From: Acidobacteriota bacterium
GTDB lineage: Bacteria; Acidobacteriota; UBA6911; RPQK01; JACQSY01
Direction: 5' to 3'
NCBI GenBank assembly: GCA_016211085.1
Contig: JACQSY010000015.1
Span: 1-64,000 of the forward strand
DNA: 64,000 nt
In this document: positions 1 through 64,000 of the stretch, one piece after another
Position numbering within the stretch: position 1 is the first letter of the stretch
Layout of the letters: every line of letters begins with the position of its first letter
Made by a program: the position numbers and the translations under genes
Notes under the pieces: generated by a model
Seen by the model: only the letters and a program-made list of their open reading frames with translations
Told to the model about the DNA's origin: nothing
The model's database searches: none

Positions 1-37
1 ATGAGCCCAACGAGCTACCAGACTGCTCCACCCCGCG
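1..37 (-). tRNA. Initiator tRNA-fMet, 5' half only
   Basis: Read on the minus strand from position 37, the sequence begins CGCGGGGTGGAGCAG, continues with TCTGGTAGCTCGTTGGG and ends with CAT at positions 3-1. This matches the 5' half of bacterial initiator tRNA through the anticodon: acceptor strand with the unpaired first C, D-arm, the G-rich side of the anticodon stem (GGG) and the CAU anticodon. The 3' half lies outside the window. It is the only tRNA seen here. Confidence 0.93.
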
Positions 38-212
38 TCATCAAGTTATGGGGAAAGGCCCTGGCTTGTCAAGCCGGGTCTCGCCCAAGAAACCAGGTGT
101 AAGAGGGTAGAAATTCCAAAAAGTTTCGCGGGCGTTTTTTCGGGATCACCTGATATGCGCCAGACTTTAACCAGCCAGGACTCTTAAGCCAGCGAAGCTC
201 CGTGACCGTCGG

Positions 213-1064
213 TCAGAAGTGCGAGTGATCCTGGGAAAGCTTGCCCCCTTCGCGTGAAGCGGAAGGCGCGCTTTCGGCATCCTTGGCGCAGCGAAAACCC
301 AGACCAAAAAGAGACTTTGGATAATACCCGCTGCGCACCCACAGCGTCATGCTCCCCCCCTTCATGGCGTACGAAGCGCCCCGGACCACCACGTAATTTC
401 TCGAAAAATTCACGTCGCGCGCCGCCGGCGAACCCGGATATGGCTTCAGGAGATCTGCCGTCCATTCCTGGACGTTACCCATCATGTCATGCACGCGGTA
501 AGGACTGATGTCCTCTGCCACTTTGCCAATCTCCATAGTGTCACGGAATCCGTACTCGTAGCAGTTGCACTTGGAAGGACTCCATTCGTTTCCCCACGGA
601 TATGCAAAGCCTTGAGTGCCGCGCGCTGCCTTTTCCCACTCCGCTTCAGTGGGAAGTCGCTTGCCTGCCCATTTGGCATAGGCCTTGGCATCTTCCCAGG
701 TGACGTTTGCCACGGGATAGTATTCCTTGCCAATGGCGTAAAACTGTCTCCAGTTTCCCTCGGGCTGGTATCCGCTTTCGTTGACAAACTTGATCCACTC
801 GCCGAACGTCACCTCATACGCATCGATGTAGTAAGCCGGTAGCTGGACCTTGTGCTCCGGCCCTTCCAGTGCCGGACGGCCTTCTCCCTTCTTGTTGCTT
901 CCCATGATGAATTCACCTGCCGGGATCAAGATCATCTCTCCCGGCTTGGGAGGTGCCACTGGTTCCTGGTCGGACGTTTCGGCGGCCGACGGCTCCGTTT
1001 CCGGCTCGGCACCTCGCGAACACGCCACCATCAACAGCAAAAAGAAAACTCCCGGTCTTCCCAT
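213..1064 (-). CDS. Formylglycine-generating-enzyme-like (SUMF1) lipoprotein
   Basis: The protein has 283 residues. An N-terminal signal with lipobox LMVAC (Cys15) is followed by an acidic/proline-rich linker and then an FGE-sulfatase (SUMF1) domain from about residue 43. The domain shows MILIPAGEFIMGS, PVANVTWEDA, KRLPTEAEWEKAARG, YPWGNEW, MMGNVQEWTAD and the terminal GFRCAKD. In this family some members oxidise a sulfatase Cys to formylglycine, but many bacterial members are lectin-like or of unknown role, and no sulfatase gene is nearby. The ATG at 1064 was chosen over an upstream start because AAGGGGG lies 8 bases before it and the lipoprotein signal begins there. It is probably anchored in a membrane facing the periplasm. 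The exact function is unknown. Confidence 0.85.
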   Translation of the reverse strand: MGRPGVFFLLLMVACSRGAEPETEPSAAETSDQEPVAPPKPGEMILIPAGEFIMGSNKKGEGRPALEGPEHKVQLPAYYIDAYEVTFGEWIKFVNESGYQPEGNWRQFYAIGKEYYPVANVTWEDAKAYAKWAGKRLPTEAEWEKAARGTQGFAYPWGNEWSPSKCNCYEYGFRDTMEIGKVAEDISPYRVHDMMGNVQEWTADLLKPYPGSPAARDVNFSRNYVVVRGASYAMKGGSMTLWVRSGYYPKSLFGLGFRCAKDAESAPSASREGGKLSQDHSHF

Positions 1065-1112
1065 TTGGATCCCCCTTTGCGGTGAGACGCGTTGTCTCAT
1101 GAAGAATTAATA

Positions 1113-2447
1113 TTAAGATTCCCTTGAATAATTGGCACGCACCCACTCCAGTGCGTCCTCTCGAGAGAGAAGACGTCCTTCTAGCTGCGCATCCTCCACG
1201 TTGTGCAGAATCTCTGAAAACACCGGCCCAGGCGTCAGCCCCATCTCAATCAGGTCATAGCCATTAATCAACGCTTGAGGCCTCATTTGTTCCTCGCCCA
1301 ACTCGTGGAGTTTTTGAAGGCAAAAATCGTAATTTGACAGGTCTCCATGGCTGGCCAGGCAATCCAGGCGATGCAATTCCAGATGCGTTTCAATATTCGG
1401 TTTGCGCAGGAACCGCTTGAGCGTACTCTCCCGCATTTCGCGTACGTTGATGAACTGCAGATGATTGCGCACCAGGTCCACCACGTCGTCGAGTTGCTCA
1501 TTGGAGAGTCGAAGACGGCGGCCGATTTCCTCAGCTATTTGGGCCCCCACCTCGTGATGTCCGTCAAAGCGTATACGCTCGCGCACTGAGAACGTGGGAG
1601 GCTTACCTACATCGTGCAGCAGGATGCCCAGTGCCAACATCTCGCTTCGCTCTTTAGAAATCTCAAACATCAGCCGCGTATGCTCGAAAACATCACCCTC
1701 CGGATGGAACTGGGGAGGCTGCGGCACGCCGTGCATGGCTGCCACTTCAGGCAGAATGCACTTCAGGATGCCGCTTTCAAAGAGCAGCTGGAGACCACGA
1801 GAAGGCGCCGGCCCGGTCAAGATTTTCATGAGCTCCATACGAATTCTCTCCCAACTCACCTGAGTCAGCTTGGGGGCGAAATGGCTCACTTCGGCATACG
1901 TCAGCGGGTCGATTTCAAAATCCAGCTGGCATGCCAGCCGCACCGCGCGCATTACCCGGAGCTTGTCCTCTTCAAAGCGCTGTTGTGGAATCCCCACCGT
2001 ACGGATCAGCCGTCGTTCCAGATCCGCTCTTCCACCGACGCAGTCCAACACTTCCCCAGTCTCCGGCACCATAAAAAGCGCATTGATCGTGAAGTCGCGC
2101 CGCAAGGCGTCGGTTTGGTAGTCCGTGAAACGCACCTGCGTGGGATGACGTCCGTCCTGATAGCCGGCTTCTTCACGAAAGGTGGTGACCTCAAAATTAA
2201 TGGAGTCCTCAACCACGATAACCACCCCGTACTGTTTTCCCACCGGAATGGTGTGGCCGAATAGCTTTTCCACGTCTTCGGGGGGGGCCGAGGTTGCGAT
2301 GTCAATTTCCCAGACCCGGCGTCCCAGCAACAGATCGCGTACAGCTCCTCCCGCAAACAGCGCCTGATGTCCTTGCTCCTTCAGCCGGCGCACAATCCTC
2401 AAAGCGGGAATCAAAATAGGGGGATCTACGGAACCGAGCAGGCTCAT
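1113..2447 (-). CDS. cca: CCA tRNA nucleotidyltransferase / poly(A) polymerase family with HD domain
   Basis: This 444-residue enzyme of the class II nucleotidyltransferase family completes or repairs the 3' CCA end of tRNAs in the cytoplasm. The N-terminal head carries GGAVRDLLLGR and EIDIATSA (the metal-binding Asp pair), followed by RRDFTINALF and the neck motif EEDKLRVMRAVRLA. The C-terminal half has an HD-type phosphohydrolase segment with GILLHDVGKP near residue 280. The family also contains A-adding enzymes and poly(A) polymerases, which cannot be separated from CCA-adding enzymes by eye; CCA-adding is the usual role when only one copy exists. It lies 48 bases upstream of the lipoprotein gene, in the same direction. 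Confidence 0.9.
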   Translation of the reverse strand: MSLLGSVDPPILIPALRIVRRLKEQGHQALFAGGAVRDLLLGRRVWEIDIATSAPPEDVEKLFGHTIPVGKQYGVVIVVEDSINFEVTTFREEAGYQDGRHPTQVRFTDYQTDALRRDFTINALFMVPETGEVLDCVGGRADLERRLIRTVGIPQQRFEEDKLRVMRAVRLACQLDFEIDPLTYAEVSHFAPKLTQVSWERIRMELMKILTGPAPSRGLQLLFESGILKCILPEVAAMHGVPQPPQFHPEGDVFEHTRLMFEISKERSEMLALGILLHDVGKPPTFSVRERIRFDGHHEVGAQIAEEIGRRLRLSNEQLDDVVDLVRNHLQFINVREMRESTLKRFLRKPNIETHLELHRLDCLASHGDLSNYDFCLQKLHELGEEQMRPQALINGYDLIEMGLTPGPVFSEILHNVEDAQLEGRLLSREDALEWVRANYSRES

Positions 2448-2478
2448 GAACAGGTTTGGAATCCGGTTGCAAAGGCCG

Positions 2479-3600
2479 TTAAACTTCCAGCTGATTGAGC
2501 TGCTTGGTCAGGCTGAAATCAGGGAATGCCCGATTACACCAGTCGCGGTAAAAGGTGAATTTGTCCTTCCGGTTCAGCTGATAGTAGCTCAGGGCCAGGC
2601 TGGAAAGCATGATGCCGATGTTGTGGAAATCACGCGAGATTTTAAGGGTCTTCTCGCCCTCGCGGACGGCTTCCTCGAATTTGCCCAGTGCGTGGAAGTT
2701 ATTAGTGAGATAGCTTCGGATCTCCGCCAGTTCTTCCTTTCTTTCAATAGGCTGCTTGAGCGCCCTCTGTACAAATTCCAGAGACTTGTCGTGCTCTTTG
2801 AGCTGATAAAAACAATGCGCGATCTCAATATAAAGCCAGCAGGTTGACTCGCGAGTGCGATTTTTCTCTCCCGTCTCCAGGCTTTTTAGAAAACATTCGA
2901 GCGCCTGGCGAAAATCGCGCAGCCGGTGATAACACAACCCCATGCAAACATGAAGCTCTTCGAGCTCTTCAAGATCGGATTGCAACTTCAGAGTTCGTGA
3001 GAAATATTCAAGCGCGCGCTTATAGTGTTCGAGATTGTAGTGAGCGATTCCCAATGATTCATATACGGAGCACAACTCCGGATCGTCTGGACGAATCAAG
3101 CAGAGCGCGCGTTCGAAATACTCGATGGCTTTTTGATTTTCACCCTTTTCTTCAAAGCGCCGGCCAAGTCCCGCCATAAGCATCCATTGGATTTCGGGGG
3201 AAAGATGATCAAAGAACTTAAAAGATTCCTGCCAGGCTGACAGCGCTTCGTCCGGTTTCCCGCGAAATTCCAGAACGGAACCAAGAAAAAAGTGAACCGC
3301 TCCGAAACACTGCGGGGAGAAGTCGGTAGCCTGCGGCTGAAACATTCCGCTCGCCGCCGATAACAGTTCCATGGCCTGCACATCCTGGTGAAGCAGATAG
3401 CGACAAATGCCCGCCTGCCCTTTGTAGTAGGCGCGGGCATTCCCCGCCGGGCTCAGCGCTTCAGCCTGCTGGTAATACTTTGCAGCGCGCTGAAAATCTT
3501 CTTTTTCGTAACAGTAGGCGGCGATCTGATCCAGAAGATCCAGTCGAGTTTCCTGGTCCCGAGCGTTCTTCAACTTACGTTCGAGTTTTTGGATTTCCAT
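2479..3600 (-). CDS. Tetratricopeptide repeat protein
   Basis: The protein has 373 residues, is soluble and lacks a signal peptide. It consists almost entirely of TPR helices, for example YYQQAEALSP, AIEYFERALCLIRP, YESLGIAHYNLEHYKRALEYFSRTL and ALECFLKSLE, spaced at about 34-40 residues. No catalytic domain is visible. TPR solenoids are protein-interaction scaffolds, and the partner is not identifiable here. It precedes cca by 31 bases and is probably co-transcribed with it. Specific function unknown. Confidence 0.8.
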   Translation of the reverse strand: MEIQKLERKLKNARDQETRLDLLDQIAAYCYEKEDFQRAAKYYQQAEALSPAGNARAYYKGQAGICRYLLHQDVQAMELLSAASGMFQPQATDFSPQCFGAVHFFLGSVLEFRGKPDEALSAWQESFKFFDHLSPEIQWMLMAGLGRRFEEKGENQKAIEYFERALCLIRPDDPELCSVYESLGIAHYNLEHYKRALEYFSRTLKLQSDLEELEELHVCMGLCYHRLRDFRQALECFLKSLETGEKNRTRESTCWLYIEIAHCFYQLKEHDKSLEFVQRALKQPIERKEELAEIRSYLTNNFHALGKFEEAVREGEKTLKISRDFHNIGIMLSSLALSYYQLNRKDKFTFYRDWCNRAFPDFSLTKQLNQLEV

Positions 3601-3675
3601 AAGAGAACAGCACTCTTGGGAGCGTATCCTAACATAGGCTGGGCTGGCTGTCCCGTTCCAGAGAATTCATTTTTG

Positions 3676-4305
3676 TTAAGTGCGGACCGTGAGCTTGCCT
3701 AGCTCAATGGTAACCGACTTGATGCCCCAAGGCATCTCAAACGGCTCTGTGGGATCGAAGGGAGGATCCTGCTTTTTCCCGATGGTCTTGATCAACGCGT
3801 TCACAACGGCAGGGGGCACGGGCATGTCATTGATCCGGGCACCTTCCAACGTGTAGGTTCCCTGCCCTTCATGCGTGGTGAGCCGTCCGTCCAATTCCAC
3901 ACGTGGGTTCCCCGTGAGAAGCGCTTTGAATAAATTCAGGGTCATCGGATCCCCTTTTAACTCCAGGTCGTTGAGATCCATCACCACGGAGGCGGTAAAG
4001 ACTCCACCCTTCAGATACACTTTGAGATCCTTCACGCCTTTGGGATCATTTTGGCGAACCTTGGCTTCAAGGTAGGAGTTCAGGTCCGGTTCAGTCATCA
4101 GGTAGCTCCTGTTGGCGCCGGTTCCGGAAGTGTGATTTGATTCCAGTTGCTTAAGAACGCCTTCGATCTTTTCAACGCGTGGGTCAGCAAACTCTGCAAC
4201 ATTCGTTTCCTGCTGACCGGAAGCGCGAAACTGCCAATATGTCAGTGTAACAACGCCGGCCACCAACACCAGAAGCCCGATTCGGAATGCTTTTCTCTTT
4301 ACCAT
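3676..4305 (-). CDS. Membrane-anchored protein of unknown function
   Basis: The protein has 209 residues from the ATG at 4305. It starts MVKRKAFRIG, followed by one hydrophobic segment (about residues 9-23), so the rest is probably periplasmic. The remainder is soluble-looking, with a repeated beta-rich pattern (LKVYLKGGVFTASVVMDLNDLEL, RVELDGRLTTHEGQGTYTLEGARIND) similar in style to lipid- or membrane-sorting domains, but no family is recognised. A TTG at 4323 is an alternative start; neither has a clear ribosome-binding site. It follows thiI by about 50 bases in the same direction. Confidence 0.7.
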   Translation of the reverse strand: MVKRKAFRIGLLVLVAGVVTLTYWQFRASGQQETNVAEFADPRVEKIEGVLKQLESNHTSGTGANRSYLMTEPDLNSYLEAKVRQNDPKGVKDLKVYLKGGVFTASVVMDLNDLELKGDPMTLNLFKALLTGNPRVELDGRLTTHEGQGTYTLEGARINDMPVPPAVVNALIKTIGKKQDPPFDPTEPFEMPWGIKSVTIELGKLTVRT

Positions 4306-4354
4306 CAAGCTTAAGTTTAGCAAAAGATCGGGTCTTGGGCAGTCGAACGCGTCC

Positions 4355-5572
4355 TCAAAGTCCCGCGCTTCCCGGCTGGCTTATGGGTGAAACCTGTTCC
4401 GGTTCTTCGGCAAAAAGTCCCAACTTCTCTATACGACTGCTACTGACCGCCCTTTCGATCATCGCCTCCAGATCGAGCTGTTGTTCCACGCGTTCAATTC
4501 CGGCCCCCCTGGCGCGCGTCTCGGGATGACGAGGCACAAAAAGTGAGCAGCAATCTACATCGGGCTGAATCGAGATTTCGAAGGTGCCGATCTTTCGCGC
4601 CAGCTGAATGATTTCTTCTTTATCTTCCCCGACACAAGGCCGCAGCAAGGGAAGTGCGGCTGCCGACCCGATCACCGCCAGGTTCTCAAGAGTCTGCGAG
4701 GCCACTTGCCCCAAGCTGTCGCCTGTAACCAGCGCCTGTGCGCCTTCTCGTAGCGCAATACGCTCGGCAATGCGCAGCATCAGCCTGCGGTAAAGAATGA
4801 CACGCGTTTCGGCAGGTGTGAACGCCACCACTTGCTGCTGGCAGTCGGCAAAGGGCACCAGATGCAGCCGCGAATAAAATTGATAACGATTCAGCACCCG
4901 AACCAGCTGGCGAACCTTGTCCTGCGATTCCAAAGAGGTGTGAGGATAACTGTGGAAGTGAACAAAGACCACCCGGCATCCTCTCTTCATGATTTTGTAG
5001 GCTGCGACCGGCGAATCGATGCCTCCTGAAAGCAAGGCTAGGACGCGGCCGGAAGTAGAAACCGGCAGGCCGCCCGGCCCGCGGAATTTCTCAAAATAAA
5101 GGAAGGCGAACTTTTCGACAATATCGACATAGCACGTCAACTCAGGCGTCTCCAGATCAACTTTCTTCCTATAGCTCTTGACGACAGCGGCGCCCAACTT
5201 TTCATTCAGCTCTTGCGAATTCAGCGGATAACGCTTGTTTGCCCTTCGCGCCTGGATACGGAAGCTCTCAAAACACTGATCGTCGAGCAGCCGAAGCAGG
5301 TTTTGAGTAAGGGGTTCCACATCCTGCTCGGAAAGCCATGAAGGGGAAAATGAGGCCAAGCCAAAAATGTTGCCCAGCCTCTGTGCAATCGGTTCAAAGC
5401 TGGACTCAGGTTTAAGCTCAACAAGAATCCTTCCCGATATGCGGCGGACTCCCCCAATCGGAATCCCCGTAAGCGCTCGAGTGATGTTGGAACGCAGACG
5501 GTTTTCAAAAAAAGTTCTGTTGCTGCCTTTGAGTCCTACTTCATGGTAGTGGCAAAGAAAAAAACGTTCCAT
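4355..5572 (-). CDS. thiI: tRNA 4-thiouridine synthase ThiI (no rhodanese domain)
   Basis: The enzyme has 405 residues. An N-terminal ferredoxin-like/THUMP region (to about residue 165) is followed by a PP-loop ATPase domain with SGGIDSPVAAYKIMKRG, VFVHFHSYPHTS, VTGDSLGQVASQTLENL and a conserved DCCSLFVP. ThiI adenylates U8 of tRNA and transfers sulfur to make s4U; in some bacteria it also helps thiamine thiazole synthesis. The C-terminal rhodanese domain of the enterobacterial enzyme is absent, as in Bacillus and archaeal forms, so a separate persulfide donor is expected. The ATG at 5572 (MERFFLCHYHEVGLKG) was chosen because ThiI proteins begin close to this motif; a GTG at 5620 would add 16 atypical residues. 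No thiamine genes are adjacent. Confidence 0.92.
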   Translation of the reverse strand: MERFFLCHYHEVGLKGSNRTFFENRLRSNITRALTGIPIGGVRRISGRILVELKPESSFEPIAQRLGNIFGLASFSPSWLSEQDVEPLTQNLLRLLDDQCFESFRIQARRANKRYPLNSQELNEKLGAAVVKSYRKKVDLETPELTCYVDIVEKFAFLYFEKFRGPGGLPVSTSGRVLALLSGGIDSPVAAYKIMKRGCRVVFVHFHSYPHTSLESQDKVRQLVRVLNRYQFYSRLHLVPFADCQQQVVAFTPAETRVILYRRLMLRIAERIALREGAQALVTGDSLGQVASQTLENLAVIGSAAALPLLRPCVGEDKEEIIQLARKIGTFEISIQPDVDCCSLFVPRHPETRARGAGIERVEQQLDLEAMIERAVSSSRIEKLGLFAEEPEQVSPISQPGSAGL

Positions 5573-5715
5573 CTCGAACCGGACCCTAAAGCTGCAAAGC
5601 GGTCGTTGGGAAGCTACCACGAATCGGAGAGCCGGCTGCGCTTCGGCTAACGGCAGTCAACGCTCAGCACCGATGGCTTGCGGTGGCCCTGAGCCGCCTC
5701 GGACGCGGGGGCCTG

Positions 5716-6015
5716 CTAATCAATCTTTTGGACCACCATCGTGATGACTTCGGAACCGCCCTGCAGCTTATAGTAAACGTGCACATAAGCGCCTGCCCCG
5801 AAATCGCTCCCCTTTATTGAACTGGGTGTAAACACGAAGCCTCGGTCCCCTTTCGTGGTGGTGATCACAAGACGATCCTGGTTGACGCTCTTGACGGTAC
5901 CGTAGACATCATAGATACGCGCCTCGGGATTCTTTTCCTTACTCCACAATTTCCAAATGCAGGCGGGTTGTGTGACCATCAGCAAAAGAGCGAGAGATAG
6001 AAAGAATCGTGTCAT
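5716..6015 (-). CDS. Small putative lipoprotein
   Basis: The protein has 99 residues. The N-terminus MTRFFLSLALLLMVTQPAC looks like a lipoprotein signal, with Cys19 after QPA. The mature part (about 80 residues) is beta-rich: DVYGTVKSVNQDRLVITTTKGDRGF, then VYYKLQGGSEVITMVVQKID. This resembles an OB-like DUF5666-type barrel, but no named family is certain. Its ATG overlaps the stop of arsC by 4 bases (ATGA), so the two are translationally coupled. Confidence 0.72.
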   Translation of the reverse strand: MTRFFLSLALLLMVTQPACIWKLWSKEKNPEARIYDVYGTVKSVNQDRLVITTTKGDRGFVFTPSSIKGSDFGAGAYVHVYYKLQGGSEVITMVVQKID

Positions 6016-6455
6016 CCGTGAACCTTATCCGTGGTGAAGATTCTTGCCAAAAAATCCTTGACCCGTTCCTCCACTTGGTTTCGGACAATTCGAAAAGCCT
6101 TGACGCGTTCCCAAGGGATTCCGCGGACTTGAACAGGATCTGCAATAGGCCAATGCTCCGTTCGGACTCCGGCGGGTAAAGCAGGGCAGGCGTCGCGCGC
6201 ATCACCGCACAAGGTGATTATGTAATCGAAACTCTGGAGGTCCTTGGACGAGAGCGGGTCTGAGGTCTGGTGAGAAATGTCGACCCCGACCTCGTTCATC
6301 ACTTGAATGGTATGAGGGTTGATACCAACAGGAGCTAACCCGGCGCTGTCTGCGTGCACCCGGTCACCCCCGTAATAACGTGCGAAACCTTCAGCCATTT
6401 GACTCCGCGCTGAATTGCCGGTGCAGACAAAAAGGATCCTGCGTTTCCTGCCCAT
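6012..6455 (-). CDS. arsC: Thioredoxin-type arsenate reductase / low-Mr phosphatase family
   Basis: The protein has 147 residues from the ATG at 6455. It shows the low-molecular-weight phosphatase P-loop FVCTGNSARSQMAEG (Cys11) and LCGDARDACP with Cys83 and Cys90. Three cysteines so placed match the thioredoxin-coupled arsenate reductase (C10/C82/C89 in S. aureus ArsC) rather than a plain tyrosine phosphatase, which lacks the second and third. The substrate would be arsenate, reduced to arsenite for export. No arsenite pump or ArsR gene is nearby; the partner is a small lipoprotein. A TTG two codons upstream (6461) is possible, and TACAAT lies just before it (6468-6473), so the mRNA leader may be very short. 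Confidence 0.85.
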   Translation of the reverse strand: MGRKRRILFVCTGNSARSQMAEGFARYYGGDRVHADSAGLAPVGINPHTIQVMNEVGVDISHQTSDPLSSKDLQSFDYIITLCGDARDACPALPAGVRTEHWPIADPVQVRGIPWERVKAFRIVRNQVEERVKDFLARIFTTDKVHG

Positions 6456-6588
6456 CGCCAAGGCTTCATTGTAGCCTCTTTTTTGAAATAAAGGACCTGC
6501 AGCCTCCCTTCAAGCGGGGAAGACCCTTAGAAAATCCGCACCCATCAAGCTTGAATTGGAGGGGAGCGCTCAGTATGATTCATTTCCT

Positions 6589-6801
6589 ATGTATCACTAT
6601 GACCCAGAGCAGGCGCTCACGGAACTCAGTGAGGAGCATACCCTACCCAATCCGGTGAAGCTTAGGGACACCGTTTTTCGCATCCACCCGCAAGGCAAGG
6701 TGGCAGTGGACATAAATCACAACCTGCAGGCTTATTTTAAAGAATGGAACACTGCGGCAGCACGCGCTCGGTCCATTCTGGAGGCGCTGATCAAAAATTG
6801 A
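6589..6801 (+). CDS. Small hypothetical protein upstream of pckA
   Basis: The reading frame encodes 71 residues from the ATG at 6589, or 82 codons including the stop from a TTG at 6556. Its composition looks protein-like ([19 protein letters not shown], then [15 protein letters not shown], an amphipathic helix). There is no recognisable family. A strong GGAGGGG (6558-6564) lies too far from 6589 and is better placed for an out-of-frame ATG at 6575 that encodes only 28 residues, so the start is doubtful. It ends 59 bases before pckA on the same strand. Confidence 0.45.
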
Positions 6802-6860
6802 AAACCGAACATACTCACCGATTACAAAGGAAACCGGTTTGGCCAGCAGCGGAGGAAAAA

Positions 6861-8438
6861 GTGGGAAGTAAGAGTGTGCAATTTTCACAGGATGGAATTC
6901 AAACCAGCGACGCGCTTTGCAACCTGGCTCCAGCACGATTGGTAGAAGAGAGCCTTGAAAGGGGCGAAGGGATTCTGACGGAATCAGGCGCGCTTCGAGT
7001 GACCACCGGCAAATACACTGGCCGTTCTCCCAATGACAAATTTATTGTGGAAGAGCCAGGCTTCTCGGAGAGGATCTGGTGGGGACCTACTAATCGCCCT
7101 TTCCCTGCCGACCGTTTTGACCGGCTCTACAAAAAAATGGCCCAGTACCTCCGGGATCGACATCTTTACATCTTTAACGGATTTGCAGGCGCCGACCCGA
7201 AGTATCGCCTGCCGATTCGGGTCATCAACGAAAAGGCCTGGCACAATCTTTTTGTGCATCAGCTGTTCTTGAGGCCCTCTCCTGAAGAGTTGGCAAACCA
7301 TAACCCGCGGTTCACCATCGTTGCAACTCCCGGGTTTAAGGCAAATCCCAAAGAGGACGGCACCAACTCGGAGGCCTTTATCCTGCTCAGTTTTACTCGC
7401 GGATTGGTTTTGATCGGCGGCACCGAATATGCCGGCGAAATGAAGAAATCAATCTTCACGGTGATGAATTTTCTTATGCCCCAGCAGGGGGTCACGCCGA
7501 TGCATTGTTCGGCAAACCAGGGAGCGGATGGCAACGTCGCCCTCTTTTTTGGTCTCTCCGGGACTGGGAAAACCACTCTTTCAGCTGACCCCCAGAGGCG
7601 GTTGATCGGCGACGATGAGCATGGCTGGTCTGATCATGGCGTGTTTAATTTTGAAGGCGGCTGTTACGCAAAGTGCATTAATCTTTCCAGGGAAAAAGAA
7701 CCTCAGATCTGGGAGGCCATCCGTTTTGGCTCGGTCCTCGAAAACGTGGTGGTTGACAACTGTACGGGCCGGGTAGACTACAACAACGCGTCGCTAACGG
7801 AAAACACCCGCGCCGCTTATCCCGTTGACTATATTCCCAACGCGATTATTCCCGGCGCAGGAGGGCATCCGAAGGTGATCATTTTTCTCACTGCGGATGC
7901 TTTTGGCGTGCTCCCTCCTATTGCACGGCTTACGCGAGAACAGGCCATGTACCACTTCATTTCCGGCTACACTTCCAAACTGGCAGGAACCGAGCGCGGC
8001 GTTACCGAGCCGCAAACCGCCTTTTCCAGCTGCTTTGGCGCTCCTTTCTTACCTCTTCACCCGCTGGAGTATGCCCAGATGCTGGCTCGAAGGATCGAGC
8101 AACAGCAGGCGCGCGTGTATCTCGTGAATACCGGGTGGACCGGAGGGTCCTACGGACAGGGACAGCGCATCGACTTGAAATATACGCGTGCGTTGATCGC
8201 CGCTGCTTTAAATGCTGAGCTTGAGAAGGCCCATTTCCACCCGCATCCGGTTTTTCAGGTTGCCATGCCTGATTCCTGTCCCGGAGTGCCTTCGGCAGTG
8301 CTCGAGCCGCGCGGCACCTGGCCCGATCCGGCCGCTTATGACCGCAAGGCCCAGGAACTGGCAAAACGTTTCGCTGAAAATTTTGCGAAATACTCGGGCG
8401 TTCCTGACGAAATAATCGCCGCCGGCCCTCGTGTCTGA
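6861..8438 (+). CDS. pckA: Phosphoenolpyruvate carboxykinase (ATP)
   Basis: The enzyme has 525 residues, the usual length. It interconverts oxaloacetate plus ATP and phosphoenolpyruvate plus CO2 in the cytoplasm, the first committed step of gluconeogenesis from C4 acids. Visible motifs are [45 protein letters not shown], the kinase-1a P-loop [12 protein letters not shown] near residue 231, and LIGDDEHGW for metal binding. The start is the GTG at 6861, because GGAGG (6851-6855) precedes it by 5 bases and the homologous region begins right after; the frame stays open upstream to 6744 but that part looks non-coding. An SDR gene follows by 26 bases. Confidence 0.96.
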
Positions 8439-8464
8439 AAAGTCCGTCCGCCCTCGAGCATGCG

Positions 8465-9253
8465 ATGGCTGAAATTGTCCTTATCACAGGAGCTTCTTCG
8501 GGTATTGGAGAAGCGACCGCCTACGCTTTTGCACGTGCTCAAAGCGACCTCTTTTTATCGGCGCGCCGCAGCGACCGGCTCGGACAGGTCGCTGATCGCT
8601 GCCGGCAACTGGGCGCCGCCAAGGTGGCTTTACGCAGCCATGACCTGAGCGTCGCAGGAGAAGGGGCACTGCTGGTTCAGGAGTGTCTTTCAGAGCTGGG
8701 GGGCGTGGACGTCCTCATTTGCAACGCGGGCTACGGCATCATTGGCGCCGTCCAAGACATTTCTCCTGTAGAAATGGCCCGCATTTGGCAGGTCAATTTC
8801 CAGTCTTGTTACGAGTCCATACATGCTGCCCTCCCCCACCTGCTCCAGCAGCGAAAAGGACACATTGTGCTGGTAAGCAGCATCATCGGCAAAAAGGCTT
8901 TTCCCTTTTCAGCCACCTATTGCGCCACCAAGTTTGCCCAGGTGGGATTGGGCCAGGGCTTATGGGGGGAACTGAAGCCTTATAGAATCGGGGTGAGCGT
9001 GATCTGCCCCGGTTACACGGACACCGAATTCCAGAGTTCAGCACGGCATCATAGAGGTGTGCGGCGCCTCAGGCGGGCTTACAAGGGCCAGAGCAGCGAA
9101 GCCGTGGCCGCTGCCATCGTTGATGCGGTGCGCCGGAAAAAGCGAGAAGTCCATCTGACGCTTCCCGGCAAGCTGCTTCTCTTGATCGATCGGATTTCTC
9201 CAAGTTTGGCTACCCGGATTGCAGTCAAAGTAGCCATACACGAGCGAAAATAA
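8465..9253 (+). CDS. Short-chain dehydrogenase/reductase
   Basis: This 262-residue classical SDR has a Rossmann nucleotide motif TGASSGIGEATAYAF at the N-terminus, NAGYG for the central sheet, catalytic Ser in VLVSSIIGKK and the YCATK active site (Tyr and Lys). It is probably an NADP(H)-dependent oxidoreductase acting on an alcohol or carbonyl of unknown structure. A weakly hydrophobic C-terminus (LLLLIDRISPSLATRIAVK) is typical of the DltE/YqjQ-like subgroup that acts on lipids. It sits 26 bases after pckA and ends 3 bases before the convergent ABC ATPase gene. Confidence 0.88.
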   Translation: MAEIVLITGASSGIGEATAYAFARAQSDLFLSARRSDRLGQVADRCRQLGAAKVALRSHDLSVAGEGALLVQECLSELGGVDVLICNAGYGIIGAVQDISPVEMARIWQVNFQSCYESIHAALPHLLQQRKGHIVLVSSIIGKKAFPFSATYCATKFAQVGLGQGLWGELKPYRIGVSVICPGYTDTEFQSSARHHRGVRRLRRAYKGQSSEAVAAAIVDAVRRKKREVHLTLPGKLLLLIDRISPSLATRIAVKVAIHERK

Positions 9254-9256
9254 AGC

Positions 9257-10021
9257 CTAGCCGGTCAGACGGGCAGACTGGCCAAAGTGACGCAGAAAAT
9301 TCTTGGCGCGCTCTGATTGCGGCGCCTCCAGCACCTCCAGGGGGCTGCCCTGCTCAATAATCTCACCGTCGTCCAAAAACAGCACGCGGCTTGCACAGCT
9401 TCGAGCAAAACCAATCTGATGAGTCACAATCATCATTGTGTACTTTTGGGAAGCGAGATCAGAGATCACGCTGAGAACCTCGCCGACCAGTTCCGGGTCC
9501 AAGCTGGAAGTGGGCTCGTCGAGCAAAAGCGCGTCCGGCTCCATGGCAAGCGCCCGAGCAATTGCCACTCTCTGCTGTTCCCCTCCTGAGAGGGTCCCCG
9601 GATAGCAATGCTCTTTTCCCGCAAGGTTGATTCGTTGCAATAGCGTCCTGGCCCGAGCTTCCGCCTGAGCGCGCTCCATCCTCAATACCTTGAGCGGCGC
9701 CAGAATGATGTTTTCAAGAGCTGTAAGGTGGGGGAAAAGTTGAAACTGTTGGAAGACCATTCCCACTTTGCGCCGTACTGACTGCAAAACTTTGGTTACG
9801 GCAGCCTCTTTGAACGTTCCGGGCGTGAGTTCCAGTGAGCCGATCTGAATGGTCCCGCTGCTGAACGGCTCCAGTCCATTGATGCAACGGAGCAAGGTGG
9901 TTTTCCCACTACCTGAAGGACCGATGACCACCACTACTTCGCCTCTTCCCACCTGCAGGTCGATTCCCTTCAAGATTGCTTTGCCCTGGTACGACTTTTG
10001 CAGTCTTGAAATTTCGATCAC
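9257..10021 (-). CDS. Polar amino-acid ABC transporter ATP-binding protein (GlnQ/HisP type)
   Basis: The protein has 254 residues. It carries Walker A GPSGSGKTT, the signature [16 protein letters not shown], Walker B ALLLDEPTSSLDPE and the H-loop TMMIVTHQ. It powers the importer whose fused receptor-permease is encoded directly upstream. The start is set at the GTG at 10021, which overlaps the permease stop (GTGA, 4 bases) and gives the usual family length; earlier starts would place an atypical 35-residue tail inside the permease gene. The substrate is probably a polar amino acid such as glutamine, histidine or arginine, but cannot be read from the sequence. Confidence 0.9.
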   Translation of the reverse strand: MIEISRLQKSYQGKAILKGIDLQVGRGEVVVVIGPSGSGKTTLLRCINGLEPFSSGTIQIGSLELTPGTFKEAAVTKVLQSVRRKVGMVFQQFQLFPHLTALENIILAPLKVLRMERAQAEARARTLLQRINLAGKEHCYPGTLSGGEQQRVAIARALAMEPDALLLDEPTSSLDPELVGEVLSVISDLASQKYTMMIVTHQIGFARSCASRVLFLDDGEIIEQGSPLEVLEAPQSERAKNFLRHFGQSARLTG

Positions 10022-11481
10022 TGGCGCCCTATTTGTGATTCCAGCCTTCGAGCCAGAATCGAAAGCGGATAACTCATCAACAGGTAAAGTACTCCTGTTA
10101 ATATGCCCAACTCCAGAACCCTCCATGTAGATACTGCCAGGATATTAAATTGTTTGGTTAACTCCACCACTCCGATCACGGAGCAAAGCGAGGAATCTTT
10201 AAACAGCGCGATGAAATCATTGGTGGAAGCAGGCAACGCCGCCCGCAGGGCTTGGGCCAAGACGACATATCGAAGCGCCAGCCCACGGCTCATCCCCAAG
10301 GACAAGGCGGCTTCCATTTGCCCCTGCGGGACGGCGCTGATTGCGCCCCGATAAATCTCCGCCTCATACGCAGCAAAATTAATGCTAAGACCGATAATCC
10401 CCGCCAGCCAGGCGGGAAAAGTAAAGCCCAGACTGGGCAGGCCAAAGTAAATGACGAGCAATTGCAGGAGAAGAGGCGTGCCGCGGAAGAGCTCGATGTA
10501 CGCGATCGCCATCTTGTTAAACGGCCAGCCTCCGTAGAGCCGGAGCAGGCAAATTGCCAATCCCAAGACTACTGCCAGACCCATGGAAAAAATCGATAGG
10601 GCCAGCGTTAGGGCCGCGGCGCGACCCAGCAAAGGCACATAGGTCGACAAGGGCGCACGAACCATAACTGGGGCGGGCCCTTCGCCTCCTTCCAATCCCC
10701 AACGGAAAAGGATCTGCTTCAGAGTTCCATCGTCCCGCATGGAATGAATTGTATGGTTGAGCATCTGGACAAGCCGCTGATCCTCCCGGCGTGCACCGAT
10801 GGCATAATAACCAGTTCCCATCGCCGTTCCCGTATACTTGAGCCCGGGTATCTTCTCCCCGTAGTAGCGCGCAATCGGATAATCCATTAAGACCGCATCC
10901 AGGCGTCCCAGTGAAAGGTCGTGGTAGGGTTCCACATTTCCTTCGTACCAGACAATTTGGATGTCCGGCTCTTTGCGCAAGATGTCTCCTGCCAAAGCTC
11001 CCTGCAGAGTCCCCACCTTGCGCCCGCGTAAATCCTTAAGGCCGCCTATGCCGCGGGTTGCTTCTCGAACCATCAGGACCTCACTGAATTGGTAGTAAGG
11101 CTCAGTAAACAGGATCAACCGCCCGCGTTCTTCGGTGATTTCCAACCCGTTCAGAATAATGTCAAAATCGCCGCGCAGAAGCGCCTGCGGCAAACTGGAC
11201 CAGCTGGTTTGCACCATCTGGTGACGAACACCCAGGCGGCGCGCCAGCTCTGAAGCAATTTCCACTTCAAATCCAATCAGTCTTGAGGGATCCTGGGGGT
11301 CGGGAAAAGTAAAGGGGGCGCCTCCCTCGGCGTCTGCTCCCCACAGCAAGAATTCACGCTGATGAATACGATCAAGGGTGTCCGCATAGCCATGGGCAAA
11401 GAAAAGGCAACACATTGCGACCACGAGCAGGAGGAGGAACCGGTGGGAAGACACCTGAAGGAAGCAGACCGTGCTCTTCAC
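10018..11481 (-). CDS. Fused amino-acid-binding protein and ABC permease
   Basis: The protein has 487 residues. A signal/anchor (about residues 14-32) is followed by a family-3 solute-binding domain (about 40-265; GFEVEIASELARRLG, FDIILNGLEITEERG, GTLQGALAGDIL). The C-terminal half is an HisMQ-type permease with several membrane helices and the EAA-loop region YEAEIYRGAISAVPQGQMEAALSLGMS. Importers that carry the receptor on the permease are known for glutamine systems of Gram-positive bacteria. The GTG start overlaps the upstream membrane gene by 4 bases, and its stop overlaps the ATPase start, so three genes are coupled. Confidence 0.9.
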   Translation of the reverse strand: MKSTVCFLQVSSHRFLLLLVVAMCCLFFAHGYADTLDRIHQREFLLWGADAEGGAPFTFPDPQDPSRLIGFEVEIASELARRLGVRHQMVQTSWSSLPQALLRGDFDIILNGLEITEERGRLILFTEPYYQFSEVLMVREATRGIGGLKDLRGRKVGTLQGALAGDILRKEPDIQIVWYEGNVEPYHDLSLGRLDAVLMDYPIARYYGEKIPGLKYTGTAMGTGYYAIGARREDQRLVQMLNHTIHSMRDDGTLKQILFRWGLEGGEGPAPVMVRAPLSTYVPLLGRAAALTLALSIFSMGLAVVLGLAICLLRLYGGWPFNKMAIAYIELFRGTPLLLQLLVIYFGLPSLGFTFPAWLAGIIGLSINFAAYEAEIYRGAISAVPQGQMEAALSLGMSRGLALRYVVLAQALRAALPASTNDFIALFKDSSLCSVIGVVELTKQFNILAVSTWRVLELGILTGVLYLLMSYPLSILARRLESQIGRQ

Positions 11482-12485
11482 CGCATTGCGGTCTCCTGAC
11501 GAAAAGTGACCGTCGCCGGCACACCAGGCTCAGAGCGCATTTCGTTTGCCAGGAAACTATGAACCAGGGCCGCTTGGCTGGAATAAGAAAGCAGCCGCAC
11601 CCAGATGCGACTCAAAATGTAAAACTGCCCAGCTGCAAAGGTCGCCGTCATCCCCCTCCAGGTCTGTTCCCACGGCTTGGTGGGCAGAAAGCTGTAGAAC
11701 CACAGGAATAGCAACCCAATTAAAGTGAGCGACAAATAGAGAAGCGCGACCCTGCCGGGATTTCTCATCGCCAGTCCCAAAGCCTGGATCAATGCCAAAG
11801 CCGCACTACGCCGGCTCTGGATCACCGCAACAATCTTGGCATAATCAAACCAGACGCCGATTGTCGCAAGACAGAGTAGGATCACCAACCATTTTCCTGA
11901 GGCCCACAGAAAGACTACCCGCTCGTCTACCAGATTACGGGTCTGCTGGGACGTGAATTCTGTAAGGCGGGGAAGCAGGTAAGCATAGATGAGAAAGTAA
12001 AAGATTCCTGACAGGATAGCCAATCGGAGGAACAGCGGAAAAAAACGAGCCGAGGCGCTCAACATCTGGTCCCGACTCAGGGGAGCCTGCAAGATATAAA
12101 CCGACAGGAAAGCACCACTCCACCAAGTCCAGATCAAAGCGTAGAGCAACCCGATGAGAGTGATTCCCGCCGATGTCTTGAATAACTGCCCATTCAAGAA
12201 AGCTTCCAGCCCCTTGAGCAAGGCTCCCGCCGACAGCAGCGTCGCATCAAAAGTACTGGCCAGCCCTGTGGCCGCCGTACGAAACTCTGCATACCATGCA
12301 GGATCAAATCCCCGCGCCAGATGGTCTCCTGCACGGCTGGGACCCAGAGAACTTTGAATACTTTCTTCAACAAACAGCATGGGTATCAAGGCGAGCAACA
12401 CATTCGAAAAGTAAATCAGCAAGATTAACCGCTTCGCCCGGTGCATCCGGCTGAGTCCTTCGCGAATTGCACTTAAAACGTTCAT
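11478..12485 (-). CDS. Multi-pass membrane protein of unknown function
   Basis: The protein has 335 residues from the ATG at 12485 (MNVLSAIREGLSRM). About six hydrophobic segments are visible, among them LILLIYFSNVLLALIPMLF, AGITLIGLLYALIWTWW, LAILSGIFYFLIYAYLL, WLVILLCLATIGVWF and VALLYLSLTLIGLLFLWFY. The long loop between helices 1 and 2 is probably extracytoplasmic. No family motif is recognised; the layout resembles uncharacterised integral membrane proteins of didermal bacteria. It is the first gene of the unit leading into the amino-acid importer, with a good promoter just upstream. Confidence 0.75.
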   Translation of the reverse strand: MNVLSAIREGLSRMHRAKRLILLIYFSNVLLALIPMLFVEESIQSSLGPSRAGDHLARGFDPAWYAEFRTAATGLASTFDATLLSAGALLKGLEAFLNGQLFKTSAGITLIGLLYALIWTWWSGAFLSVYILQAPLSRDQMLSASARFFPLFLRLAILSGIFYFLIYAYLLPRLTEFTSQQTRNLVDERVVFLWASGKWLVILLCLATIGVWFDYAKIVAVIQSRRSAALALIQALGLAMRNPGRVALLYLSLTLIGLLFLWFYSFLPTKPWEQTWRGMTATFAAGQFYILSRIWVRLLSYSSQAALVHSFLANEMRSEPGVPATVTFRQETAMR

Positions 12486-12501
12486 AGAAAAAGGAGTGCG
12501 G

Positions 12502-12529
12502 ATTATAACATCAGCGCCGGCGTGCACAA
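12502..12529 (-). promoter_or_regulatory. Sigma70-like promoter for the membrane protein-importer operon
   Basis: On the minus strand, TTGTGC (12529-12524) and TATAAT (12507-12502) are separated by 16 bases. Transcription would start about 10 bases before the ATG at 12485, leaving almost no leader. Confidence 0.55.
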
Positions 12530-12625
12530 CTGATCAACCACCAGAACTTTCAACCCTCGAGAGCACGTACCGGAACGCTGCGCTGCGTGTCCTTGTTTCA
12601 CGTTTATTTTGCTGAGCGCACGGCT

Positions 12626-14581
12626 TCAGGAAAAGAAGGCGAAGTGTTCAAGAAGATTCTGCAACCAGATCGCCCACTTGAGCGCCCACTTTCGTGCAGC
12701 CGACTTACTCGCCGGTTTCCGTACCCAGCTGTTGTTGGTGTAATTCACGTCCAGCGCCAGCTTCCCGTCGGGATCAACTTCAACCAGCCTTATGGGAGAC
12801 TTCTTGCGAAAATCAAAGCGCGTCCAGCGTGACTGTCCATCCCAGATCTCACGGACTACCGTGGCGTCGGAGAACTCCACCCTCACTTCAACGGGGAAAA
12901 CTCCTTCTCCCCAGCGCCTGAGATGCACGGACTGCAGCCCATTGCCGAGATCCGTAACCGCATCGACAGAATAATCAAAGACGTGTGAGCTACGGTAAGT
13001 CTGGTTCCAGAACCATGAGAAATCTTCCCCGGCCACCTCATGCACCACGTTAAAGAAATCTTCAGCTCGAGGATGCTTGAAGCGCCATCGGGAGAAGTAC
13101 GTTTGAAGAATAGAGCGGAACTTGCCCCACCCCAGGTGTCGTTCCAGCGTGATCAGCATCAGGTCCGGCTTTGTATACGAATTCACCGTATACGCCCCGG
13201 GCCCGTAAACACGGGTGAGGCCGGTTGCATCCGCAGAACGACCGCGCCGCGCCGCCGGCCCATACTGCCATGCGGGCGTCGCCATCACGTCCAGTTTAAG
13301 CTCTGATTCAAAAGTGCCCAGCCCGCTGGCGGGGTGGTCCGATTGGAATATTCCTTCGAAAAGCAGCGGGATAAAACCTTCGAAGTAACGGCGCACCACC
13401 GGGGCAGACCCGAAAGCCTCACGCATGATCTTGCGAGTTGAGTACTCGGTCAACCCTTCGTCCAGCCAGGCATCCTCGAACTCATTATTGGCGACAACCG
13501 CATAGAAAAACTGGTGGCCGGTTTCATGGACTGTGACCTCCTCGGGGACCTGCGATCCAGGGAGGTTCAGCCAACGAGTGCCCCCGGTGATCAAAGTCGG
13601 GTACTCCATACCCCCGCTGTTGGAAAGATATGCGGGATCGATAATAGTCAAATGTCCGTACGGATATTCTCCTAACCATTCGCCAAAGTATTTCAAAGCC
13701 GTCTTCGCGGCGGTGAAGTACCTGCTTTCCTGCCCCAGATGATCCAGCATCAACAGTAACCGCAGATCGACGGCTTTTAAGTGCGGGTGCTCGAATCGGT
13801 CGCGAAATTCATAGAAGTCTGGACTGGCCACCCAGGCAAAATCAATCACCTGTTCCTGATAAAAATGGTGCGTAGCCGTGCCATCTTTGTTTTGGCGATG
13901 CGACTGCTGCCTGCCCGTTGCTCCTACGATCCAACCCCCGGGAACCACCAGCCGAACATCGTAGGTGCCGAATTCAGAAAAGAATTCCGTTTGAATGAAT
14001 TGGCGACAGTTCCAGGCTCCGGTTTTTTCAAAAACTCCCAGTTTGGGAAACCATTGGGCAATAAAGAAGTACTCTCCACGAGAGCCGGTCCGGGCAAAAG
14101 GACGGGGAACCTTGATTTTGAATTCGACTTGAATCTCAATGGTTTCGCCAGGCTTCACCGGCCTGGGGAGTATAACCTTCATAACGGTCCGATCATGCGG
14201 ATTGCCGTCATCAGGCTGGATATATTGAATGGCTGAAGTGAGGTCCAATTCTGCAAATCCATTGCCTGGCAGGATCTTCAGCCGACTGACGTCAATGGCA
14301 GCCCACTCGTTGGGACGCCACTGCTTGAGCGCTTCTTCCCTCATGCGGTTTGAATTAAGGAAGGAGCTTTGCGGGTTCAACCATGCATTGTAGTAAAGGT
14401 GAAATTGCAGATCGGAGGCGGCAAACGTCGTCTTATTTGACCAGCGAATGTGAGCTGAACCGGACACGGTTCGAGCGGCAGGATCCAGGCGCGCCTCCAG
14501 CTTGTAGTCAGCAGCCCATGCCTGGCTCAGTGCCGCCGAAGCAACAAGAATAAGAAGGACAATCCAGGTAGGGTCGCGCAC
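12626..14581 (-). CDS. Secreted M1-family (gluzincin) metallopeptidase
   Basis: The protein has 651 residues from the GTG at 14581. It has a signal peptide (WIVLLILVASAALSQAWA, then ADYKLEARLDP), a beta-rich N-terminal domain and the zinc site HETGHQFFYAV near residue 350. The second Glu is 18 residues on, in DAWLDEGLTEYSTRKI. The GAMEN exopeptidase motif is replaced by NSGGMEYP, as in many bacterial M1-like proteins, so aminopeptidase activity is likely but not certain. Earlier in-frame codons exist, but they translate a dispersed repeat (see 14605-14650) rather than protein-like sequence, which is why the start next to the signal peptide was chosen. Confidence 0.87.
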   Translation of the reverse strand: MRDPTWIVLLILVASAALSQAWAADYKLEARLDPAARTVSGSAHIRWSNKTTFAASDLQFHLYYNAWLNPQSSFLNSNRMREEALKQWRPNEWAAIDVSRLKILPGNGFAELDLTSAIQYIQPDDGNPHDRTVMKVILPRPVKPGETIEIQVEFKIKVPRPFARTGSRGEYFFIAQWFPKLGVFEKTGAWNCRQFIQTEFFSEFGTYDVRLVVPGGWIVGATGRQQSHRQNKDGTATHHFYQEQVIDFAWVASPDFYEFRDRFEHPHLKAVDLRLLLMLDHLGQESRYFTAAKTALKYFGEWLGEYPYGHLTIIDPAYLSNSGGMEYPTLITGGTRWLNLPGSQVPEEVTVHETGHQFFYAVVANNEFEDAWLDEGLTEYSTRKIMREAFGSAPVVRRYFEGFIPLLFEGIFQSDHPASGLGTFESELKLDVMATPAWQYGPAARRGRSADATGLTRVYGPGAYTVNSYTKPDLMLITLERHLGWGKFRSILQTYFSRWRFKHPRAEDFFNVVHEVAGEDFSWFWNQTYRSSHVFDYSVDAVTDLGNGLQSVHLRRWGEGVFPVEVRVEFSDATVVREIWDGQSRWTRFDFRKKSPIRLVEVDPDGKLALDVNYTNNSWVRKPASKSAARKWALKWAIWLQNLLEHFAFFS

Positions 14582-14604
14582 CGTGTTGACATGAGCCCCC
14601 CTCG

Positions 14605-14650
14605 ATTCCTCCTGGCGTCTCGACCTCGCTTCGCACGCCCGACTCGCAAA
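14605..14650 (-). repeat. Partial copy of a dispersed intergenic repeat
   Basis: Read on the minus strand from 14650, TTTGCGAGTCGGGCGTGCG is followed by AAGCGAGGTCGAGACGCCAG and GAGGA. This closely matches the right half of the 52-kb element (TTTGCGTGTGGGGCTTGCG, then AGGCGAGGTCAAGGAC and AGAGGAGGA). It sits in the leader of the M1 peptidase gene, between its start codon and the upstream Nudix gene. No terminal inverted repeat is seen here, so it is a fragment. Confidence 0.6.
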
Positions 14651-14712
14651 CATATGATTATTTCTTCTCCGAGACACTAGCGCCGAAACTTTTCTTATCA
14701 TTTCGACTGATT

Positions 14713-15261
14713 TTAGGGAAAAGAAGACGGAGGGTCTGCGGGGCGGCACTTTCTCCAATAAAGCCAGAAAAGAGCAGCCACTGTCTTGGCGTCCTGAATT
14801 TCTCGTTTCATGCAAAGTTCGATCGCCTCATCCAGCCGGTAAAATTCCACCTCAATTTGTTCGTCATGCTCGTGATTGGTTTTGGTTTCCACAATCCGGT
14901 CGGCATAGTAGAAATGTAACAGCTCATCACAGTAACCGGGGGTCGGATACAACTTAAATACTGGATGCAAAGACTCAGGGCGATAGCCGGTTTCCTCTTC
15001 GAGTTCACGCGCGGCACCGGCTAGAGGATCTTCTCCCGGGTCCACCTTGCCGGCCGGTAACTCCAGGAGCAACTTATCCAAAGGATAGCGAAGTTGGCGT
15101 ACAAAAGGGATACGGCCGTCGGGGAGCTCGGCCAAGACCACGACACCGCCCGGATGTCTGACGACTTCCCGGATAAAGCTACGCCCGTTCATTTCAATCG
15201 TATCCACAACGAGATCCACAATCTTACCGGAGTAAACCTTCTTGCGGTTGATCAGCATCAC
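14713..15261 (-). CDS. Nudix hydrolase, ADP-ribose pyrophosphatase type
   Basis: The protein has 182 residues. It carries a complete Nudix box starting at GKVDPGEDP and ending in RELEEETGY. It has an N-terminal beta extension (KKVYSGKIVDLVVDTIEMNGRSFIREVVRHPGG, described here as a strand-rich dimerisation part) and the conserved RQLRYPL and LYPTPGY segments, the usual layout of ADP-ribose pyrophosphatases. These cut ADP-ribose to AMP and ribose-5-phosphate and protect proteins from chance ADP-ribosylation. The ATG overlaps the stop of the VWA gene upstream by 4 bases (ATGA), suggesting coupling. The exact nucleotide substrate is not proven. Confidence 0.9.
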   Translation of the reverse strand: MMLINRKKVYSGKIVDLVVDTIEMNGRSFIREVVRHPGGVVVLAELPDGRIPFVRQLRYPLDKLLLELPAGKVDPGEDPLAGAARELEEETGYRPESLHPVFKLYPTPGYCDELLHFYYADRIVETKTNHEHDEQIEVEFYRLDEAIELCMKREIQDAKTVAALFWLYWRKCRPADPPSSFP

Positions 15262-16247
15262 TGGTCGATGTTGATAAAGATCTTGCCGGGAACTTTTCGA
15301 GTCGAGACTTTGACTTCCCGCCGGTTCTTGTCATCGTCAAAACTCGTCTGATAAATCATCACGTACTGGCTCTTCATCTCGTGAATGATGTCCATATAGA
15401 TCTGGCGCAGGTCGGCAAAAGCATTGGAAAAAATTGTTCGGCCTCCATAACGAAGGGTCTGATCCACAAAGCGGTTCTGCAAAATGATCAGGTTGTGAAA
15501 ATCACGGCTGACGCGGCGTCTTATTCCTAGAGTGTTCGTCCTGTCGAGCCCGTTCCGGTAATTTTGTATGTATTCGTTAGTATAGATAATCGGGTAGAGG
15601 GTAATTCCGTGATGCCGCGTCACCTCGATCATGTCTTCGAATGAAGAACTACTCTTGGTGTCGATGCCATCCGTCAGGAGGATGATGAGCTTTTTCCCCC
15701 CCCGATCCTTGAAAAGATTATCAGCCACCCAAATGACCGAATCGTACAAAGCGGTCTTACCTTTTGGCTTCATTCCGTGAAGATAAGCTCCCAGATCAAT
15801 GGGAGGATCATCCCACCCGAGAACAGGTTGACATTCTTCAGAAAAGAGGACAAAAGCGGATTTTTCCTTTTCCAGGCCTTTGAAGAAATCGACTGCGGTC
15901 CGAACCGCATTGTCAAAGAAATAACCAATGCTCCAGCTGGTGTCGACCATGATCACTGCATTAATCGGCACTTCCTGCTCCTTCAGGAGCGCAATCTTCT
16001 GCTCTTGTCCATTCTCCTGGATCAGGAAATCCGTAGCCTTGAGATTCTTAATGTAACGGCCTTGATTGTCGCGCACCAGAAAACTCAGCTGGATATGCTC
16101 TACCTGCATCAATATCTGTATGTTCTCGATGCGCAAATCGTCTAATTCTCTTTGACTGCGATCTTGTTCAGCCGCGGCAAAGACAGACGAAAAGCCAAGC
16201 AAGACCGTAAACGTAAAGATGAACAGTGCGTGGGATGCTCTTTTCAC
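15258..16247 (-). CDS. Secreted von Willebrand factor A-domain protein (VWFA-related acidobacterial type)
   Basis: The protein has 329 residues, with a signal peptide at its N-terminus ending near VFAAAEQ. An Ig-like strand segment (LSFLVRDNQGRYIKNL, then ATDFLIQENGQEQKI) leads into a VWA domain with the MIDAS motif MVDTSWS and LTDGIDT, and KGKTALYDSV between them. This domain order is that of the VWFA-related proteins heavily expanded in Acidobacteriota, one reason for the taxonomic guess. It is probably periplasmic or surface-exposed with an adhesive or scaffold role. Start: GTG at 16247, with AGGAGG 7 bases upstream. Confidence 0.88.
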   Translation of the reverse strand: MKRASHALFIFTFTVLLGFSSVFAAAEQDRSQRELDDLRIENIQILMQVEHIQLSFLVRDNQGRYIKNLKATDFLIQENGQEQKIALLKEQEVPINAVIMVDTSWSIGYFFDNAVRTAVDFFKGLEKEKSAFVLFSEECQPVLGWDDPPIDLGAYLHGMKPKGKTALYDSVIWVADNLFKDRGGKKLIILLTDGIDTKSSSSFEDMIEVTRHHGITLYPIIYTNEYIQNYRNGLDRTNTLGIRRRVSRDFHNLIILQNRFVDQTLRYGGRTIFSNAFADLRQIYMDIIHEMKSQYVMIYQTSFDDDKNRREVKVSTRKVPGKIFINIDQ

Positions 16248-16549
16248 TCTTCAACCTCCTCTTTGGCATTGTTCGCTCGTTCCATCGTAATGTGGAACAA
16301 ATGATGAAAACAAGCTCGCCAAAATTCACCTCGTCCTGTATTACGCCGGTTTGTTCAAGAGAGAACTACGCCGTCCGCTCGCGTCAAATCCCGGCAAAAA
16401 TTGTGGACCGGTTCCTCTTGAACAAGGCAGGGCGTGCTAATATTGCCTGCGGAATCGCCAAAAAAGTCAAGTGGTCTGGTTTACAAGTGGTCATTTCTCC
16501 ATATTACCGCCTCAAAACAATAGTCATCGAAAAGGATTCGCTGCTGGCG
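16248..16549. promoter_or_regulatory. Divergent intergenic region with inverted repeats
   Basis: This 302-bp gap separates the divergent VWA and TPR-membrane genes. It holds GTTCCA-N8-TGGAAC (16279-16298), and a perfect 11-bp inverted repeat TTGTTCAAGAG (16351-16361) / CTCTTGAACAA (16415-16425) 53 bases apart; the similarity extends inward to GAAC/GTTC with a one-base gap. A weak plus-strand -10-like TAATAT lies in the right part. The frame upstream of 16550 is open but does not look like protein. These may be paired regulator sites or the ends of a lost small element. Confidence 0.5.
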
Positions 16550-17908
16550 ATGGGCACGCTGGTACTGGCAATAGCGGCCAGCTTTGCAAATTCCCTTCCC
16601 GGGGCCTTTCACTTTGACGATTTCAGTCTGCTACTTGAGAATCCACGTGTTCTTCGCTTTGACTACAGCGCTTTTCTTGATCATTACGGAGGCCGCCCCC
16701 TCACCTTATGGACTTTTTTTCTTAATCATCAATGGTCAGGTCCCCAGGCTTTGGGATTTCATGCGGTGAACCTGACGCTCCATGTGGGCGTTACGTTTTT
16801 GGTTTTCTTACTGGCCCGGAAAACTCTGAAACGGACCGGGTGGGCCTGGTTCGCTGCCCTTGTTTTCGCCATTCATCCACTGCAAAACCAGGCAGTGAAT
16901 TACATTTGGTCTCGAAGCGTCCTGCTCATGGCTTTATTCGGCCTCCTGGCTATTTACACGGTCAGGAAGGCGCCACTGCTTTCCCTGTTCTCTTTTCAGC
17001 TTGCTGTATGGAGTCGAACCGAAGCTCTCTTGTTCGCGCCGCTGCTTTTTTTCATGATGGATCGCAATCGGTTTTGGCTTACGGCGCTGTCTTTGTTAAA
17101 CGCAGGCGCTTTCCTGCTTTCGGTGCTCTGGTACTCACCTCAAGAAATTGCCTGGAACCACACCGACCCACTCGCCTATTGGAGTACTCAACCAGTTTTG
17201 TTCTGGAAATACTTCTCACTGTTTTTCTTGCCGCTCGAATTGAATATTGATCACGATTTTTTCAAGCCCTCCTCGTCTATCGTGATGGTTTCCCTGCTGG
17301 GCTGTGTCGCTTTTTTTCTGATCATCTGGAAGTCAGCGCGACAACAACCCGCAATGCGTAGTGGGATATTTTGGTACGGCTGGTTTTTTGCGGCGGCTTG
17401 GCTGGTACCTAATTCTGATTTTCTAAACGAAACGCGTGCTTATCTGCCACTTGCCGGCCTGGCTGTTGTGCTGGCTGCTCTGATGCAGAGATACCTGCAA
17501 CACTCCTGGTGGATCGGCATAGCGGCGACTTTATTTCTGCTGGCTGCAGTACCCCTGAACCGGGAGCGCAATCGCCTCTGGAATGACGACGTTGCCTTAT
17601 GGGAGGATGCCGCAAACAAGAGTCCTGCTAAGCCGCGCGTCCATTACAATCTCGGGGTGGCGTATGCCCGAGAGGGCCGCTTGGCGCCGGCCCGTGAGGA
17701 ATTTCAGCAGGCGCTGCGTTTGAACCCGGGCGACGATCTGAGCTATGCTGCGGTGGGATACTGTGCCGAAAAGCTGGGGGACTTGCGCGGCGCCCTGCAC
17801 TTTTACGGCAAGGCGCTGGAATTGAAACCCGCCAATCGATACGCCCAAAGAAGAGTCCGCAACCTGAATCGGCTGGAAACCGTGGCAAAAGGGCAAGGGA
17901 GTTTATGA
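16550..17908 (+). CDS. Polytopic membrane protein with C-terminal TPRs (TMTC/PMT-like)
   Basis: The protein has 452 residues from the ATG at 16550. The N-terminal signal/helix MGTLVLAIAASFANSLPG is followed by an FHFDDFSLLLENPRV loop with a DD pair and then HYGGRPLTLWTFFLNH. This is the arrangement of GT-C type membrane glycosyltransferases and TMTC-like proteins, where the acidic loop is functional. Eight or more further helices follow, then two TPR units from about residue 360 (VHYNLGVAYAREGRL and YCAEKLGDLRGALHFYGKALEL). It may be a protein O-mannosyltransferase-like enzyme, but this is inference. Its stop overlaps the next ATG (ATGA). Confidence 0.75.
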   Translation: MGTLVLAIAASFANSLPGAFHFDDFSLLLENPRVLRFDYSAFLDHYGGRPLTLWTFFLNHQWSGPQALGFHAVNLTLHVGVTFLVFLLARKTLKRTGWAWFAALVFAIHPLQNQAVNYIWSRSVLLMALFGLLAIYTVRKAPLLSLFSFQLAVWSRTEALLFAPLLFFMMDRNRFWLTALSLLNAGAFLLSVLWYSPQEIAWNHTDPLAYWSTQPVLFWKYFSLFFLPLELNIDHDFFKPSSSIVMVSLLGCVAFFLIIWKSARQQPAMRSGIFWYGWFFAAAWLVPNSDFLNETRAYLPLAGLAVVLAALMQRYLQHSWWIGIAATLFLLAAVPLNRERNRLWNDDVALWEDAANKSPAKPRVHYNLGVAYAREGRLAPAREEFQQALRLNPGDDLSYAAVGYCAEKLGDLRGALHFYGKALELKPANRYAQRRVRNLNRLETVAKGQGSL

Positions 17909-18432
17909 AGTACTTACCCCAACTGCACTGGTTAATGGCTGCAATTGCAGTGGTGATTGCCGCCTATACCTTTTCAAACACGTTCTGGAATAAACCTGAA
18001 TTTCAGCCGATCAGCATAAGAGAGGTCGCGCCTCCGGCTGCGCAGCCCCCCTTGTCTAAGAGCATGGGTGGCGCACCTTCCAATGCCAGTTCACAGGCCG
18101 CACCCATTGCTGTAAAGCCTCTTTCCGAGCTGCCTAAAGAGCCAACGGGCGCGCCCGCCGCGGCCCCGGTGGTGCAACCGGATGCCGCATCAGGCTCGGC
18201 CCCAGCTCCTGCAATTCCGCAAGCACGGCCTTCATCTTCACCCCAGCCTCCTGTTCCGCCCTTTCAAGGGGTTCCACCCCAGCCGGGCTTATCACCGTTT
18301 GGCAGGCCGACAGATCCGGAACTCGTACCGCGTTCAGTACTGGCCCCGCGCAATACCGCAAAGCGAACACCTCGCGACGAATCCGATGCTCCTCCGGTAC
18401 GCTCCTCTTTGCCCGAGCAGGACCCGCCCTGA
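17905..18432 (+). CDS. Membrane-anchored proline/alanine-rich protein
   Basis: The protein has 175 residues. One N-terminal membrane helix (about residues 9-22, LMAAIAVVIAAYTF) is followed by a low-complexity tail rich in Pro, Ala, Ser and Gln with no cysteine. No domain is recognisable, and the tail is probably disordered and periplasmic, able to span the cell wall. It overlaps the preceding membrane-TPR gene by 4 bases, so the two are made together and may interact. Function unknown. A repeat element begins 48 bases after its stop. Confidence 0.7.
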   Translation: MKYLPQLHWLMAAIAVVIAAYTFSNTFWNKPEFQPISIREVAPPAAQPPLSKSMGGAPSNASSQAAPIAVKPLSELPKEPTGAPAAAPVVQPDAASGSAPAPAIPQARPSSSPQPPVPPFQGVPPQPGLSPFGRPTDPELVPRSVLAPRNTAKRTPRDESDAPPVRSSLPEQDPP

Positions 18433-18479
18433 ATCACGGAAAAGCTGCCCGTTTTCTTTGGACACGCGTCGGGCGGCGG

Positions 18480-18560
18480 CTAAGTGCTCCATTTCACAAA
18501 TAAAGTTTGTTGCGAGCGCGACGGCGGCCAGGTCGAGGCGCGACGAAATGGGGTACTAAG
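18480..18560. repeat. Short TIR-bounded intergenic element (81 bp)
   Basis: The left end CTAAGTGCTCCATTTCAC and the right end (reverse complement CTTAGTACCCCATTTCG) form imperfect terminal inverted repeats. The core TTTGTTGCGAGCGCGACG, then GCGGCCAGGTCGAGGCG, matches the left part of the 52-kb element. The 23 bases at the left end match the inverted right end of that element with only a few differences. It has no coding capacity; it is a MITE-like or REP-like element, here in a deleted short form. Confidence 0.75.
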
Positions 18561-18589
18561 CTTGTCAAAATGAATATTGGCTTCACCGG

Positions 18590-19921
18590 TCAACCGGTTC
18601 TGAGTGCTCTTGCGGGGTCGATTCTGGCGGCACGCTGAGCAGGGACCAGTCCGGAAATCGTACTGAATGCCGTGGAGAAGGCCAGCGCCCCCAGGATCAA
18701 CCAGAGGGGAAGATCAAACAAGTCGGGCACCTGCTGGAACTGATGCTGCTCAAAATAGCGCCTGATGAAGAAATCAGCCACTCGTGTCAGTCCCCATCCG
18801 GAGATCAACCCCAGAATGCCTCCCACCATCCCAATGCAACCGGCCTCCAGCAGAAAAATCCGTCGGACATCCTGGTCGGTGCCGCCGACCGCTTTCATGA
18901 TGCCAATCTGCTGGGTCCTCTCCATGACCGACATGATCAGCACATTGGCAATTCCCAGAGAGGCCACCAGCAGCGCAATCGCGCCCAACACTGAGAGGAT
19001 GGTTTCCAGTATGAGGAAAGCGCGCATAATGGTGTCCATCTCGTCGGCAATGGCAAAGGTGTAGTTGCCCCAGGACTCGACTTCCCGTCGCACGCGATCC
19101 ATGTTTGCTACATCATCCACTCGAACATCGATGGCAGGATACTCCCTCCCTCTACCCTGTTCGGCAGCAATCGCGCTCGAGAGAGCAGCCATGCTCGCCA
19201 GGCTCTGATCCCACAGCTTCCGCGCTTCGTCGAGAGGGATTATCGTACCCATATAAAATGGGTTTCTCTGCGTGACAATCACCCGGGGAAGCACGCCCAC
19301 GACGCGGTAGGGGAAACGGATGGTCTCAATGGGTGGATCGTCTTCCCCGGCCTCCTCGCGCATCCGATCTGTCAGTAACTCAATGGTGGAGCCCACCGCT
19401 GCCTGGGGTGGATTGAAACCAAGGCGCTCAGCCACCCAATATGACAGGACGATCTCACGGCCGCTTACACCTGATAGGAATCGACCGTCCGTGATCCGCG
19501 AAAATGGAGAAAGCGGGGCAATATGAGGACCTCCCCCTTGAACCCGCGTCAAATAGGCGTGGTTTCCGTTCTTCAACTGTACCGGTAAAACGATATCGGG
19601 CTGGACGCTTTGCACACCTGGTATTTTCGAAAGCTTCTTCACCAGGGCATCATCGAGTGCCGGGCTTTCCCGTTCCGCGGGAGGCTGGCCGCGAAAACGG
19701 CGCAAATTTTGAGCCTGTCGAGCTCCGACCACGCGAAAAGAGGAAAAGAGTTCCCGAGTTTCCAGATTGCCAACCGTTTCACGGCGCAGCCCCGCACCAA
19801 AGCTGACCATGGAAACCAGGGTGGCAATGGCGATCACCACTCCCAAACAGGTGAGTGTAAAGCGCAGTTTGGAGTGTTGAATGTTATGAATAGCGATTTG
19901 AAAACTGTCGAACCAGGTCAT
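18590..19921 (-). CDS. MacB/FtsX-type ABC transporter permease
   Basis: The protein has 443 residues. A first membrane helix (about residues 20-45; LTCLGVVIAIATLVSMVSFGAGL) is followed by a large periplasmic MacB core domain (about 50-290). Three C-terminal helices form the FtsX domain (LSVLGAIALLVASLGIANVLIMSVMERTQQIGIMKAVG, written here as one region with its coupling motif). Proteins of this class act as mechanotransmitters rather than classical importers, for example in lipoprotein sorting, peptide or antibiotic efflux. The ATPase gene lies 7 bases upstream on the same strand. No MacA-type adaptor is adjacent. Confidence 0.88.
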   Translation of the reverse strand: MTWFDSFQIAIHNIQHSKLRFTLTCLGVVIAIATLVSMVSFGAGLRRETVGNLETRELFSSFRVVGARQAQNLRRFRGQPPAERESPALDDALVKKLSKIPGVQSVQPDIVLPVQLKNGNHAYLTRVQGGGPHIAPLSPFSRITDGRFLSGVSGREIVLSYWVAERLGFNPPQAAVGSTIELLTDRMREEAGEDDPPIETIRFPYRVVGVLPRVIVTQRNPFYMGTIIPLDEARKLWDQSLASMAALSSAIAAEQGRGREYPAIDVRVDDVANMDRVRREVESWGNYTFAIADEMDTIMRAFLILETILSVLGAIALLVASLGIANVLIMSVMERTQQIGIMKAVGGTDQDVRRIFLLEAGCIGMVGGILGLISGWGLTRVADFFIRRYFEQHQFQQVPDLFDLPLWLILGALAFSTAFSTISGLVPAQRAARIDPARALRTG

Positions 19922-19928
19922 TGCTTCT

Positions 19929-20600
19929 TCAATTCGCTACTTTTCCATCCTGCAACCTGATGAAACGGCCTACGATTCCTGAAAAAAGCTCCATCTCATG
20001 AGTCACACAAATGATCGTCCGTCCTTGCGCGTTTAGCTCCTTGAATATACTGAGAATCTCCTGTGCGGTGGCACTGTCAAGATTCCCTGTGGGTTCGTCT
20101 GCCAGCAAAAACTCAGGATCATTGGCCAGCGCTCTGGCTATTGCGACCCGCTGTTGCTCACCGCCGGAGAGTTGCGCCGGCAGGTGATCCTCCCGGTTTC
20201 TCAAGCCCACGCTCTCGAGAAGGCTCCGGGCGCGATCCAAACGTTGTGATGCCGCCACTCCTGAAAATGCCATCGGAAGAGCCACGTTTTGCAGGGCGGT
20301 CATCGTCGTGACCAGGTAAAAGAATTGAAAGATCATGCCGACGGTATGTTGACGATGATTCGCCAACTCGCGGGAACTCATGGCCGCTAGGTTCCTGTTT
20401 CCGGCCCAGATGGCGCCTGAGCTGGGACGGTCCATGCCGGCCAGCAAATTCAACAGGGTTGACTTCCCGGAACCCGAGCGACCTGCGATTCCCACCAGTT
20501 CGCCCGCCTGTATTTCGAGCGACACTGAGTCGAGCGCCCGGACTAGGCGGTCTCCCATCGAGTATTCTTTTGAAACGGACTCCAGTCGCAGAGAAGACAT
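19929..20600 (-). CDS. ABC transporter ATPase (LolD/MacB family)
   Basis: The protein has 223 residues. It shows Walker [10 protein letters not shown], the signature [16 protein letters not shown], Walker [14 protein letters not shown] and the H-loop ICVTHEME, plus VSLEIQAGE typical of the LolD/MacB/FtsE group. It pairs with the permease gene 7 bases downstream. Together they would form a type VII ABC complex coupling ATP hydrolysis in the cytoplasm to movement of the periplasmic domain. The substrate is unknown. Confidence 0.9.
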
Positions 20601-20760
20601 GGTCTAGTTTACGCAAGTAAGATTCTTATTGTTTCGGATAACCGCGTTAATTCCACCGCTTGTCTTTTCTTGATTCGTGCCGGCGGCAACTACACGGAGC
20701 TTCCGATCAAAGAGTTTACAACAACCCACACGGGAACAATCATGGTATGGTGACAAAGAA

Positions 20761-21606
20761 ATGCAGGCAAAACTTTCTTTGTGGTTTTCTCTGTTACTGG
20801 TCTCCAGCCTTCCCTTGGCGGCGGCGCCGCTAAGGGTGATTCGCGACATCCCCTATTACACGGGTCCCGGCGCGCATCCGCGCCGTCATCTGCTGGATCT
20901 TTATCTGCCTGAAGGCGTGTCCAGATTCCCCCTTGTGATGTTCATCTACGGCGGCTCCTGGAGCCGCGGAGATAAAGATGACCGTGGAGGAGCCTACAGT
21001 CTGATTGGTCAACGACTGGTGCAAAGAGACATTGGTTTCGCAATCATCAATTATCGACTCTCGCCTTCCGTGCAACACCCGGAACACGTGCGGGATGTGG
21101 CGCGGGCCTTGGCATGGCTCTTTAGAAACTCCGAACGATACGGATGGAATTCCAACCGCTTATTCCTGCTTGGGCACTCGGCCGGGGCGCATCTGGCCTC
21201 GCTGGTTACGGTAGACGACACTTATCTTGCCGAACAGAAACTCAAACCCGGTATTGTCAACGGGGTGATTGCACTCAGCGGAGTCTATGATTTGACGCTC
21301 ACAGGAATTTCAGGTCAAGCCATCTACGAGCCGGTATTCACAGCAGAACCTTCCAGGCTTAAAGCGGCTTCCCCGGCCCTTCTTGTGAGTCGAAAAGCGC
21401 CTCCCTTTCTCCTGGGCTATGCCGAGAAAGACTATCCCAGCGCTGATTTTCAAGTGCGGCGATTCAAGAAAACTTTAGAACGGTTTGGAGGCACGGCGGA
21501 GACCCTCATGGTTCCCAAGCGCACGCATGTGACCATCGTGGTGGGTCTCATAGAAGAAGAGGATCCTTTGCACAAAGCCGTCCTGAACTTTATTCAAAAT
21601 AATTGA
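20761..21606 (+). CDS. Secreted alpha/beta-hydrolase (esterase/lipase fold)
   Basis: The protein has 281 residues from the ATG at 20761. The signal peptide MQAKLSLWFSLLLVSSLPLAAA is followed by a BD-FAE/carboxylesterase-like hydrolase. It shows an oxyanion segment FIYGGSWSRGDK (Tyr where HGG is usual), the nucleophile elbow LLGHSAGAH, the acid in GYAEKDYPS and His in PKRTHVTIV. The likely reaction is hydrolysis of an ester outside the cytoplasm; the substrate is unknown. The frame is open 28 codons further upstream, but the signal peptide fixes the start. A strong hairpin follows the stop. Confidence 0.82.
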   Translation: MQAKLSLWFSLLLVSSLPLAAAPLRVIRDIPYYTGPGAHPRRHLLDLYLPEGVSRFPLVMFIYGGSWSRGDKDDRGGAYSLIGQRLVQRDIGFAIINYRLSPSVQHPEHVRDVARALAWLFRNSERYGWNSNRLFLLGHSAGAHLASLVTVDDTYLAEQKLKPGIVNGVIALSGVYDLTLTGISGQAIYEPVFTAEPSRLKAASPALLVSRKAPPFLLGYAEKDYPSADFQVRRFKKTLERFGGTAETLMVPKRTHVTIVVGLIEEEDPLHKAVLNFIQNN

Positions 21607-21626
21607 GTCGGAATCCCGTCTTTACA

Positions 21627-21655
21627 AGCCGCCTGCTAGGCAGGCGGCTCTTCTT
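21627..21655. terminator. Bidirectional hairpin terminator
   Basis: A perfect 10-bp stem AGCCGCCTGC / GCAGGCGGCT with a 3-base loop lies between the convergent esterase and Spy-like genes, 21 bases after the esterase stop. On the plus strand it is followed by CTTCTT. It could end transcription from either side. Confidence 0.7.
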
Positions 21656-21661
21656 GCGGAT

Positions 21662-22282
21662 TCATCGGGGTGGCGTTTGTGGTTCTCCCGGGGCTGCAGG
21701 TGGCGGCGTCATCGGCCTGCCACGCATCTCGGGAACGCGTCGGCGAAGGTCCTGGAGTTTGGAACGTTGCTCGGCTGTCAGGACAGCACGCGCATCAATC
21801 AGCCCATAAATGCGCGCCCGCGACAAGGCGCTTTGTGCTTGCGCAACTTCCTGCAGTTTGCGATCAATTGCAGACTTGTCGGGATTTTCCGCAGTTGTCA
21901 GGCGCCCCAGTTCCAGCTGTCGCACACGGAGATCCGAACTGTGCTGAATAAGGCTTTTTGGGGTGTTGAACGCTATCTCCTCCAGCTTCTTCACCTGGTC
22001 ATCGGTCAAGCCCAGTTCGGTTCGCATCCTGGGATCATGAAGTATCCTCAATAAATCCCCTCTGCGTTGGTCTCCTCTGCGAGCACGACGCGCCTGCATC
22101 ATCCGCATTCCGGCGCCCGGGCCCCTACCCATGGGCCGCTCCATATTGGCCCCGGGCCGAGGCCCCGGCATTGGACCAGCCGGCGGCCCTTGCGCACTCG
22201 CCAAAGGAGCAAGCCATGCTGAAACAAGCATGCTTGCAAAAAAGACCCATCCATGATGTAAAACTCTTTTCATCATCACCAT
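21662..22282 (-). CDS. Spy/CpxP-like periplasmic protein (LTxxQ)
   Basis: The protein has 206 residues from the ATG at 22282, chosen because AGGAGG lies 6 bases upstream and a signal peptide follows (GWVFFASMLVSAWLAPLASAQG). The mature part has a Pro/Gly/Met/Arg-rich stretch, then helices carrying LTDDQVKKLEEI and LTAEQRSKLQDLRRR, the two LTxxQ motifs of the Spy/CpxP family. Such proteins are small periplasmic chaperones or metal/stress sensors. No two-component pair sits directly beside it. Its 5' end is divergent from glgB. Confidence 0.82.
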   Translation of the reverse strand: MVMMKRVLHHGWVFFASMLVSAWLAPLASAQGPPAGPMPGPRPGANMERPMGRGPGAGMRMMQARRARRGDQRRGDLLRILHDPRMRTELGLTDDQVKKLEEIAFNTPKSLIQHSSDLRVRQLELGRLTTAENPDKSAIDRKLQEVAQAQSALSRARIYGLIDARAVLTAEQRSKLQDLRRRVPEMRGRPMTPPPAAPGEPQTPPR

Positions 22283-22366
22283 GTTTCCTCCTGAATGATC
22301 TATACGGCACCTGAGCCGGAATGTTTCCGGAGGCTTCACAGTATCCGGAATGTTAAACTGAGCGTG

Positions 22367-24562
22367 ATGCTGGTCACCACACCTCGCGAGCAACTGCAAT
22401 TTCTGATTGCCGGGGAAGAGCGCCATCCCTTTGCTCTACTGGGCCCTCATGTCCTCCAGGATAACAATCGGCGCACCGTGTTCGTGCGTGCCTTTCTACC
22501 GGACGCCACTCACGTTGAGGTTCTTTCTGCAGGGGCGGCGACAGGTGAGCCGACGATTCGAATCCATGAAGCTGGTATTTTTGAGGCAATCCTGGCAGAG
22601 CTGCCGCGACAGCCTTACCGGTTCCGATTTCGCAACCGCCAGGGCGGTCTGCAAGAGCAGTATGATCCTTATTTTTTCAGAGAATTGCTATCCGAATTCG
22701 ATCTCCATTTGCTGATGGAAGGAACTCACCTCCGAGCGTTTGAGAAGATGGGAGCTCATCCCGTGGAACGTCAGGGCATTACCGGCACGTTGTTTGCCGT
22801 CTGGGCTCCCAATGCAAGGAGCATAAGCGTCATCGGGGATTTCAACAATTGGGACGGGCGCGGCTATGGCATGGAGCTTCACGAAGCCAGCGGTGTGTGG
22901 CAGCTCTTTGTTCCTCACTTGACGGCCGGAGCCCTGTACAAATACCAAGTCCGGCTACGAGACGGCGGTATCGAGGAGAAAATCGATCCGTATGCCAATT
23001 ACTCTGAGCAACCGCCTCGGACTGCTTCCATTGTCTACCGATCCAGGTATAAGTGGAACGACCAGGAATGGATGCAGACGCGCGAAACAAGAAACGCGCT
23101 CGACGCTCCTCTCTCTTTTTACGAAGTTCATGTGGGATCATGGAAGCGAAAACTCGAAGAAGGAGAGTGCTTCTTAAACTATCGGGAATTGGCTGAATTG
23201 CTCGTACCTTATGTCAAGGATATGGGTTATACCCATTTGGAACTGCTCCCCATCTCCGAGCACCCCCTTTCGGCGTCGTGGGGTTATCAAACGACCGGAT
23301 ATTATGCTCCCACCAGCCGCTTCGGGAACCCGGATGATTTTCGTTATTTTGTGGACACATGTCATCAAGCCGGCATTGGCTTAATCCTGGACTGGGTGCC
23401 GGGACATTTTCCGCGTGATCTTCATGCCTTGGCCCATTTTGACGGCACCCATTTGTATGAACACGCTGATCCCCGTCTTGGGAGCCATCCCGACTGGGGC
23501 ACTTTGATTTTTAACTACGGCCGCAACGAAGTGGCAAACTTCCTGATTGCCAACGCTTTGTTCTGGCTGGATGAATTTCATATCGATGGGTTGCGCGTGG
23601 ATGCCGTGGCGTCCATGCTCTACCTGGACTACTCACGAAAGCCCGGCGAATGGATACCCAACCGCTATGGTGGAAACGAGAACCTGGAGGCGATTCAGTT
23701 TCTGAAACGCTTCAATGAAACCGTCCATCAACGCTTTCCCGGCGTTCTAACTATCGGAGAGGAATCGACGGCTTGGCCTGGCGTGTCTCGGCCTACCTAT
23801 ATAGGGGGACTGGGGTTCAGTCTAAAATGGAACATGGGATGGATGCACGACTCTCTTGTCTACATGTCCAAAGACCCCGTTCATCGTAGATACCACCACA
23901 ACAATCTCACTTTTTCGCTGCTGTACGCCTTTTCAGAAAACTTTGTTCTGCCCCTCTCACACGATGAGGTCGTCCACGGCAAGGGTGCCCTGCTGAATAA
24001 AATGCCGGGGGACCTCTGGCAAAGATTTGCCAATTTGCGAGCTTACTACGGCTATATGTACGGCCACCCCGGCAAGAAGCTCCTGTTCATGGGAGGGGAG
24101 TTCGGCCAGTGGAATGAGTGGAATTTTGATGCGAGCCTTGACTGGCACCTGCTTCAATGGGAAAGCCACGTTCAGCTTCAAAGATTTGTACGTGACCTTA
24201 ACCACATTTATCGCTCAGAACCCGCCCTCCATCAGGTAGATTTCGACTGGGCAGGTTTTGAGTGGATTGATTTTCATGATGCCGATTCCGGTGTTATCGC
24301 TTTTTTACGGAGAGCTCGTGATCCTGATGATTTCGTGGTGGTGGTCTGCAATTTCACTCCGGTACCGCGCCTGGGTTACCGCATTGGAGTACCCCGGGAA
24401 GGCCTTTATCGAGAGCTTCTTAACAGTGACTCGGCCTTTTACGGAGGCAGCAATCTCGGGAATTCCGGAGGAGTGCCATCTGAGCCGCGTCCTTTCCAGG
24501 CTTTCCCACACTCGCTGAAGCTCACCCTCCCGCCTCTTTCCACACTGTTCCTAAAACCATAG
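22367..24562 (+). CDS. glgB: 1,4-alpha-glucan branching enzyme
   Basis: The enzyme has 731 residues, the usual length. It makes alpha-1,6 branches in glycogen. An N-terminal CBM48 pair (about residues 10-220; [22 protein letters not shown]) leads into a GH13 barrel with the nucleophile in [18 protein letters not shown], the acid/base Glu in [13 protein letters not shown] and [16 protein letters not shown], ending in an all-beta C-terminal domain. The ATG at 22367 was chosen; a GTG one codon earlier is possible. No other glycogen gene is nearby; a phosphorelay cluster follows 40 bases later on the same strand. Confidence 0.94.
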
Positions 24563-24602
24563 GCTGCTTCAAGTTTCGTTTTAAAAGTGAGATACTGAAT
24601 AG

Positions 24603-25028
24603 GTGGCGCCAGAAGAACTGTCGCAGTTCCAAACCTTGCCCCCTTTACGCAAGAAAAAGATCCTGGTGGTTGATGACAGCGAAGATATCCACACCCTGAT
24701 CCAGTACTACTTTTCTGGCAAACAGTTTGTGCTGGAGTCTGCACTGAATGGAAAAGAGGGATTAAAAAAACTCGAAACTTTCTCACCCGACCTCCTCATC
24801 CTGGATATCTTGATGCCGGTAATGGATGGCATGGCAATGCTTTCGGAACTGCGGAACAATCCACGCTACCGGCAGTTGCCTGTCGTGGTGTTGACGGCCA
24901 AGAGAGTCACTCCTGAGGAAGAATGGCGTTTTAAGAAGGGCGTCTCTGCCGTAGTGAGCAAAGGAGAGCAGTTCGAAGCCGATCTTAAGCGCGTAGTCCG
25001 TCAAATGCTCCGCACCCGGCACACTTAA
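24603..25028 (+). CDS. Stand-alone response-regulator receiver protein (first of cluster)
   Basis: The protein has 141 residues and a GTG start. It is one receiver domain with the acidic pair in LVVDDSED, phospho-acceptor Asp68 in LLILDILMPVMDGM, Thr in VVLTAK and Lys in VVSKGEQ. No output domain follows. Its C-terminal half is clearly related to the last receiver of the hybrid kinase at 25910 (shared LMPVMDGM, TAK and KGE-x-E-x-DL), so the two probably arose by duplication. It starts 40 bases after glgB. Confidence 0.85.
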   Translation: MAPEELSQFQTLPPLRKKKILVVDDSEDIHTLIQYYFSGKQFVLESALNGKEGLKKLETFSPDLLILDILMPVMDGMAMLSELRNNPRYRQLPVVVLTAKRVTPEEEWRFKKGVSAVVSKGEQFEADLKRVVRQMLRTRHT

Positions 25029-25115
25029 CAGCAGACCAGCCCTGTTTCGAGCTACACTGTTAATGACACGAGTGTTTACGACTGGATAAGTCTTTTAAGC
25101 TGGCAGCTGTATCTC

Positions 25116-25481
25116 ATGTCATTTCCTCCTGAACCGGGACCGACGATTGTGGACGTCACGGTCCTGAACCGTCTGAGGAAAATTGGCGGTGACGAACTGG
25201 TCAGAAAAATGATTGAACTTTTTTCCACTCACGGGCGCTTGCGAGTACAGGCGGCGCAGGAGGCATGGGAACGCCGGGACCTTCGAGAAGTGGAACGTGC
25301 TGCACATTCGCTACGCTCCAGTGCCGGGAACGTGGGGGCAATGATCCTGGAACGATTATGCGCCAAACTGGAAAAAGAGGCTTCTGAAACCATTGAGTCG
25401 CAGGCTCTGGGCAGCCTGCTCTCGGCAGTCTCAGAAAGCTTTTCGCAGGCCCTGCAGGTACTTCAGCAGGAGAGCCAGTAG
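25116..25481 (+). CDS. Histidine phosphotransfer (HPt) protein
   Basis: The protein has 121 residues and is all-helical. His64 in RAAHSLRSSAGNVGA matches the phospho-acceptor motif AHSLKGSSGNLGA of HPt domains. It passes phosphoryl groups between receiver domains. It ends 2 bases before the next receiver gene, so the two are translated together. A short N-terminal tail precedes the bundle (MSFPPEPGPTIVD). Confidence 0.87.
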   Translation: MSFPPEPGPTIVDVTVLNRLRKIGGDELVRKMIELFSTHGRLRVQAAQEAWERRDLREVERAAHSLRSSAGNVGAMILERLCAKLEKEASETIESQALGSLLSAVSESFSQALQVLQQESQ

Positions 25482-25483
25482 CC

Positions 25484-25882
25484 GTGAAAAAAATAGCGGT
25501 AGTTGAAGATAATCCCGACAACCAGTTGCTGATCCAGGCCATTCTCGAGGACCGCTACGACATCCAGTTCTACAACAGCGGGATGGAGGCGCTCAAAGGA
25601 ATTAAGAAAAACCCTCCCGATTTAATCTTGCTGGACATCTCATTGCCTGAAATGGACGGCACGGAAGTTCTCAATCAACTCCACGCCGACCATGATCTTC
25701 GTTCCATCCCCGTGGTGGCGCTTACGGCACACGCAATGGCCGGAGATCGCGAAAAATATCTTTCCTGCGGATTCGATGATTACATTACCAAGCCCATCCT
25801 TTCGAACCGTATCCTGATTTCGGTGATTGAAAATTGGGTGCAAAAAGGAAGCGAACTCGCTCGACCTAGCAACGATAGCTGA
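25484..25882 (+). CDS. Stand-alone receiver protein (second of cluster)
   Basis: The protein has 132 residues and a GTG start. The receiver has VVEDNPDN as the acidic pocket, Asp51 in LILLDISLPEMDG, Thr in VVALTAHAM and Lys in YITKPI. This is the CheY/DivK-like pattern usual for receivers coupled to hybrid kinases. It has no output domain, so it must act by protein binding or as a phosphate relay step. It follows the HPt gene by 2 bases. Confidence 0.88.
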   Translation: MKKIAVVEDNPDNQLLIQAILEDRYDIQFYNSGMEALKGIKKNPPDLILLDISLPEMDGTEVLNQLHADHDLRSIPVVALTAHAMAGDREKYLSCGFDDYITKPILSNRILISVIENWVQKGSELARPSNDS

Positions 25883-25909
25883 TTTTTTCAATCCTATATT
25901 TACAGGACA

Positions 25910-27436
25910 ATGGGAGAAAATTCAGGTCTAACGTCCAATCAACTCGCCTATTCTCAAGAACCGCGACGGGTGCTCAGGCACGAGCTGCGCAAGCCACTGA
26001 ACTCAATCATCGGCTTTGCAAATGTCCTCCTCAAAAACAAAAGCCAGAAACTCTCATCGACGGAACTCTCCTACGTGAAAAGAATTTTGAACAACGGACG
26101 CCAACTTCTGTCTTTGATCGATGATCTTCTCGATCTCACCGATTTGGAATCGGGTAAACTCGGGCTAAAACTACAGGCCGTCGCTCTGGACGTTCTCCTA
26201 AAGGAAACCATTGAAGAAATCGAGACCGGCGAGGGAAAGGTCTGTGTTGCGCTGGAGGCGCCGGGTAAGGTCAGCGCGTTTGACACCGACCCGTCCCGGC
26301 TGAAGCAAGTTTTAAAGAAATTAATCGGAAGCGGCCGAGGCGAAGTCATGGTGCGCCTGTATGTAGACCCTGCCAGCCTCAAACCGACACGGGTAGATGT
26401 CATGGAAACCGATTTGGCGCCCAGACAGTTGCCGACCATTTCCAACTCCTTTCAACAGGTTGAGCAAGGCGGCAGGCTCAGCGACGGAAACACCACCATG
26501 GAGCTGAGTATTTGCCGCTCACTTTGCGATCTGCTTGGCTGTAAGCTCGAGGTCCAAAGCGGACCGGGCCAAGGCTCTGTATTCAGCGTAATTTTCCCTG
26601 TCAACGAAGGTGTCTTGTTGCAAACTCGGGTGGAGGAGAAGCATCCCGGCCCATCCATAGAAACTCCGGAACCTGCTGGTAGTAAACACCTTATGTTGGA
26701 GTTGAAGGACAAAACCGTTCTCATTATCGACGAGGAGACGGAATCCCGCCGTCTGCTGGGGCGTTACGTTGCCGATTTTGGATGTCGTGTATACAGCGCC
26801 GCCTCAGGCTCGGAAGGCTTGCAAATGGCGCGCCAGCACCATCCTGATCTGATTACACTTGACCTTGCCCAGCCTGCACGCGGCTGGGAGTTTCTAAAGA
26901 GCTTAAAAGCAGATCCCGGTTTGCGCGAAATCCCTGTAGTTCTGGTGAGCCGGGTTGCCCAGCAGCTTCGAGGTGTGCATCTTCGCAGTTTCGACCTGCT
27001 CGACAAACCGGTTACCCGTCATAACCTCCTAGAAACGCTGAAACGCAATCTGCGGCACGGTCCGGGGCGGGTGTTGATCGTGGATGATGACAAAGATACA
27101 CGCGAACTGGTTTCTGCATACCTTTCTGAAGAGAAAGTGGGGATTGAGACCGCCGTTAACGGGCGGGAAGCGCTGGAGGTTTTGAACCGCTTTTCACCCG
27201 ATCTCGTCATTCTGGATCTGCTGATGCCGGTCATGGATGGGATGACTCTGCTTTCTCACATTCGCAAAGACTCGCGTTATATCGACCTCCCTCTGGTGGT
27301 AGTCACGGCGAAAGATGTTTCGAGCAGAGAAATTCGCCACCTGGAAAGCGAGACATCCATCATCCTGAAGAAAGGCGAGGAACTCGAAGAAGATTTGAAG
27401 CTGATCCTTAGGGAAATCCTTAAGCGCAAGAAATGA
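25910..27436 (+). CDS. Hybrid histidine-kinase-like protein with degenerate ATPase and two receivers
   Basis: The protein has 508 residues and no sensor or membrane segment. The HisKA helix pair carries His24 in LRHELRKPLNSIIGFA. The ATPase-like region (about 125-230) keeps the fold outline (DPSRLKQVLKKLIGSG; LEVQSGPGQGSVFSVIFP) but the N-box Asn is replaced by Lys, the G1 DxGxGI is replaced by METDLAPRQ, and the G2 GGTGLGL is replaced by GNTTMELSI, so ATP binding looks lost. Receiver 1 has Asp318, receiver 2 Asp436. It is probably a pseudokinase scaffold or relay rather than an autokinase. Start: ATG with AGGA 3 bases upstream. Confidence 0.85.
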   Translation: MGENSGLTSNQLAYSQEPRRVLRHELRKPLNSIIGFANVLLKNKSQKLSSTELSYVKRILNNGRQLLSLIDDLLDLTDLESGKLGLKLQAVALDVLLKETIEEIETGEGKVCVALEAPGKVSAFDTDPSRLKQVLKKLIGSGRGEVMVRLYVDPASLKPTRVDVMETDLAPRQLPTISNSFQQVEQGGRLSDGNTTMELSICRSLCDLLGCKLEVQSGPGQGSVFSVIFPVNEGVLLQTRVEEKHPGPSIETPEPAGSKHLMLELKDKTVLIIDEETESRRLLGRYVADFGCRVYSAASGSEGLQMARQHHPDLITLDLAQPARGWEFLKSLKADPGLREIPVVLVSRVAQQLRGVHLRSFDLLDKPVTRHNLLETLKRNLRHGPGRVLIVDDDKDTRELVSAYLSEEKVGIETAVNGREALEVLNRFSPDLVILDLLMPVMDGMTLLSHIRKDSRYIDLPLVVVTAKDVSSREIRHLESETSIILKKGEELEEDLKLILREILKRKK

Positions 27437-27807
27437 AAGTCATGGTGGTCGACGATGACCCGGCAACACGGCTGGTCACTGCTATCGTTCTCGAGGAAAC
27501 CGCAGGCTTCGAAGTGGTGCAAGTGGAATCGGGATTGAAGGCCGTGGAGGAGGCGCGCCGGGAGCTTCCTGATGTCATCCTGCTGGACCTGGTGCTGCCA
27601 GAGCTCGACGGGCCTGAAGTGCTCCAACAGATCCGTTCCGACGAGCAAACTCGTTCCATCCCCGTCATCCTCCACACAGCCGATGATGAGAGCGGTGGCC
27701 TTCGCCAACTCATGGATCTGGGAGCCGCCGGCTTCATTCTTAAGCCTTTTGACCCTTTGCGGCTGGCGCAGGAAATCGTGCGCATCTTGGATCGGGGCCA
27801 CTCCTAA
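27433..27807 (+). CDS. Stand-alone receiver protein (third of cluster)
   Basis: The protein has 124 residues. The receiver has VVDDDPAT, Asp52 in VILLDLVLPELDGPEV, Thr in VILHTADD and Lys in FILKPF. Its ATG overlaps the stop of the hybrid kinase-like gene by 4 bases (ATGA). There is no output domain. It is the last gene of the cluster; the convergent rdgB gene ends 127 bases further on, a gap with no obvious terminator. Confidence 0.88.
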   Translation: MKVMVVDDDPATRLVTAIVLEETAGFEVVQVESGLKAVEEARRELPDVILLDLVLPELDGPEVLQQIRSDEQTRSIPVILHTADDESGGLRQLMDLGAAGFILKPFDPLRLAQEIVRILDRGHS

Positions 27808-27934
27808 ATTGAGCACACAAGGAGAAGTTTCCTGACGCTGCGTGCGCGCCTCCGATTCCTCTGCATGAAAAGCAGCGCTGAAGGCACAGCCGCCAGTCCT
27901 TTCCGAAGCGCGGGTACAAGGAGCGCCTCGCGCA

Positions 27935-28516
27935 TCAAGGCTGCAGCGCCTCGTGCAGCTTCGCCAGGGCCTTGCCACGATGGGAAATAAGGTTCTTTTC
28001 TTTTCTACTCAATTCCCCAAAAGTGCGACCAAGGGGTGGATACCAGAAGATCGGATCATAACCAAAACCGCTGGTACCCCGCGGCTCTTTGATAATTTTC
28101 CCTTCCACCGTGGCTTCGACTTCCAAGATTTGTTCTGGTGAAAAAAAGCACAGGGCACAAACAAACCGCGCCGACCGCTCGTGCTCTCCGAAACCCTTTA
28201 GTTCACGCAGGAGCCGCTGAATTCTCTCAGCATCAGTGGCTGCGTATCGCTTTGAATAAATACCTGGAGCCCCACCCAGGGCATCGACGCACAAACCTGA
28301 GTCGTCCGCGAGGGTCGGCAATCCTGTCAGCTGAGAATAGTGCTGCGCCTTGAGACGGGCGTTCTCACGGAAGGTAGTTCCGTCTTCTGACGGGGGTGGG
28401 AGGCCGCGAAAATCTTGCAGCGAAGCAAAATCAAAGGGGAGAGAAACCAGCGCGGATCGAAACTCCTCGAGCTTGCCCTTATTGCTGGTTGCCAAGAGCA
28501 ATCGTGAGCGGTTCAC
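27935..28516 (-). CDS. rdgB: XTP/dITP pyrophosphatase (RdgB/HAM1)
   Basis: The enzyme has 193 residues from the GTG at 28516. It hydrolyses non-canonical purine NTPs (XTP, dITP, ITP) to the monophosphates and so keeps them out of nucleic acids. Motifs are [63 protein letters not shown] and [11 protein letters not shown] at 28534 is an alternative start; either way the 5' end lies inside the 3' end of rph. rph-rdgB is a widely conserved pair. Confidence 0.92.
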
Positions 28517-29264
28517 TCTGAAAGAGATCGTCAACAGTACCCAGATTTTCCCGCAGCACTTCGCGCTGGTGCATGTTCAGCTGGCGAATTCCGAGCGATG
28601 CCAGTTCCAGAAGAGACTCAAGTTGTGTCTGCGAAAAGGGTTTTCCTTCTGCTGTACCTTGTATTTCTACCAACATCTCGCGTCCCGTCATGACGACGTT
28701 CATGTCCACTTCAGCTTTGGAATCTTCCTCGTAATTCAAGTCCAGGCGTGCTTCACCATCGACCATGCCCACGCTCACAGCAGCCACCGAATCGAGCAGC
28801 GGGGGCTTGGGCAAGAGGTTTTGGCGTTTCAGGCGGGCCAGAGCCATCGCCATAGCTACAAACGCTCCAGTAATGGAGGCGGTGCGGGTTCCGCCGTCGG
28901 CCGAGATTACATCGCAATCCATCCACAGCGTGCGCTCACCGATGGCCTGCATGTCCACCACAGAACGCAAAGAGCGGCCGATCAATCTTTGAATTTCGTG
29001 AGTCCTTCCTGAGGGTCGTCCCTTGGAGGCTTCCCGAACCATCCGCTCTCCGGTTGAGCGAGGAATCATCCCATATTCGGAAGTGATCCAACCTTGCCCT
29101 TTGCCCCTCAGAAATTGTGGGACTTTGTCTTCAATACTGGCGGTGCAGATCACCTTGGTCTCTCCACACTGAATCAATGTGGATCCTTCTGCATGCTTGA
29201 TGTAATCGGGAAAGATCATGATGGAGCGGAGCTCGTTTGCTCGTCTGGTACCATTTCGCGGCAT
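28479..29264 (-). CDS. rph: Ribonuclease PH
   Basis: The enzyme has 261 residues and is a phosphate-dependent 3'-5' exoribonuclease that trims tRNA 3' ends before CCA repair. Motifs are the N-terminal [12 protein letters not shown] (RPH-type RxDGRxxxxLRP variant), [59 protein letters not shown] (given as region 65-105), and [15 protein letters not shown]. It overlaps the rdgB start and begins 11 bases after the GerMN gene. With cca and pth in the window, the tRNA maturation and recycling set is well represented. Confidence 0.93.
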
Positions 29265-29275
29265 CGCCAGACATT

Positions 29276-29908
29276 TTACATGAACGGTTCGTACAGCGAA
29301 ACATGGCCGGCAAAAGTCGGCTGCTCCCGGCCTTCAATGATGAATTTCACCCTTTTCACCTGACTCAGATTAACGCTAAGGGAACGGACAATGGAATAAA
29401 TTGCAGCCAATTCAGCGCTGATTCCTCCTGCTAACTGTTCTGAAGCCTCCCGGGACAGGTCCACCACTGCTGTTCCTTCTTCCAGGAGATAAATTTGGCG
29501 CAGTTTCGCCTGCTCGGGGAAAAGTCTGGGGTGATCGTTGCTCCCTTTGAGCAGCTCGTTCACGACCTGGCGAGCGTCCAGTTGCACATCGCCCGTCTTG
29601 AACACCGACCTTTCCTCAGGCACCAGGAAACCTTCCTCTGAGGGTTGAGAGCCACTCTTGTAAAAATAAAGCTGAACCTTTAGGAGGCCGCTGCTCTGAG
29701 CCTGGAGCACGCTCGAGTCCACATCCATCTTACTTTCGCTGGCGCGGCGCAGTTCCATTTGATGGCTGCGCTCCTGGTAGTACAGGAATCCAAAAAGCAA
29801 CACGATTGCAGCCAACAGGAGTATGCCGACCAGGACCTTTCGGGCTTCACGCCTCGCACCGCGTACCGGAGAGCTGTCGGGAACAGATGAAGAACGTTTC
29901 TTTTTCAT
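29276..29908 (-). CDS. Membrane-anchored GerMN-domain protein
   Basis: The protein has 210 residues. A basic N-terminus (MKKKRSS..RREARK) and one membrane helix ([20 protein letters not shown]) precede a C-terminal GerMN domain (about residues 75-205; [52 protein letters not shown]). GerMN domains occur in spore-germination protein GerM but also widely in non-sporulating bacteria, where they accompany cell-wall amidases. Here the amidase gene is immediately upstream with a 4-base overlap, which fits a shared role in peptidoglycan remodelling. Confidence 0.85.
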
Positions 29909-31368
29909 TCCACCGCCTTGAAGAACCGCAGCAGCGCAGCCACTATGGTGGCGGCTATCTGGTCCTGAAAATCCGGTGACGCGAGCTTCTCCGAATCCTC
30001 ACTGTTGGTCAGGAACCCAACCTCAACCAAAATGGCCGGGCTATTAAGCGGAGCCAGGAGTGCCAAAGGCGCCTCCACTACCCCGTTCTCCACGCCATAG
30101 AGAGCATTCAGCTCTTTTTGCACCTCGGCGGCAAGCTTTTTACTATTTTCCAAATTAAAGCGTTGAGCTTCCCTCCACAGAATGAGCCCCTTATCGGGCC
30201 CGGGTGGGGTGTCGGAACCGTAACGTTGAACATAGACTACGGGACCGCGAACCTCCGGTGACGGAGATCCTCCCGCGTGGATACTGATAAAGGCTCGCGA
30301 CCTGGCTGAATTGGCCGCGGCGCTACGTTGTTCCAAGGACAGCTCGGCGTCACGGCTCCGGGTTAGGAAAGCCGCCAACCCGCCCGACTTGAGTCGTGCA
30401 CCAATCCGCTCTGAAATTTTCACCGCCAGGTTTTTCTCGACCACGTCCGGGGTGATCAGTACCCCATAATCTTCTCCGCCGTGTCCCGGATCAATAGCGA
30501 TGCTGTTCGACACAGCGAGGCGCTGAAAAACCAAAGGCGCTTCATCCGGTATGGATCGCGCCGGCGCTGGAGGAGGCTCCGGTGCCGCCTCGGGAACCGC
30601 AGGTTTGGCTTCGGGTGGAACGACCAAAACCGGTGGGGCATAAAGGTCGATAACCTTCCGATCCGGACCACTCAACGCGAATTCCCGAAAATTGTAATAC
30701 TCAGGCCCCTTGTAAATACGAAGCGCGCCCCTCGCATCTTTGGGTCTCAAATCCATGGAGGCGATGATCCGGGCATCAGCGTGGGTTGAAGGCACCTCCG
30801 GCTCCAGCAGATAGTCGCCGAACTCGACCTGAAGATAATTCCGGAACTCCCTGACCCGAACGGGTGTTTTTTGACTGGGCTGGAAAACCACTCGAACGTG
30901 ATCGGGATAATTGGCAATGAGCGTTTTGATTCGGTTAACTTCGAGAGGGCTGGAGCGGTAGCTGCGATCCGCAATTCTCTCCAGTCGTAAGCTTAAAATC
31001 AACGGGGCCGCAACGGTAAGGAAATCTTCCGAAACGTACCAGTCCTTGTTTTTCCGTTTCCAGACCGGCTCGGAAAGAAGGATATATTGTTCTTCAAACT
31101 GGACCAGCGGACGCCCATGGGTCAACACCAGTCGCCCACGAGGACCGGTGACGCTGATCTGCTCCTTCTCCTCCTCCAGCTTCAAATCGAAAACGTTGGC
31201 AATGTCCTCCAGATCAAAATAGGCACGGCCTTCCATTTCGCGAAAGTCCACGCGGTGTCGTTTGGCGCCAATGGTGATTTCAACGTCTTTGACCGCAGGC
31301 TGCAGGTAAACGGCGGACACGCCAAAGATCAGAAAGGACAAAACTACAATCAGGGAAAAGCGCGACAT
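29905..31368 (-). CDS. N-acetylmuramoyl-L-alanine amidase (Amidase_3) with N-terminal wall-binding region
   Basis: The protein has 487 residues, with an N-terminal signal/anchor (FSLIVVLSFLIFGVSAVYL). The first 200 residues resemble copper-amine-oxidase-N/AMIN-type beta domains (IGAKRHRVDFREMEGRAYF, VRVVFQPSQK), followed by a proline-rich linker. The catalytic domain (about 275-485) has the zinc ligands in IDPGHGGEDYG, EKNLAVKI and SIHAGG, and the Glu in ILVEVGFLTN. It cuts the bond between MurNAc and L-Ala in peptidoglycan, in the periplasm during septum splitting. It starts 17 bases after lpxC on the same strand. Confidence 0.91.
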   Translation of the reverse strand: MSRFSLIVVLSFLIFGVSAVYLQPAVKDVEITIGAKRHRVDFREMEGRAYFDLEDIANVFDLKLEEEKEQISVTGPRGRLVLTHGRPLVQFEEQYILLSEPVWKRKNKDWYVSEDFLTVAAPLILSLRLERIADRSYRSSPLEVNRIKTLIANYPDHVRVVFQPSQKTPVRVREFRNYLQVEFGDYLLEPEVPSTHADARIIASMDLRPKDARGALRIYKGPEYYNFREFALSGPDRKVIDLYAPPVLVVPPEAKPAVPEAAPEPPPAPARSIPDEAPLVFQRLAVSNSIAIDPGHGGEDYGVLITPDVVEKNLAVKISERIGARLKSGGLAAFLTRSRDAELSLEQRSAAANSARSRAFISIHAGGSPSPEVRGPVVYVQRYGSDTPPGPDKGLILWREAQRFNLENSKKLAAEVQKELNALYGVENGVVEAPLALLAPLNSPAILVEVGFLTNSEDSEKLASPDFQDQIAATIVAALLRFFKAVE

Positions 31369-31379
31369 ATCAGCTCGGA

Positions 31380-31433
31380 GATAGGCTATTCGTTCACCAC
31401 GTTTTCTGAAATCTGGTGAACGAATAACCTATC
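31380..31433 (-). repeat. 20-bp inverted repeat at the 3' end of lpxC
   Basis: The arm at 31380-31399 (GATAGGCTATTCGTTCACCA) and the arm at 31414-31433 (TGGTGAACGAATAACCTATC) are inverted copies with one mismatch, 14 bases apart. The repeat covers the last coding codons of lpxC and continues 6 bases past its stop. In RNA it would form a very stable hairpin between lpxC and the amidase gene; there is no T-run, so it is not a standard terminator. Confidence 0.85.
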
Positions 31434-32279
31434 CCCTTTAATTTTACGGCATGCTTTGGGACTGCGTGCCAGCGCAGTGGCCAGATCGGTATGAAGGGCG
31501 TGCCCTGCCTTGTAGGCGCGCACGTGGCCCAGGATAGGATATCCACAGAGGGAAATGTCACCGATTAAATCCAGCACCTTGTGCCTCACAAACTCATCAG
31601 ATGCTCTCAACTTTCCGTTCATGATATCAGTCCGGCTGAGAACCACGGCGTTGTCGAAAGAGCCTCCACGGATGAGACCTTTCTGCCGCAACTCTTCCAC
31701 CTCATCGTAAAACCCAAAAGTCCGGGCAAATGAAATCTCTTGCTCGTAGGTCACCGGATCCAGCACGAAATCAAGCTTCTGCTTTCCAATGGCGGGATGG
31801 CTGAAATCAATCTCATACGTGATGCGAAAATGAGGAGCCGGTTCGACGGTTATATATTTGTCTCCTTCCGAGATACGAATGGGACGTTCGACACAGAGAT
31901 AGGTCCTCTCTCGATGCTGCTCCACGGTTCCTGCACTTTTGATCGCCTCAACAAAAGGCTGAGCTGAGCCATCCAGAATGGGAACTTCCAGGGAATTGAT
32001 GTCGACGTAAAGATTGTCTATGCTGAGGCCATACAGAGCTGAAAGCAGGTGTTCCACGGTTGACAGCATCACCCCCCGCTTCATCAGCGTCGTCGCCAAC
32101 ACCACACGCGAGACTCGATCGCGACGCGCTTCAATCTCGAAATTCTGCAGGTCCACCCGCCGAAAAATGATCCCCGTATCTTCGGGCGCAGGGCGCAATT
32201 CAATCTGCACATCACAGCCCGTGTGAAGCCCGATCCCGCAAAGTCGAACCGGGTTTTTTAAAGTCATTTGCATTTTCAC
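31386..32279 (-). CDS. lpxC: UDP-3-O-acyl-N-acetylglucosamine deacetylase
   Basis: The enzyme has 297 residues and is the zinc enzyme that commits UDP-GlcNAc to lipid A synthesis, showing that the cell has an outer membrane with lipopolysaccharide or lipid A. Motifs are LKNPVRLCGIGLHTG, STVEHLLSALYGLSIDN (zinc His), FARTFGF, KVLDLIGDISL and the GHVRAYKAGHALHTDL tail with the catalytic His. The GTG at 32279 aligns with the usual N-terminus (M-x-x-Q-x-TLK). The last residues (RLFVHQISENVVNE) are encoded by an inverted repeat. Confidence 0.95.
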   Translation of the reverse strand: MKMQMTLKNPVRLCGIGLHTGCDVQIELRPAPEDTGIIFRRVDLQNFEIEARRDRVSRVVLATTLMKRGVMLSTVEHLLSALYGLSIDNLYVDINSLEVPILDGSAQPFVEAIKSAGTVEQHRERTYLCVERPIRISEGDKYITVEPAPHFRITYEIDFSHPAIGKQKLDFVLDPVTYEQEISFARTFGFYDEVEELRQKGLIRGGSFDNAVVLSRTDIMNGKLRASDEFVRHKVLDLIGDISLCGYPILGHVRAYKAGHALHTDLATALARSPKACRKIKGDRLFVHQISENVVNE

Positions 32280-32376
32280 GGAGGCAAGAGCAAGAGGCAG
32301 GCCAAAACAAAAAAGCTTTTCAGGACAACTACTTTCGTAAAATCTGGCCCAGGAATCCTGTATCCTCTCAACAACA

Positions 32377-33942
32377 CTATTGTGGATTAAATGGAACAGG
32401 GAGCGCGGCGCGAGGCTGGAGAGTCTGGAAGAGAGACATGAACCCCGTATAAAGATAACCCACGGTAAACAAAAGCAGGAAAGGAATGGTTCCGTAAATC
32501 CCTGTGTCCAGTGAATACAGCACCATCAGGGCAAAGTAGAGACCAAGACTTACTTCGATCCAGGGGAGAAAACCTACGCTGGCACGGTACCGTTTAGGAC
32601 GCCAGTCATCCTCGCGGTTCTGAATACAAAACTTTGGTGTTCGAATGAAAGAAGAATCAATGCCAAGCAACGCTTCCAGGACGGCCTTGGTGTTGCTCAC
32701 CGACAGACCAATGCCGACGCTCATCAGGAAGGGCAGGTACTTTATTCGAGACTTCCAGTCGGGAGAAACTTCGCGCTGGGAAATAACGTAAAAGGAACTG
32801 ACCGAGAAGGTGGCAGCCGTAAACAAGGGCAAATCAATCAGCAAAAGCTCAAACCAGCCCTGATTAAAGCGAATGATCAAAGCAGGGAACAGCAGCAGTC
32901 CCAGAAGGATCATCAGCGGATAAGCAATGTTGGCCGTGAGGTGAAAAAAAGCCTCGACTTTAATCGGCAGCGGCAAATCGCCCATCAAGATCTTGGGGAG
33001 GATTTTCTTACCGGTTTGGATCGAGCCTTTTGCCCAGCGGTATTGCTGCGATTTGAACGAGTTCATCTCAACCGGGATCTCCGCGGGAGCAGCGGGCTCT
33101 GGAAGGAATATAAACTTCCATCCTTTGATTTGAGCCCGATAACTAAGATCCAGGTCCTCTGTGAGCGTGTCGTGCTCCCAGCCGCCCGATTCCTCGATGG
33201 CCTTGCGCCGCCACACCCCTGCTGTGCCGTTGAAATTGAAGAAGCGCCCGGAACGATTACGCGTTCCGCTCTCCATGATGAAGTGTCCGTCCAACAGAAT
33301 GGATTGCACTTTGGTAAGCAGGGAGTAGTCACGGTTGATATGGTCCCAACGCATCTGAACCATCCCCACCTTGGGATCTGAGAAGAAATGGATGGTTTCA
33401 TTCAAGGTGTTGGGCCGCGGTGAAAAATCGGCGTCGAAAATCGCGATGAATTCACCCGTTGCAAGCTGCAGCCCATACTCGAGAGCCCCCGCTTTAAAGC
33501 CGTTACGATTAAAACGCCGGATATAACGTATGTCGTAGCCAAGCGCCGCATACTTTCGTACGTGGGCTTCCGCCACCGAGGCGGTTTCATCTGTGGAATC
33601 ATCGAGCACTTGAATCTCGAGCAGGTGGCGAGGGTAATTTAAACGACAAACCGAATCTATCAAACGCTCCACCACATACATCTCGTTGAAGATGGGGAGC
33701 TGCACCGTAATACGCGGAAGTTCGCTCAACTCGGCCAGCGGCCGAGGCGTGTTGTCGCGATACTTGAAGAAGAGATACACCAGGTGATATCGATGCAACC
33801 CGTAGATTGCAAGGATCGTGAGCACGCTGAAGTAAGCAATCAGGATGGTCCAGTCAAAAGGAGTATTCTGGTAAAGGTACGAGAGGTTGTCGGTTTCCAG
33901 GAACCTCTGCAGCGGGGAGCGCTCCGGCCCAAAGAAGTCCAT
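32377..33942 (-). CDS. Membrane glycosyltransferase family 2 (cellulose-synthase-like)
   Basis: The enzyme has 521 residues. One N-terminal membrane helix region (about 28-50), then a cytoplasmic GT-A domain with [14 protein letters not shown] (D1), AIFDADFSP (D2), [16 protein letters not shown] (catalytic Asp) and QQYRWAKGS (QxxRW), followed by several C-terminal helices. This architecture makes it a processive beta-glycosyltransferase that polymerises and exports a glycan. The sugar is not predictable; no BcsB, PilZ domain or partner gene is adjacent. A consensus promoter lies about 70 bases upstream. Confidence 0.9.
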
Positions 33943-34013
33943 ACGTCTACGTTAACAGTTAGCTGTGCAATCCCACTCAATAATCTGTCCCGAAAACCAT
34001 GGACAATTGCGGT

Positions 34014-34041
34014 ATTATACTGATTCCGTACGCGTTGTCAA
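34014..34041 (-). promoter_or_regulatory. Consensus sigma70 promoter for the glycosyltransferase gene
   Basis: On the minus strand, perfect TTGACA (34041-34036) and perfect TATAAT (34019-34014) are separated by 16 bases. The predicted leader to the ATG at 33942 is about 65 bases. It is the cleanest promoter in the window. Confidence 0.8.
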
Positions 34042-34085
34042 CGAACAGACTCTGCGCTGTTTAGTGTTATAACTCCGCGTATTTA

Positions 34086-34874
34086 CTACTTTTTTTTCTC
34101 CGGAACCGGTTCTTGAAAATACTCCGACGAGACGGGAATGTTGTAAGAAATACTCTCTAAGAAAATCTGCCGGGAAAGATCCCCGTCAATGGAGATGTCA
34201 ACTCTTAGCGGCGTATGCACTCCCTGGATGGTATGCCAATTGTGGTACTCCGTCTCTTCCTTATGCTTCAGCCCCATCTTGTCCACAAACTGTGATTCCA
34301 GTCGCACCGGCAAATGAGAATTTCGATTGAAATAAATCACCACCGAATCGTTGGTGGCGTCCAGGAAATCCACCGCCTCCAAGTCTTCTGAACCTTCGAT
34401 GTCGTCAGGACCGTAATAGTAAAGGTGCAGTCCCGGCTCATTCAGCCGCGTCTTCAGTACCACGTTGAGGTCGTGCTTTACCGACTTCTCAAAATCTTTG
34501 ACCCTTTCAGGCGGAAGCTCTTCAACTGAATCCTTTCCTTCCATCTTCCAACCTTTGCGCACCTCGAGGTTGTATATCTCCACTTCCTGGCGTTTGCCCT
34601 CGCCTAATTGAAAACGGCTCTTGATGGGTTCGTAAACTGTCCAGTCCCAAAACTTGGAGAAGCCTTTTTGTCCTTCCTTCCCGAAGATGAAATACCGGCC
34701 GTAGCTGTGAGAGTTCCCGGCTTTACGATAACGCTTTCCTCCCATCGCCTCGATAGCAGAATTAATCACTTCCCGAGCCTTGGCCTCGCCTTCGGTCAAG
34801 TTCTGTGCCGGAGCCGTGACGCTCACAAAAAACATCGCCAGTGCACTCACCAAAAAGATTTCTCGTGGTCTCAT
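34086..34874 (-). CDS. Secreted outer-membrane lipoprotein-sorting-like protein
   Basis: The protein has 262 residues from the ATG at 34874. The signal peptide (MRPREIFLVSALAMFFVSVTAPAQ) is followed by a beta-rich domain with INSAIEAMGGKRYRK, YNLEVRKGWKMEGKDSV, VVIYFNRNSHLPVRLESQF and YHNWHTIQGVHTPLRVDISIDGD. This is the half-barrel pattern of LolA/LppX-like lipid carriers found in many acidobacterial secreted proteins. The precise role is unknown. Its ATG overlaps the stop of the permease gene upstream (ATGA). Confidence 0.75.
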   Translation of the reverse strand: MRPREIFLVSALAMFFVSVTAPAQNLTEGEAKAREVINSAIEAMGGKRYRKAGNSHSYGRYFIFGKEGQKGFSKFWDWTVYEPIKSRFQLGEGKRQEVEIYNLEVRKGWKMEGKDSVEELPPERVKDFEKSVKHDLNVVLKTRLNEPGLHLYYYGPDDIEGSEDLEAVDFLDATNDSVVIYFNRNSHLPVRLESQFVDKMGLKHKEETEYHNWHTIQGVHTPLRVDISIDGDLSRQIFLESISYNIPVSSEYFQEPVPEKKK

Positions 34875-35530
34875 CGTGAAATGTAGATCCAATATACTCC
34901 CAACATTAAACTGAGGCTCCCCAAGATGACAGAAACCGAGCCTTTGCGGCATTTCCCCAGCGTAGATCCGGCGAGCCACCCGTAAGCGCTCATTGAAGCC
35001 GTAATACCCAATCCGAAAAACGCCACGGCAAGCAATGCCCCTAACACAGAATGGGCATTAAGGATTGGCATCGACGTCAGAAAAAGGGAACGCAGTCCGC
35101 TCAACGCGAAAAGCCCCCCGAATACAGTCGTGAAGTGAGGATGCAGATGACGTCCGGGATGAGGATTCTTGAAATGCAAGTGCTGATGTTCGTGTCGGCG
35201 TCGCCACAACCAGTGATCGTGCATGTGAGAATGCACGTAAGCCCGTTTGAGCAATACCTCCAACAACGTCCATGCGCCCAATAAAATCAGGAGGACCCCG
35301 CCAAAGACCTCCGCGTGCGTTTCCCAGCTTCTGGGCACGGCAAAACTGAAGAGCAACGCCGCCCCCACCAGGAAAACCAGTGCACTGCTATGGCCGAGAG
35401 CAAAGCGCAGGCCCGCGCGAGAGATTTCCCGGCGCGTCGCCCCGCGATTTGCCAGAGTGGTTAATGCCACCAAATGATCAGTTCCGAGGCCATGGTGAAG
35501 CCCCTGGAAGAAAGCAATAATTACGAACAT
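34871..35530 (-). CDS. Nickel/cobalt-type (NiCoT/UreH-like) membrane permease
   Basis: The protein has 219 residues from the ATG at 35530. Helix 1 carries HHGLGTDHLVAL, matching the HX4DH metal motif of NiCoT permeases and their UreH/HupE-like relatives. The middle loop is histidine-rich (YVHSHMHDHWLWRRRHEHQH region, about residues 97-125). Six hydrophobic segments fit a polytopic protein. It probably moves Ni2+ or Co2+ across the cytoplasmic membrane. No urease or hydrogenase gene is nearby. It starts 25 bases after the ThiF-like gene and is coupled to the next gene by a 4-base overlap. Confidence 0.8.
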   Translation of the reverse strand: MFVIIAFFQGLHHGLGTDHLVALTTLANRGATRREISRAGLRFALGHSSALVFLVGAALLFSFAVPRSWETHAEVFGGVLLILLGAWTLLEVLLKRAYVHSHMHDHWLWRRRHEHQHLHFKNPHPGRHLHPHFTTVFGGLFALSGLRSLFLTSMPILNAHSVLGALLAVAFFGLGITASMSAYGWLAGSTLGKCRKGSVSVILGSLSLMLGVYWIYISR

Positions 35531-35555
35531 ACCAATAACAGTAGGTGGGCCCAAA

Positions 35556-36569
35556 TTAATTTCCGATATATCGGGAGTACACGGCCCGGGCCTCGGCAAT
35601 GTCCTCCGTACCTCGAATAATCGAGCGGCCGTTACAAAAAAGAGCGATCTCGTATCCGTTCACGTCAATCTTCATCATGAAATCGTTGTAAAGCACTTTC
35701 CCACTTTTTTCGAGCCGCCTGGACAACTCCTTGAAATCAAGAGTCTGCTGGCGGCGCGGATAAATCTGCACGGCGTTCCTGCCGCAAAGGCGGACAAAGC
35801 GATCTTTCTCTTTTCCTTCCAGAAACTCAAATGTGCGCTGCACGCAACAAAGACAATCAGGCCGATAAGGCTGACCTGGAGTCATACGGACGCTGTCTTT
35901 CCACACATCGATTTGAAAAACGTTGGTGGGACACTCGCTTTGACAAAGAAGCTTGAGCGCAGCCGCGCTCTGAAAGGCGGCGACGGCGTGAACTACCGGT
36001 GCAATGACGCCAGCCGTATCACAGGTGGCAAGGCTTCCGCGCGCCGGTGGGTCCTCTAGCCAGCAACGCAAGCAGGCGGTGACCGCAGGACGTATGGCAA
36101 AAGCGATGCCGTAACTTCCAACGCAGGCTCCGTAAATCCAGGGGATTGCCGTCTTGACAGCAAAATCGTTAAGCAAGAAGCGGGTTTCAAAGTTGTCGGT
36201 GCCGTCAATGAACAGGTCCGCGGCCCCGCAGATCTGCTCAATGTTTTCAAAGCTGATATCTTCAACAATACCCTCAACTTTGACGTCCGAGTTAAGGGTG
36301 CTGAGGACCTGCTGGGCAGCAATGGCCTTAGGAAGCCCGCGTCGGGCGTGTTCTTCCGAAAACAACGATTGGCGCTGGAGATTGCTTTCTTCAACAAAGT
36401 CACGGTCTACCAGCAAAAGCGAACCGACACCGGCCCGTACCAGGACCTCGGCATTGACCGTCCCGAGAGCTCCGCATCCCAGGACGACTATCCTCCGGGT
36501 GCGAAGTAATTCTTGACCTCGCTTTCCGATGCCGTTAAACAAGACCTGACGAGAATACTTTTCCGCCAC
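35556..36569 (-). CDS. ThiF/MoeB-family adenylyltransferase (E1-like)
   Basis: The protein has 337 residues. It has the nucleotide motif VVLGCGALGTVNAEVLVRAGVG, DRDFVEESNLQRQ, DGTDNFETRFLLNDF and the zinc cysteines CLRCW and CLCC. Such enzymes adenylate the C-terminal Gly of ThiS, MoaD or a related sulfur carrier. A C-terminal extension of about 75 residues after the zinc site (RFVRLCGRNAVQIYPRRQQ.. ..ALFCNGRSIIRGTEDIAEARAVYSRYIG) is found in a subgroup with a free Cys that may take part in sulfur transfer. Neither moaD nor thiS is adjacent. Confidence 0.88.
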   Translation of the reverse strand: MAEKYSRQVLFNGIGKRGQELLRTRRIVVLGCGALGTVNAEVLVRAGVGSLLLVDRDFVEESNLQRQSLFSEEHARRGLPKAIAAQQVLSTLNSDVKVEGIVEDISFENIEQICGAADLFIDGTDNFETRFLLNDFAVKTAIPWIYGACVGSYGIAFAIRPAVTACLRCWLEDPPARGSLATCDTAGVIAPVVHAVAAFQSAAALKLLCQSECPTNVFQIDVWKDSVRMTPGQPYRPDCLCCVQRTFEFLEGKEKDRFVRLCGRNAVQIYPRRQQTLDFKELSRRLEKSGKVLYNDFMMKIDVNGYEIALFCNGRSIIRGTEDIAEARAVYSRYIGN

Positions 36570-36621
36570 GCGTTTATTCTAACACCCGTTTTGGACAACC
36601 CTGATATCCCGCGCCCTGACT

Positions 36622-36648
36622 GGTAGTGTCAACTCTTAGAACACTACC
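36622..36648. promoter_or_regulatory. Operator-like inverted repeat upstream of the PBP gene
   Basis: GGTAGTGT (36622-36629) and ACACTACC (36641-36648) are a perfect 8-bp inverted repeat with an 11-base spacer. It abuts the candidate -35 element of the PBP gene promoter, an arrangement typical of a regulator site. Confidence 0.5.
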
Positions 36649-36650
36649 CC

Positions 36651-36677
36651 CTGACCGTCTTCCGAGAGGCGTATAAT
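36651..36677 (+). promoter_or_regulatory. Promoter of the PBP gene, probably leaderless
   Basis: CTGACC (36651-36656) and perfect TATAAT (36672-36677) are 15 bases apart. The ATG at 36684 follows the -10 box by only 6 bases, so transcription should start at or next to the A of the ATG. Confidence 0.6.
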
Positions 36678-36683
36678 TTAATT

Positions 36684-39074
36684 ATGGTCCGGCTTAAGGG
36701 GCACAGTAAAGCAACGATTGTCGCTGAGGCCGTGGTTGGGTTGCTGTTTGCGGGCCTGATTTTTGTGGGCTTTGCGGGGATCTATTATTTCGTCTATTTC
36801 GTCCGTCTCTACGAGACTCGGCTGAAGTACCAATCGCCGGAGACGACGGCCGTCTATACCCGGCCCTACGAAATCAAAACAGGCCAAAAGCTTTCGAGGG
36901 CAGCCCTGAAGGACCGCCTTCAGAGAGCCGGTTACCGGGAGATCTCAGGAGATGAGCTTGCGTCACCATCCGACTGGTACTTTCAGTCCGAGGAGAGTCC
37001 ATCTGTAATTCAATTCGGGCATTTAAATCCGCTGGCAGTCAATGTCCGTGAGGAATATGCAGTTGTTTTTTCCGGCGCCGCCATCCACACCATTCGCCAG
37101 TCGGGTATCGAAACTAATTCAGCCTTTATTAAACCGGAATTCATTTCCAACTTGTTTGGCCCCTCCCTGCAAAAAAAGCGGCGGCTTAGCTTTGAAGAGC
37201 TTCCGCCTCAATTGATAAACGCGGTGCTGGCGGCCGAGGACGAACGCTTCTTTTCGCACCAGGGCTTCGACTTGGTCGCAATTATTCGAGCGGGCTTCGC
37301 CAACCTGTTAAACCGAGATCAACTGCAGGGTGCGAGTACGCTGACTCAACAATTCATCAAGAATTATTTTCTCACTCCAAAGCGAAATCTCAAGAGAAAG
37401 CTGGAAGAACTTTATCTGGCGGCATTACTGGAGAAAAGACTTACCAAGAAGCAAATTTTTGAGCTTTATGCAAACGAGGTGTATCTGGGCCAGGTTGGGT
37501 CTTTTTCCATTTTGGGCTTTGGGGAAGGAGCCCGGACCTTTTTTGGGAAAAACGTGGACGAGCTGACCATCGATGAGGCGGCATTTCTGGCAGGAATCAT
37601 CCAGGCGCCAAACCGGCATTCTCCCTATCAAAACAAAGAAGCGGCCGTGCAGCGCCGCAACCACATCCTCGAACTGATGTGGAGGAAGAAACTGCTCACC
37701 GAAAAGGAAAAAGACGCGGCGCTTAAAGCTCCTTTGCAGCTGCAGCCGCACCGGCGGCGTGGGCAGGCTGAAGCCCTTTTTTTTGTCGATTACGTTCACG
37801 AGGCGCTCGACAAGGAATGGCCGGAGTGGAGGAAGAATCTCCGCAATTTTGAAATTTACACCACCCTGGACATCGACCTTCAGAAAGCTGCCAACGAAGC
37901 CGTGGCGAAAGGAATGGAACAGGTTAAAAAACGGCTGGGAAGGCGGCGTAATATCCAGCCGGAGGCGGCCTTGGTGGCGCTGGATCCCAAGACCGGTGAG
38001 GTGCTGGCAATGGTTGGAGGCAGTAATTACTCCCAAAGCCAGTTCAATCGTGCAATCCGCGCTTACCGGCAGCCCGGTTCGACCTTCAAGTCCTTTGTTT
38101 ACGCGGCAGCTCTGGAGAAGAGCCTCGAGCACCACAATCCTCAGTACACACTCTCCAGTTCATTTGTCGACGAGCCGTATACGTTTTTTTATGAGAATAA
38201 ACAGTATTCGCCCAGCAATTTTGGCGAGAAATACTATGGCCGCGTGACCTTGCGGCGTGCTCTTGCTCTCTCTTTGAATGTAGCCACTGTGAAACTGGCA
38301 GAGCAAATTGGCTTTGACTCGGTTGCGGATCTTTCAAACCGGGCAGGTTTCAGTCACGAGCTCAAGCCCTACCCGTCGGTGGCCCTGGGAACGTTTGAAG
38401 TGAGCTTACTGGAACTGGCACAGGCGTACACAGCTTTCGCGAACAATGGGCAGGTAGTCCTGGCGCACCCTCTGAAGGGTTTTCGGAAGGGTGGTGTTTT
38501 TGAGACGGTTGCCGGACCGGTACCTCAAAGCGTGATCCATCCGGAAACCGCGTTTTTGATTACCTCTGCTCTGCAATCAGTGGTCAACGAGGGAACAGGC
38601 GCCGGCGTGCGTGGCATGGGCTTCTACCTTCCTGCAGCGGGAAAGACGGGTTCTTCAGACGACAGCTGGTTCGTCGGGTATACGCCTGATTTGCTTTGTG
38701 CCGTGTGGGTGGGACGAGACGAACTGAAACCGGTGTACCTGGGCGGAGCTCAGGCAGCGCTGCCTATATGGGTCCATTTCATGATCCGTGCGCAACAACT
38801 GGGACGCTTGAGCGGGCGCGATTTTCAAATGCCCCCCAACATCGTAGCCGTGGCCATCGATCCCGACACCAACTTACTGGCGTGGCATAACTGCGAACGT
38901 GTCAGAACCGAATACTACATCAGGGGAACGCAGCCGACCGCCTACTGCAATGAGGAGTTTGAAGACGCCGAGGAATTTTCGACCGATGTGGCCGCCAGTG
39001 AGTCAGAAGAGAGCGATACTCCCGCCAGTTCCCAGGATGGTTTTTGGGGCCGTGTGTGGGGCGTCTTACGTTAA
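36684..39074 (+). CDS. Class A penicillin-binding protein (PBP1b-like)
   Basis: The enzyme has 796 residues. It is bifunctional, adding and cross-linking peptidoglycan strands in the periplasm. One N-terminal membrane helix (about 12-35) is followed by a UB2H-like segment (RAGYREISGDELASP). The GT51 transglycosylase has EDERFFSHQGFD and QGASTLTQQFIKNYFLTPKR. The transpeptidase has SxxK in GSTFKSF near residue 466, SLN in ALSLNVAT and KTG in AAGKTGSSDDSW. A short acidic Ser-rich tail ends the protein. It is not part of an operon: it is divergent from the ThiF-like gene and convergent with thrB. Confidence 0.94.
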   Translation: MVRLKGHSKATIVAEAVVGLLFAGLIFVGFAGIYYFVYFVRLYETRLKYQSPETTAVYTRPYEIKTGQKLSRAALKDRLQRAGYREISGDELASPSDWYFQSEESPSVIQFGHLNPLAVNVREEYAVVFSGAAIHTIRQSGIETNSAFIKPEFISNLFGPSLQKKRRLSFEELPPQLINAVLAAEDERFFSHQGFDLVAIIRAGFANLLNRDQLQGASTLTQQFIKNYFLTPKRNLKRKLEELYLAALLEKRLTKKQIFELYANEVYLGQVGSFSILGFGEGARTFFGKNVDELTIDEAAFLAGIIQAPNRHSPYQNKEAAVQRRNHILELMWRKKLLTEKEKDAALKAPLQLQPHRRRGQAEALFFVDYVHEALDKEWPEWRKNLRNFEIYTTLDIDLQKAANEAVAKGMEQVKKRLGRRRNIQPEAALVALDPKTGEVLAMVGGSNYSQSQFNRAIRAYRQPGSTFKSFVYAAALEKSLEHHNPQYTLSSSFVDEPYTFFYENKQYSPSNFGEKYYGRVTLRRALALSLNVATVKLAEQIGFDSVADLSNRAGFSHELKPYPSVALGTFEVSLLELAQAYTAFANNGQVVLAHPLKGFRKGGVFETVAGPVPQSVIHPETAFLITSALQSVVNEGTGAGVRGMGFYLPAAGKTGSSDDSWFVGYTPDLLCAVWVGRDELKPVYLGGAQAALPIWVHFMIRAQQLGRLSGRDFQMPPNIVAVAIDPDTNLLAWHNCERVRTEYYIRGTQPTAYCNEEFEDAEEFSTDVAASESEESDTPASSQDGFWGRVWGVLR

Positions 39075-39090
39075 ACGATACTGCATCCCT

Positions 39091-39990
39091 TTAACTGACG
39101 AAACGCGGTCCTTCGAGATCCAGACCCAGAATTCGAAACGACGATTCGATCCTCTTTTTCTGAAAAGTGTTCACCATCCAGGAACCAATTTCTTGAAAAC
39201 TTGCATCGGCCATGGCTATGACCGCTGAGCCGGAGCCACTGATAAAGACCGCCCATAACGCGTCCTCCAGATCTGGGGGCAGCCCTCTACGTTCCAGGAG
39301 TTCGGAAATCCCTGGAACCATGCGGGCTCGAAACGGCTGGTGCATTTGATCGCGGGTCGCTTCTCTAAGCAATTCTTTTTTCCCACCGGTAAGCGCGTGG
39401 ACCAACAAGGCACAGCGTTGGAGATTAAAAACGGCCTCAGCGCGCGAGTATTTCTCTGGAAGGATGGAACGCGCCTCCTGCGTGGATACCGTGACTTCCG
39501 GAACGGACACCACAAAGCGGCACTCCAGCATCGAAGCCAGTCTTTCTGCATGCATTCTTTCATCAACTACCCAGGAAATAGCCCAGCCTCCCAGGAAGCT
39601 GGCCGCCAGATTGTCAGGGTGCCCTTCCAAAGGAAGGGCGAGATCAAAACAAGCCTGACGGCTGAGCGTGATCCCGGACGCGCGCTCCGCAATTTTGATG
39701 CCCGAGACAATGGCCGCAGCGCTGCTTCCCAACCCCCTTCCCAAGGGGATGGGGTTTTCCATAGTGATCCTCATGCCGGGAACTTTGACCCTCAGAATCT
39801 CAAACGCGCAGCGGAGAGCGCGATCTGCCATATTCTCCTGCGAGGAATCCCATCCAACCCACTCAACCTGGTTGCCGGCAACAGGCTCCACATCCAGCTT
39901 TAAATACAAATCCAAAGCCGCTGAAAGTGTGTCAAAACCGGACCCGAGATTACTTGTACTTGCAGGAACCTTGAGCGTGAATTTATCCAT
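39091..39990 (-). CDS. thrB: Homoserine kinase
   Basis: The enzyme has 299 residues from the ATG at 39990. This GHMP kinase phosphorylates homoserine for threonine synthesis. Motifs are VPASTSNLGSGFDTLSAAL, the ATP loop PLGRGLGSSAAAI, EGHPDNLAASFLGG and AVFISGSGSAV. The ATG overlaps the stop of aroDE by 8 bases and has GGAG upstream, so it is coupled to that gene. thrA and thrC are not in the window. Confidence 0.93.
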   Translation of the reverse strand: MDKFTLKVPASTSNLGSGFDTLSAALDLYLKLDVEPVAGNQVEWVGWDSSQENMADRALRCAFEILRVKVPGMRITMENPIPLGRGLGSSAAAIVSGIKIAERASGITLSRQACFDLALPLEGHPDNLAASFLGGWAISWVVDERMHAERLASMLECRFVVSVPEVTVSTQEARSILPEKYSRAEAVFNLQRCALLVHALTGGKKELLREATRDQMHQPFRARMVPGISELLERRGLPPDLEDALWAVFISGSGSAVIAMADASFQEIGSWMVNTFQKKRIESSFRILGLDLEGPRFVS

Positions 39991-41473
39991 CCGGCTGCTC
40001 CGATGCAAATGCGTCGCCTTGAGGGGGCTTCTTGACGGTCCGAAGAGCCTCCCTGACCCATTTCTTCATTAGATCACGATCAGGGTTGAATCCAGTCCAG
40101 GCCATAAATTGCAAAGCGGCCTGCTCCACAAACATTTCCAAACCAGAGATGACCGGAATTCCCTTTTTCTCAGCCAATCGAATTAAGAGCGTGCGTTCGG
40201 GATGATAGACCAGGTCGTAAACCAGATCGAATTGCAACTGTTGCTCTTCAAGAAGAGACTCGCCGATAGATGGAAACTGACCCACCGGGGTTGCATTGAT
40301 GAGAATATCTGCTGCCTTGATTTCACCAAGATCGAGAAAGCTACAGCCCAATTCGGAAGCAAACTGTGCAGCCCGGGACCGATTCCGGCCCGTGATCGTC
40401 ACATCGGCTCCTTCGTTCTTCAGGGCTGTAACCACCGTTCGCGCAACCCCTCCATAGCCAAGCACAAGAACAGTCTTCCCGCCAAGTTCCAGCCGCGAAA
40501 GCAGCGGTTTGAGGAAACCCGCATAATCGGAATTCAACCCCTCCCACCCCGAGTCGACCTTTACCAAGGTGTTGATGGAGGCGATCGGCGATTCGATGTG
40601 GTTCGTATATTGAAGCACATCGGTCTTGAAAGGCGAGGTGATGCTAAATCCTCCGAACCGTAAACAGGTGGTGGGAAGAAAATCGAACCAAGAGTGCACC
40701 TCGGAAAGCTGGAACGGAAAATAGACTTTTCCCATCTCATATCTTTGAAAGAGACAATTATGAAGCCACGGAGAAAGAGAGTGAGCTATAGGGTTCCCAA
40801 GGACTCCGTAAACAATGGGAGGCTTTCTCCATTCCGGAAGCCGGTAGAGCCAGGCAGCTTCGGAAAAGGGAAACTGCCCTGCCGCCAGCACGTGATCACT
40901 GTTTTCGGAAACATAGGTCCAGAAATTTCCGGTAAAAGCGCCCAGGAAACGTGAAGGCTGGCCAAAAGAACCCATCCCATGGATTACTCGAGGGGGCTGG
41001 GCCGGAATTGTCTCCTGAAAACGGAGCAGTTTAACTAGTTCGCGGCTGTCATTCACAGTTACCACCAGCTTCGCAAGATCACCTGGGAGCGCGCGCAAGC
41101 GTCCCATGAGTTGTTCAAGCTCCTCCGGAAAGGCACCAAAGCAGTGAAGCGAGCGCAAGATACACGTTAGCCTGGGGAGTACCGGGATCGAAGCCACGTC
41201 GTGCTCGAGATCCACCCACTGGAACCCGCGGCGGGCGGCCTGAGCCAGGCACTCGATACGCTCTGTTTCGGGACCATCGTAGTACCCGCCTTCTCTCCGC
41301 GGCCGGCAGGTGGCAATGAAACGGGCCCTGGCCCTTTTGGGAAGTTCCGGAACCTCCAGGTGCCCCAGACAGTCCAGGCGTACTTCAACATAGGCCAGTT
41401 GGCTCGCATAACGAGCCAGCTTTTCTTGAAGAGAGATTAGGGATTGCTCCGCTAGAGTGAGACAAAGATCCAC
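39983..41473 (-). CDS. aroDE: Bifunctional 3-dehydroquinate dehydratase / shikimate dehydrogenase
   Basis: The protein has 496 residues and fuses two consecutive steps of the shikimate pathway. Residues 1-215 are type I dehydroquinase (VEVRLDCLG, ATCRPRREGGYYDG, the Schiff-base Lys in AKLVVTVND, MGSFGQPSRFLG). Residues 225-490 are shikimate dehydrogenase (GVLGNPIAHSLSP, substrate Lys in SITSPFKTDV, VLVLGYGGVARTVVTALK, NATPVGQFP, SGLEMFVEQAALQF). The fusion is known from plants, chlamydiae and several bacterial phyla; it channels dehydroshikimate. The start is a GTG with no clear ribosome-binding site. Confidence 0.93.
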   Translation of the reverse strand: MDLCLTLAEQSLISLQEKLARYASQLAYVEVRLDCLGHLEVPELPKRARARFIATCRPRREGGYYDGPETERIECLAQAARRGFQWVDLEHDVASIPVLPRLTCILRSLHCFGAFPEELEQLMGRLRALPGDLAKLVVTVNDSRELVKLLRFQETIPAQPPRVIHGMGSFGQPSRFLGAFTGNFWTYVSENSDHVLAAGQFPFSEAAWLYRLPEWRKPPIVYGVLGNPIAHSLSPWLHNCLFQRYEMGKVYFPFQLSEVHSWFDFLPTTCLRFGGFSITSPFKTDVLQYTNHIESPIASINTLVKVDSGWEGLNSDYAGFLKPLLSRLELGGKTVLVLGYGGVARTVVTALKNEGADVTITGRNRSRAAQFASELGCSFLDLGEIKAADILINATPVGQFPSIGESLLEEQQLQFDLVYDLVYHPERTLLIRLAEKKGIPVISGLEMFVEQAALQFMAWTGFNPDRDLMKKWVREALRTVKKPPQGDAFASEQPDG

Positions 41474-41501
41474 GGGTATTTGACAAGGAGCAGTGGTTGG
41501 A

Positions 41502-42164
41502 TCAGCGCGCCGTTCCTCCTAGTGCAGGGGGCCCATCAGGTTTTATCAGAGCGTTACTGCCGGACCGCTGTCTGCGCAGCAGGCTGATTTTTCGGCGCAT
41601 CTCGCGCCGCGTTCGATACTTAATGCTTTCATCAACCTGGCCCCAGAAGCGGCGGAAATACTGGACCATGGATGTAATCGCCAGGACTACAACCAGCCAA
41701 AGGAGTAGCTGGCCGGCCGGGTAAAGAATGCTGTCAGGATAGCGATTGCCCATAATCAGCGCGCTAACGCAGAGCACCTGGGTGGCCATCTTGTATTTTC
41801 CAAGGCGGGATGCGGAAATACTGAAGCCCTCAGCAGAAGCAATGCTACGCAGTCCGGTAACCGCAAACTCACGCCCGATAATTACCACCACCATCCATGC
41901 GGCTACCATATTCAACTCGACCAGTGAAACAAAAGCCGCGGAAATCAGCAGTTTGTCGGCAATTGGATCCAACAGTTTTCCCAGCGTCGTCACCTGGAGT
42001 CGCCGTCGTGCCAGATAACCATCCAGCAAATCGGTGATCGCTGCCGCCATGAACACAATGAATCCCCAGATCTCCCGCTCTGGAGAAGATCCCGTCAAAA
42101 GAACGACCACCAGCAACGGCACCAAAAAAATCCGCAAAACCGTGAGGGAGTTCGGAAGATTCAT
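41502..42164 (-). CDS. pgsA: CDP-diacylglycerol-glycerol-3-phosphate 3-phosphatidyltransferase
   Basis: This 220-residue integral membrane enzyme makes phosphatidylglycerol phosphate from CDP-diacylglycerol. The CDP-alcohol phosphotransferase motif is complete: DGYLARRRLQVTTLGKLLDPIADKLL (about residues 47-72, with the DG, AR, G and two D positions). Five hydrophobic segments are visible, starting right after MNLPNSLTVLRIFLVPLL. A basic C-terminal tail extends beyond the usual length. It is divergent from the nucleotidyltransferase gene, with a palindrome in the shared promoter region. Confidence 0.92.
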   Translation of the reverse strand: MNLPNSLTVLRIFLVPLLVVVLLTGSSPEREIWGFIVFMAAAITDLLDGYLARRRLQVTTLGKLLDPIADKLLISAAFVSLVELNMVAAWMVVVIIGREFAVTGLRSIASAEGFSISASRLGKYKMATQVLCVSALIMGNRYPDSILYPAGQLLLWLVVVLAITSMVQYFRRFWGQVDESIKYRTRREMRRKISLLRRQRSGSNALIKPDGPPALGGTAR

Positions 42165-42177
42165 AAAAATCGATTCA

Positions 42178-42208
42178 CTTATAACACAATTCTCCCCTTT
42201 AAGGGGAG
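42178..42208. promoter_or_regulatory. pgsA promoter region with a 17-bp palindrome
   Basis: CTCCCCTTTAAGGGGAG (42192-42208) is an 8-bp perfect inverted repeat around one base. It lies just upstream of a TATAAG box for pgsA on the minus strand (42183-42178), about where a -35 would be; no good -35 is visible. It sits between two divergent genes, so one regulator could serve both. Confidence 0.5.
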
Positions 42209-42256
42209 CAATCGAGCGATGTCCTGATTTCTGGTTTGTGTTAGCATAAACAGCCT

Positions 42257-43297
42257 GTGATTAAAGCCGTGATCCTCTCGGGAGGGGCGGACAGCGGTTT
42301 GCTCCCGCTGACGATCAACACGCCAAAATCGCTGCTGCCCATCGGCAACTACCCCTTGCTGCTTTTCCAGATACACCAGCTTAAGCGTGCCGGCGTCACT
42401 GAAATCATTCTGAGCCTCCCGCACGAACCACGAAAGATTCGCGATGTTTTCGATGATGGGTCTGATTTCGGCGTCATCATTCGCTACCATGTAGAGAGTA
42501 CTCCTCTGGGAACCGCCGGTGCCTTCAAACGTGCCGAACATCTGATCGATGACACGGCCGTGGTCGTTAACGGCGACATTGTGACCGAGTTCAGCTTTGA
42601 AAAGGCCCTGGCGATTCATCGTTCCAACAACGCAGTTGCTACCATCTCTATTTGTGAAGTTCCCCGCCCCCGTTCCTACGGAGTGGTTGAGACCGGACAG
42701 GACGGACGTGTCACGCGTTTTCTGGAACGTCCTCGCGGCCAACAATTTAGAACCAACATGGTCAATGCCGGGGTTTACATTCTTGAGCCGGAGGTTTTGA
42801 ACTGGATCCCGGAGGGACGGCAGTTTTTTTTTGAAAGGGATCTCTTTCAACTCTTTTTAAAAAAGGCGGTTCCCTTCTTCGCGGCGAGTTTTTCGGAGTA
42901 CTGGACGGAGATCACCCGCCCCCATAATTACTGGCAAAGCAATATGGATTTTCTGGACCACAAGCTCACAACCCCTGAATTCCTAGCGTTTGCGAAAAGG
43001 CACCACCCGCCGGACAACCCCATGGTTACCGCAGACTCCTCGTCCTTTATCGATCACGATTGTCTGCTCAAGGCAGGCACCCGCATCGAGCACTCGGTCA
43101 TTGGCAGCAACTGCCGCATTGAGGAAGGGGCGTTAATCCGGCGTTCGGTCATTTGGCCGGGGTGTCGAATTCAACGGGGTGCCGTCGTAAACGGCAGCAT
43201 CCTTGGTCGCGGCTGCTTAATTGGGGACGGAGTTCGAATTCGAGCCGGGAACCTGATCGGTGACCGATCTACCCTGACCAGCGAGAGCCGGACTTAG
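42257..43297 (+). CDS. Sugar nucleotidyltransferase-like protein with hexapeptide tail, catalytic motifs degenerate
   Basis: The protein has 346 residues. The N-terminal part is built like glucose-1-P or mannose-1-P nucleotidyltransferases (VVNGDI, STPLGTAGA, NAGVYIL) and the C-terminal part is a left-handed beta-helix (IEHSVIGSNCRIEEGALI, RRSVIWPGCRI). The signature GGxGTRLxPLT reads GGADSGLLPLT, so the phosphate-binding Arg is missing; the EKP Lys is Arg (FLERP) and the second metal Asp (DIG) is Glu (TEIT). It may be inactive and regulatory, like GMPPA next to GMPPB, or have shifted activity. The GTG start has no clear ribosome-binding site. Confidence 0.8.
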   Translation: MIKAVILSGGADSGLLPLTINTPKSLLPIGNYPLLLFQIHQLKRAGVTEIILSLPHEPRKIRDVFDDGSDFGVIIRYHVESTPLGTAGAFKRAEHLIDDTAVVVNGDIVTEFSFEKALAIHRSNNAVATISICEVPRPRSYGVVETGQDGRVTRFLERPRGQQFRTNMVNAGVYILEPEVLNWIPEGRQFFFERDLFQLFLKKAVPFFAASFSEYWTEITRPHNYWQSNMDFLDHKLTTPEFLAFAKRHHPPDNPMVTADSSSFIDHDCLLKAGTRIEHSVIGSNCRIEEGALIRRSVIWPGCRIQRGAVVNGSILGRGCLIGDGVRIRAGNLIGDRSTLTSESRT

Positions 43298-43361
43298 GAA
43301 CGACAACCGCACTCCCATCCCGTCTTTCCGCTTCCCGAGCCATATCTAGGTGTAGGTTATA

Positions 43362-43437
43362 AAATGTTTATATTAAACAATTTAGTTTCGCTACCCCCTC
43401 CCCAAATGTGCCCTGGGTTTCCCTGCCGTGGTATACT
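43362..43437 (+). promoter_or_regulatory. A+T-rich palindrome and -10 box upstream of the 3D-domain gene
   Basis: GTTTATATTAAAC (43366-43378) is a nearly perfect short palindrome in an A+T-rich patch. TATACT (43432-43437) is a -10 candidate, about 45 bases before the ATG at 43484; no strong -35 is seen. Confidence 0.4.
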
Positions 43438-43483
43438 AAAACCTTTGTGTTAGGGGGTATCTTGTTTGAGAGAGGAGAGCATT

Positions 43484-44038
43484 ATGAGACAAGGACAACA
43501 ACCGGAGAATGTTTGGGGCGTTGCCGTTGCCTTATTTGCTGGCTTTCTCTTGGTCTTCTCAGCCAGTTTCTTTATCTTTTCGCTTCAATCGACTCCTAGC
43601 CTTCGGTTGGCAAACGCGCCTGTAGCTGTTGGTTACCAGGATTTATTCCCGGTGCCCAAAGAGTCACTGCAAACGTCCGTCCTACATCAGGTTGCTGCTA
43701 CGACCGCTTCGGATTACCAGGTTTTCAAGGCCACAGCCTATTCCATAGCAGGGATCACTTTTTCAGGAGTGCGTGTGGCAGAAGGAATCGTCGCCGCCGA
43801 TCCGGAAATCCTGCCCATCGGCTCGGTCATTGAGGTCCGAGCCGACGATTACAGCGGAATTTACACGGTCCTGGACACAGGCTCACTTGTGCAAGGTCGC
43901 CACATTGACATCTACTTACGGGACACCCAGCAGGCGATAGAATTTGGCCGCCGCCCCGTCAAAGTTCGGGTGCTTCGTTACGGGTGGACTATTTCGAGCC
44001 GGAGCCTCCCTCCATTCAAGTCCTCGCCTACCGGTTGA
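43484..44038 (+). CDS. Membrane-anchored 3D-domain protein (putative cell-wall lytic enzyme)
   Basis: The protein has 184 residues. The ATG at 43484 was chosen because GAGGAG (43472-43477) precedes it by 6 bases. One membrane helix (WGVAVALFAGFLLVFSASFFIF) is followed by a linker and a C-terminal 3D domain (about 85-165; KATAYSIAGITFSGVRVAEG, ADPEILPIGSVIEV, and the three-Asp signature VLDTGSLVQGRHIDIYL). The domain is shared with MltA and Sps/YuiC-like lytic transglycosylases, so peptidoglycan cleavage in the periplasm is likely. It lacks the LysM or SH3 domain that often precedes it. Confidence 0.85.
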   Translation: MRQGQQPENVWGVAVALFAGFLLVFSASFFIFSLQSTPSLRLANAPVAVGYQDLFPVPKESLQTSVLHQVAATTASDYQVFKATAYSIAGITFSGVRVAEGIVAADPEILPIGSVIEVRADDYSGIYTVLDTGSLVQGRHIDIYLRDTQQAIEFGRRPVKVRVLRYGWTISSRSLPPFKSSPTG

Positions 44039-44059
44039 CCTTATTCTGCTGTCGTAAGA

Positions 44060-44100
44060 GTTGTTGCGAGTCAAATGCTGGCCAGTCGAGGCGTGACCAC
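44060..44100 (+). repeat. Partial copy of the dispersed intergenic repeat core
   Basis: TTGTTGCGAG followed by TCAAATGCTGGCCAG and TCGAGGCGTGACC matches the core of the 18.5-kb element (TTGTTGCGAG, GGCGGCCAGG, TCGAGGCGCGAC) over most positions. The terminal inverted repeats are not found, so this is a fragment. It lies in the 523-bp gap 44039-44561. Confidence 0.6.
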
Positions 44101-44298
44101 GTGTCTCCGTCGCCTGGAGATAACTCCAAATCTTTACAGAATAGCCGGTTACAGTCGATTCCAGCTAGAGCCATCCTTGACTTCGACAAGTGAGACCGAC
44201 TGCCAGAAATGGATCACCACGTCGAAAGGCTACCAATTCAAGATCTCAGCCCCACGGAATCAATAAGAAAACAAACTCCAGGGAAGAGGCAATCGCCT

Positions 44299-44324
44299 AA
44301 AAAAAAGCGGTGACTTTTCACGGC
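44299..44324 (-). terminator. Orphan minus-strand intrinsic terminator
   Basis: On the minus strand GCCGTGA-AAAG-TCACCGC forms a 7-bp stem with one mismatch and is followed directly by eight T residues. No annotated minus-strand gene ends here: the flanking genes are on the plus strand. It may end an unrecognised small RNA encoded in 44325-44550, or an antisense transcript. Confidence 0.55.
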
Positions 44325-44506
44325 GCCTCAAATGGCGCTCAAAGCGCGGCCAGCATATCTGATGTGGGAAACCACAGGTGAATTGCTGCGACTGTGCCGC
44401 CCTTCCCCCTGCCGGCGAGGGCTGCGCCTCGCCTACCTCCACCTGCGCCAGCGCACCTGATCGCAGGCCACCCCGACACGGTTCATTTTCAATCGGTCTC
44501 CTTTTT

Positions 44507-44553
44507 CGGAGGGTTGCCGCCCTCCGGAAAGGGGAACGGCAAGTTGCTATAAT
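44507..44553 (+). promoter_or_regulatory. Hairpin and extended -10 promoter before uvrC
   Basis: CGGAGGG-TTGCCG-CCCTCCG (44507-44526) forms a perfect 7-bp stem that extends outward with GU pairs to about 13 bp. It is followed by TGCTATAAT (44545-44553), an extended -10 box. The uvrC ATG at 44562 is 8 bases after the box, so the mRNA would have almost no leader. No good -35 is seen; the hairpin may be an operator. Confidence 0.55.
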
Positions 44554-44561
44554 CGGCGTGA

Positions 44562-46361
44562 ATGGCAACGGAGATCCTCGAGGCCAAACTAGATAATCTG
44601 CCGGACCGGCCCGGAGTTTATCTTTTTCAGGACGGGAAGGGCGGAATTTTGTACATCGGTAAGGCCAAAAGTCTCCGGCACAGAGTTCGCTCCTATTTTC
44701 AGTCGGCGCGCGGTTTTGATCATAAGACTGAGGTTCTAAAAAGCAAGATCAGCAACCTGGAGTATATCGTTACCGATACTGAAGTCGAGGCCCTGATCCT
44801 GGAGAGCAACCTCGTCCGAAAGAACCGGCCCAAGTTCAACGTCAACCTCAAAGACGACAAGGCTTTTCTTCACATTAAATTAACGATAAACGAGCCTTAC
44901 CCGCGAGTACTGTTGACTCGCCGTGTGGAGAACGACGGAGCTCGTTACTTCGGTCCGTATCTTCCGGCGTCTCTGGCCCGCAACATCGTTAAGATCATCA
45001 ATCGACATTTCCTGCTCAGGACCTGCGATATTGAAATTACCGGAGGCCTGGAACGTCCCTGTCTCGAATACCACATTAAACGCTGTTTAGGGCCCTGCGT
45101 GGCCGGGCTCTGCAGCCACGAGGAATACCAGCGGGCCGTTCAGGACGTGCTACTACTGCTCGAGGGAAAAAACGAAGAACTGGTCCGCAGCCTGACTGAG
45201 AAAATGATTCAGTCCTCCGAGCAACAGCGTTATGAGGCCGCAGCTTTTTACCGAGACCGTGTCCGTATGGTGCGGGAGCTTGCAGAACGCCAAAAGATGG
45301 TGCTGACGCGGGCTGCCGACGTGGACGTGTTCGCATATTACCGGGAAGGAACTCGTATAGCGCTTCAGCTCTTCACACTCCGCTCTGGACGCGTGGTGGG
45401 CAAGCGGGAATTTTTCTGGGAAGACCTGGAGTACTTTGTTCCTTCTCAATTCTTGCGCGATGCTCTTCAACAGTACTATCTCAGCGCAGGTTTCGTTCCC
45501 GGCGCAATTTATCTTCCAGTCGAAATCGAAGATCAGGATTTAATAGCCCGTTGGCTCAGCGGAAAGAAGAGCCGCACCGTGCACCTGCTCGTTCCCCGTC
45601 GTGGAGAAAAGCATGATCTGTTGCTGTTGGTGGAACGTAACGCGAAGATAGCTTTCGAAAACCGTTTCAAGATTCTCAAATCCGACAAGCAACGGGTGCT
45701 GGAACAGCTTCAAAAAGACCTTGAGCTTCCTCAATTGCCGCGGCGTATTGAAGCCTTCGATGTCTCCAACATTCAGGGATCCGATACTGTTGCCTCGGTG
45801 GTTGTCTGCGAAAACGGCGTGATGAAAAAAAGCGAATACCGAAAGCTGCGCATCCGTTCCGTTGAAGGACCGCACGACTTCGCCAGCGTCTATGAAGCGG
45901 TGCACCGTCGCTACCAGCGGTTGCTTGCCGAACAACGGCCCTTGCCTGACCTGATTCTGATTGATGGGGGTACAGGACAGCTGCATTATGCCTATCAGGC
46001 TCTCTCCGAGCTCAGCATTGAGGACACACCGCTCGCCAGCCTTGCCAAACGTGAGGAGCACATTTTCCTGCAAGGACAGGACGAGCCGCTGATCTTGCCA
46101 CGGACTTCAGCCGTGCTGCACCTGCTGCAGGAAATCCGGGATGAAGCGCACCGTTTTGCAGTGGGCTACCACAGGCAGCGACGTGCCATGCGAGATTTCA
46201 CTTCGGAGCTGGACAAGGTCGAAGGAATTGGTGAAAAACGAAAAATAAGACTGTTGGCCAACTTTGGAAGTCTACATCGGATCCGTGAAGCCAGCGTGGA
46301 AGAACTGAAGCCATTTGTGGGTGAAAAAATTGCGCGCGCCCTCAAAGAGAAGCTGAAATAA
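44562..46361 (+). CDS. uvrC: Excinuclease ABC subunit C
   Basis: The enzyme has 599 residues, usual length, and makes both incisions in nucleotide excision repair with UvrA and UvrB. The GIY-YIG nuclease is at the N-terminus (LPDRPGVYLFQDGKGGILYIGKAKSLR, region 10-37). It has four cysteines in the early middle (RTCDIEI, RPCLEYHIKRCLGPCVAG), a UVR region (EKMIQSSEQQRYEAAAFYRDR, about 205-225), the RNase H-like C-terminal nuclease (EAFDVSNIQGSDTVAS, LILIDGGTGQLH) and a final helix-hairpin-helix pair (VEGIGEKRKIRLLANFGSL). Convergent with tdk, whose stop is 8 bases away. Confidence 0.95.
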   Translation: MATEILEAKLDNLPDRPGVYLFQDGKGGILYIGKAKSLRHRVRSYFQSARGFDHKTEVLKSKISNLEYIVTDTEVEALILESNLVRKNRPKFNVNLKDDKAFLHIKLTINEPYPRVLLTRRVENDGARYFGPYLPASLARNIVKIINRHFLLRTCDIEITGGLERPCLEYHIKRCLGPCVAGLCSHEEYQRAVQDVLLLLEGKNEELVRSLTEKMIQSSEQQRYEAAAFYRDRVRMVRELAERQKMVLTRAADVDVFAYYREGTRIALQLFTLRSGRVVGKREFFWEDLEYFVPSQFLRDALQQYYLSAGFVPGAIYLPVEIEDQDLIARWLSGKKSRTVHLLVPRRGEKHDLLLLVERNAKIAFENRFKILKSDKQRVLEQLQKDLELPQLPRRIEAFDVSNIQGSDTVASVVVCENGVMKKSEYRKLRIRSVEGPHDFASVYEAVHRRYQRLLAEQRPLPDLILIDGGTGQLHYAYQALSELSIEDTPLASLAKREEHIFLQGQDEPLILPRTSAVLHLLQEIRDEAHRFAVGYHRQRRAMRDFTSELDKVEGIGEKRKIRLLANFGSLHRIREASVEELKPFVGEKIARALKEKLK

Positions 46362-46369
46362 CTCTGCCC

Positions 46370-46942
46370 TCACTCGTCGCGTTCCCCCGCCGGCGCAAAA
46401 CAATGCCGGCAACGGGGCTCGTAAGCTCCCTCAGCTCCCACTAATATCTGCTCCCCGCTGCGCACCAGCCGCTGGCTGTAGTTGGCAGGGCGGCCGCACT
46501 TCATACAAATGGCCAGCGTCTTCGTTATATACTCAGCAATCGCCAGCAGTTCCGGCATGGGGGGAAACGGCCGGCCGCGAAAATCTTTGTCCAGGCCCGC
46601 TATGATGACTCGTTTGCCGTCATTCGCCAGCCGATCGCAAACCCGAACGATCTCAGCGTCAAAAAACTGTGCCTCATCAATTCCCACGACCTCCGTGGAG
46701 CTGAGCACTGCACTCAGGATCTCTCTCGCAGAGTCCACAGATTGAGAGGCGATTCTCAACTCGCTGTGGGAGACGATGTGACTCTCAGAAAAACGGTTGT
46801 CAACTTTCGGTTTGAATATCTGCACCTGCTGCTTTGCAATCTGGGCACGCCGGAGCCGACGTATCAACTCTTCACTTTTGCCGGAAAACATGCTGCCGCA
46901 GATAACTTCAATCCAGCCGGACCAACTGTGAACCGTGTCCAT
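46370..46942 (-). CDS. tdk: Thymidine kinase (type II)
   Basis: The enzyme has 190 residues and phosphorylates thymidine for salvage. Motifs are the P-loop [25 protein letters not shown] with the catalytic Glu, the lasso region around [12 protein letters not shown], and zinc ligands CMKCG and CRHC. A short acidic tail follows the last cysteines. It is a stand-alone gene, convergent with uvrC. Confidence 0.93.
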
Positions 46943-46996
46943 GGAAATAACAAAAAACGCCGCAGCAATGGCGAAACCGTATTTGTCCCTGGTGAA

Positions 46997-47578
46997 TTAA
47001 TCGTAGGCTTGCGGATTATAAAATGGCGCAAAAGCCGCAATCAAGGCGATTACAAAGGAGTGTTTTCGAGTGATCAGGTCATCTGTCAGCACACCCCAGG
47101 TACCCTGCATACTGCGCACGTTGCTCTGGCGGCTGAAGCGATCAATGACGATGCCAAGCTCGATTCCCCGGTCGACAACCGGATCAGCCAGTGCGGAGGG
47201 GACGTAGATTCCGCCGCCGTGTCCAAAATAACCTCGATGGCCATCGGAAACATAAGCCCAGCTTTCCAGAAAAACCTGCCGACGCGGCCCTTGCAAGCTG
47301 ATGATGTTAAATCCTCCTTCAAGCCCTACGTAAAAATCTGCCTCCGCTTTTTCCTTCTTCAGCTGCAGAGTTAATGATTCCACCCGTTCCTGGGCTCCCC
47401 TCATGAGCTCCTGAGCCGAAAGAGGCATGTGGTGGGAGGTGGCGGGAACATCGTAATGAAGAAACTGGATTGTCTCCCGAGGATCGTCGATGATTCTTGA
47501 GCCGAACAAGGCCCAAGCTTCCCGTATGGCTTCGATCTTAGGTTCGCGCGAACTGGCGAGTGCGATTCTCACAACCAC
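46997..47578 (-). CDS. Inosine/xanthosine triphosphatase-like NTPase (YjjX family)
   Basis: The protein has 193 residues. Its motifs, ALASSREPKIEAIREAW, SAQELMRGAQERV, VGLEGGF, ESWAYVSDGHRGYFGHGGG, LADPVVDRGIELG and GTWGVLTDDLITRK, follow the YjjX/NTPase family, which hydrolyses ITP and XTP. Together with rdgB at 28 kb the window carries two house-cleaning nucleotide hydrolases of different fold. The N-terminus (GTG at 47578 or at 47572) is uncertain. Some family motifs are weaker than in the enterobacterial protein, so the substrate is not certain. Confidence 0.78.
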   Translation of the reverse strand: MVVRIALASSREPKIEAIREAWALFGSRIIDDPRETIQFLHYDVPATSHHMPLSAQELMRGAQERVESLTLQLKKEKAEADFYVGLEGGFNIISLQGPRRQVFLESWAYVSDGHRGYFGHGGGIYVPSALADPVVDRGIELGIVIDRFSRQSNVRSMQGTWGVLTDDLITRKHSFVIALIAAFAPFYNPQAYD

Positions 47579-47582
47579 TCGA

Positions 47583-47689
47583 TTGTAGCGGCGGGCTCTG
47601 TCATTCGAGCCGCTGTGAGCGATTCATCAGTGGCTGCTGCGGTTGCCGGCTTTTAGCCAACCTACTGCGGCTTCACGCCCGACTCCTTG
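47583..47689. other. Structured intergenic sequence with two hairpins
   Basis: GGCTC-tgtcattc-GAGCC (47594-47611) and GGTT-GCC-GGCT-TTT-AGCC-AACC (47642-47663) are hairpin candidates. On the minus strand the segment reads AAGGAGTCGGGCGTGAAGC, close to the repeat fragment at 14605-14650 (GCGAGTCGGGCGTGCGAAGC), so it may be related to that family. It lies between suhB and the YjjX-like gene and has no coding capacity. Confidence 0.4.
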
Positions 47690-48499
47690 CTACTCTTGTT
47701 GTCTATCATTGCCTGCAAACCGTCCCGATAAGATTTCTTTCATCTGATCATGGATTCGGCCGTTGGTCGCCAGGAGTTCACGATGGTATATAGAGTACTC
47801 ACTTCCTTCAAAAAGTGAGACGCGGCCTCCCGCTTCCTCTACAATGAGCTTTCCTGCCGCTACGTCCCATGGATTCAAGCTCAGCTCCCACATCCCGTCG
47901 AACCTTCCGCAGGCCACATAACATAGATCCAGAGCGGCCGATCCATCACGGCGCACGGCACGCGCACTCATGATGAAACGGTTAAAGTATTCAAGATTCT
48001 CCAGCATGCTGTCGCGATCGTAAGAAAACCCGGTGCAAACCAGACTGTCCTCCAGCAAAGGTTTGCTGGAAACCTGAATCCTCCTGCCGTTTAAAACCGC
48101 TCCTTGTTGATAGTGTGCGCTGAAGAGTTCTTGCTTAACAGGATCATAGACCACCCCAAATATGATCCTTCCCTGATACTCCAGAGCAATAGAGACCGCA
48201 AAAAGGGGATAGCCGTGCGCATAGTTCGTGGTTCCGTCCAGGGGATCGATCACCCACTTGTAAGGCGCAGGCCCCCCAAGGGTACCCTGTTCTTCCGCGA
48301 GAATCTGATGTTCGGGAAATTCCCCCTGGATTCGACTCAAAATGAGCTGTTCGGATTGCAGATCCATCTCAGTAACCAAGTTAATCCGTCCCTTTTTACT
48401 GATTTGGAATCCTGAAGATAGATTTTTGACAAGCAGTTTCCCTGCGTCACGAGCCGCTTCCACTGCCACATCGAACATCCGGGTTAACTGATCACGCAT
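47690..48499 (-). CDS. suhB: Inositol-1-monophosphatase family protein
   Basis: The enzyme has 269 residues and is a Mg2+-dependent, Li+-sensitive phosphatase. Motifs are LVTEMDLQSEQLI, ILAEEQG, WVIDPLDGTTNYAHGYP and LNPWDVAAGKLIVEEAGG, which hold all metal ligands. It may act on inositol phosphates, or like SuhB affect rRNA processing. It is encoded 20 bases downstream of ispF in the same direction. Confidence 0.92.
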   Translation of the reverse strand: MRDQLTRMFDVAVEAARDAGKLLVKNLSSGFQISKKGRINLVTEMDLQSEQLILSRIQGEFPEHQILAEEQGTLGGPAPYKWVIDPLDGTTNYAHGYPLFAVSIALEYQGRIIFGVVYDPVKQELFSAHYQQGAVLNGRRIQVSSKPLLEDSLVCTGFSYDRDSMLENLEYFNRFIMSARAVRRDGSAALDLCYVACGRFDGMWELSLNPWDVAAGKLIVEEAGGRVSLFEGSEYSIYHRELLATNGRIHDQMKEILSGRFAGNDRQQE

Positions 48500-48518
48500 A
48501 GACCTACAGGCGGCCCTT

Positions 48519-49007
48519 TCATCGGGGTTCTAACTCCACCAATAGGGCCACTGCCTGGACTGCTATGCCTTCTCGGCGGCCAATGGTTCCTTTCCCTTCC
48601 ATGGTGGTGGCTTTGATAGAGATGCGGTCGGGCTTCAAGAAGAGTACGCGCTCCAGGTTGGCCTTGATTGCAGACGTATAGGGATGGATTTTAGGTTCTT
48701 CTGCAATCACCATCACGTCGACGTTAACAACCCCAAATCCCTTCCCTCGAATTAAGCGATAGGCTTTTTCCAGGATCAAGAGACTGGAAAGGCCGGCGTA
48801 TTGAGGATCAGTATTCGGAAAATAGTTTCCAATATCGCTAAATCCCGCCGCGCCGAGCAGCGCGTCGGCTACCGCATGAAGCAAGACGTCGCCATCGGAG
48901 TGTCCTGCCAAACCCGAAGCGTGCGCAATCTGTACCCCTCCCAACATCAGCTTGCGTCCGGTTTCAAAAGGATGAAAATCGTAGCCTAAACCGATGCGAT
49001 AACTCAT
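48519..49007 (-). CDS. ispF: 2-C-methyl-D-erythritol 2,4-cyclodiphosphate synthase
   Basis: This 162-residue trimeric zinc enzyme of the MEP pathway makes MEcPP. Metal ligands are in GYDFHPF (Asp8, His10) and LLHAVADALLGA (His42); ATTMEGKGTIGRREG near the C-terminus is the signature TTxEGxGxxGRxEGI. Its start overlaps the ispD stop by 4 bases, so the two are coupled. Confidence 0.95.
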   Translation of the reverse strand: MSYRIGLGYDFHPFETGRKLMLGGVQIAHASGLAGHSDGDVLLHAVADALLGAAGFSDIGNYFPNTDPQYAGLSSLLILEKAYRLIRGKGFGVVNVDVMVIAEEPKIHPYTSAIKANLERVLFLKPDRISIKATTMEGKGTIGRREGIAVQAVALLVELEPR

Positions 49008-49654
49008 TTTCTTTCCAGATCACTTCTCCACGTAATCTTCACGTTACCCGGGTCTCCTGGGACCACGTGGACGGGAAAACCGAGCCGTTCGATCAGCATT
49101 GATTCATCCGTTGCGTAAAAACCCTCGCTGATCGCTCGAGCAAATGCATCCTCAAGCAGACGGCGCTGAAAACCTTGAGGAGTCTGTGAAAGGTACAGGT
49201 GTTCCCGTTTTAAAGTGCGAATGACACGACTGTTTCGTACCTCTTTCACGGTGTCAGACACAGGGATGCAAGGAACACACGCCTGATGGAGACGTGTCCC
49301 CTCAACGACTCGAACAACGAGGTCGGGAGAAAAAAACGGACGAGCTGCATCGTGCACGAGCACTATGTCGACTTCAGGAACAAGTTGGCACAGGCCATTG
49401 TAGACGGAGTCCTGGCGCTTCTCTCCCCCCCTGGCGATGGTAATTTTTTCTGAAAAAGGAAGAGATTGAATCTCGGTCCTCACCGGCTCCAGCCACCCGT
49501 CCGAGACCACCAGGACGCACTGCGACACCAATGCACACAGCCGATCCAATGAATGTAAGTAGATCGATTTGCCCTGACTTCTCAGGAACTGTTTGGGGAT
49601 TTCAGAACCGAAGCGCGATCCAGTCCCGGCAGCGGCAACAACCACTCCAATCAA
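49004..49654 (-). CDS. ispD: 2-C-methyl-D-erythritol 4-phosphate cytidylyltransferase
   Basis: The enzyme has 216 residues and activates MEP with CTP in isoprenoid synthesis. Motifs are [57 protein letters not shown] and [13 protein letters not shown]. It overlaps the PIN-TRAM gene by 4 bases upstream and ispF by 4 bases downstream. With ispE at 61 kb, three MEP pathway genes are in the window. Confidence 0.94.
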
Positions 49655-50685
49655 AGCCGCGTTATCCTCTCGCGCTCATACTCTCCGCGTTGGGGCATCT
49701 CCCCGTTTGACTGGTACTTCCCGAAGATCATTTTACCGGCGGTGGTCTGAAGCACACTGGTGACCATCACATCCACGGTGCGCCCGATCATTCTTCGGGC
49801 GTTGTCCACCACCACCATGGTGCCGTCATCCAGGTAGGCCACGCCCTGGTTGTATTCCTTACCCTCTTTCAGAATGAAAACCCGCATCGTCTCGCCGGGA
49901 AGAACCACCGGTTTGATTGCGTTGGCGAGCTCGTTGATGTTGAGCACTTCAACGCCGCGAAGCTGAGCCACCTTGTTCAAATTAAAATCATTGGTCATGA
50001 TCTTGGCCCCGCGTTCTTTAGCGAGCTCAATCAGTTTCATGTCGACTTCTTTGATTTCAGGATAGTCCTGCTCAACGATTTGCACCTCGATATTGGAATT
50101 CTTCTGAATCTTCTGAAGAATGTCCAAACCGCGGCGCCCTCGGTTGCGTTTCATGGAATCGGCTGAATCGGCGACCAACTGCAATTCCCTCAGGACGAAT
50201 TGCGGAATCAGCAGCTGACCATCGAGAAACCCAGTCTCCACGATATCCGCCACACGGCCATCTATGATGACGCTGGTGTCAAGCAGCTTGGAGGCTTTCT
50301 TGGTAGCGCGGTCCAAAAACAAGCCGCCAAAGCTCAAGTTAAGCATCTCCCCTTTTACAATCCCCATGACCAGCCCCACATAGGTCATGGCGGCCAGGAT
50401 GAGCACCTGCAAAAAAGTAACTGTCTGGTCGTCTAGAAAAACCATACGGTGAATGATAAGGCTGATGAGACTGGCCCCCAGAATACCTAACAAGGAACCC
50501 AGGGCAGCACCTACAAGAGCTTTAGGGGAGGTATGCCGCACGCTGATTTCGAAAATTATGATAGCAATGGATAGAAACAATCCAGCGAGCAGCGCTACTT
50601 GAGGGGCGAGACCAAAGGGTTTCAGGTAGAATGTGGCAGCGGTGAACGTGATCGCGAAAAGAGTTCGTATCAGCCACAATCGCAT
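49651..50685 (-). CDS. Membrane PIN-TRAM protein (YacL-like putative ribonuclease)
   Basis: The protein has 344 residues. Four membrane helices (residues 5-105) precede a PIN-domain nuclease ([14 protein letters not shown] with the first acidic residue, [20 protein letters not shown]) and a C-terminal TRAM domain ([38 protein letters not shown], about 250-290). The ATG at 50685 is fixed by AAGGAGG (about 5 bases upstream); a GTG just before it overlaps that site and cannot be used. A hairpin GCGGC-ACAC-GCCGC lies directly before the site. YacL-ispD-ispF is a common gene order. Confidence 0.88.
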
Positions 50686-50833
50686 AAGCACCTCCTTTCA
50701 GCGGCGTGTGCCGCAAGGCGAGAGTCTGGCTCATAACAGTTACAAAAAATGTATGATAGCTTATTCTAGTTTTTTCGGAAGAGCCGTGTCTAGCTGAACA
50801 CGATTCCGCCGTAGGACGGAAACCCGTGGAATT

Positions 50834-52183
50834 TCAGAAGAGAGCGTCGAAAGCATCTTGAACGGAGGAAACAGCCTGTATTCTTAAGGGCTCAACCGGC
50901 CCCGAGAGGGGAAGGTTGCCGTGGGGAAGCATTACCCAGTCGAAGCCCATGGCCAGCGCCTCTTTGAGACGCGTCTGCGCAAAGCTCACTGCACGCACCT
51001 CGCCGGCCAGCCCTACCTCACCAAAAACCACGCTGCGGAACCCGATGGGCTGGTTGCGAAAACTGGACACGATGGCCGCGACTACAGCAAGATCAATTGC
51101 GGGTTCCTGCAAAGCCAGTCCGCCGACTACATTCACATAAATATCACTGCCGGATAACTGTAATCCCACCCGCTTTTCCAGCATCGCTAGCAGAAGTGCG
51201 ATTCGACTAGGATCAACTCCATTTCCCATCCTTCGGCCGGTTCCATAAGCGCTGTGGCTTACCAGCGCTTGCAATTCGGCAAGGATCGGTCGAGAGCCTT
51301 GCATTGCGCAAACCACTACAGAGCCGGCCGCGCTTTCGGGACGTTCGGAGAGAAACAGTCCGGAAGGATTCTCCACACACAACAAACCGCGGCTGGACAT
51401 CTCGAAGATGCCTAATTCGTTAGAAGGCCCAAACCGATTCTTTACCGCGCGCACTATTTTTTGGTTCTGGTGACGGTCACCCTCAAAATAAAGAACCACA
51501 TCCACAATGTGTTCCAGTGCCTTGGGTCCGGCAAGAGAGCCCTCTTTAGTGATGTGGCCAATGAGGAAAACCGCGATATTTTGTTGCTTGGCAAAGGAAA
51601 GAAACTGTGCAGCGCACTCGCGGACCTGGCCCATAGTGCCCGGAATTGACTCCAACTTCTCCGTGCTGACCGTTTGGATTGAGTCTACGATGAGAATCTG
51701 TGGCTGAAGAGCCTCCACTTCTGTAAAAATCGCTTCCAGGGAAGTCTCTGCCACCAAAAAAAGATTCCGGCCTTGAACACCCAGGCGTTCGCCTCTTAGC
51801 TTGATTTGCTGGATGGATTCCTCGCCGGCAATGTAAAGCGTCTTCAGACCCTGAGCGGAAAGTGACTCAGCAATCTGGAGAAGTAGTGTCGATTTACCGA
51901 TGCCCGGTTCACCGCCCAATAGGACCAGTGACCCCGGAACCAACCCTCCGCCGAGGACCCGGTCAAACTCCACATTGCGCGTAGTAATCCGCTCGACTTT
52001 CTCCTGTTGCACGGTGGGATATTCCAGCACCGGCGATGAATTTCGCACCCGCCTCAGCGGCCGATCGCTTTCCGTGAGGAAGCTATTCCACTCGCCGCAG
52101 CCCGGGCAGCGACCCAGCCATTTTTGTGAGCGGAATCCACAAAGCTGGCACACATAAACTGTTTTTGCGGAAGGTGTCTGCAT
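50834..52183 (-). CDS. radA: DNA repair ATPase RadA/Sms
   Basis: The enzyme has 449 residues and helps branch migration in homologous recombination. It has a CXXC zinc finger (YVCQLCGFRSQKW, RCPGCGEWNSF), a RecA-like core with Walker A GEPGIGKSTLLLQIA, ILIVDSIQTV and the KNRFG motif (VKNRFGPSNELG), and a C-terminal Lon-like domain (MGNGVDPSRIALLLAMLEKR, region 335-440). It is followed at its 5' side by a repeat element (52212-52488). Confidence 0.94.
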   Translation of the reverse strand: MQTPSAKTVYVCQLCGFRSQKWLGRCPGCGEWNSFLTESDRPLRRVRNSSPVLEYPTVQQEKVERITTRNVEFDRVLGGGLVPGSLVLLGGEPGIGKSTLLLQIAESLSAQGLKTLYIAGEESIQQIKLRGERLGVQGRNLFLVAETSLEAIFTEVEALQPQILIVDSIQTVSTEKLESIPGTMGQVRECAAQFLSFAKQQNIAVFLIGHITKEGSLAGPKALEHIVDVVLYFEGDRHQNQKIVRAVKNRFGPSNELGIFEMSSRGLLCVENPSGLFLSERPESAAGSVVVCAMQGSRPILAELQALVSHSAYGTGRRMGNGVDPSRIALLLAMLEKRVGLQLSGSDIYVNVVGGLALQEPAIDLAVVAAIVSSFRNQPIGFRSVVFGEVGLAGEVRAVSFAQTRLKEALAMGFDWVMLPHGNLPLSGPVEPLRIQAVSSVQDAFDALF

Positions 52184-52211
52184 TCTCTAAACAAGACAGA
52201 GCACTATCGCA

Positions 52212-52488
52212 CTTAGTACCCCCATTCATCAATAGCGTGACGTTGGTTGCGAGGGCGACGGCGGCCAGAAGCGGGACGACGAGGCGATGCCAGACCCATC
52301 GGCGAGGAGGAGTAACCATAAGATGGCTGCCGTACCGCCGCAACCCTTCGGGTAAGTGCAGGTTGCGGGAGATCTCTGCGCCGCTCGTCGTCGACGATGT
52401 ACATCACATCGCCTCCTCCTCTGTCCTTGACCTCGCCTCGCAAGCCCCACACGCAAACGTTACAGTATTCGTGAAATGGGGTGCTTAG
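52212..52488. repeat. TIR-bounded intergenic repeat element (277 bp)
   Basis: The left end CTTAGTACCCCCATTCATC and the reverse-complemented right end CTAAGCACCCCATTTCACG form imperfect terminal inverted repeats of about 22 bp. The core starts GGTTGCGAGGGCGACGGCGG and is shared with the 18.5-kb element; the inner right part (TTTGCGTGTGGGGCTTGCG on the minus strand) is shared with the fragment at 14.6 kb. Short frames inside it do not look like genes. It fills most of the 373-bp gap 52184-52556 between radA and the thioesterase gene. Confidence 0.75.
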
Positions 52489-52556
52489 ATTGTACGGCGT
52501 GCTTGCCGACCTCCTCTGGCGACACTCAGACCTTGCATGAAACCCGGGCATAGAGA

Positions 52557-52991
52557 TCACCGTCCCGATAGCAATGTGTAATATTTCGCGGGCATTCTTG
52601 CAGGACGTCCCTCCCCATTGACAACCAGGTGCTTCGTAAAACCGTCCGCATATACGACCGACTGGCTGCAGTCCCGCAGCTCGTAAGCGAACTTTATCAA
52701 TCGCGTGTGGCATTCGCTTAAGCGTGTACGGACAATAAACTCCATGTCATAACGAAGCGGCGCCCGGTAACGGCAAAAAGACTCAACCACCATGAAATAT
52801 GTCTCTTTTTCCCGCTCCATCTCGTCGTAGGTAAATCCGCGACTTCGGCAAAACTCGCTCCTCCCCACCTCAAACCAGACCAAATAGCTTGCATAATAAG
52901 CAACTCGCATCTGGTCTGTTTCCGCATACCGAACACGCAGGGGAAAATCAACGTAACCAGGAAACTGCACGTCTTCACTGTTCATTGACAT
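52557..52991 (-). CDS. Acyl-CoA thioesterase (YbgC-like hotdog protein)
   Basis: The protein has 144 residues and one 4HBT hotdog domain with VRYAETDQMRVAYYASYLVWFEVGRSEFCR. The catalytic Asp is present (ETD), the usual following GVVYHANY reads RVAYYASY, with Tyr in place of His, as seen in many YbgC-like proteins. It probably hydrolyses short acyl-CoAs or acyl-ACPs in the cytoplasm. Its 5' end overlaps the alr stop by 17 bases. Confidence 0.82.
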   Translation of the reverse strand: MSMNSEDVQFPGYVDFPLRVRYAETDQMRVAYYASYLVWFEVGRSEFCRSRGFTYDEMEREKETYFMVVESFCRYRAPLRYDMEFIVRTRLSECHTRLIKFAYELRDCSQSVVYADGFTKHLVVNGEGRPARMPAKYYTLLSGR

Positions 52992-54018
52992 AAACCCGTT
53001 GGACCCGCTGTCCGATTGAGGTCAGCACCTCGTAAGGAATGGTTTGCAGTTTCCGTGCCACCTGGTGGGCTGACAACGGTGAATCGACTTCGTTTTCCAG
53101 CAGAGCGACTTCTTCTCCAGGTTCAGCTTCGGGAATATCAGTCAAATCGACGGCTGTCAAATCCATACTGATCCTGCCGGCTATCGGCGCCAGCCGGCTC
53201 CGTACTCGGACGGCACCAGCGTTTGATAGAAGCCGGTTGTAACCATCGGCATATCCAACCGGCAGGACGCCGACCCGGCTGTCACGTTTGGCCACAAATG
53301 TCCGCCCATAGCCCACACTCTCCCCACCTGGTACATCACGCAGCGAAAAAATGACCGTTTTCCATGACAAAACCGGCAACACATAATCAATTTCTGGACA
53401 GGGTGGGATCCCGTATAAAGCAAGGCCGATGCGCACAGCATCCAGATGCGACTCGGGATAGCGCAATCCGGCACTATCACTGATATGTCGCCGGCATTTG
53501 GCGCCGCTGGTTGCCTCAAGAAAACGCTGAAGCTGCAATTCAGAGAAGGCCCTGTTGGTTCCCGAAGCTGCGAAATGTGAAAAGACACCTTGCACCCTGC
53601 CTCCGATCTTCTTAAGGAAGGCCGGCGCTTCCTGCCACGGAATTCCCAGCCGGTTCAGACCGGTGTCGATCTTGACCTCAATTTTGACAGGTGCAGGCGG
53701 AACGCGTTCATCAAAGACACTTGCTGTCAGGTCGTATTCGAGGAAAGTCCTCTCGTCTCCCTCTGGACAACCGCCGAGTACCAGAATGGATGAATTGGGT
53801 ACGAACTGGCGCAGTTCAATAGCTTCTTCCAGAGTGGCCACGGTGAAGTTACGAATACCATCCCGGTAAAGCCGATGCGCCACTCCGGCCACGCCATGGC
53901 CATATGCGTTGGCTTTGACCACGGCAATAATATCCGTGGACGTCTGAAGGTGAGCACGGATGTTCTCGATATTGTGCGTCAGGCGAGGCAGAGAGATTTC
54001 AGCCCAGGATCGACTCAT
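52975..54018 (-). CDS. alr: Alanine racemase
   Basis: The enzyme has 347 residues and makes D-alanine for peptidoglycan using PLP. The PLP Lys35 is in VVKANAYGHGVAGVAHR, the catalytic Tyr in ESVGYGRTFVA, and IDTGLNRLG, GYADGYNRLL and IAGRISMDL are visible. Between SVFDERV and the PPAPVKIEVKIDTG strand it lacks about ten residues present in well-known alanine racemases, an in-frame loss of a short helix. It is coupled to dnaB by a 4-base overlap (ATGA). Confidence 0.92.
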   Translation of the reverse strand: MSRSWAEISLPRLTHNIENIRAHLQTSTDIIAVVKANAYGHGVAGVAHRLYRDGIRNFTVATLEEAIELRQFVPNSSILVLGGCPEGDERTFLEYDLTASVFDERVPPAPVKIEVKIDTGLNRLGIPWQEAPAFLKKIGGRVQGVFSHFAASGTNRAFSELQLQRFLEATSGAKCRRHISDSAGLRYPESHLDAVRIGLALYGIPPCPEIDYVLPVLSWKTVIFSLRDVPGGESVGYGRTFVAKRDSRVGVLPVGYADGYNRLLSNAGAVRVRSRLAPIAGRISMDLTAVDLTDIPEAEPGEEVALLENEVDSPLSAHQVARKLQTIPYEVLTSIGQRVQRVYVNEQ

Positions 54019-55388
54019 TCATGCCCGGCAGAGAGGTTTTCAAATTTGGTCCACTGGTCAATAAAAGCCAATTTGACCGTATAGCCTGCGGGGCCGTTCC
54101 TTTGTTTTGCAATGATGATCTGAGCGACTCCCGAATCTTCCGAAGGATCTTCCTCCTTGTGGTACTGGTCTTCGCGATAAATAAACAACACCACGTCCGC
54201 GTCTTGTTCGATGGAGCCCGATTCCCGAAGATCGGAAAGTTTCGGTTTATGGTCTTCTCCACGCCGTTGCTCAGGAGCACGGCTTAGCTGCGAGATGGCG
54301 ACGACCGGGATGTTGAGTTCTTTGGCCAGTGCTTTCAACCCTCGCGAGATCGCAGCAATTTCCTGCTGGCGATTTTCATAACGGGTCCTAGTGCCGAGCA
54401 CGGAAGCGGCCATAAGCTGAAGGTAATCAACCATGAGCAGGTCCAGTCCATGTTCAGCCTTCAGGCGGCGCGCCTTAGAGCGCATTTCACCCATTGAAAT
54501 ACCGGGCGTATCATCGATAAAAATCGAAGCCTGGGCCAACGTGCTCATTGCCCGCGCTAATTTGCTCCAATCCTCTTTGGAGAGAAACCCCGACCGTACT
54601 TTATGGCCATCCACTCTGGCTTCAGCACACAACAGGCGAGTCACCAACTGGTTTGATGACATCTCCAAGCTGAAAAACCCGACAGTTTTTTTCCCGCGAG
54701 TTGCAGCATGTTGGGCTATGTTCAGCGCCAGACTGGTTTTTCCGAGTCCGGGTCGTGCCGCCACGATGATCAGATCAGATTTCTGAAGGCCACAGGTCAG
54801 CCGATCCAGCTCGATAAAGCCCGAAGCGATTCCGGTGATCAGCTCTTTGCGATGATAGAGCGATTCGATGTGCTGGTAAGTGGCCGGAAGAAGATCTTGC
54901 AATTGTGAAAAGCCCCGGGTGGATTTCTGCTGGCTGATTTCGAAAATGGATCGTTCGGCGGCCTCCAGTAATTCAGCAGCATTTTCTTCGTTGGACAGGC
55001 CGCGCGTCACGATCTCATTGGCGAAATGCACAAGTCTGCGCAACAGCGCCTTTTCCTTCACTATGCGCGCGTAGTGTTCCAGGTTGGAAAGGCGCGGCAC
55101 ACCATCCAGAAGCGACGCCACGTAGGACACACCGCCTGTGGCCTCAAGAACTGACTCTCTTTGGAGTTCCTCAATCAACGTGAGCGAGTCGATGGCATGC
55201 GAGGCTGCGCTAAGGCGCGCCATTGTGGAAAAGATTCTGCGATGCCCCTCCAGAAAGAAGTCTTCGGATGTCAGAATCTCCGCGGCCTGGTCGAGCAGAG
55301 CATTGTCGAGAAGTATGGCGCCTAACACGGCACGCTCCGCATCCAAATTCTGGGGGAGGGTTTTCTCCGGAAGGACGTCCACTGCCAT
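54015..55388 (-). CDS. dnaB: Replicative DNA helicase DnaB
   Basis: The enzyme has 457 residues, the hexameric helicase at the replication fork. An N-terminal domain (PQNLDAERAVLGAILLDNALLDQAAEIL, region 12-39) is followed by a RecA-type motor with Walker A AARPGLGKTSLALNIA, FFSLEMSSNQLVTRLL, LDLLMVDYLQLM (Walker B) and AISQLSRAPEQR (arginine finger region). A perfect TATAAT box lies 6 bases upstream of the ATG. Confidence 0.96.
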   Translation of the reverse strand: MAVDVLPEKTLPQNLDAERAVLGAILLDNALLDQAAEILTSEDFFLEGHRRIFSTMARLSAASHAIDSLTLIEELQRESVLEATGGVSYVASLLDGVPRLSNLEHYARIVKEKALLRRLVHFANEIVTRGLSNEENAAELLEAAERSIFEISQQKSTRGFSQLQDLLPATYQHIESLYHRKELITGIASGFIELDRLTCGLQKSDLIIVAARPGLGKTSLALNIAQHAATRGKKTVGFFSLEMSSNQLVTRLLCAEARVDGHKVRSGFLSKEDWSKLARAMSTLAQASIFIDDTPGISMGEMRSKARRLKAEHGLDLLMVDYLQLMAASVLGTRTRYENRQQEIAAISRGLKALAKELNIPVVAISQLSRAPEQRRGEDHKPKLSDLRESGSIEQDADVVLFIYREDQYHKEEDPSEDSGVAQIIIAKQRNGPAGYTVKLAFIDQWTKFENLSAGHE

Positions 55389-55394
55389 GCGGGT

Positions 55395-55400
55395 ATTATA
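55395..55400 (-). promoter_or_regulatory. -10 box of a probable leaderless dnaB promoter
   Basis: Perfect TATAAT on the minus strand ends 6 bases before the dnaB ATG (55388), so the start site would fall at or beside the ATG. No matching -35 was found. The rest of the 120-bp gap to rplI holds nothing else recognisable. Confidence 0.5.
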
Positions 55401-55508
55401 ACCAGCGGGGGCGAGAAAACACGGAAATGCTCAGCAACAGAAATAAAAAGGGATGAACACTTCGAAAATCCACAGTTCAGATCTAAATTGGAGCGGATCG
55501 GGCGTTCC

Positions 55509-56246
55509 TTACTCCGCTTCCTTCTTTTTCTTGCTGGGTCGCTTACTCTCTTTTTTGCTTGGCTTTAGCTCTTCGCTAGGGGTGGCCTTGCGCGCTTTCC
55601 GTTCAGATTCGGCAGCCTTTTCTCCGGAGCGAGCGGAGGCTGCAACACGGCCTTTTTTCGCCGGCTGCTTTTCCACCTCGGGCTGGACCTGGAGTGAAGG
55701 CCGCGCACTGAGCTGTTCGATATCGCGAAGCTTTGAATCCAGCTCCGCGATGATTCGTTCGCTTTCCTCGTCTTTCTTTTTGACCTTGGTGATGGTTTCA
55801 TCACCCTCCACCACCACGGAAAGCAGCAATTCGGCTTTCACATCGCTGTGCAACAGCACCGAGATTCTATGGTTACCTATGGTCTTGACCGGCTGCTGCA
55901 GAAGGATTCTTCTTCGATCCAAATGAATGCCGTTTTGTTCGAGAAGATCGGTCAGGTCCTTTGAAGTCACCGATCCAAACAGCACTCCGGTTTCACCTGC
56001 TTTTCGAGAAAGGATAACATGTAGTTGGTTCAGCTCGTTGGCCAGGAGTTCAGCTTCCCCGCGGAATTTTGCCTCTTTCCTGGCAAACGCCAGTTGCTGC
56101 TGCTCGATCATTTTGAGATTGCCCGGCGTCACCGGAATGGCCAGCTTCTTCGGGATCAGGTAATTACGGCCATAACCCTCGGCCACTCTTACCACCTCAC
56201 CCCGCCGTCCCAGGTGAAAAACATCATCTATCAATATCACTTGCAT
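55509..56246 (-). CDS. rplI: Ribosomal protein L9 with a long lysine/alanine-rich C-terminal extension
   Basis: The protein has 245 residues against about 150 in typical L9. The N-terminal ribosome-binding domain is canonical (MQVILIDDVFHLGRRGEVV, VAEGYGRNYLIPKKLAIPVT), followed by the long helix and a C-terminal domain to about residue 150. The last 90 residues (KKDEESERIIAELDSKL, then Glu/Lys/Ser/Ala/Pro-rich repeats to KKKKEAE) are low-complexity, basic and probably disordered, a feature not found in most bacteria. The ATG at 56246 is the start used by homologues. Confidence 0.92.
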   Translation of the reverse strand: MQVILIDDVFHLGRRGEVVRVAEGYGRNYLIPKKLAIPVTPGNLKMIEQQQLAFARKEAKFRGEAELLANELNQLHVILSRKAGETGVLFGSVTSKDLTDLLEQNGIHLDRRRILLQQPVKTIGNHRISVLLHSDVKAELLLSVVVEGDETITKVKKKDEESERIIAELDSKLRDIEQLSARPSLQVQPEVEKQPAKKGRVAASARSGEKAAESERKARKATPSEELKPSKKESKRPSKKKKEAE

Positions 56247-56303
56247 ATGAAAACCTCTGCACAGGAACAGCACCCATCGCGGGCTGCTTTGGATAGGATA
56301 CCC

Positions 56304-56516
56304 TTACTCCGCGACGTGGGGGAGCAACGCCAGGTGCCGGGCCCGTTTGATGGCCAGCGCCAGCATGCGCTGGTGGCTGGCACAGACGCCGGAAATCCGG
56401 CGGGGCAATACCCGTGCGCGTTCCGGAACAAACTGGGAGAGAATACGAACATCCTTGTAATCAATATAGTCGATCCGCTCGGCGCAAAATTTACAGAATT
56501 TCCTCCGTCTCACCAC
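56304..56516 (-). CDS. rpsR: Ribosomal protein S18
   Basis: The protein has 70 residues and sits on the 30S platform with S6. The sequence [20 protein letters not shown], then [27 protein letters not shown] is typical; the CXXC and downstream Cys suggest the zinc-binding form. The start is a GTG 3 bases after the rpsF stop. rplI starts 57 bases later. Confidence 0.95.
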
Positions 56517-56519
56517 AGG

Positions 56520-56933
56520 CTACTCCTTCTCTATTTCCATCTCCTCGCTAATCGGCTCTTGCCGACGAGGAGGCGAAATGGCACGTTTCTTTTTCCGCAC
56601 TTCACGGCGTGCTTTGAACTTATCGGCCCTTTTCAAGTCTAGATCCGTGCGCACGGATAAGAACCGAATCACGTTGTCAGTCACTTTAAAACGCCGCTCC
56701 AACTCCAGAACCGCATCACCAGAACCCGCTTCCAGGGTCATAGTGACGTAAATACCTTCGTTGTGTTTTTTCACCGGAAAGGCGAGACGGCGTTTTCCCC
56801 ATTGGTCCACGTTGAGGATTCTTGCGCCCTTTTCTTCCGCCGACTTCTTGAAGGACTGCACTGCCTGATCGACTTCGTCCTCCGTCAATGTTGGCGTGAG
56901 GACGAACACCACTTCATATTTCCTGAGCGACAT
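56520..56933 (-). CDS. rpsF: Ribosomal protein S6
   Basis: The protein has 137 residues and pairs with S18 on the 30S subunit. MSLRKYEVVFVLTPTLTEDEV is the usual first strand; WGKRRLAFPVKKHNEGIYVTM and DNVIRFLSVRTD follow. A basic/acidic tail (RREVRKKKRAISPPRRQEPISEEMEIEKE, from about residue 110) is longer than in E. coli. Upstream, AAGGAG lies 6 bases before the ATG and a run of nine T residues lies before that; a TAAAAT box 40 bases upstream may add an internal promoter. Confidence 0.95.
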   Translation of the reverse strand: MSLRKYEVVFVLTPTLTEDEVDQAVQSFKKSAEEKGARILNVDQWGKRRLAFPVKKHNEGIYVTMTLEAGSGDAVLELERRFKVTDNVIRFLSVRTDLDLKRADKFKARREVRKKKRAISPPRRQEPISEEMEIEKE

Positions 56934-56983
56934 TGATCTCCTTCACTGTAAAAAAAAATTTATTTTAGCACACTCTCGGGAGT

Positions 56984-58984
56984 TCAACGCAGAAGCGGTG
57001 CAATCACCAGGGAAACGATGGACATCAGCTTGATTAGGATATTCATGGAAGGGCCGGTGGTGTCTTTGAAGGGATCTCCGACAGTATCTCCCACCACGGC
57101 GGCTTTGTGGGCCTCCGAGCCTTTACCCCCCAGCTGACCTTTCTCAATCAGTTTCTTGGCATTGTCCCAAGCCGCGCCTGCATTGGCCATAAACAGAGCC
57201 AGTAAGACCCCTGAGAGCGTGGCCCCCGCCAACATCCCACCCAGACCTTCAGCACCGAGTACGGTCCCAATGATGACCGGCATCAGCACCGCCAACATTC
57301 CTGGAAAGATCATTTCCTTGAGTGCTGCCTGCGTCGAGATATCGATACAACGGGCCGTATCGGGTTTGGCAGTACCTTGCATCAAGCCTGGTATTTCACG
57401 GAATTGACGCCTCACTTCCTCGACCATTTTAAAAGCCGCTTTCCCTACCGAGGACATGGTGAGATCGGCGATATAAAAGGGCAAGATTCCGCCTACAAAC
57501 AAGCCTGTGACCACAATGGGATTGGTAAGGTCCAGGGACTTCAATCCTACTGTCTGCACGTACGCGGAAAACAGCGCCAATGCGGTAAGGGCGGCTGATC
57601 CAATGGCAAATCCCTTGCCAATAGCCGCGGTGGTGTTGCCAAGCGCATCCAGGCTGTCGGTGATTTCACGGGTCTCGGGGCCGAGCTTGCTCATTTGAGA
57701 AATTCCACCCGCGTTATCGGCTATAGGCCCATATGCGTCTACGGACATAGTTATTCCCACGGTGGCTAGCATACCCACCGCCGCAATGCTGATTCCGTAA
57801 AGACCCGCGTAGTTGTATGAAATCAGAATAGCGCCACAAATCGTTAACACCGGAAGCGCGGTGGACTGCATGCCCACGGCAAGACCACTGATGATGTTGG
57901 TGGCGACTCCGGTTTTGCAGGAGTCGGCAATTTTTTGGATCGGTTTTCCCGACGTGTACCATTCAGTGATCAGGCCAATGACCACTCCTGAAATAGCGCC
58001 CACAAGGACGCTGTAAAAAATTCCCAGTTCCACTTCCAAAATGTTTACCACCAAAAATGTGCCGGCCAGCAGCAGGGCCGCACTCACATAGGTAGAATTG
58101 CGGAGGGAGGCCGCCGGGCCCAGCGTCCGCAGAATACGCATGGACAGAATGCCTGCTATTGAAGCGATCAGGCCAATCAAACCCAGGAAGATCGGCAACG
58201 CCATGTAAACAGACTGATTCTCGCTGGTGATATTGAGAAATCTGGAGGTGCCAGCCGCCGCAATCGCAATGGTGGCAACCATAGAACCAACATAGCTTTC
58301 AAAGATATCCGCTCCCATTCCGGCAGTATCACCGACACAATCCCCCACGTTATCCGCTATCGTTGCAGGATTGCGGGGATCATCTTCCGGAATACCGGCC
58401 TCGACTTTCCCTACCAAGTCTGCCCCCACGTCGGCGGTCTTTGTGTAAATTCCGCCGCCGACCCGCGCGAACAGCGCAATAGAACTGGCGCCCATCCCAT
58501 AGCCGGTAATATCCCCGGCATCCAACGTTCCTCTCAAATAAAGAAGGAATGCCAACCCGATGCCGAGTAGCCCCAGACTTGCCACCGAAAGCCCCATCAC
58601 GGCACCGCCGTAAAACGCGACGTTTAAAGCTTGAATCAAACCGGAGTCCCGAGCCGCTTGCGAAGTACGCACGTTGGCCCGAGTGGCCGCTTTCATGCCA
58701 AAAAAACCCGCCAAAATGGAACTCAGTGCGCCGAAAATGAAGGCGAGAGCTGTCCACAGTGAGATGGCCCACGACAGAAGCGCGAACACAAGCAGGACAA
58801 AGCCGGCCAGAATGGTGTACTCGCGCCGCAAAAAAACCATCGCCCCTTGATGGATGGCGTCGGAGATCTCAATCATCAATCCGTCAGTGACGGTTATTCG
58901 TTTAATCGAGAAGTAAATCCAAGCAGCAAAGCCCAGCCCAATCAGACCACCAATCGGAAATATCAGCGGGTAGGAATCAAGCAT
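56984..58984 (-). CDS. hppA: Membrane-bound ion-pumping pyrophosphatase, K+-dependent type
   Basis: The protein has 666 residues and about 16 membrane helices. It couples pyrophosphate hydrolysis to H+ or Na+ export. The substrate loops [35 protein letters not shown] (about 185-225) and [12 protein letters not shown] are intact. The [10 protein letters not shown] motif has Ala and Gly where K+-independent enzymes have Lys and Thr, so the enzyme should need K+. Whether the pumped ion is H+ or Na+ cannot be read by eye. It follows pth by 3 bases and precedes rpsF. Confidence 0.94.
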
Positions 58985-58987
58985 TGC

Positions 58988-59584
58988 TCAATCTTCGGCT
59001 ACAGGTTTAAGGCGGTTTTTCGAACGTTCGTTGAACACGGACATGGCGCGATCCAGACCGTCCACAATAATGGTTCGAATGGCTTCAATGGCCAGATCGA
59101 TCATTTCATCCACAACCTTCCTCTCAGTTTTCGTGAAATTGCTCAAAACAAATTGCGAATAATCCTCCAGTGGTGTTTCCCCCGGAGAAATTCCCACCCG
59201 CAGGCGGGGAATCTGAGTTCCGAAAGACTGGATGATCGACTCCATCCCTTTCTGCCCCCCCGAGCTTCCCGATCTTCGAACCCGTATCGACCCGAGAGGC
59301 AGATCAATATCGTCGTAGACAATCAGCATTTGGGACAGATCCAGCGGATAGTGCTTTAAGAGTTCTTGCAGAGCACTTCCACTGAGATTCATGAAGGTCT
59401 GTGGCTTGGCAAGGACCACGATTTCTCCCGACTGCTCCAGCATGCAGGTCAATGATCGGGCGAAAATGCTCTCGAACTTCTTGCCATGTTGTTCCGCCAG
59501 CCGGTCCAGGATCATGAATCCTATATTGTGACGGCTTTTGCGGTACTGGGGACCGGGGTTGCCCAGGCCGGCGATGAGGTACAC
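58988..59584 (-). CDS. pth: Peptidyl-tRNA hydrolase
   Basis: The enzyme has 198 residues and recycles peptidyl-tRNA dropped by ribosomes. It has GLGNPGPQY, RHNIGF (catalytic His), KPQTFMNLSG (Asn) and VYDDIDLPLG (Asp). The later Asn of GHNGLKS is Lys here (GGQKGMES), a substitution seen in other bacteria too. It lies 6 bases downstream of rplY. Confidence 0.94.
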   Translation of the reverse strand: MYLIAGLGNPGPQYRKSRHNIGFMILDRLAEQHGKKFESIFARSLTCMLEQSGEIVVLAKPQTFMNLSGSALQELLKHYPLDLSQMLIVYDDIDLPLGSIRVRRSGSSGGQKGMESIIQSFGTQIPRLRVGISPGETPLEDYSQFVLSNFTKTERKVVDEMIDLAIEAIRTIIVDGLDRAMSVFNERSKNRLKPVAED

Positions 59585-59590
59585 TCAGAA

Positions 59591-60253
59591 TTACTCCTCT
59601 TCCCCTTCAGCTTTCCCTTCTTCAGCTTTACCTTTCTTGATGACCTCAGGTTCTGCGGCCACTGGTTCCACCACTGCTTCCACAACACGCTCAATGTGCG
59701 GCGGCACCACAGTTACCACTACCAGTTCTGCATCCGAAAGGACCCTGATTTTGGAATGGTCCACCGGTATGTTCTCCACGCGTATGGAATCACCGATAGC
59801 CAGACTCGAGACTTCAACGCGCAAGCGATCCGGGACATCACGAGGCAAACATTCTACCTCCACCTCACGGAGCACGATGTCCAGCACGCCCCCCGTTTCT
59901 TTTACTCCCTTGGGCACTCCCACAGCTTCTATGGGCACTTTGAATTCCATCATGCGATCCATGGCAATGGCCTGAAAATCCGCATGCAGCAGACGCCCTT
60001 GTACGGGATGAAGCTGGTATTCTTTGATCAGAACCTCCTTGGGGCTGCCATCGATGCTCAGCTTGAAGATGGTGTTGTGCCCGGTTTCCGAATGCAGGAT
60101 ATGAATTACATCTTTTGGATCTACGCTGATGGGGAGCGGCGCCATGCCTTCGCCGTACACGACGGCTGGAATTTTGCCGGTTCGCCTCAGCTGCCGATTG
60201 GCATTCTTTCCAAAAGTCTTTCTCGGCTCCGCGTTTACGATCATTTCAGCCAT
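59591..60253 (-). CDS. rplY: Ribosomal protein L25 (Ctc/TL5 type)
   Basis: The protein has 220 residues. The N-terminal L25 domain binds 5S rRNA (NAEPRKTFGKNANRQLRRTGKIPAVVYG, about 6-33) and a C-terminal beta domain follows, as in the two-domain CTC/TL5 form. An acidic Glu/Lys tail ends the protein (KKGKAEEGKAEGEEE). The ATG has AAGGAG 9 bases upstream. The gap to prs is 92 bases without a recognisable feature. Confidence 0.94.
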   Translation of the reverse strand: MAEMIVNAEPRKTFGKNANRQLRRTGKIPAVVYGEGMAPLPISVDPKDVIHILHSETGHNTIFKLSIDGSPKEVLIKEYQLHPVQGRLLHADFQAIAMDRMMEFKVPIEAVGVPKGVKETGGVLDIVLREVEVECLPRDVPDRLRVEVSSLAIGDSIRVENIPVDHSKIRVLSDAELVVVTVVPPHIERVVEAVVEPVAAEPEVIKKGKAEEGKAEGEEE

Positions 60254-60345
60254 TTGTCAGACTCCTTACTCTCATCTTCCCCAAATACAAACTTATTATT
60301 TTAGCTTAGCTGGGATTTCTTGAACAGAAAGTGCCGCTATCGCTA

Positions 60346-61281
60346 TTACACGAAGAGACGGCTCACCGACGTCTCTTCATGAATCGACTTGATGGCTTCC
60401 CCCAGAAGCCCGGCCACGCTGAGAACCTTAATCTTGGAAACCTGCTTTTCCGGGGAAAGCTGAATGGTATTGGTAACAATAACCTGCTCAAAGTGCGAAT
60501 CCACAATTCTCTTTACTGCAGGCCCTGAAAGCACCGCGTGGGTTGACGCGGCAAACAGACGACACGCGCCTTCTCTCTTCAGGGCCTCAATCGCCCTCAA
60601 CATTGTGCCCGCCGTGTCAATAATATCGTCAACGATAATAATGTTCTTGCCAACAACATCTCCCACGATGTTCATGACTTCCGCTTCGTTGTCGGCGACT
60701 CGCCGCTTGTCAATAATCGCCAGACCGGCATTCAAACGCTTGGCGTAAGCTCGAGCGCGTTCCACACCTCCGGAATCGGGAGAAACGACGGTGAGGTTTT
60801 CGATTCCAAGTTGCTGGATGAACTCCAGAATTATAGGCGTGGCGAAAAGGTGATCAACCGGGATATCAAAAAAACCCTGAATCTGCCCTACATGAAGGTC
60901 CATCGTGAGCATCCGATGGGTTCCGGCAGCCGAGATAAGATCTCCAACCAGCTTTGCGGTGATGGGGACTCGAGGTTTATCTTTCCTGTCCTGCCGGGCG
61001 TACCCGTAGTAGGGGACGACGGCGGTAATTCTCTTTGCAGAAGATCGCTTGAAAGCGTCGATCATGATGAGCATTTCCATGAGGTTCTCGTTTACGGGCG
61101 GGCAGGTAGGTTGGACGATGAAAACATCCTGACCGCGAACATTCTCCAAAATCTGGAAATTGACCTCATCATCACTGAATCGCTTGATGCTGCATTCACC
61201 TAAGGGGACACCCAGGTAGTTTGCGATCTCGCAGGCCAGCGTTCGATTGGCACTTCCGCTAAAAATCTTCAGTTCCGTCAT
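60346..61281 (-). CDS. prs: Ribose-phosphate pyrophosphokinase
   Basis: The enzyme has 311 residues and makes PRPP for nucleotides, His and Trp. Motifs are IFSGSANRTLACEIANYLG, FSDDEVNFQILENVRGQDVFIVQ, YGYARQDRKDKPR, MDLHVGQIQGFFDIPVDHL and the PRPP loop IIIVDDIIDTAGTM. It lies 5 bases downstream of ispE, a widely conserved order (ispE-prs-rplY-pth). Confidence 0.95.
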   Translation of the reverse strand: MTELKIFSGSANRTLACEIANYLGVPLGECSIKRFSDDEVNFQILENVRGQDVFIVQPTCPPVNENLMEMLIMIDAFKRSSAKRITAVVPYYGYARQDRKDKPRVPITAKLVGDLISAAGTHRMLTMDLHVGQIQGFFDIPVDHLFATPIILEFIQQLGIENLTVVSPDSGGVERARAYAKRLNAGLAIIDKRRVADNEAEVMNIVGDVVGKNIIIVDDIIDTAGTMLRAIEALKREGACRLFAASTHAVLSGPAVKRIVDSHFEQVIVTNTIQLSPEKQVSKIKVLSVAGLLGEAIKSIHEETSVSRLFV

Positions 61282-61286
61282 TGGTT

Positions 61287-62219
61287 CTATTCAGGAAATT
61301 TCAGACCCGAACGCTTGAACTCGCGCCTGTAAGCGTTCCTGCCCAGGGTGCGACAATGGAACACCCGACCCAAATCGTTCCGTTCCACCGCCTCGGCAGC
61401 CCTGAGACGGCCTTCTGCGGAACTTATCGCCAGGAGGGTGGAGCCGCTCCCGCACAGTAGAATTTTTTCGCAACCCGCCTCCGCCAGGATCTGGCGCACT
61501 CGTTGGAGAAGCGGATATTTCTTAAAGAGCGGAGTCTCGAAATCGTTTTCCAGCAGAGCCGGGGAACACTTAAAGTTTTCAACAGCTTCGCGGAAGTTCT
61601 GCATTTTAGAAGCTGCGCCCCGGCTTGTCAATACGGCTTCAGGAGTCCAGGAGCCCCACATTTCCAGACCATAAGCCTCGCTGGTGCTGATGCTCATTCC
61701 GGGATGCACCAGAAGCAGCTCCCGCTCAGCGTTGTCAGGAAGCGGCGTGATGATTTCCCCTCTCCCCTCCCCCAGAGCGCTCCCACCCCACAGAAAGAAA
61801 GGAACGTCAGAACCGAGACGCCCGCCCAGTTCTGCAAGCTGTGAGAGTGACAGTCCTGCCTCCCATAACTGATTTAACGCCATTAGCGTGACGGCTGCGT
61901 TGCTGGAGCCTCCCCCCAGACCGGCCGACATCGGCACTCTCTTTTTCAGACGGATGAAAACTCCCTTTGTCCCGGAAACATGCTCTCGGAGCAAGCTTGC
62001 CGCCCGCAGGACCAGGTTTTCTCTTACCGGTCCGGGGGACCTGCCGTTAACCTCGAGTTGAATCACCGGCTGATCCAGAACCTGCAATTCCAGGCCATCC
62101 TTCAGATCAACCGTCTGATAGAGGGTCAGGATCTCATGGAACCCGTCGGAGCGTTTCCCCAATATCTTTAGAATCCAGTTCACCTTTGCAAAAGATGGGA
62201 GGGAAAGCAAGGCGGCCAT
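61287..62219 (-). CDS. ispE: 4-diphosphocytidyl-2-C-methyl-D-erythritol kinase
   Basis: The enzyme has 310 residues from the ATG at 62219. This GHMP kinase of the MEP pathway has LPSFAKVNWILKILGKRSDGFHEILTLYQ (region 6-34), the ATP loop MSAGLGGGSSNAAVTLMAL and LLCGSGSTLLAI. An earlier TTG (62237) adds six residues not expected. It starts 25 bases after the TPR gene, whose product has an unrelated role. Confidence 0.93.
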   Translation of the reverse strand: MAALLSLPSFAKVNWILKILGKRSDGFHEILTLYQTVDLKDGLELQVLDQPVIQLEVNGRSPGPVRENLVLRAASLLREHVSGTKGVFIRLKKRVPMSAGLGGGSSNAAVTLMALNQLWEAGLSLSQLAELGGRLGSDVPFFLWGGSALGEGRGEIITPLPDNAERELLLVHPGMSISTSEAYGLEMWGSWTPEAVLTSRGAASKMQNFREAVENFKCSPALLENDFETPLFKKYPLLQRVRQILAEAGCEKILLCGSGSTLLAISSAEGRLRAAEAVERNDLGRVFHCRTLGRNAYRREFKRSGLKFPE

Positions 62220-62244
62220 TAGGAGGATTGCCGTCAAAAAAGGC

Positions 62245-64000
62245 TCAACGTTTCTCAGAACGCAGCTTTTTTAAGTCCGCCAGTTTCTCACGCACTTTCT
62301 TGAATTCTTCTCCGTCCTTGGCGAAGAACACAGACTGCTCGTAGAAATGTAGAGCCTTTTCGTAGTTTCCAAGTTTGGTGTACAGGTCACCCAAGTGATC
62401 AAAGATGGTCGGGTCGTTATCGGTCAGTTGAGCTGCACGGGTAAGATTGATTTCGGCCAATTCCAATTGATTGAGCCTGAAGTAAACCCAGCCGAGACTG
62501 TCAAGGTATGCGCCGTTATACGGATCCAGCTCCACAGCCCTTTTTATGTAGGAAAGTGCTTCATTCAAGCGCACGCCGCGATCGGCCAGCATGTAGCCCA
62601 AATAATTCAAGACGCCGTCATGGTCTGCGTTGTGGTCCAAAATCTTCTTGAAGACTTCTTCAGCGCTTTCGAATTCCTTTTTCCTTTCGAAGACAGCGCC
62701 CAGCTGAAACTGCATCCTTTCGCTATCGGGCTTATGAGAGAGGCCCTCCCGGATAGTTTTTTCTGCGTCACGCAATTTATTGCGGTCCACATAAAGTTGG
62801 CTGAGCGCAAGATAAAATTGTTCCTCATCGGGTTTGGCGCGAATATGTTCTCGCACCACTTCCACAGCCGCGTCGAACCTGTCGGCAGCGGCCAACACCT
62901 GAGCGCGGGCAACAGCGACGCTGGCCTCTTGAGGATTCTTTCTAATCAGTTGTTCACTTGCCGAAAGTGCTTCATCCAGTTTTCCAGCATCCCTCAGAAC
63001 GTAAACCAGCCGTAATGCAGGCAGGTAATCGTCAGGACTGTTGCCCTTCATCTGGCGGAAAATTTCTGCCGCTTTGTCAAACTGGCGGGTGGCCTGATAC
63101 AGCATGCCCAGCTGAGTGCGAAACAAATCACGATTCTGCAGCTGTCCCGGCGAATACTTTCCGTCGCTCGATTCTGTGATCTTCAGGAGATGATCAAACT
63201 TCTCTATGGCTTGAAGACGCTCTCCCAGCTCCGCCAGGATTCGGCCCAACTCGTAATTGGCCTCCACGTGATTGGAGTCCACTCGGAGCACCGAATAAAA
63301 CGCTTCAGCAGCTTCTGAGTACTGCTTATTGTCCCGCAACGACTTTCCGAGGTGCAGGTGGATTTCAATATTTTGGAGGTTTTGCGCAGCGAGATCGCGC
63401 AGAATGGGTATCGCTTCCCGGTAGCGTTTCTGTTCTGAGAGAAGCACTCCCAGCTTCGTGCTCACTTCTGCATCTGAGCCGTACTTTAGAGCCCGGCTAT
63501 AAGTTTCAATCGCCTTCTGGTAATCACGTTTTTCCTCGTAAACACGGGCCAGGAGCTTCAAATGGTCCAGGTTGCTCTCCCGTAATTTCAACGACCGTTC
63601 CAGAGTCTCAATGGCCTGGTCCAGCTCTTTCAACTCGATGTGGGCCAGCGCCTTGAAGTAATAACCCTGAACTGACGGCTGCAACTCGTTCAAATGGGAA
63701 AACAGCTGTTCGGCAACCCGGTAGTTCTTTCTGATGAGTTGAAGCCTGCCCAGCGAATAAAGTGCCTCATAATGATCCGGTTCCAGTTCCAGAACCCGGC
63801 TGAATTCTTCAACCGCCTTGTCCAGCATCCCTTCCTGTCCACTTTCACGATAGCCAAAATAGATCTGGCCCAACAGAAAATGGGGTTCCGGATCATTGGG
63901 GTTACGTTTTATCGCAGCCTGACATTCTTCGACCGCACGCCTCAGTTCGCCTGACTCCCAGAGCGTTCGCGCAAATTCCATCCTCAAGTAAGCGCTCTCG
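62245..64000 (-). CDS. Large tetratricopeptide repeat protein, 5' end outside the window
   Basis: At least 585 residues are visible, built of some 14 or more TPR units in tandem, among them LGQIYFGYRESGQEGMLDKAVEEF, LGRLQLIRKNYRVAEQLFSHL, LGVLLSEQKRYREAIPIL, LGYMLADRGVRLNEALSYI and LGWVYFRLNQLELAEINL. The frame runs through the window edge with TPR-like sequence, so the start and any signal peptide are missing. It is probably a secreted or membrane-tethered scaffold, as in acidobacterial BTAD/TPR proteins, but that is unproven. It heads the ispE-prs series. Confidence 0.85.
   Translation of the reverse strand, partial: ESAYLRMEFARTLWESGELRRAVEECQAAIKRNPNDPEPHFLLGQIYFGYRESGQEGMLDKAVEEFSRVLELEPDHYEALYSLGRLQLIRKNYRVAEQLFSHLNELQPSVQGYYFKALAHIELKELDQAIETLERSLKLRESNLDHLKLLARVYEEKRDYQKAIETYSRALKYGSDAEVSTKLGVLLSEQKRYREAIPILRDLAAQNLQNIEIHLHLGKSLRDNKQYSEAAEAFYSVLRVDSNHVEANYELGRILAELGERLQAIEKFDHLLKITESSDGKYSPGQLQNRDLFRTQLGMLYQATRQFDKAAEIFRQMKGNSPDDYLPALRLVYVLRDAGKLDEALSASEQLIRKNPQEASVAVARAQVLAAADRFDAAVEVVREHIRAKPDEEQFYLALSQLYVDRNKLRDAEKTIREGLSHKPDSERMQFQLGAVFERKKEFESAEEVFKKILDHNADHDGVLNYLGYMLADRGVRLNEALSYIKRAVELDPYNGAYLDSLGWVYFRLNQLELAEINLTRAAQLTDNDPTIFDHLGDLYTKLGNYEKALHFYEQSVFFAKDGEEFKKVREKLADLKKLRSEKR

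Follow-up and report, generated by a model that had tools for sequence, protein, structure and literature searches.

A lineage-specific hairpin over the lpxC stop codon of an acidobacterium and its possible role in tying translation of the downstream amidase to lpxC

Translational coupling between neighbouring genes is explained by RNA unfolding or by reinitiation in a review (PMC12548453), where the phage f1 VII–IX pair is described with a long hairpin that ends just upstream of the coupled gene. Stable structure located just after stop codons is reported, in a study on ribosome termination structures (PMC7518266), to inhibit reinitiation and to be depleted in gene pairs less than 25 nt apart, from which insulation rather than coupling would be expected. 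Leaderless genes have a TATAAT box shortly before the start codon, and Acidobacteria are among the bacteria that contain them, as stated in PMC3160421. Template switching can create perfect stems by making a reverse-complement copy in one step, according to two papers on such quasipalindrome mutations (PMC8794818; PMC7202029).

Here we describe a hairpin at the junction of lpxC and an N-acetylmuramoyl-L-alanine amidase gene in the window, which is the whole analysed stretch of 64,000 nucleotides of an acidobacterial contig. The hairpin is real, beyond chance and lineage-specific. By analogy with the models given in the review (PMC12548453), the junction would fit coupling by either RNA unfolding or reinitiation. 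As described there for phage f1 VII–IX, a long hairpin ends just upstream of the second gene, but the spacing here is +17 nt rather than −4 and the coupling is predicted. With ribosome termination structures (PMC7518266) the hairpin has in common stable mRNA folding at an operon-internal stop codon; in E. coli those structures lie downstream of the stop with a peak at about 5 nt, whereas the stem in the window straddles it. The relatives of this genome share the geometry of the leaderless-gene promoter as given in PMC3160421, with TATAAT 6–12 nt before the amidase start, whereas the box in the window is TATCTC and lies within the hairpin. The likeness to the template-switch cases described in PMC8794818 and PMC7202029 consists of a near-perfect local reverse-complement copy and a long stem, but here the ancestral state is deduced from relatives with only about 71% identity and the switch points are not locatable. 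The features of the junction are as follows.

31386..32279, minus strand: lpxC (TIGR00325, E 2.1e-94; Pfam LpxC)
31414..31436, minus strand: 5' arm of the stem in lpxC mRNA, 23 nt, codons of the GDRLFVHQ region (repeat search and folding)
31400..31413, minus strand: 14-nt loop separating the 23-bp arms, with three further predicted pairs inside (folding)
31377..31399, minus strand: 3' arm of the stem, comprising the VVNE codons, the lpxC stop and 9 nt of the junction (repeat search and folding)
31386..31388, minus strand: lpxC stop codon TAG, within the 3' arm (sequence and ORF list)
31378..31383, minus strand: TATCTC, at the apparent place of TATAAT in the relatives (13 of 13 with the same gene order; locus comparison)
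29905..31368, minus strand: N-acetylmuramoyl-L-alanine amidase (Amidase_3), starting 17 nt past the lpxC stop (ORF list and domain search)

The sequence-only reading of this DNA had placed an inverted repeat at 31380–31399 and 31414–31433, with one mismatch and a spacing of 14 bases, over the final codons and the stop of lpxC. These coordinates were recovered exactly, with the TAG inside the 3' arm. A repeat finder lengthened the arms to 28 nt (31377–31404 and 31409–31436, 86% complementary, spacer of 4 nt). On the lpxC (minus) strand the hairpin forms 23 uninterrupted pairs (31436–31377) and thus exceeds the 20-base arms described before, because the two positions that mismatch in the longer stem pair as G·U in the lpxC mRNA. 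This uninterrupted 23-bp stem exists on the sense strand only, and the folding energy of the 60-nt piece was −39.1 kcal/mol on the minus strand compared to −31.8 kcal/mol on the plus strand. The lpxC reading frame, which ends with ...FVHQISENVVNE, runs through the 5' arm and the loop into the 3' arm, where it takes up 14 of the 23 nt including the stop and leaves just 9 nt of the stem 3' of the stop codon. The end of the stem is separated from the amidase ATG by 8 nt, and the stable structure is thereby situated just before the downstream start. The amidase gene is overlapped by 4 nt by a gene with a GerMN domain, followed on the same strand by two more ORFs, which we take to be RNase PH and RdgB/HAM1. 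Together with the amidase and the GerMN protein they make up a compact minus-strand run at 27935–31368 of the window.

That so long a stem is most unlikely by chance had been proposed from the letters alone, and it was borne out by shuffles, recodings, a genome scan and a comparison of ORF ends; the stem is far beyond chance. None of 200 dinucleotide shuffles folded as well as the hairpin (z −4.6), and its energy was not matched by any of 3000 synonymous recodings that covered the final 22 codons with the stop. The top stem score in the first 1000 of these recodings was 16 compared to 17 for the native sequence, so a large part of the stem is already permitted by the peptide itself. In the host genome, 11 stems with a score of at least 11 were found in a scan for short-loop stems that covered the window and 20 further stretches (398,451 bases, about 11% of 3.54 Mb); the stem at the lpxC end was the highest with 17 and the next scored 13. 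The region from −50 to +25 around the lpxC end had the lowest energy of 303 ORF ends sampled from the genome (−37.2; mean −17.2, sd 5.2), and with a wider region of −60 to +60 the lpxC end fell outside the five lowest. In 651,860 bases of DNA from relatives, 50 stems had a score of at least 11 and ten a score of at least 17, several of the latter consisting of short repeated units in intergenic DNA. Long intergenic inverted repeats composed of such units, for example AAAGGGG or CTCAAGGAC, were also seen in two of the relatives' loci (L116 at 74–164, 6191–6275 and 13357–13439; L126 at 950–1030).

Conservation was assessed in 40 related lpxC loci from 39 genomes, of which 16 loci belong to the same order. 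The host genome is the sole member of its family in the collection, its order comprises 18 genomes including the host, an lpxC match being found in 16, and the closest lpxC of a relative is about 71% identical. No stem with a score of at least 11 overlapped the lpxC stop in any of the 40 loci, and a conserved lpxC regulatory hairpin was ruled out on this ground. The proposal that the structure is tied to LpxC control as such found no support for the same reason. In a looser scan (score of at least 8; 33 loci including that of the window) other short stems were found, none of them resembling the hairpin at the lpxC end; one locus (L024) had a stem with a score of 9 overlapping the lpxC stop. 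Three loci had hairpins near the lpxC stop but not over it, namely L109 (+27 to +76, score 14), L117 (+108 to +142, score 12) and L125 (+240 to +340, score 12), and the amidase was not found in any of these three stretches, the contig of L117 ending 214 nt past lpxC. The repeat was single-copy in the genome, which is 87% complete, all other matches having E 0.4 or worse, and a dispersed repeat of the REP or MITE type or the end of a mobile element was ruled out accordingly. The other 37 genomes of the class had no match to the repeat within one mismatch; the exact pattern had no match in viral contigs, and among plasmids the sole match had E 2. The window had no match in Rfam 15 at the gathering score. 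In literature on lpxC hairpins or stop codons and on acidobacterial leaderless promoters, we found no report of this junction.

The amidase gene, together with the GerMN gene, follows lpxC in 13 of the 16 loci of the order; in two of the other three (L107 and L109) no amidase was found downstream, and the contig of the third (L117) ends 214 nt past lpxC. All 13 loci with the lpxC–amidase order (L102–L106, L108 and L110–L116, from 12 genomes, 7 genera and 4 families) carry an exact TATAAT ending 6–12 nt before the amidase start, the starts in the relatives having been chosen from the open frame and one of them being GTG. Judged from its position and sequence, this TATAAT is a putative conserved leaderless-type promoter of the amidase. 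In the host genome, TATAAT-like boxes were likewise enriched 5–9 nt before starts (16, with 266 ORFs covered) compared to 1–5 in each other 5-nt bin. The gap between lpxC and the amidase is 17 nt in the window and 41–1242 nt in the 13 relatives. At the corresponding place the window reads TATCTC, inside the 3' arm of the hairpin, and the position and a short likeness suggest that this place is homologous to the TATAAT of the relatives. In the window, the 70 nt ahead of the amidase ATG contained no TATAAT-like box (A2 and T6 kept, up to two mismatches), and the promoter scan gave no sigma-70-like promoter between lpxC and the amidase. The nearest −10-like box was TAAAAT at 31441–31446 (minus strand, one mismatch), 72 nt before the amidase ATG. 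It lies shortly before the 5' arm, so a transcript initiated at this box would carry the hairpin at its 5' end.

In E. coli the C-terminus of LpxC is a degron. Across the order of this acidobacterium the LpxC C-terminus was variable except for a short E-x-x-L-like motif, and nothing pointed to a conserved degron at its end. With 15 relatives aligned and the sixteenth (L105) read by eye, a Glu found in the LpxC tails of all 16 relatives of the order corresponds to a Gly in the window, and this position lies within the 5' arm. VN occurs at or near the LpxC end in 8 of the 16, and the window keeps it in the 3' arm. The 5' arm is therefore probably the derived one, and on these tail comparisons it was probably copied from the 3' arm in reverse complement. 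The Glu to Gly change in the 5' arm and the TATCTC in place of TATAAT are both new observations. The hairpin probably originated by template switching, although the nearest lpxC in the collection is only about 71% identical.

Our tentative explanation, which rests on folding models and on the comparison with relatives, is that a lineage-specific palindrome makes translation of the amidase depend on translation of lpxC. A template switch during replication would have copied the end of lpxC in reverse complement, and the new palindrome would have overwritten the codons immediately preceding the stop. In an lpxC–amidase transcript, the predicted 23-bp stem would then hold the lpxC stop, its end lying 8 nt ahead of the amidase start codon, and in its closed form it would impede initiation by new ribosomes at the amidase. 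A ribosome that has reached the lpxC stop would sit over the 3' arm, keep it open and terminate 17 nt short of the amidase ATG. Since a ribosome ending lpxC would have to open the stem at this distance from the ATG, amidase translation would depend on that of lpxC. Such coupling may replace the separate leaderless-type promoter of the relatives, which here reads TATCTC.

This reading is supported by the 23-bp stem on the sense strand, by the 17-nt gap and by the pairing before the amidase start, where the model pairs every base from −20 to −9 (probability of being unpaired 0.00). When the 5' arm was omitted from the model, most of the −20 to −9 region partly opened. It is further supported by the TATCTC in place of the box present in 13 of 13 relatives, with no promoter found between the genes, and by the probably derived 5' arm, the single copy of the repeat and its absence from the 37 class genomes. 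Counting against it, the amidase start codon does not lie within the stem, the bases around the start became somewhat more paired when the 5' arm was omitted, and both G·U pairs would fall on the sense strand by chance in one case out of four. The TAAAAT box 72 nt before the ATG might also act as an internal promoter, which would likewise count against coupling. It is unlikely, when taken as a whole, that one template switch both made the palindrome and altered the leaderless promoter of the amidase and in this way locked lipid A synthesis and the amidase together by translation. If this were true, one mutational step would have turned two separately promoted genes into a translationally coupled pair joining an envelope lipid enzyme and a peptidoglycan enzyme.

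Nearly as likely as coupling is that the hairpin is a neutral relic, a palindrome that arose in a dispensable LpxC tail by template switching or some other local rearrangement, is transcribed and opened by ribosomes and has no selected effect. The variable LpxC tail in the order, the lack of the stem in all 40 related loci and the strong stems elsewhere in the relatives (ten with a score of at least 17 per 651,860 bases) argue for such a relic. Its placement exactly at the junction and the altered promoter box argue against it, as does the finding that just two of the 23 positions deviate from a perfect match and that both of them still pair in the mRNA, although a young relic would look alike. 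If it is a relic only, the hairpin illustrates clearly that conserved regulation does not follow from the presence of a strong, non-chance hairpin in a key gene.

The sequence-only reading had suggested that the stem sets the ratio of LpxC to the amidase as an element of mRNA stability or processing. An effect on this ratio is plausible, because the junction of the relatives carries a putative amidase promoter box that is altered here; the position exactly at the lpxC–amidase junction and the greater stability of the stem on the mRNA strand also favour it. That the ratio is set by RNase III cleavage or by protection of a 3' end, which is close to the original idea, is rather unlikely. RNase III favours about two helical turns, which is about the length of the perfect 23-bp stem, and the genome encodes RNase III (TIGR02191, 240 bits), but cleavage of the 3' arm would harm the lpxC coding sequence at its end, and the stem is crossed by ribosomes. 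Taken together, the comparison with relatives makes the hairpin look like a lineage-specific accident that possibly ties lpxC and the amidase together, rather than conserved lpxC control.

Less likely still is that the stem acts as an insulator and lowers reinitiation on the amidase after lpxC, as the inhibition by ribosome termination structures reported in PMC7518266 would imply. The gap of 17 nt falls within the range below 25 nt in which those structures are depleted, their peak about 5 nt past the stop differs from the position found here, and a stem that straddles the stop would be opened by the terminating ribosome.

An intrinsic terminator of lpxC was ruled out, as the stem is followed by GAGCTGATATG on the lpxC strand. 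The earlier statement that there is no T-run applies to this strand but not to the plus strand, on which the stem is directly followed by TTTAATTTT (31437–31445), a terminator-like arrangement for an antisense RNA. That the repeat serves as such a plus-strand terminator, or as a DNA operator given that it covers the promoter place of the relatives, is very improbable: the stem is weaker on the plus strand (−31.8 compared to −39.1), the T-rich stretch is complementary to codons for R-K-I-K, the nearest upstream plus-strand genes end about 3.6 kb away, the terminator scan did not list it and the repeat is single-copy. Elsewhere in the window, the promoter scan found a perfect TTGACA-16-TATAAT at 34014–34041 (minus strand), upstream of the glycosyltransferase gene at 32377–33942.
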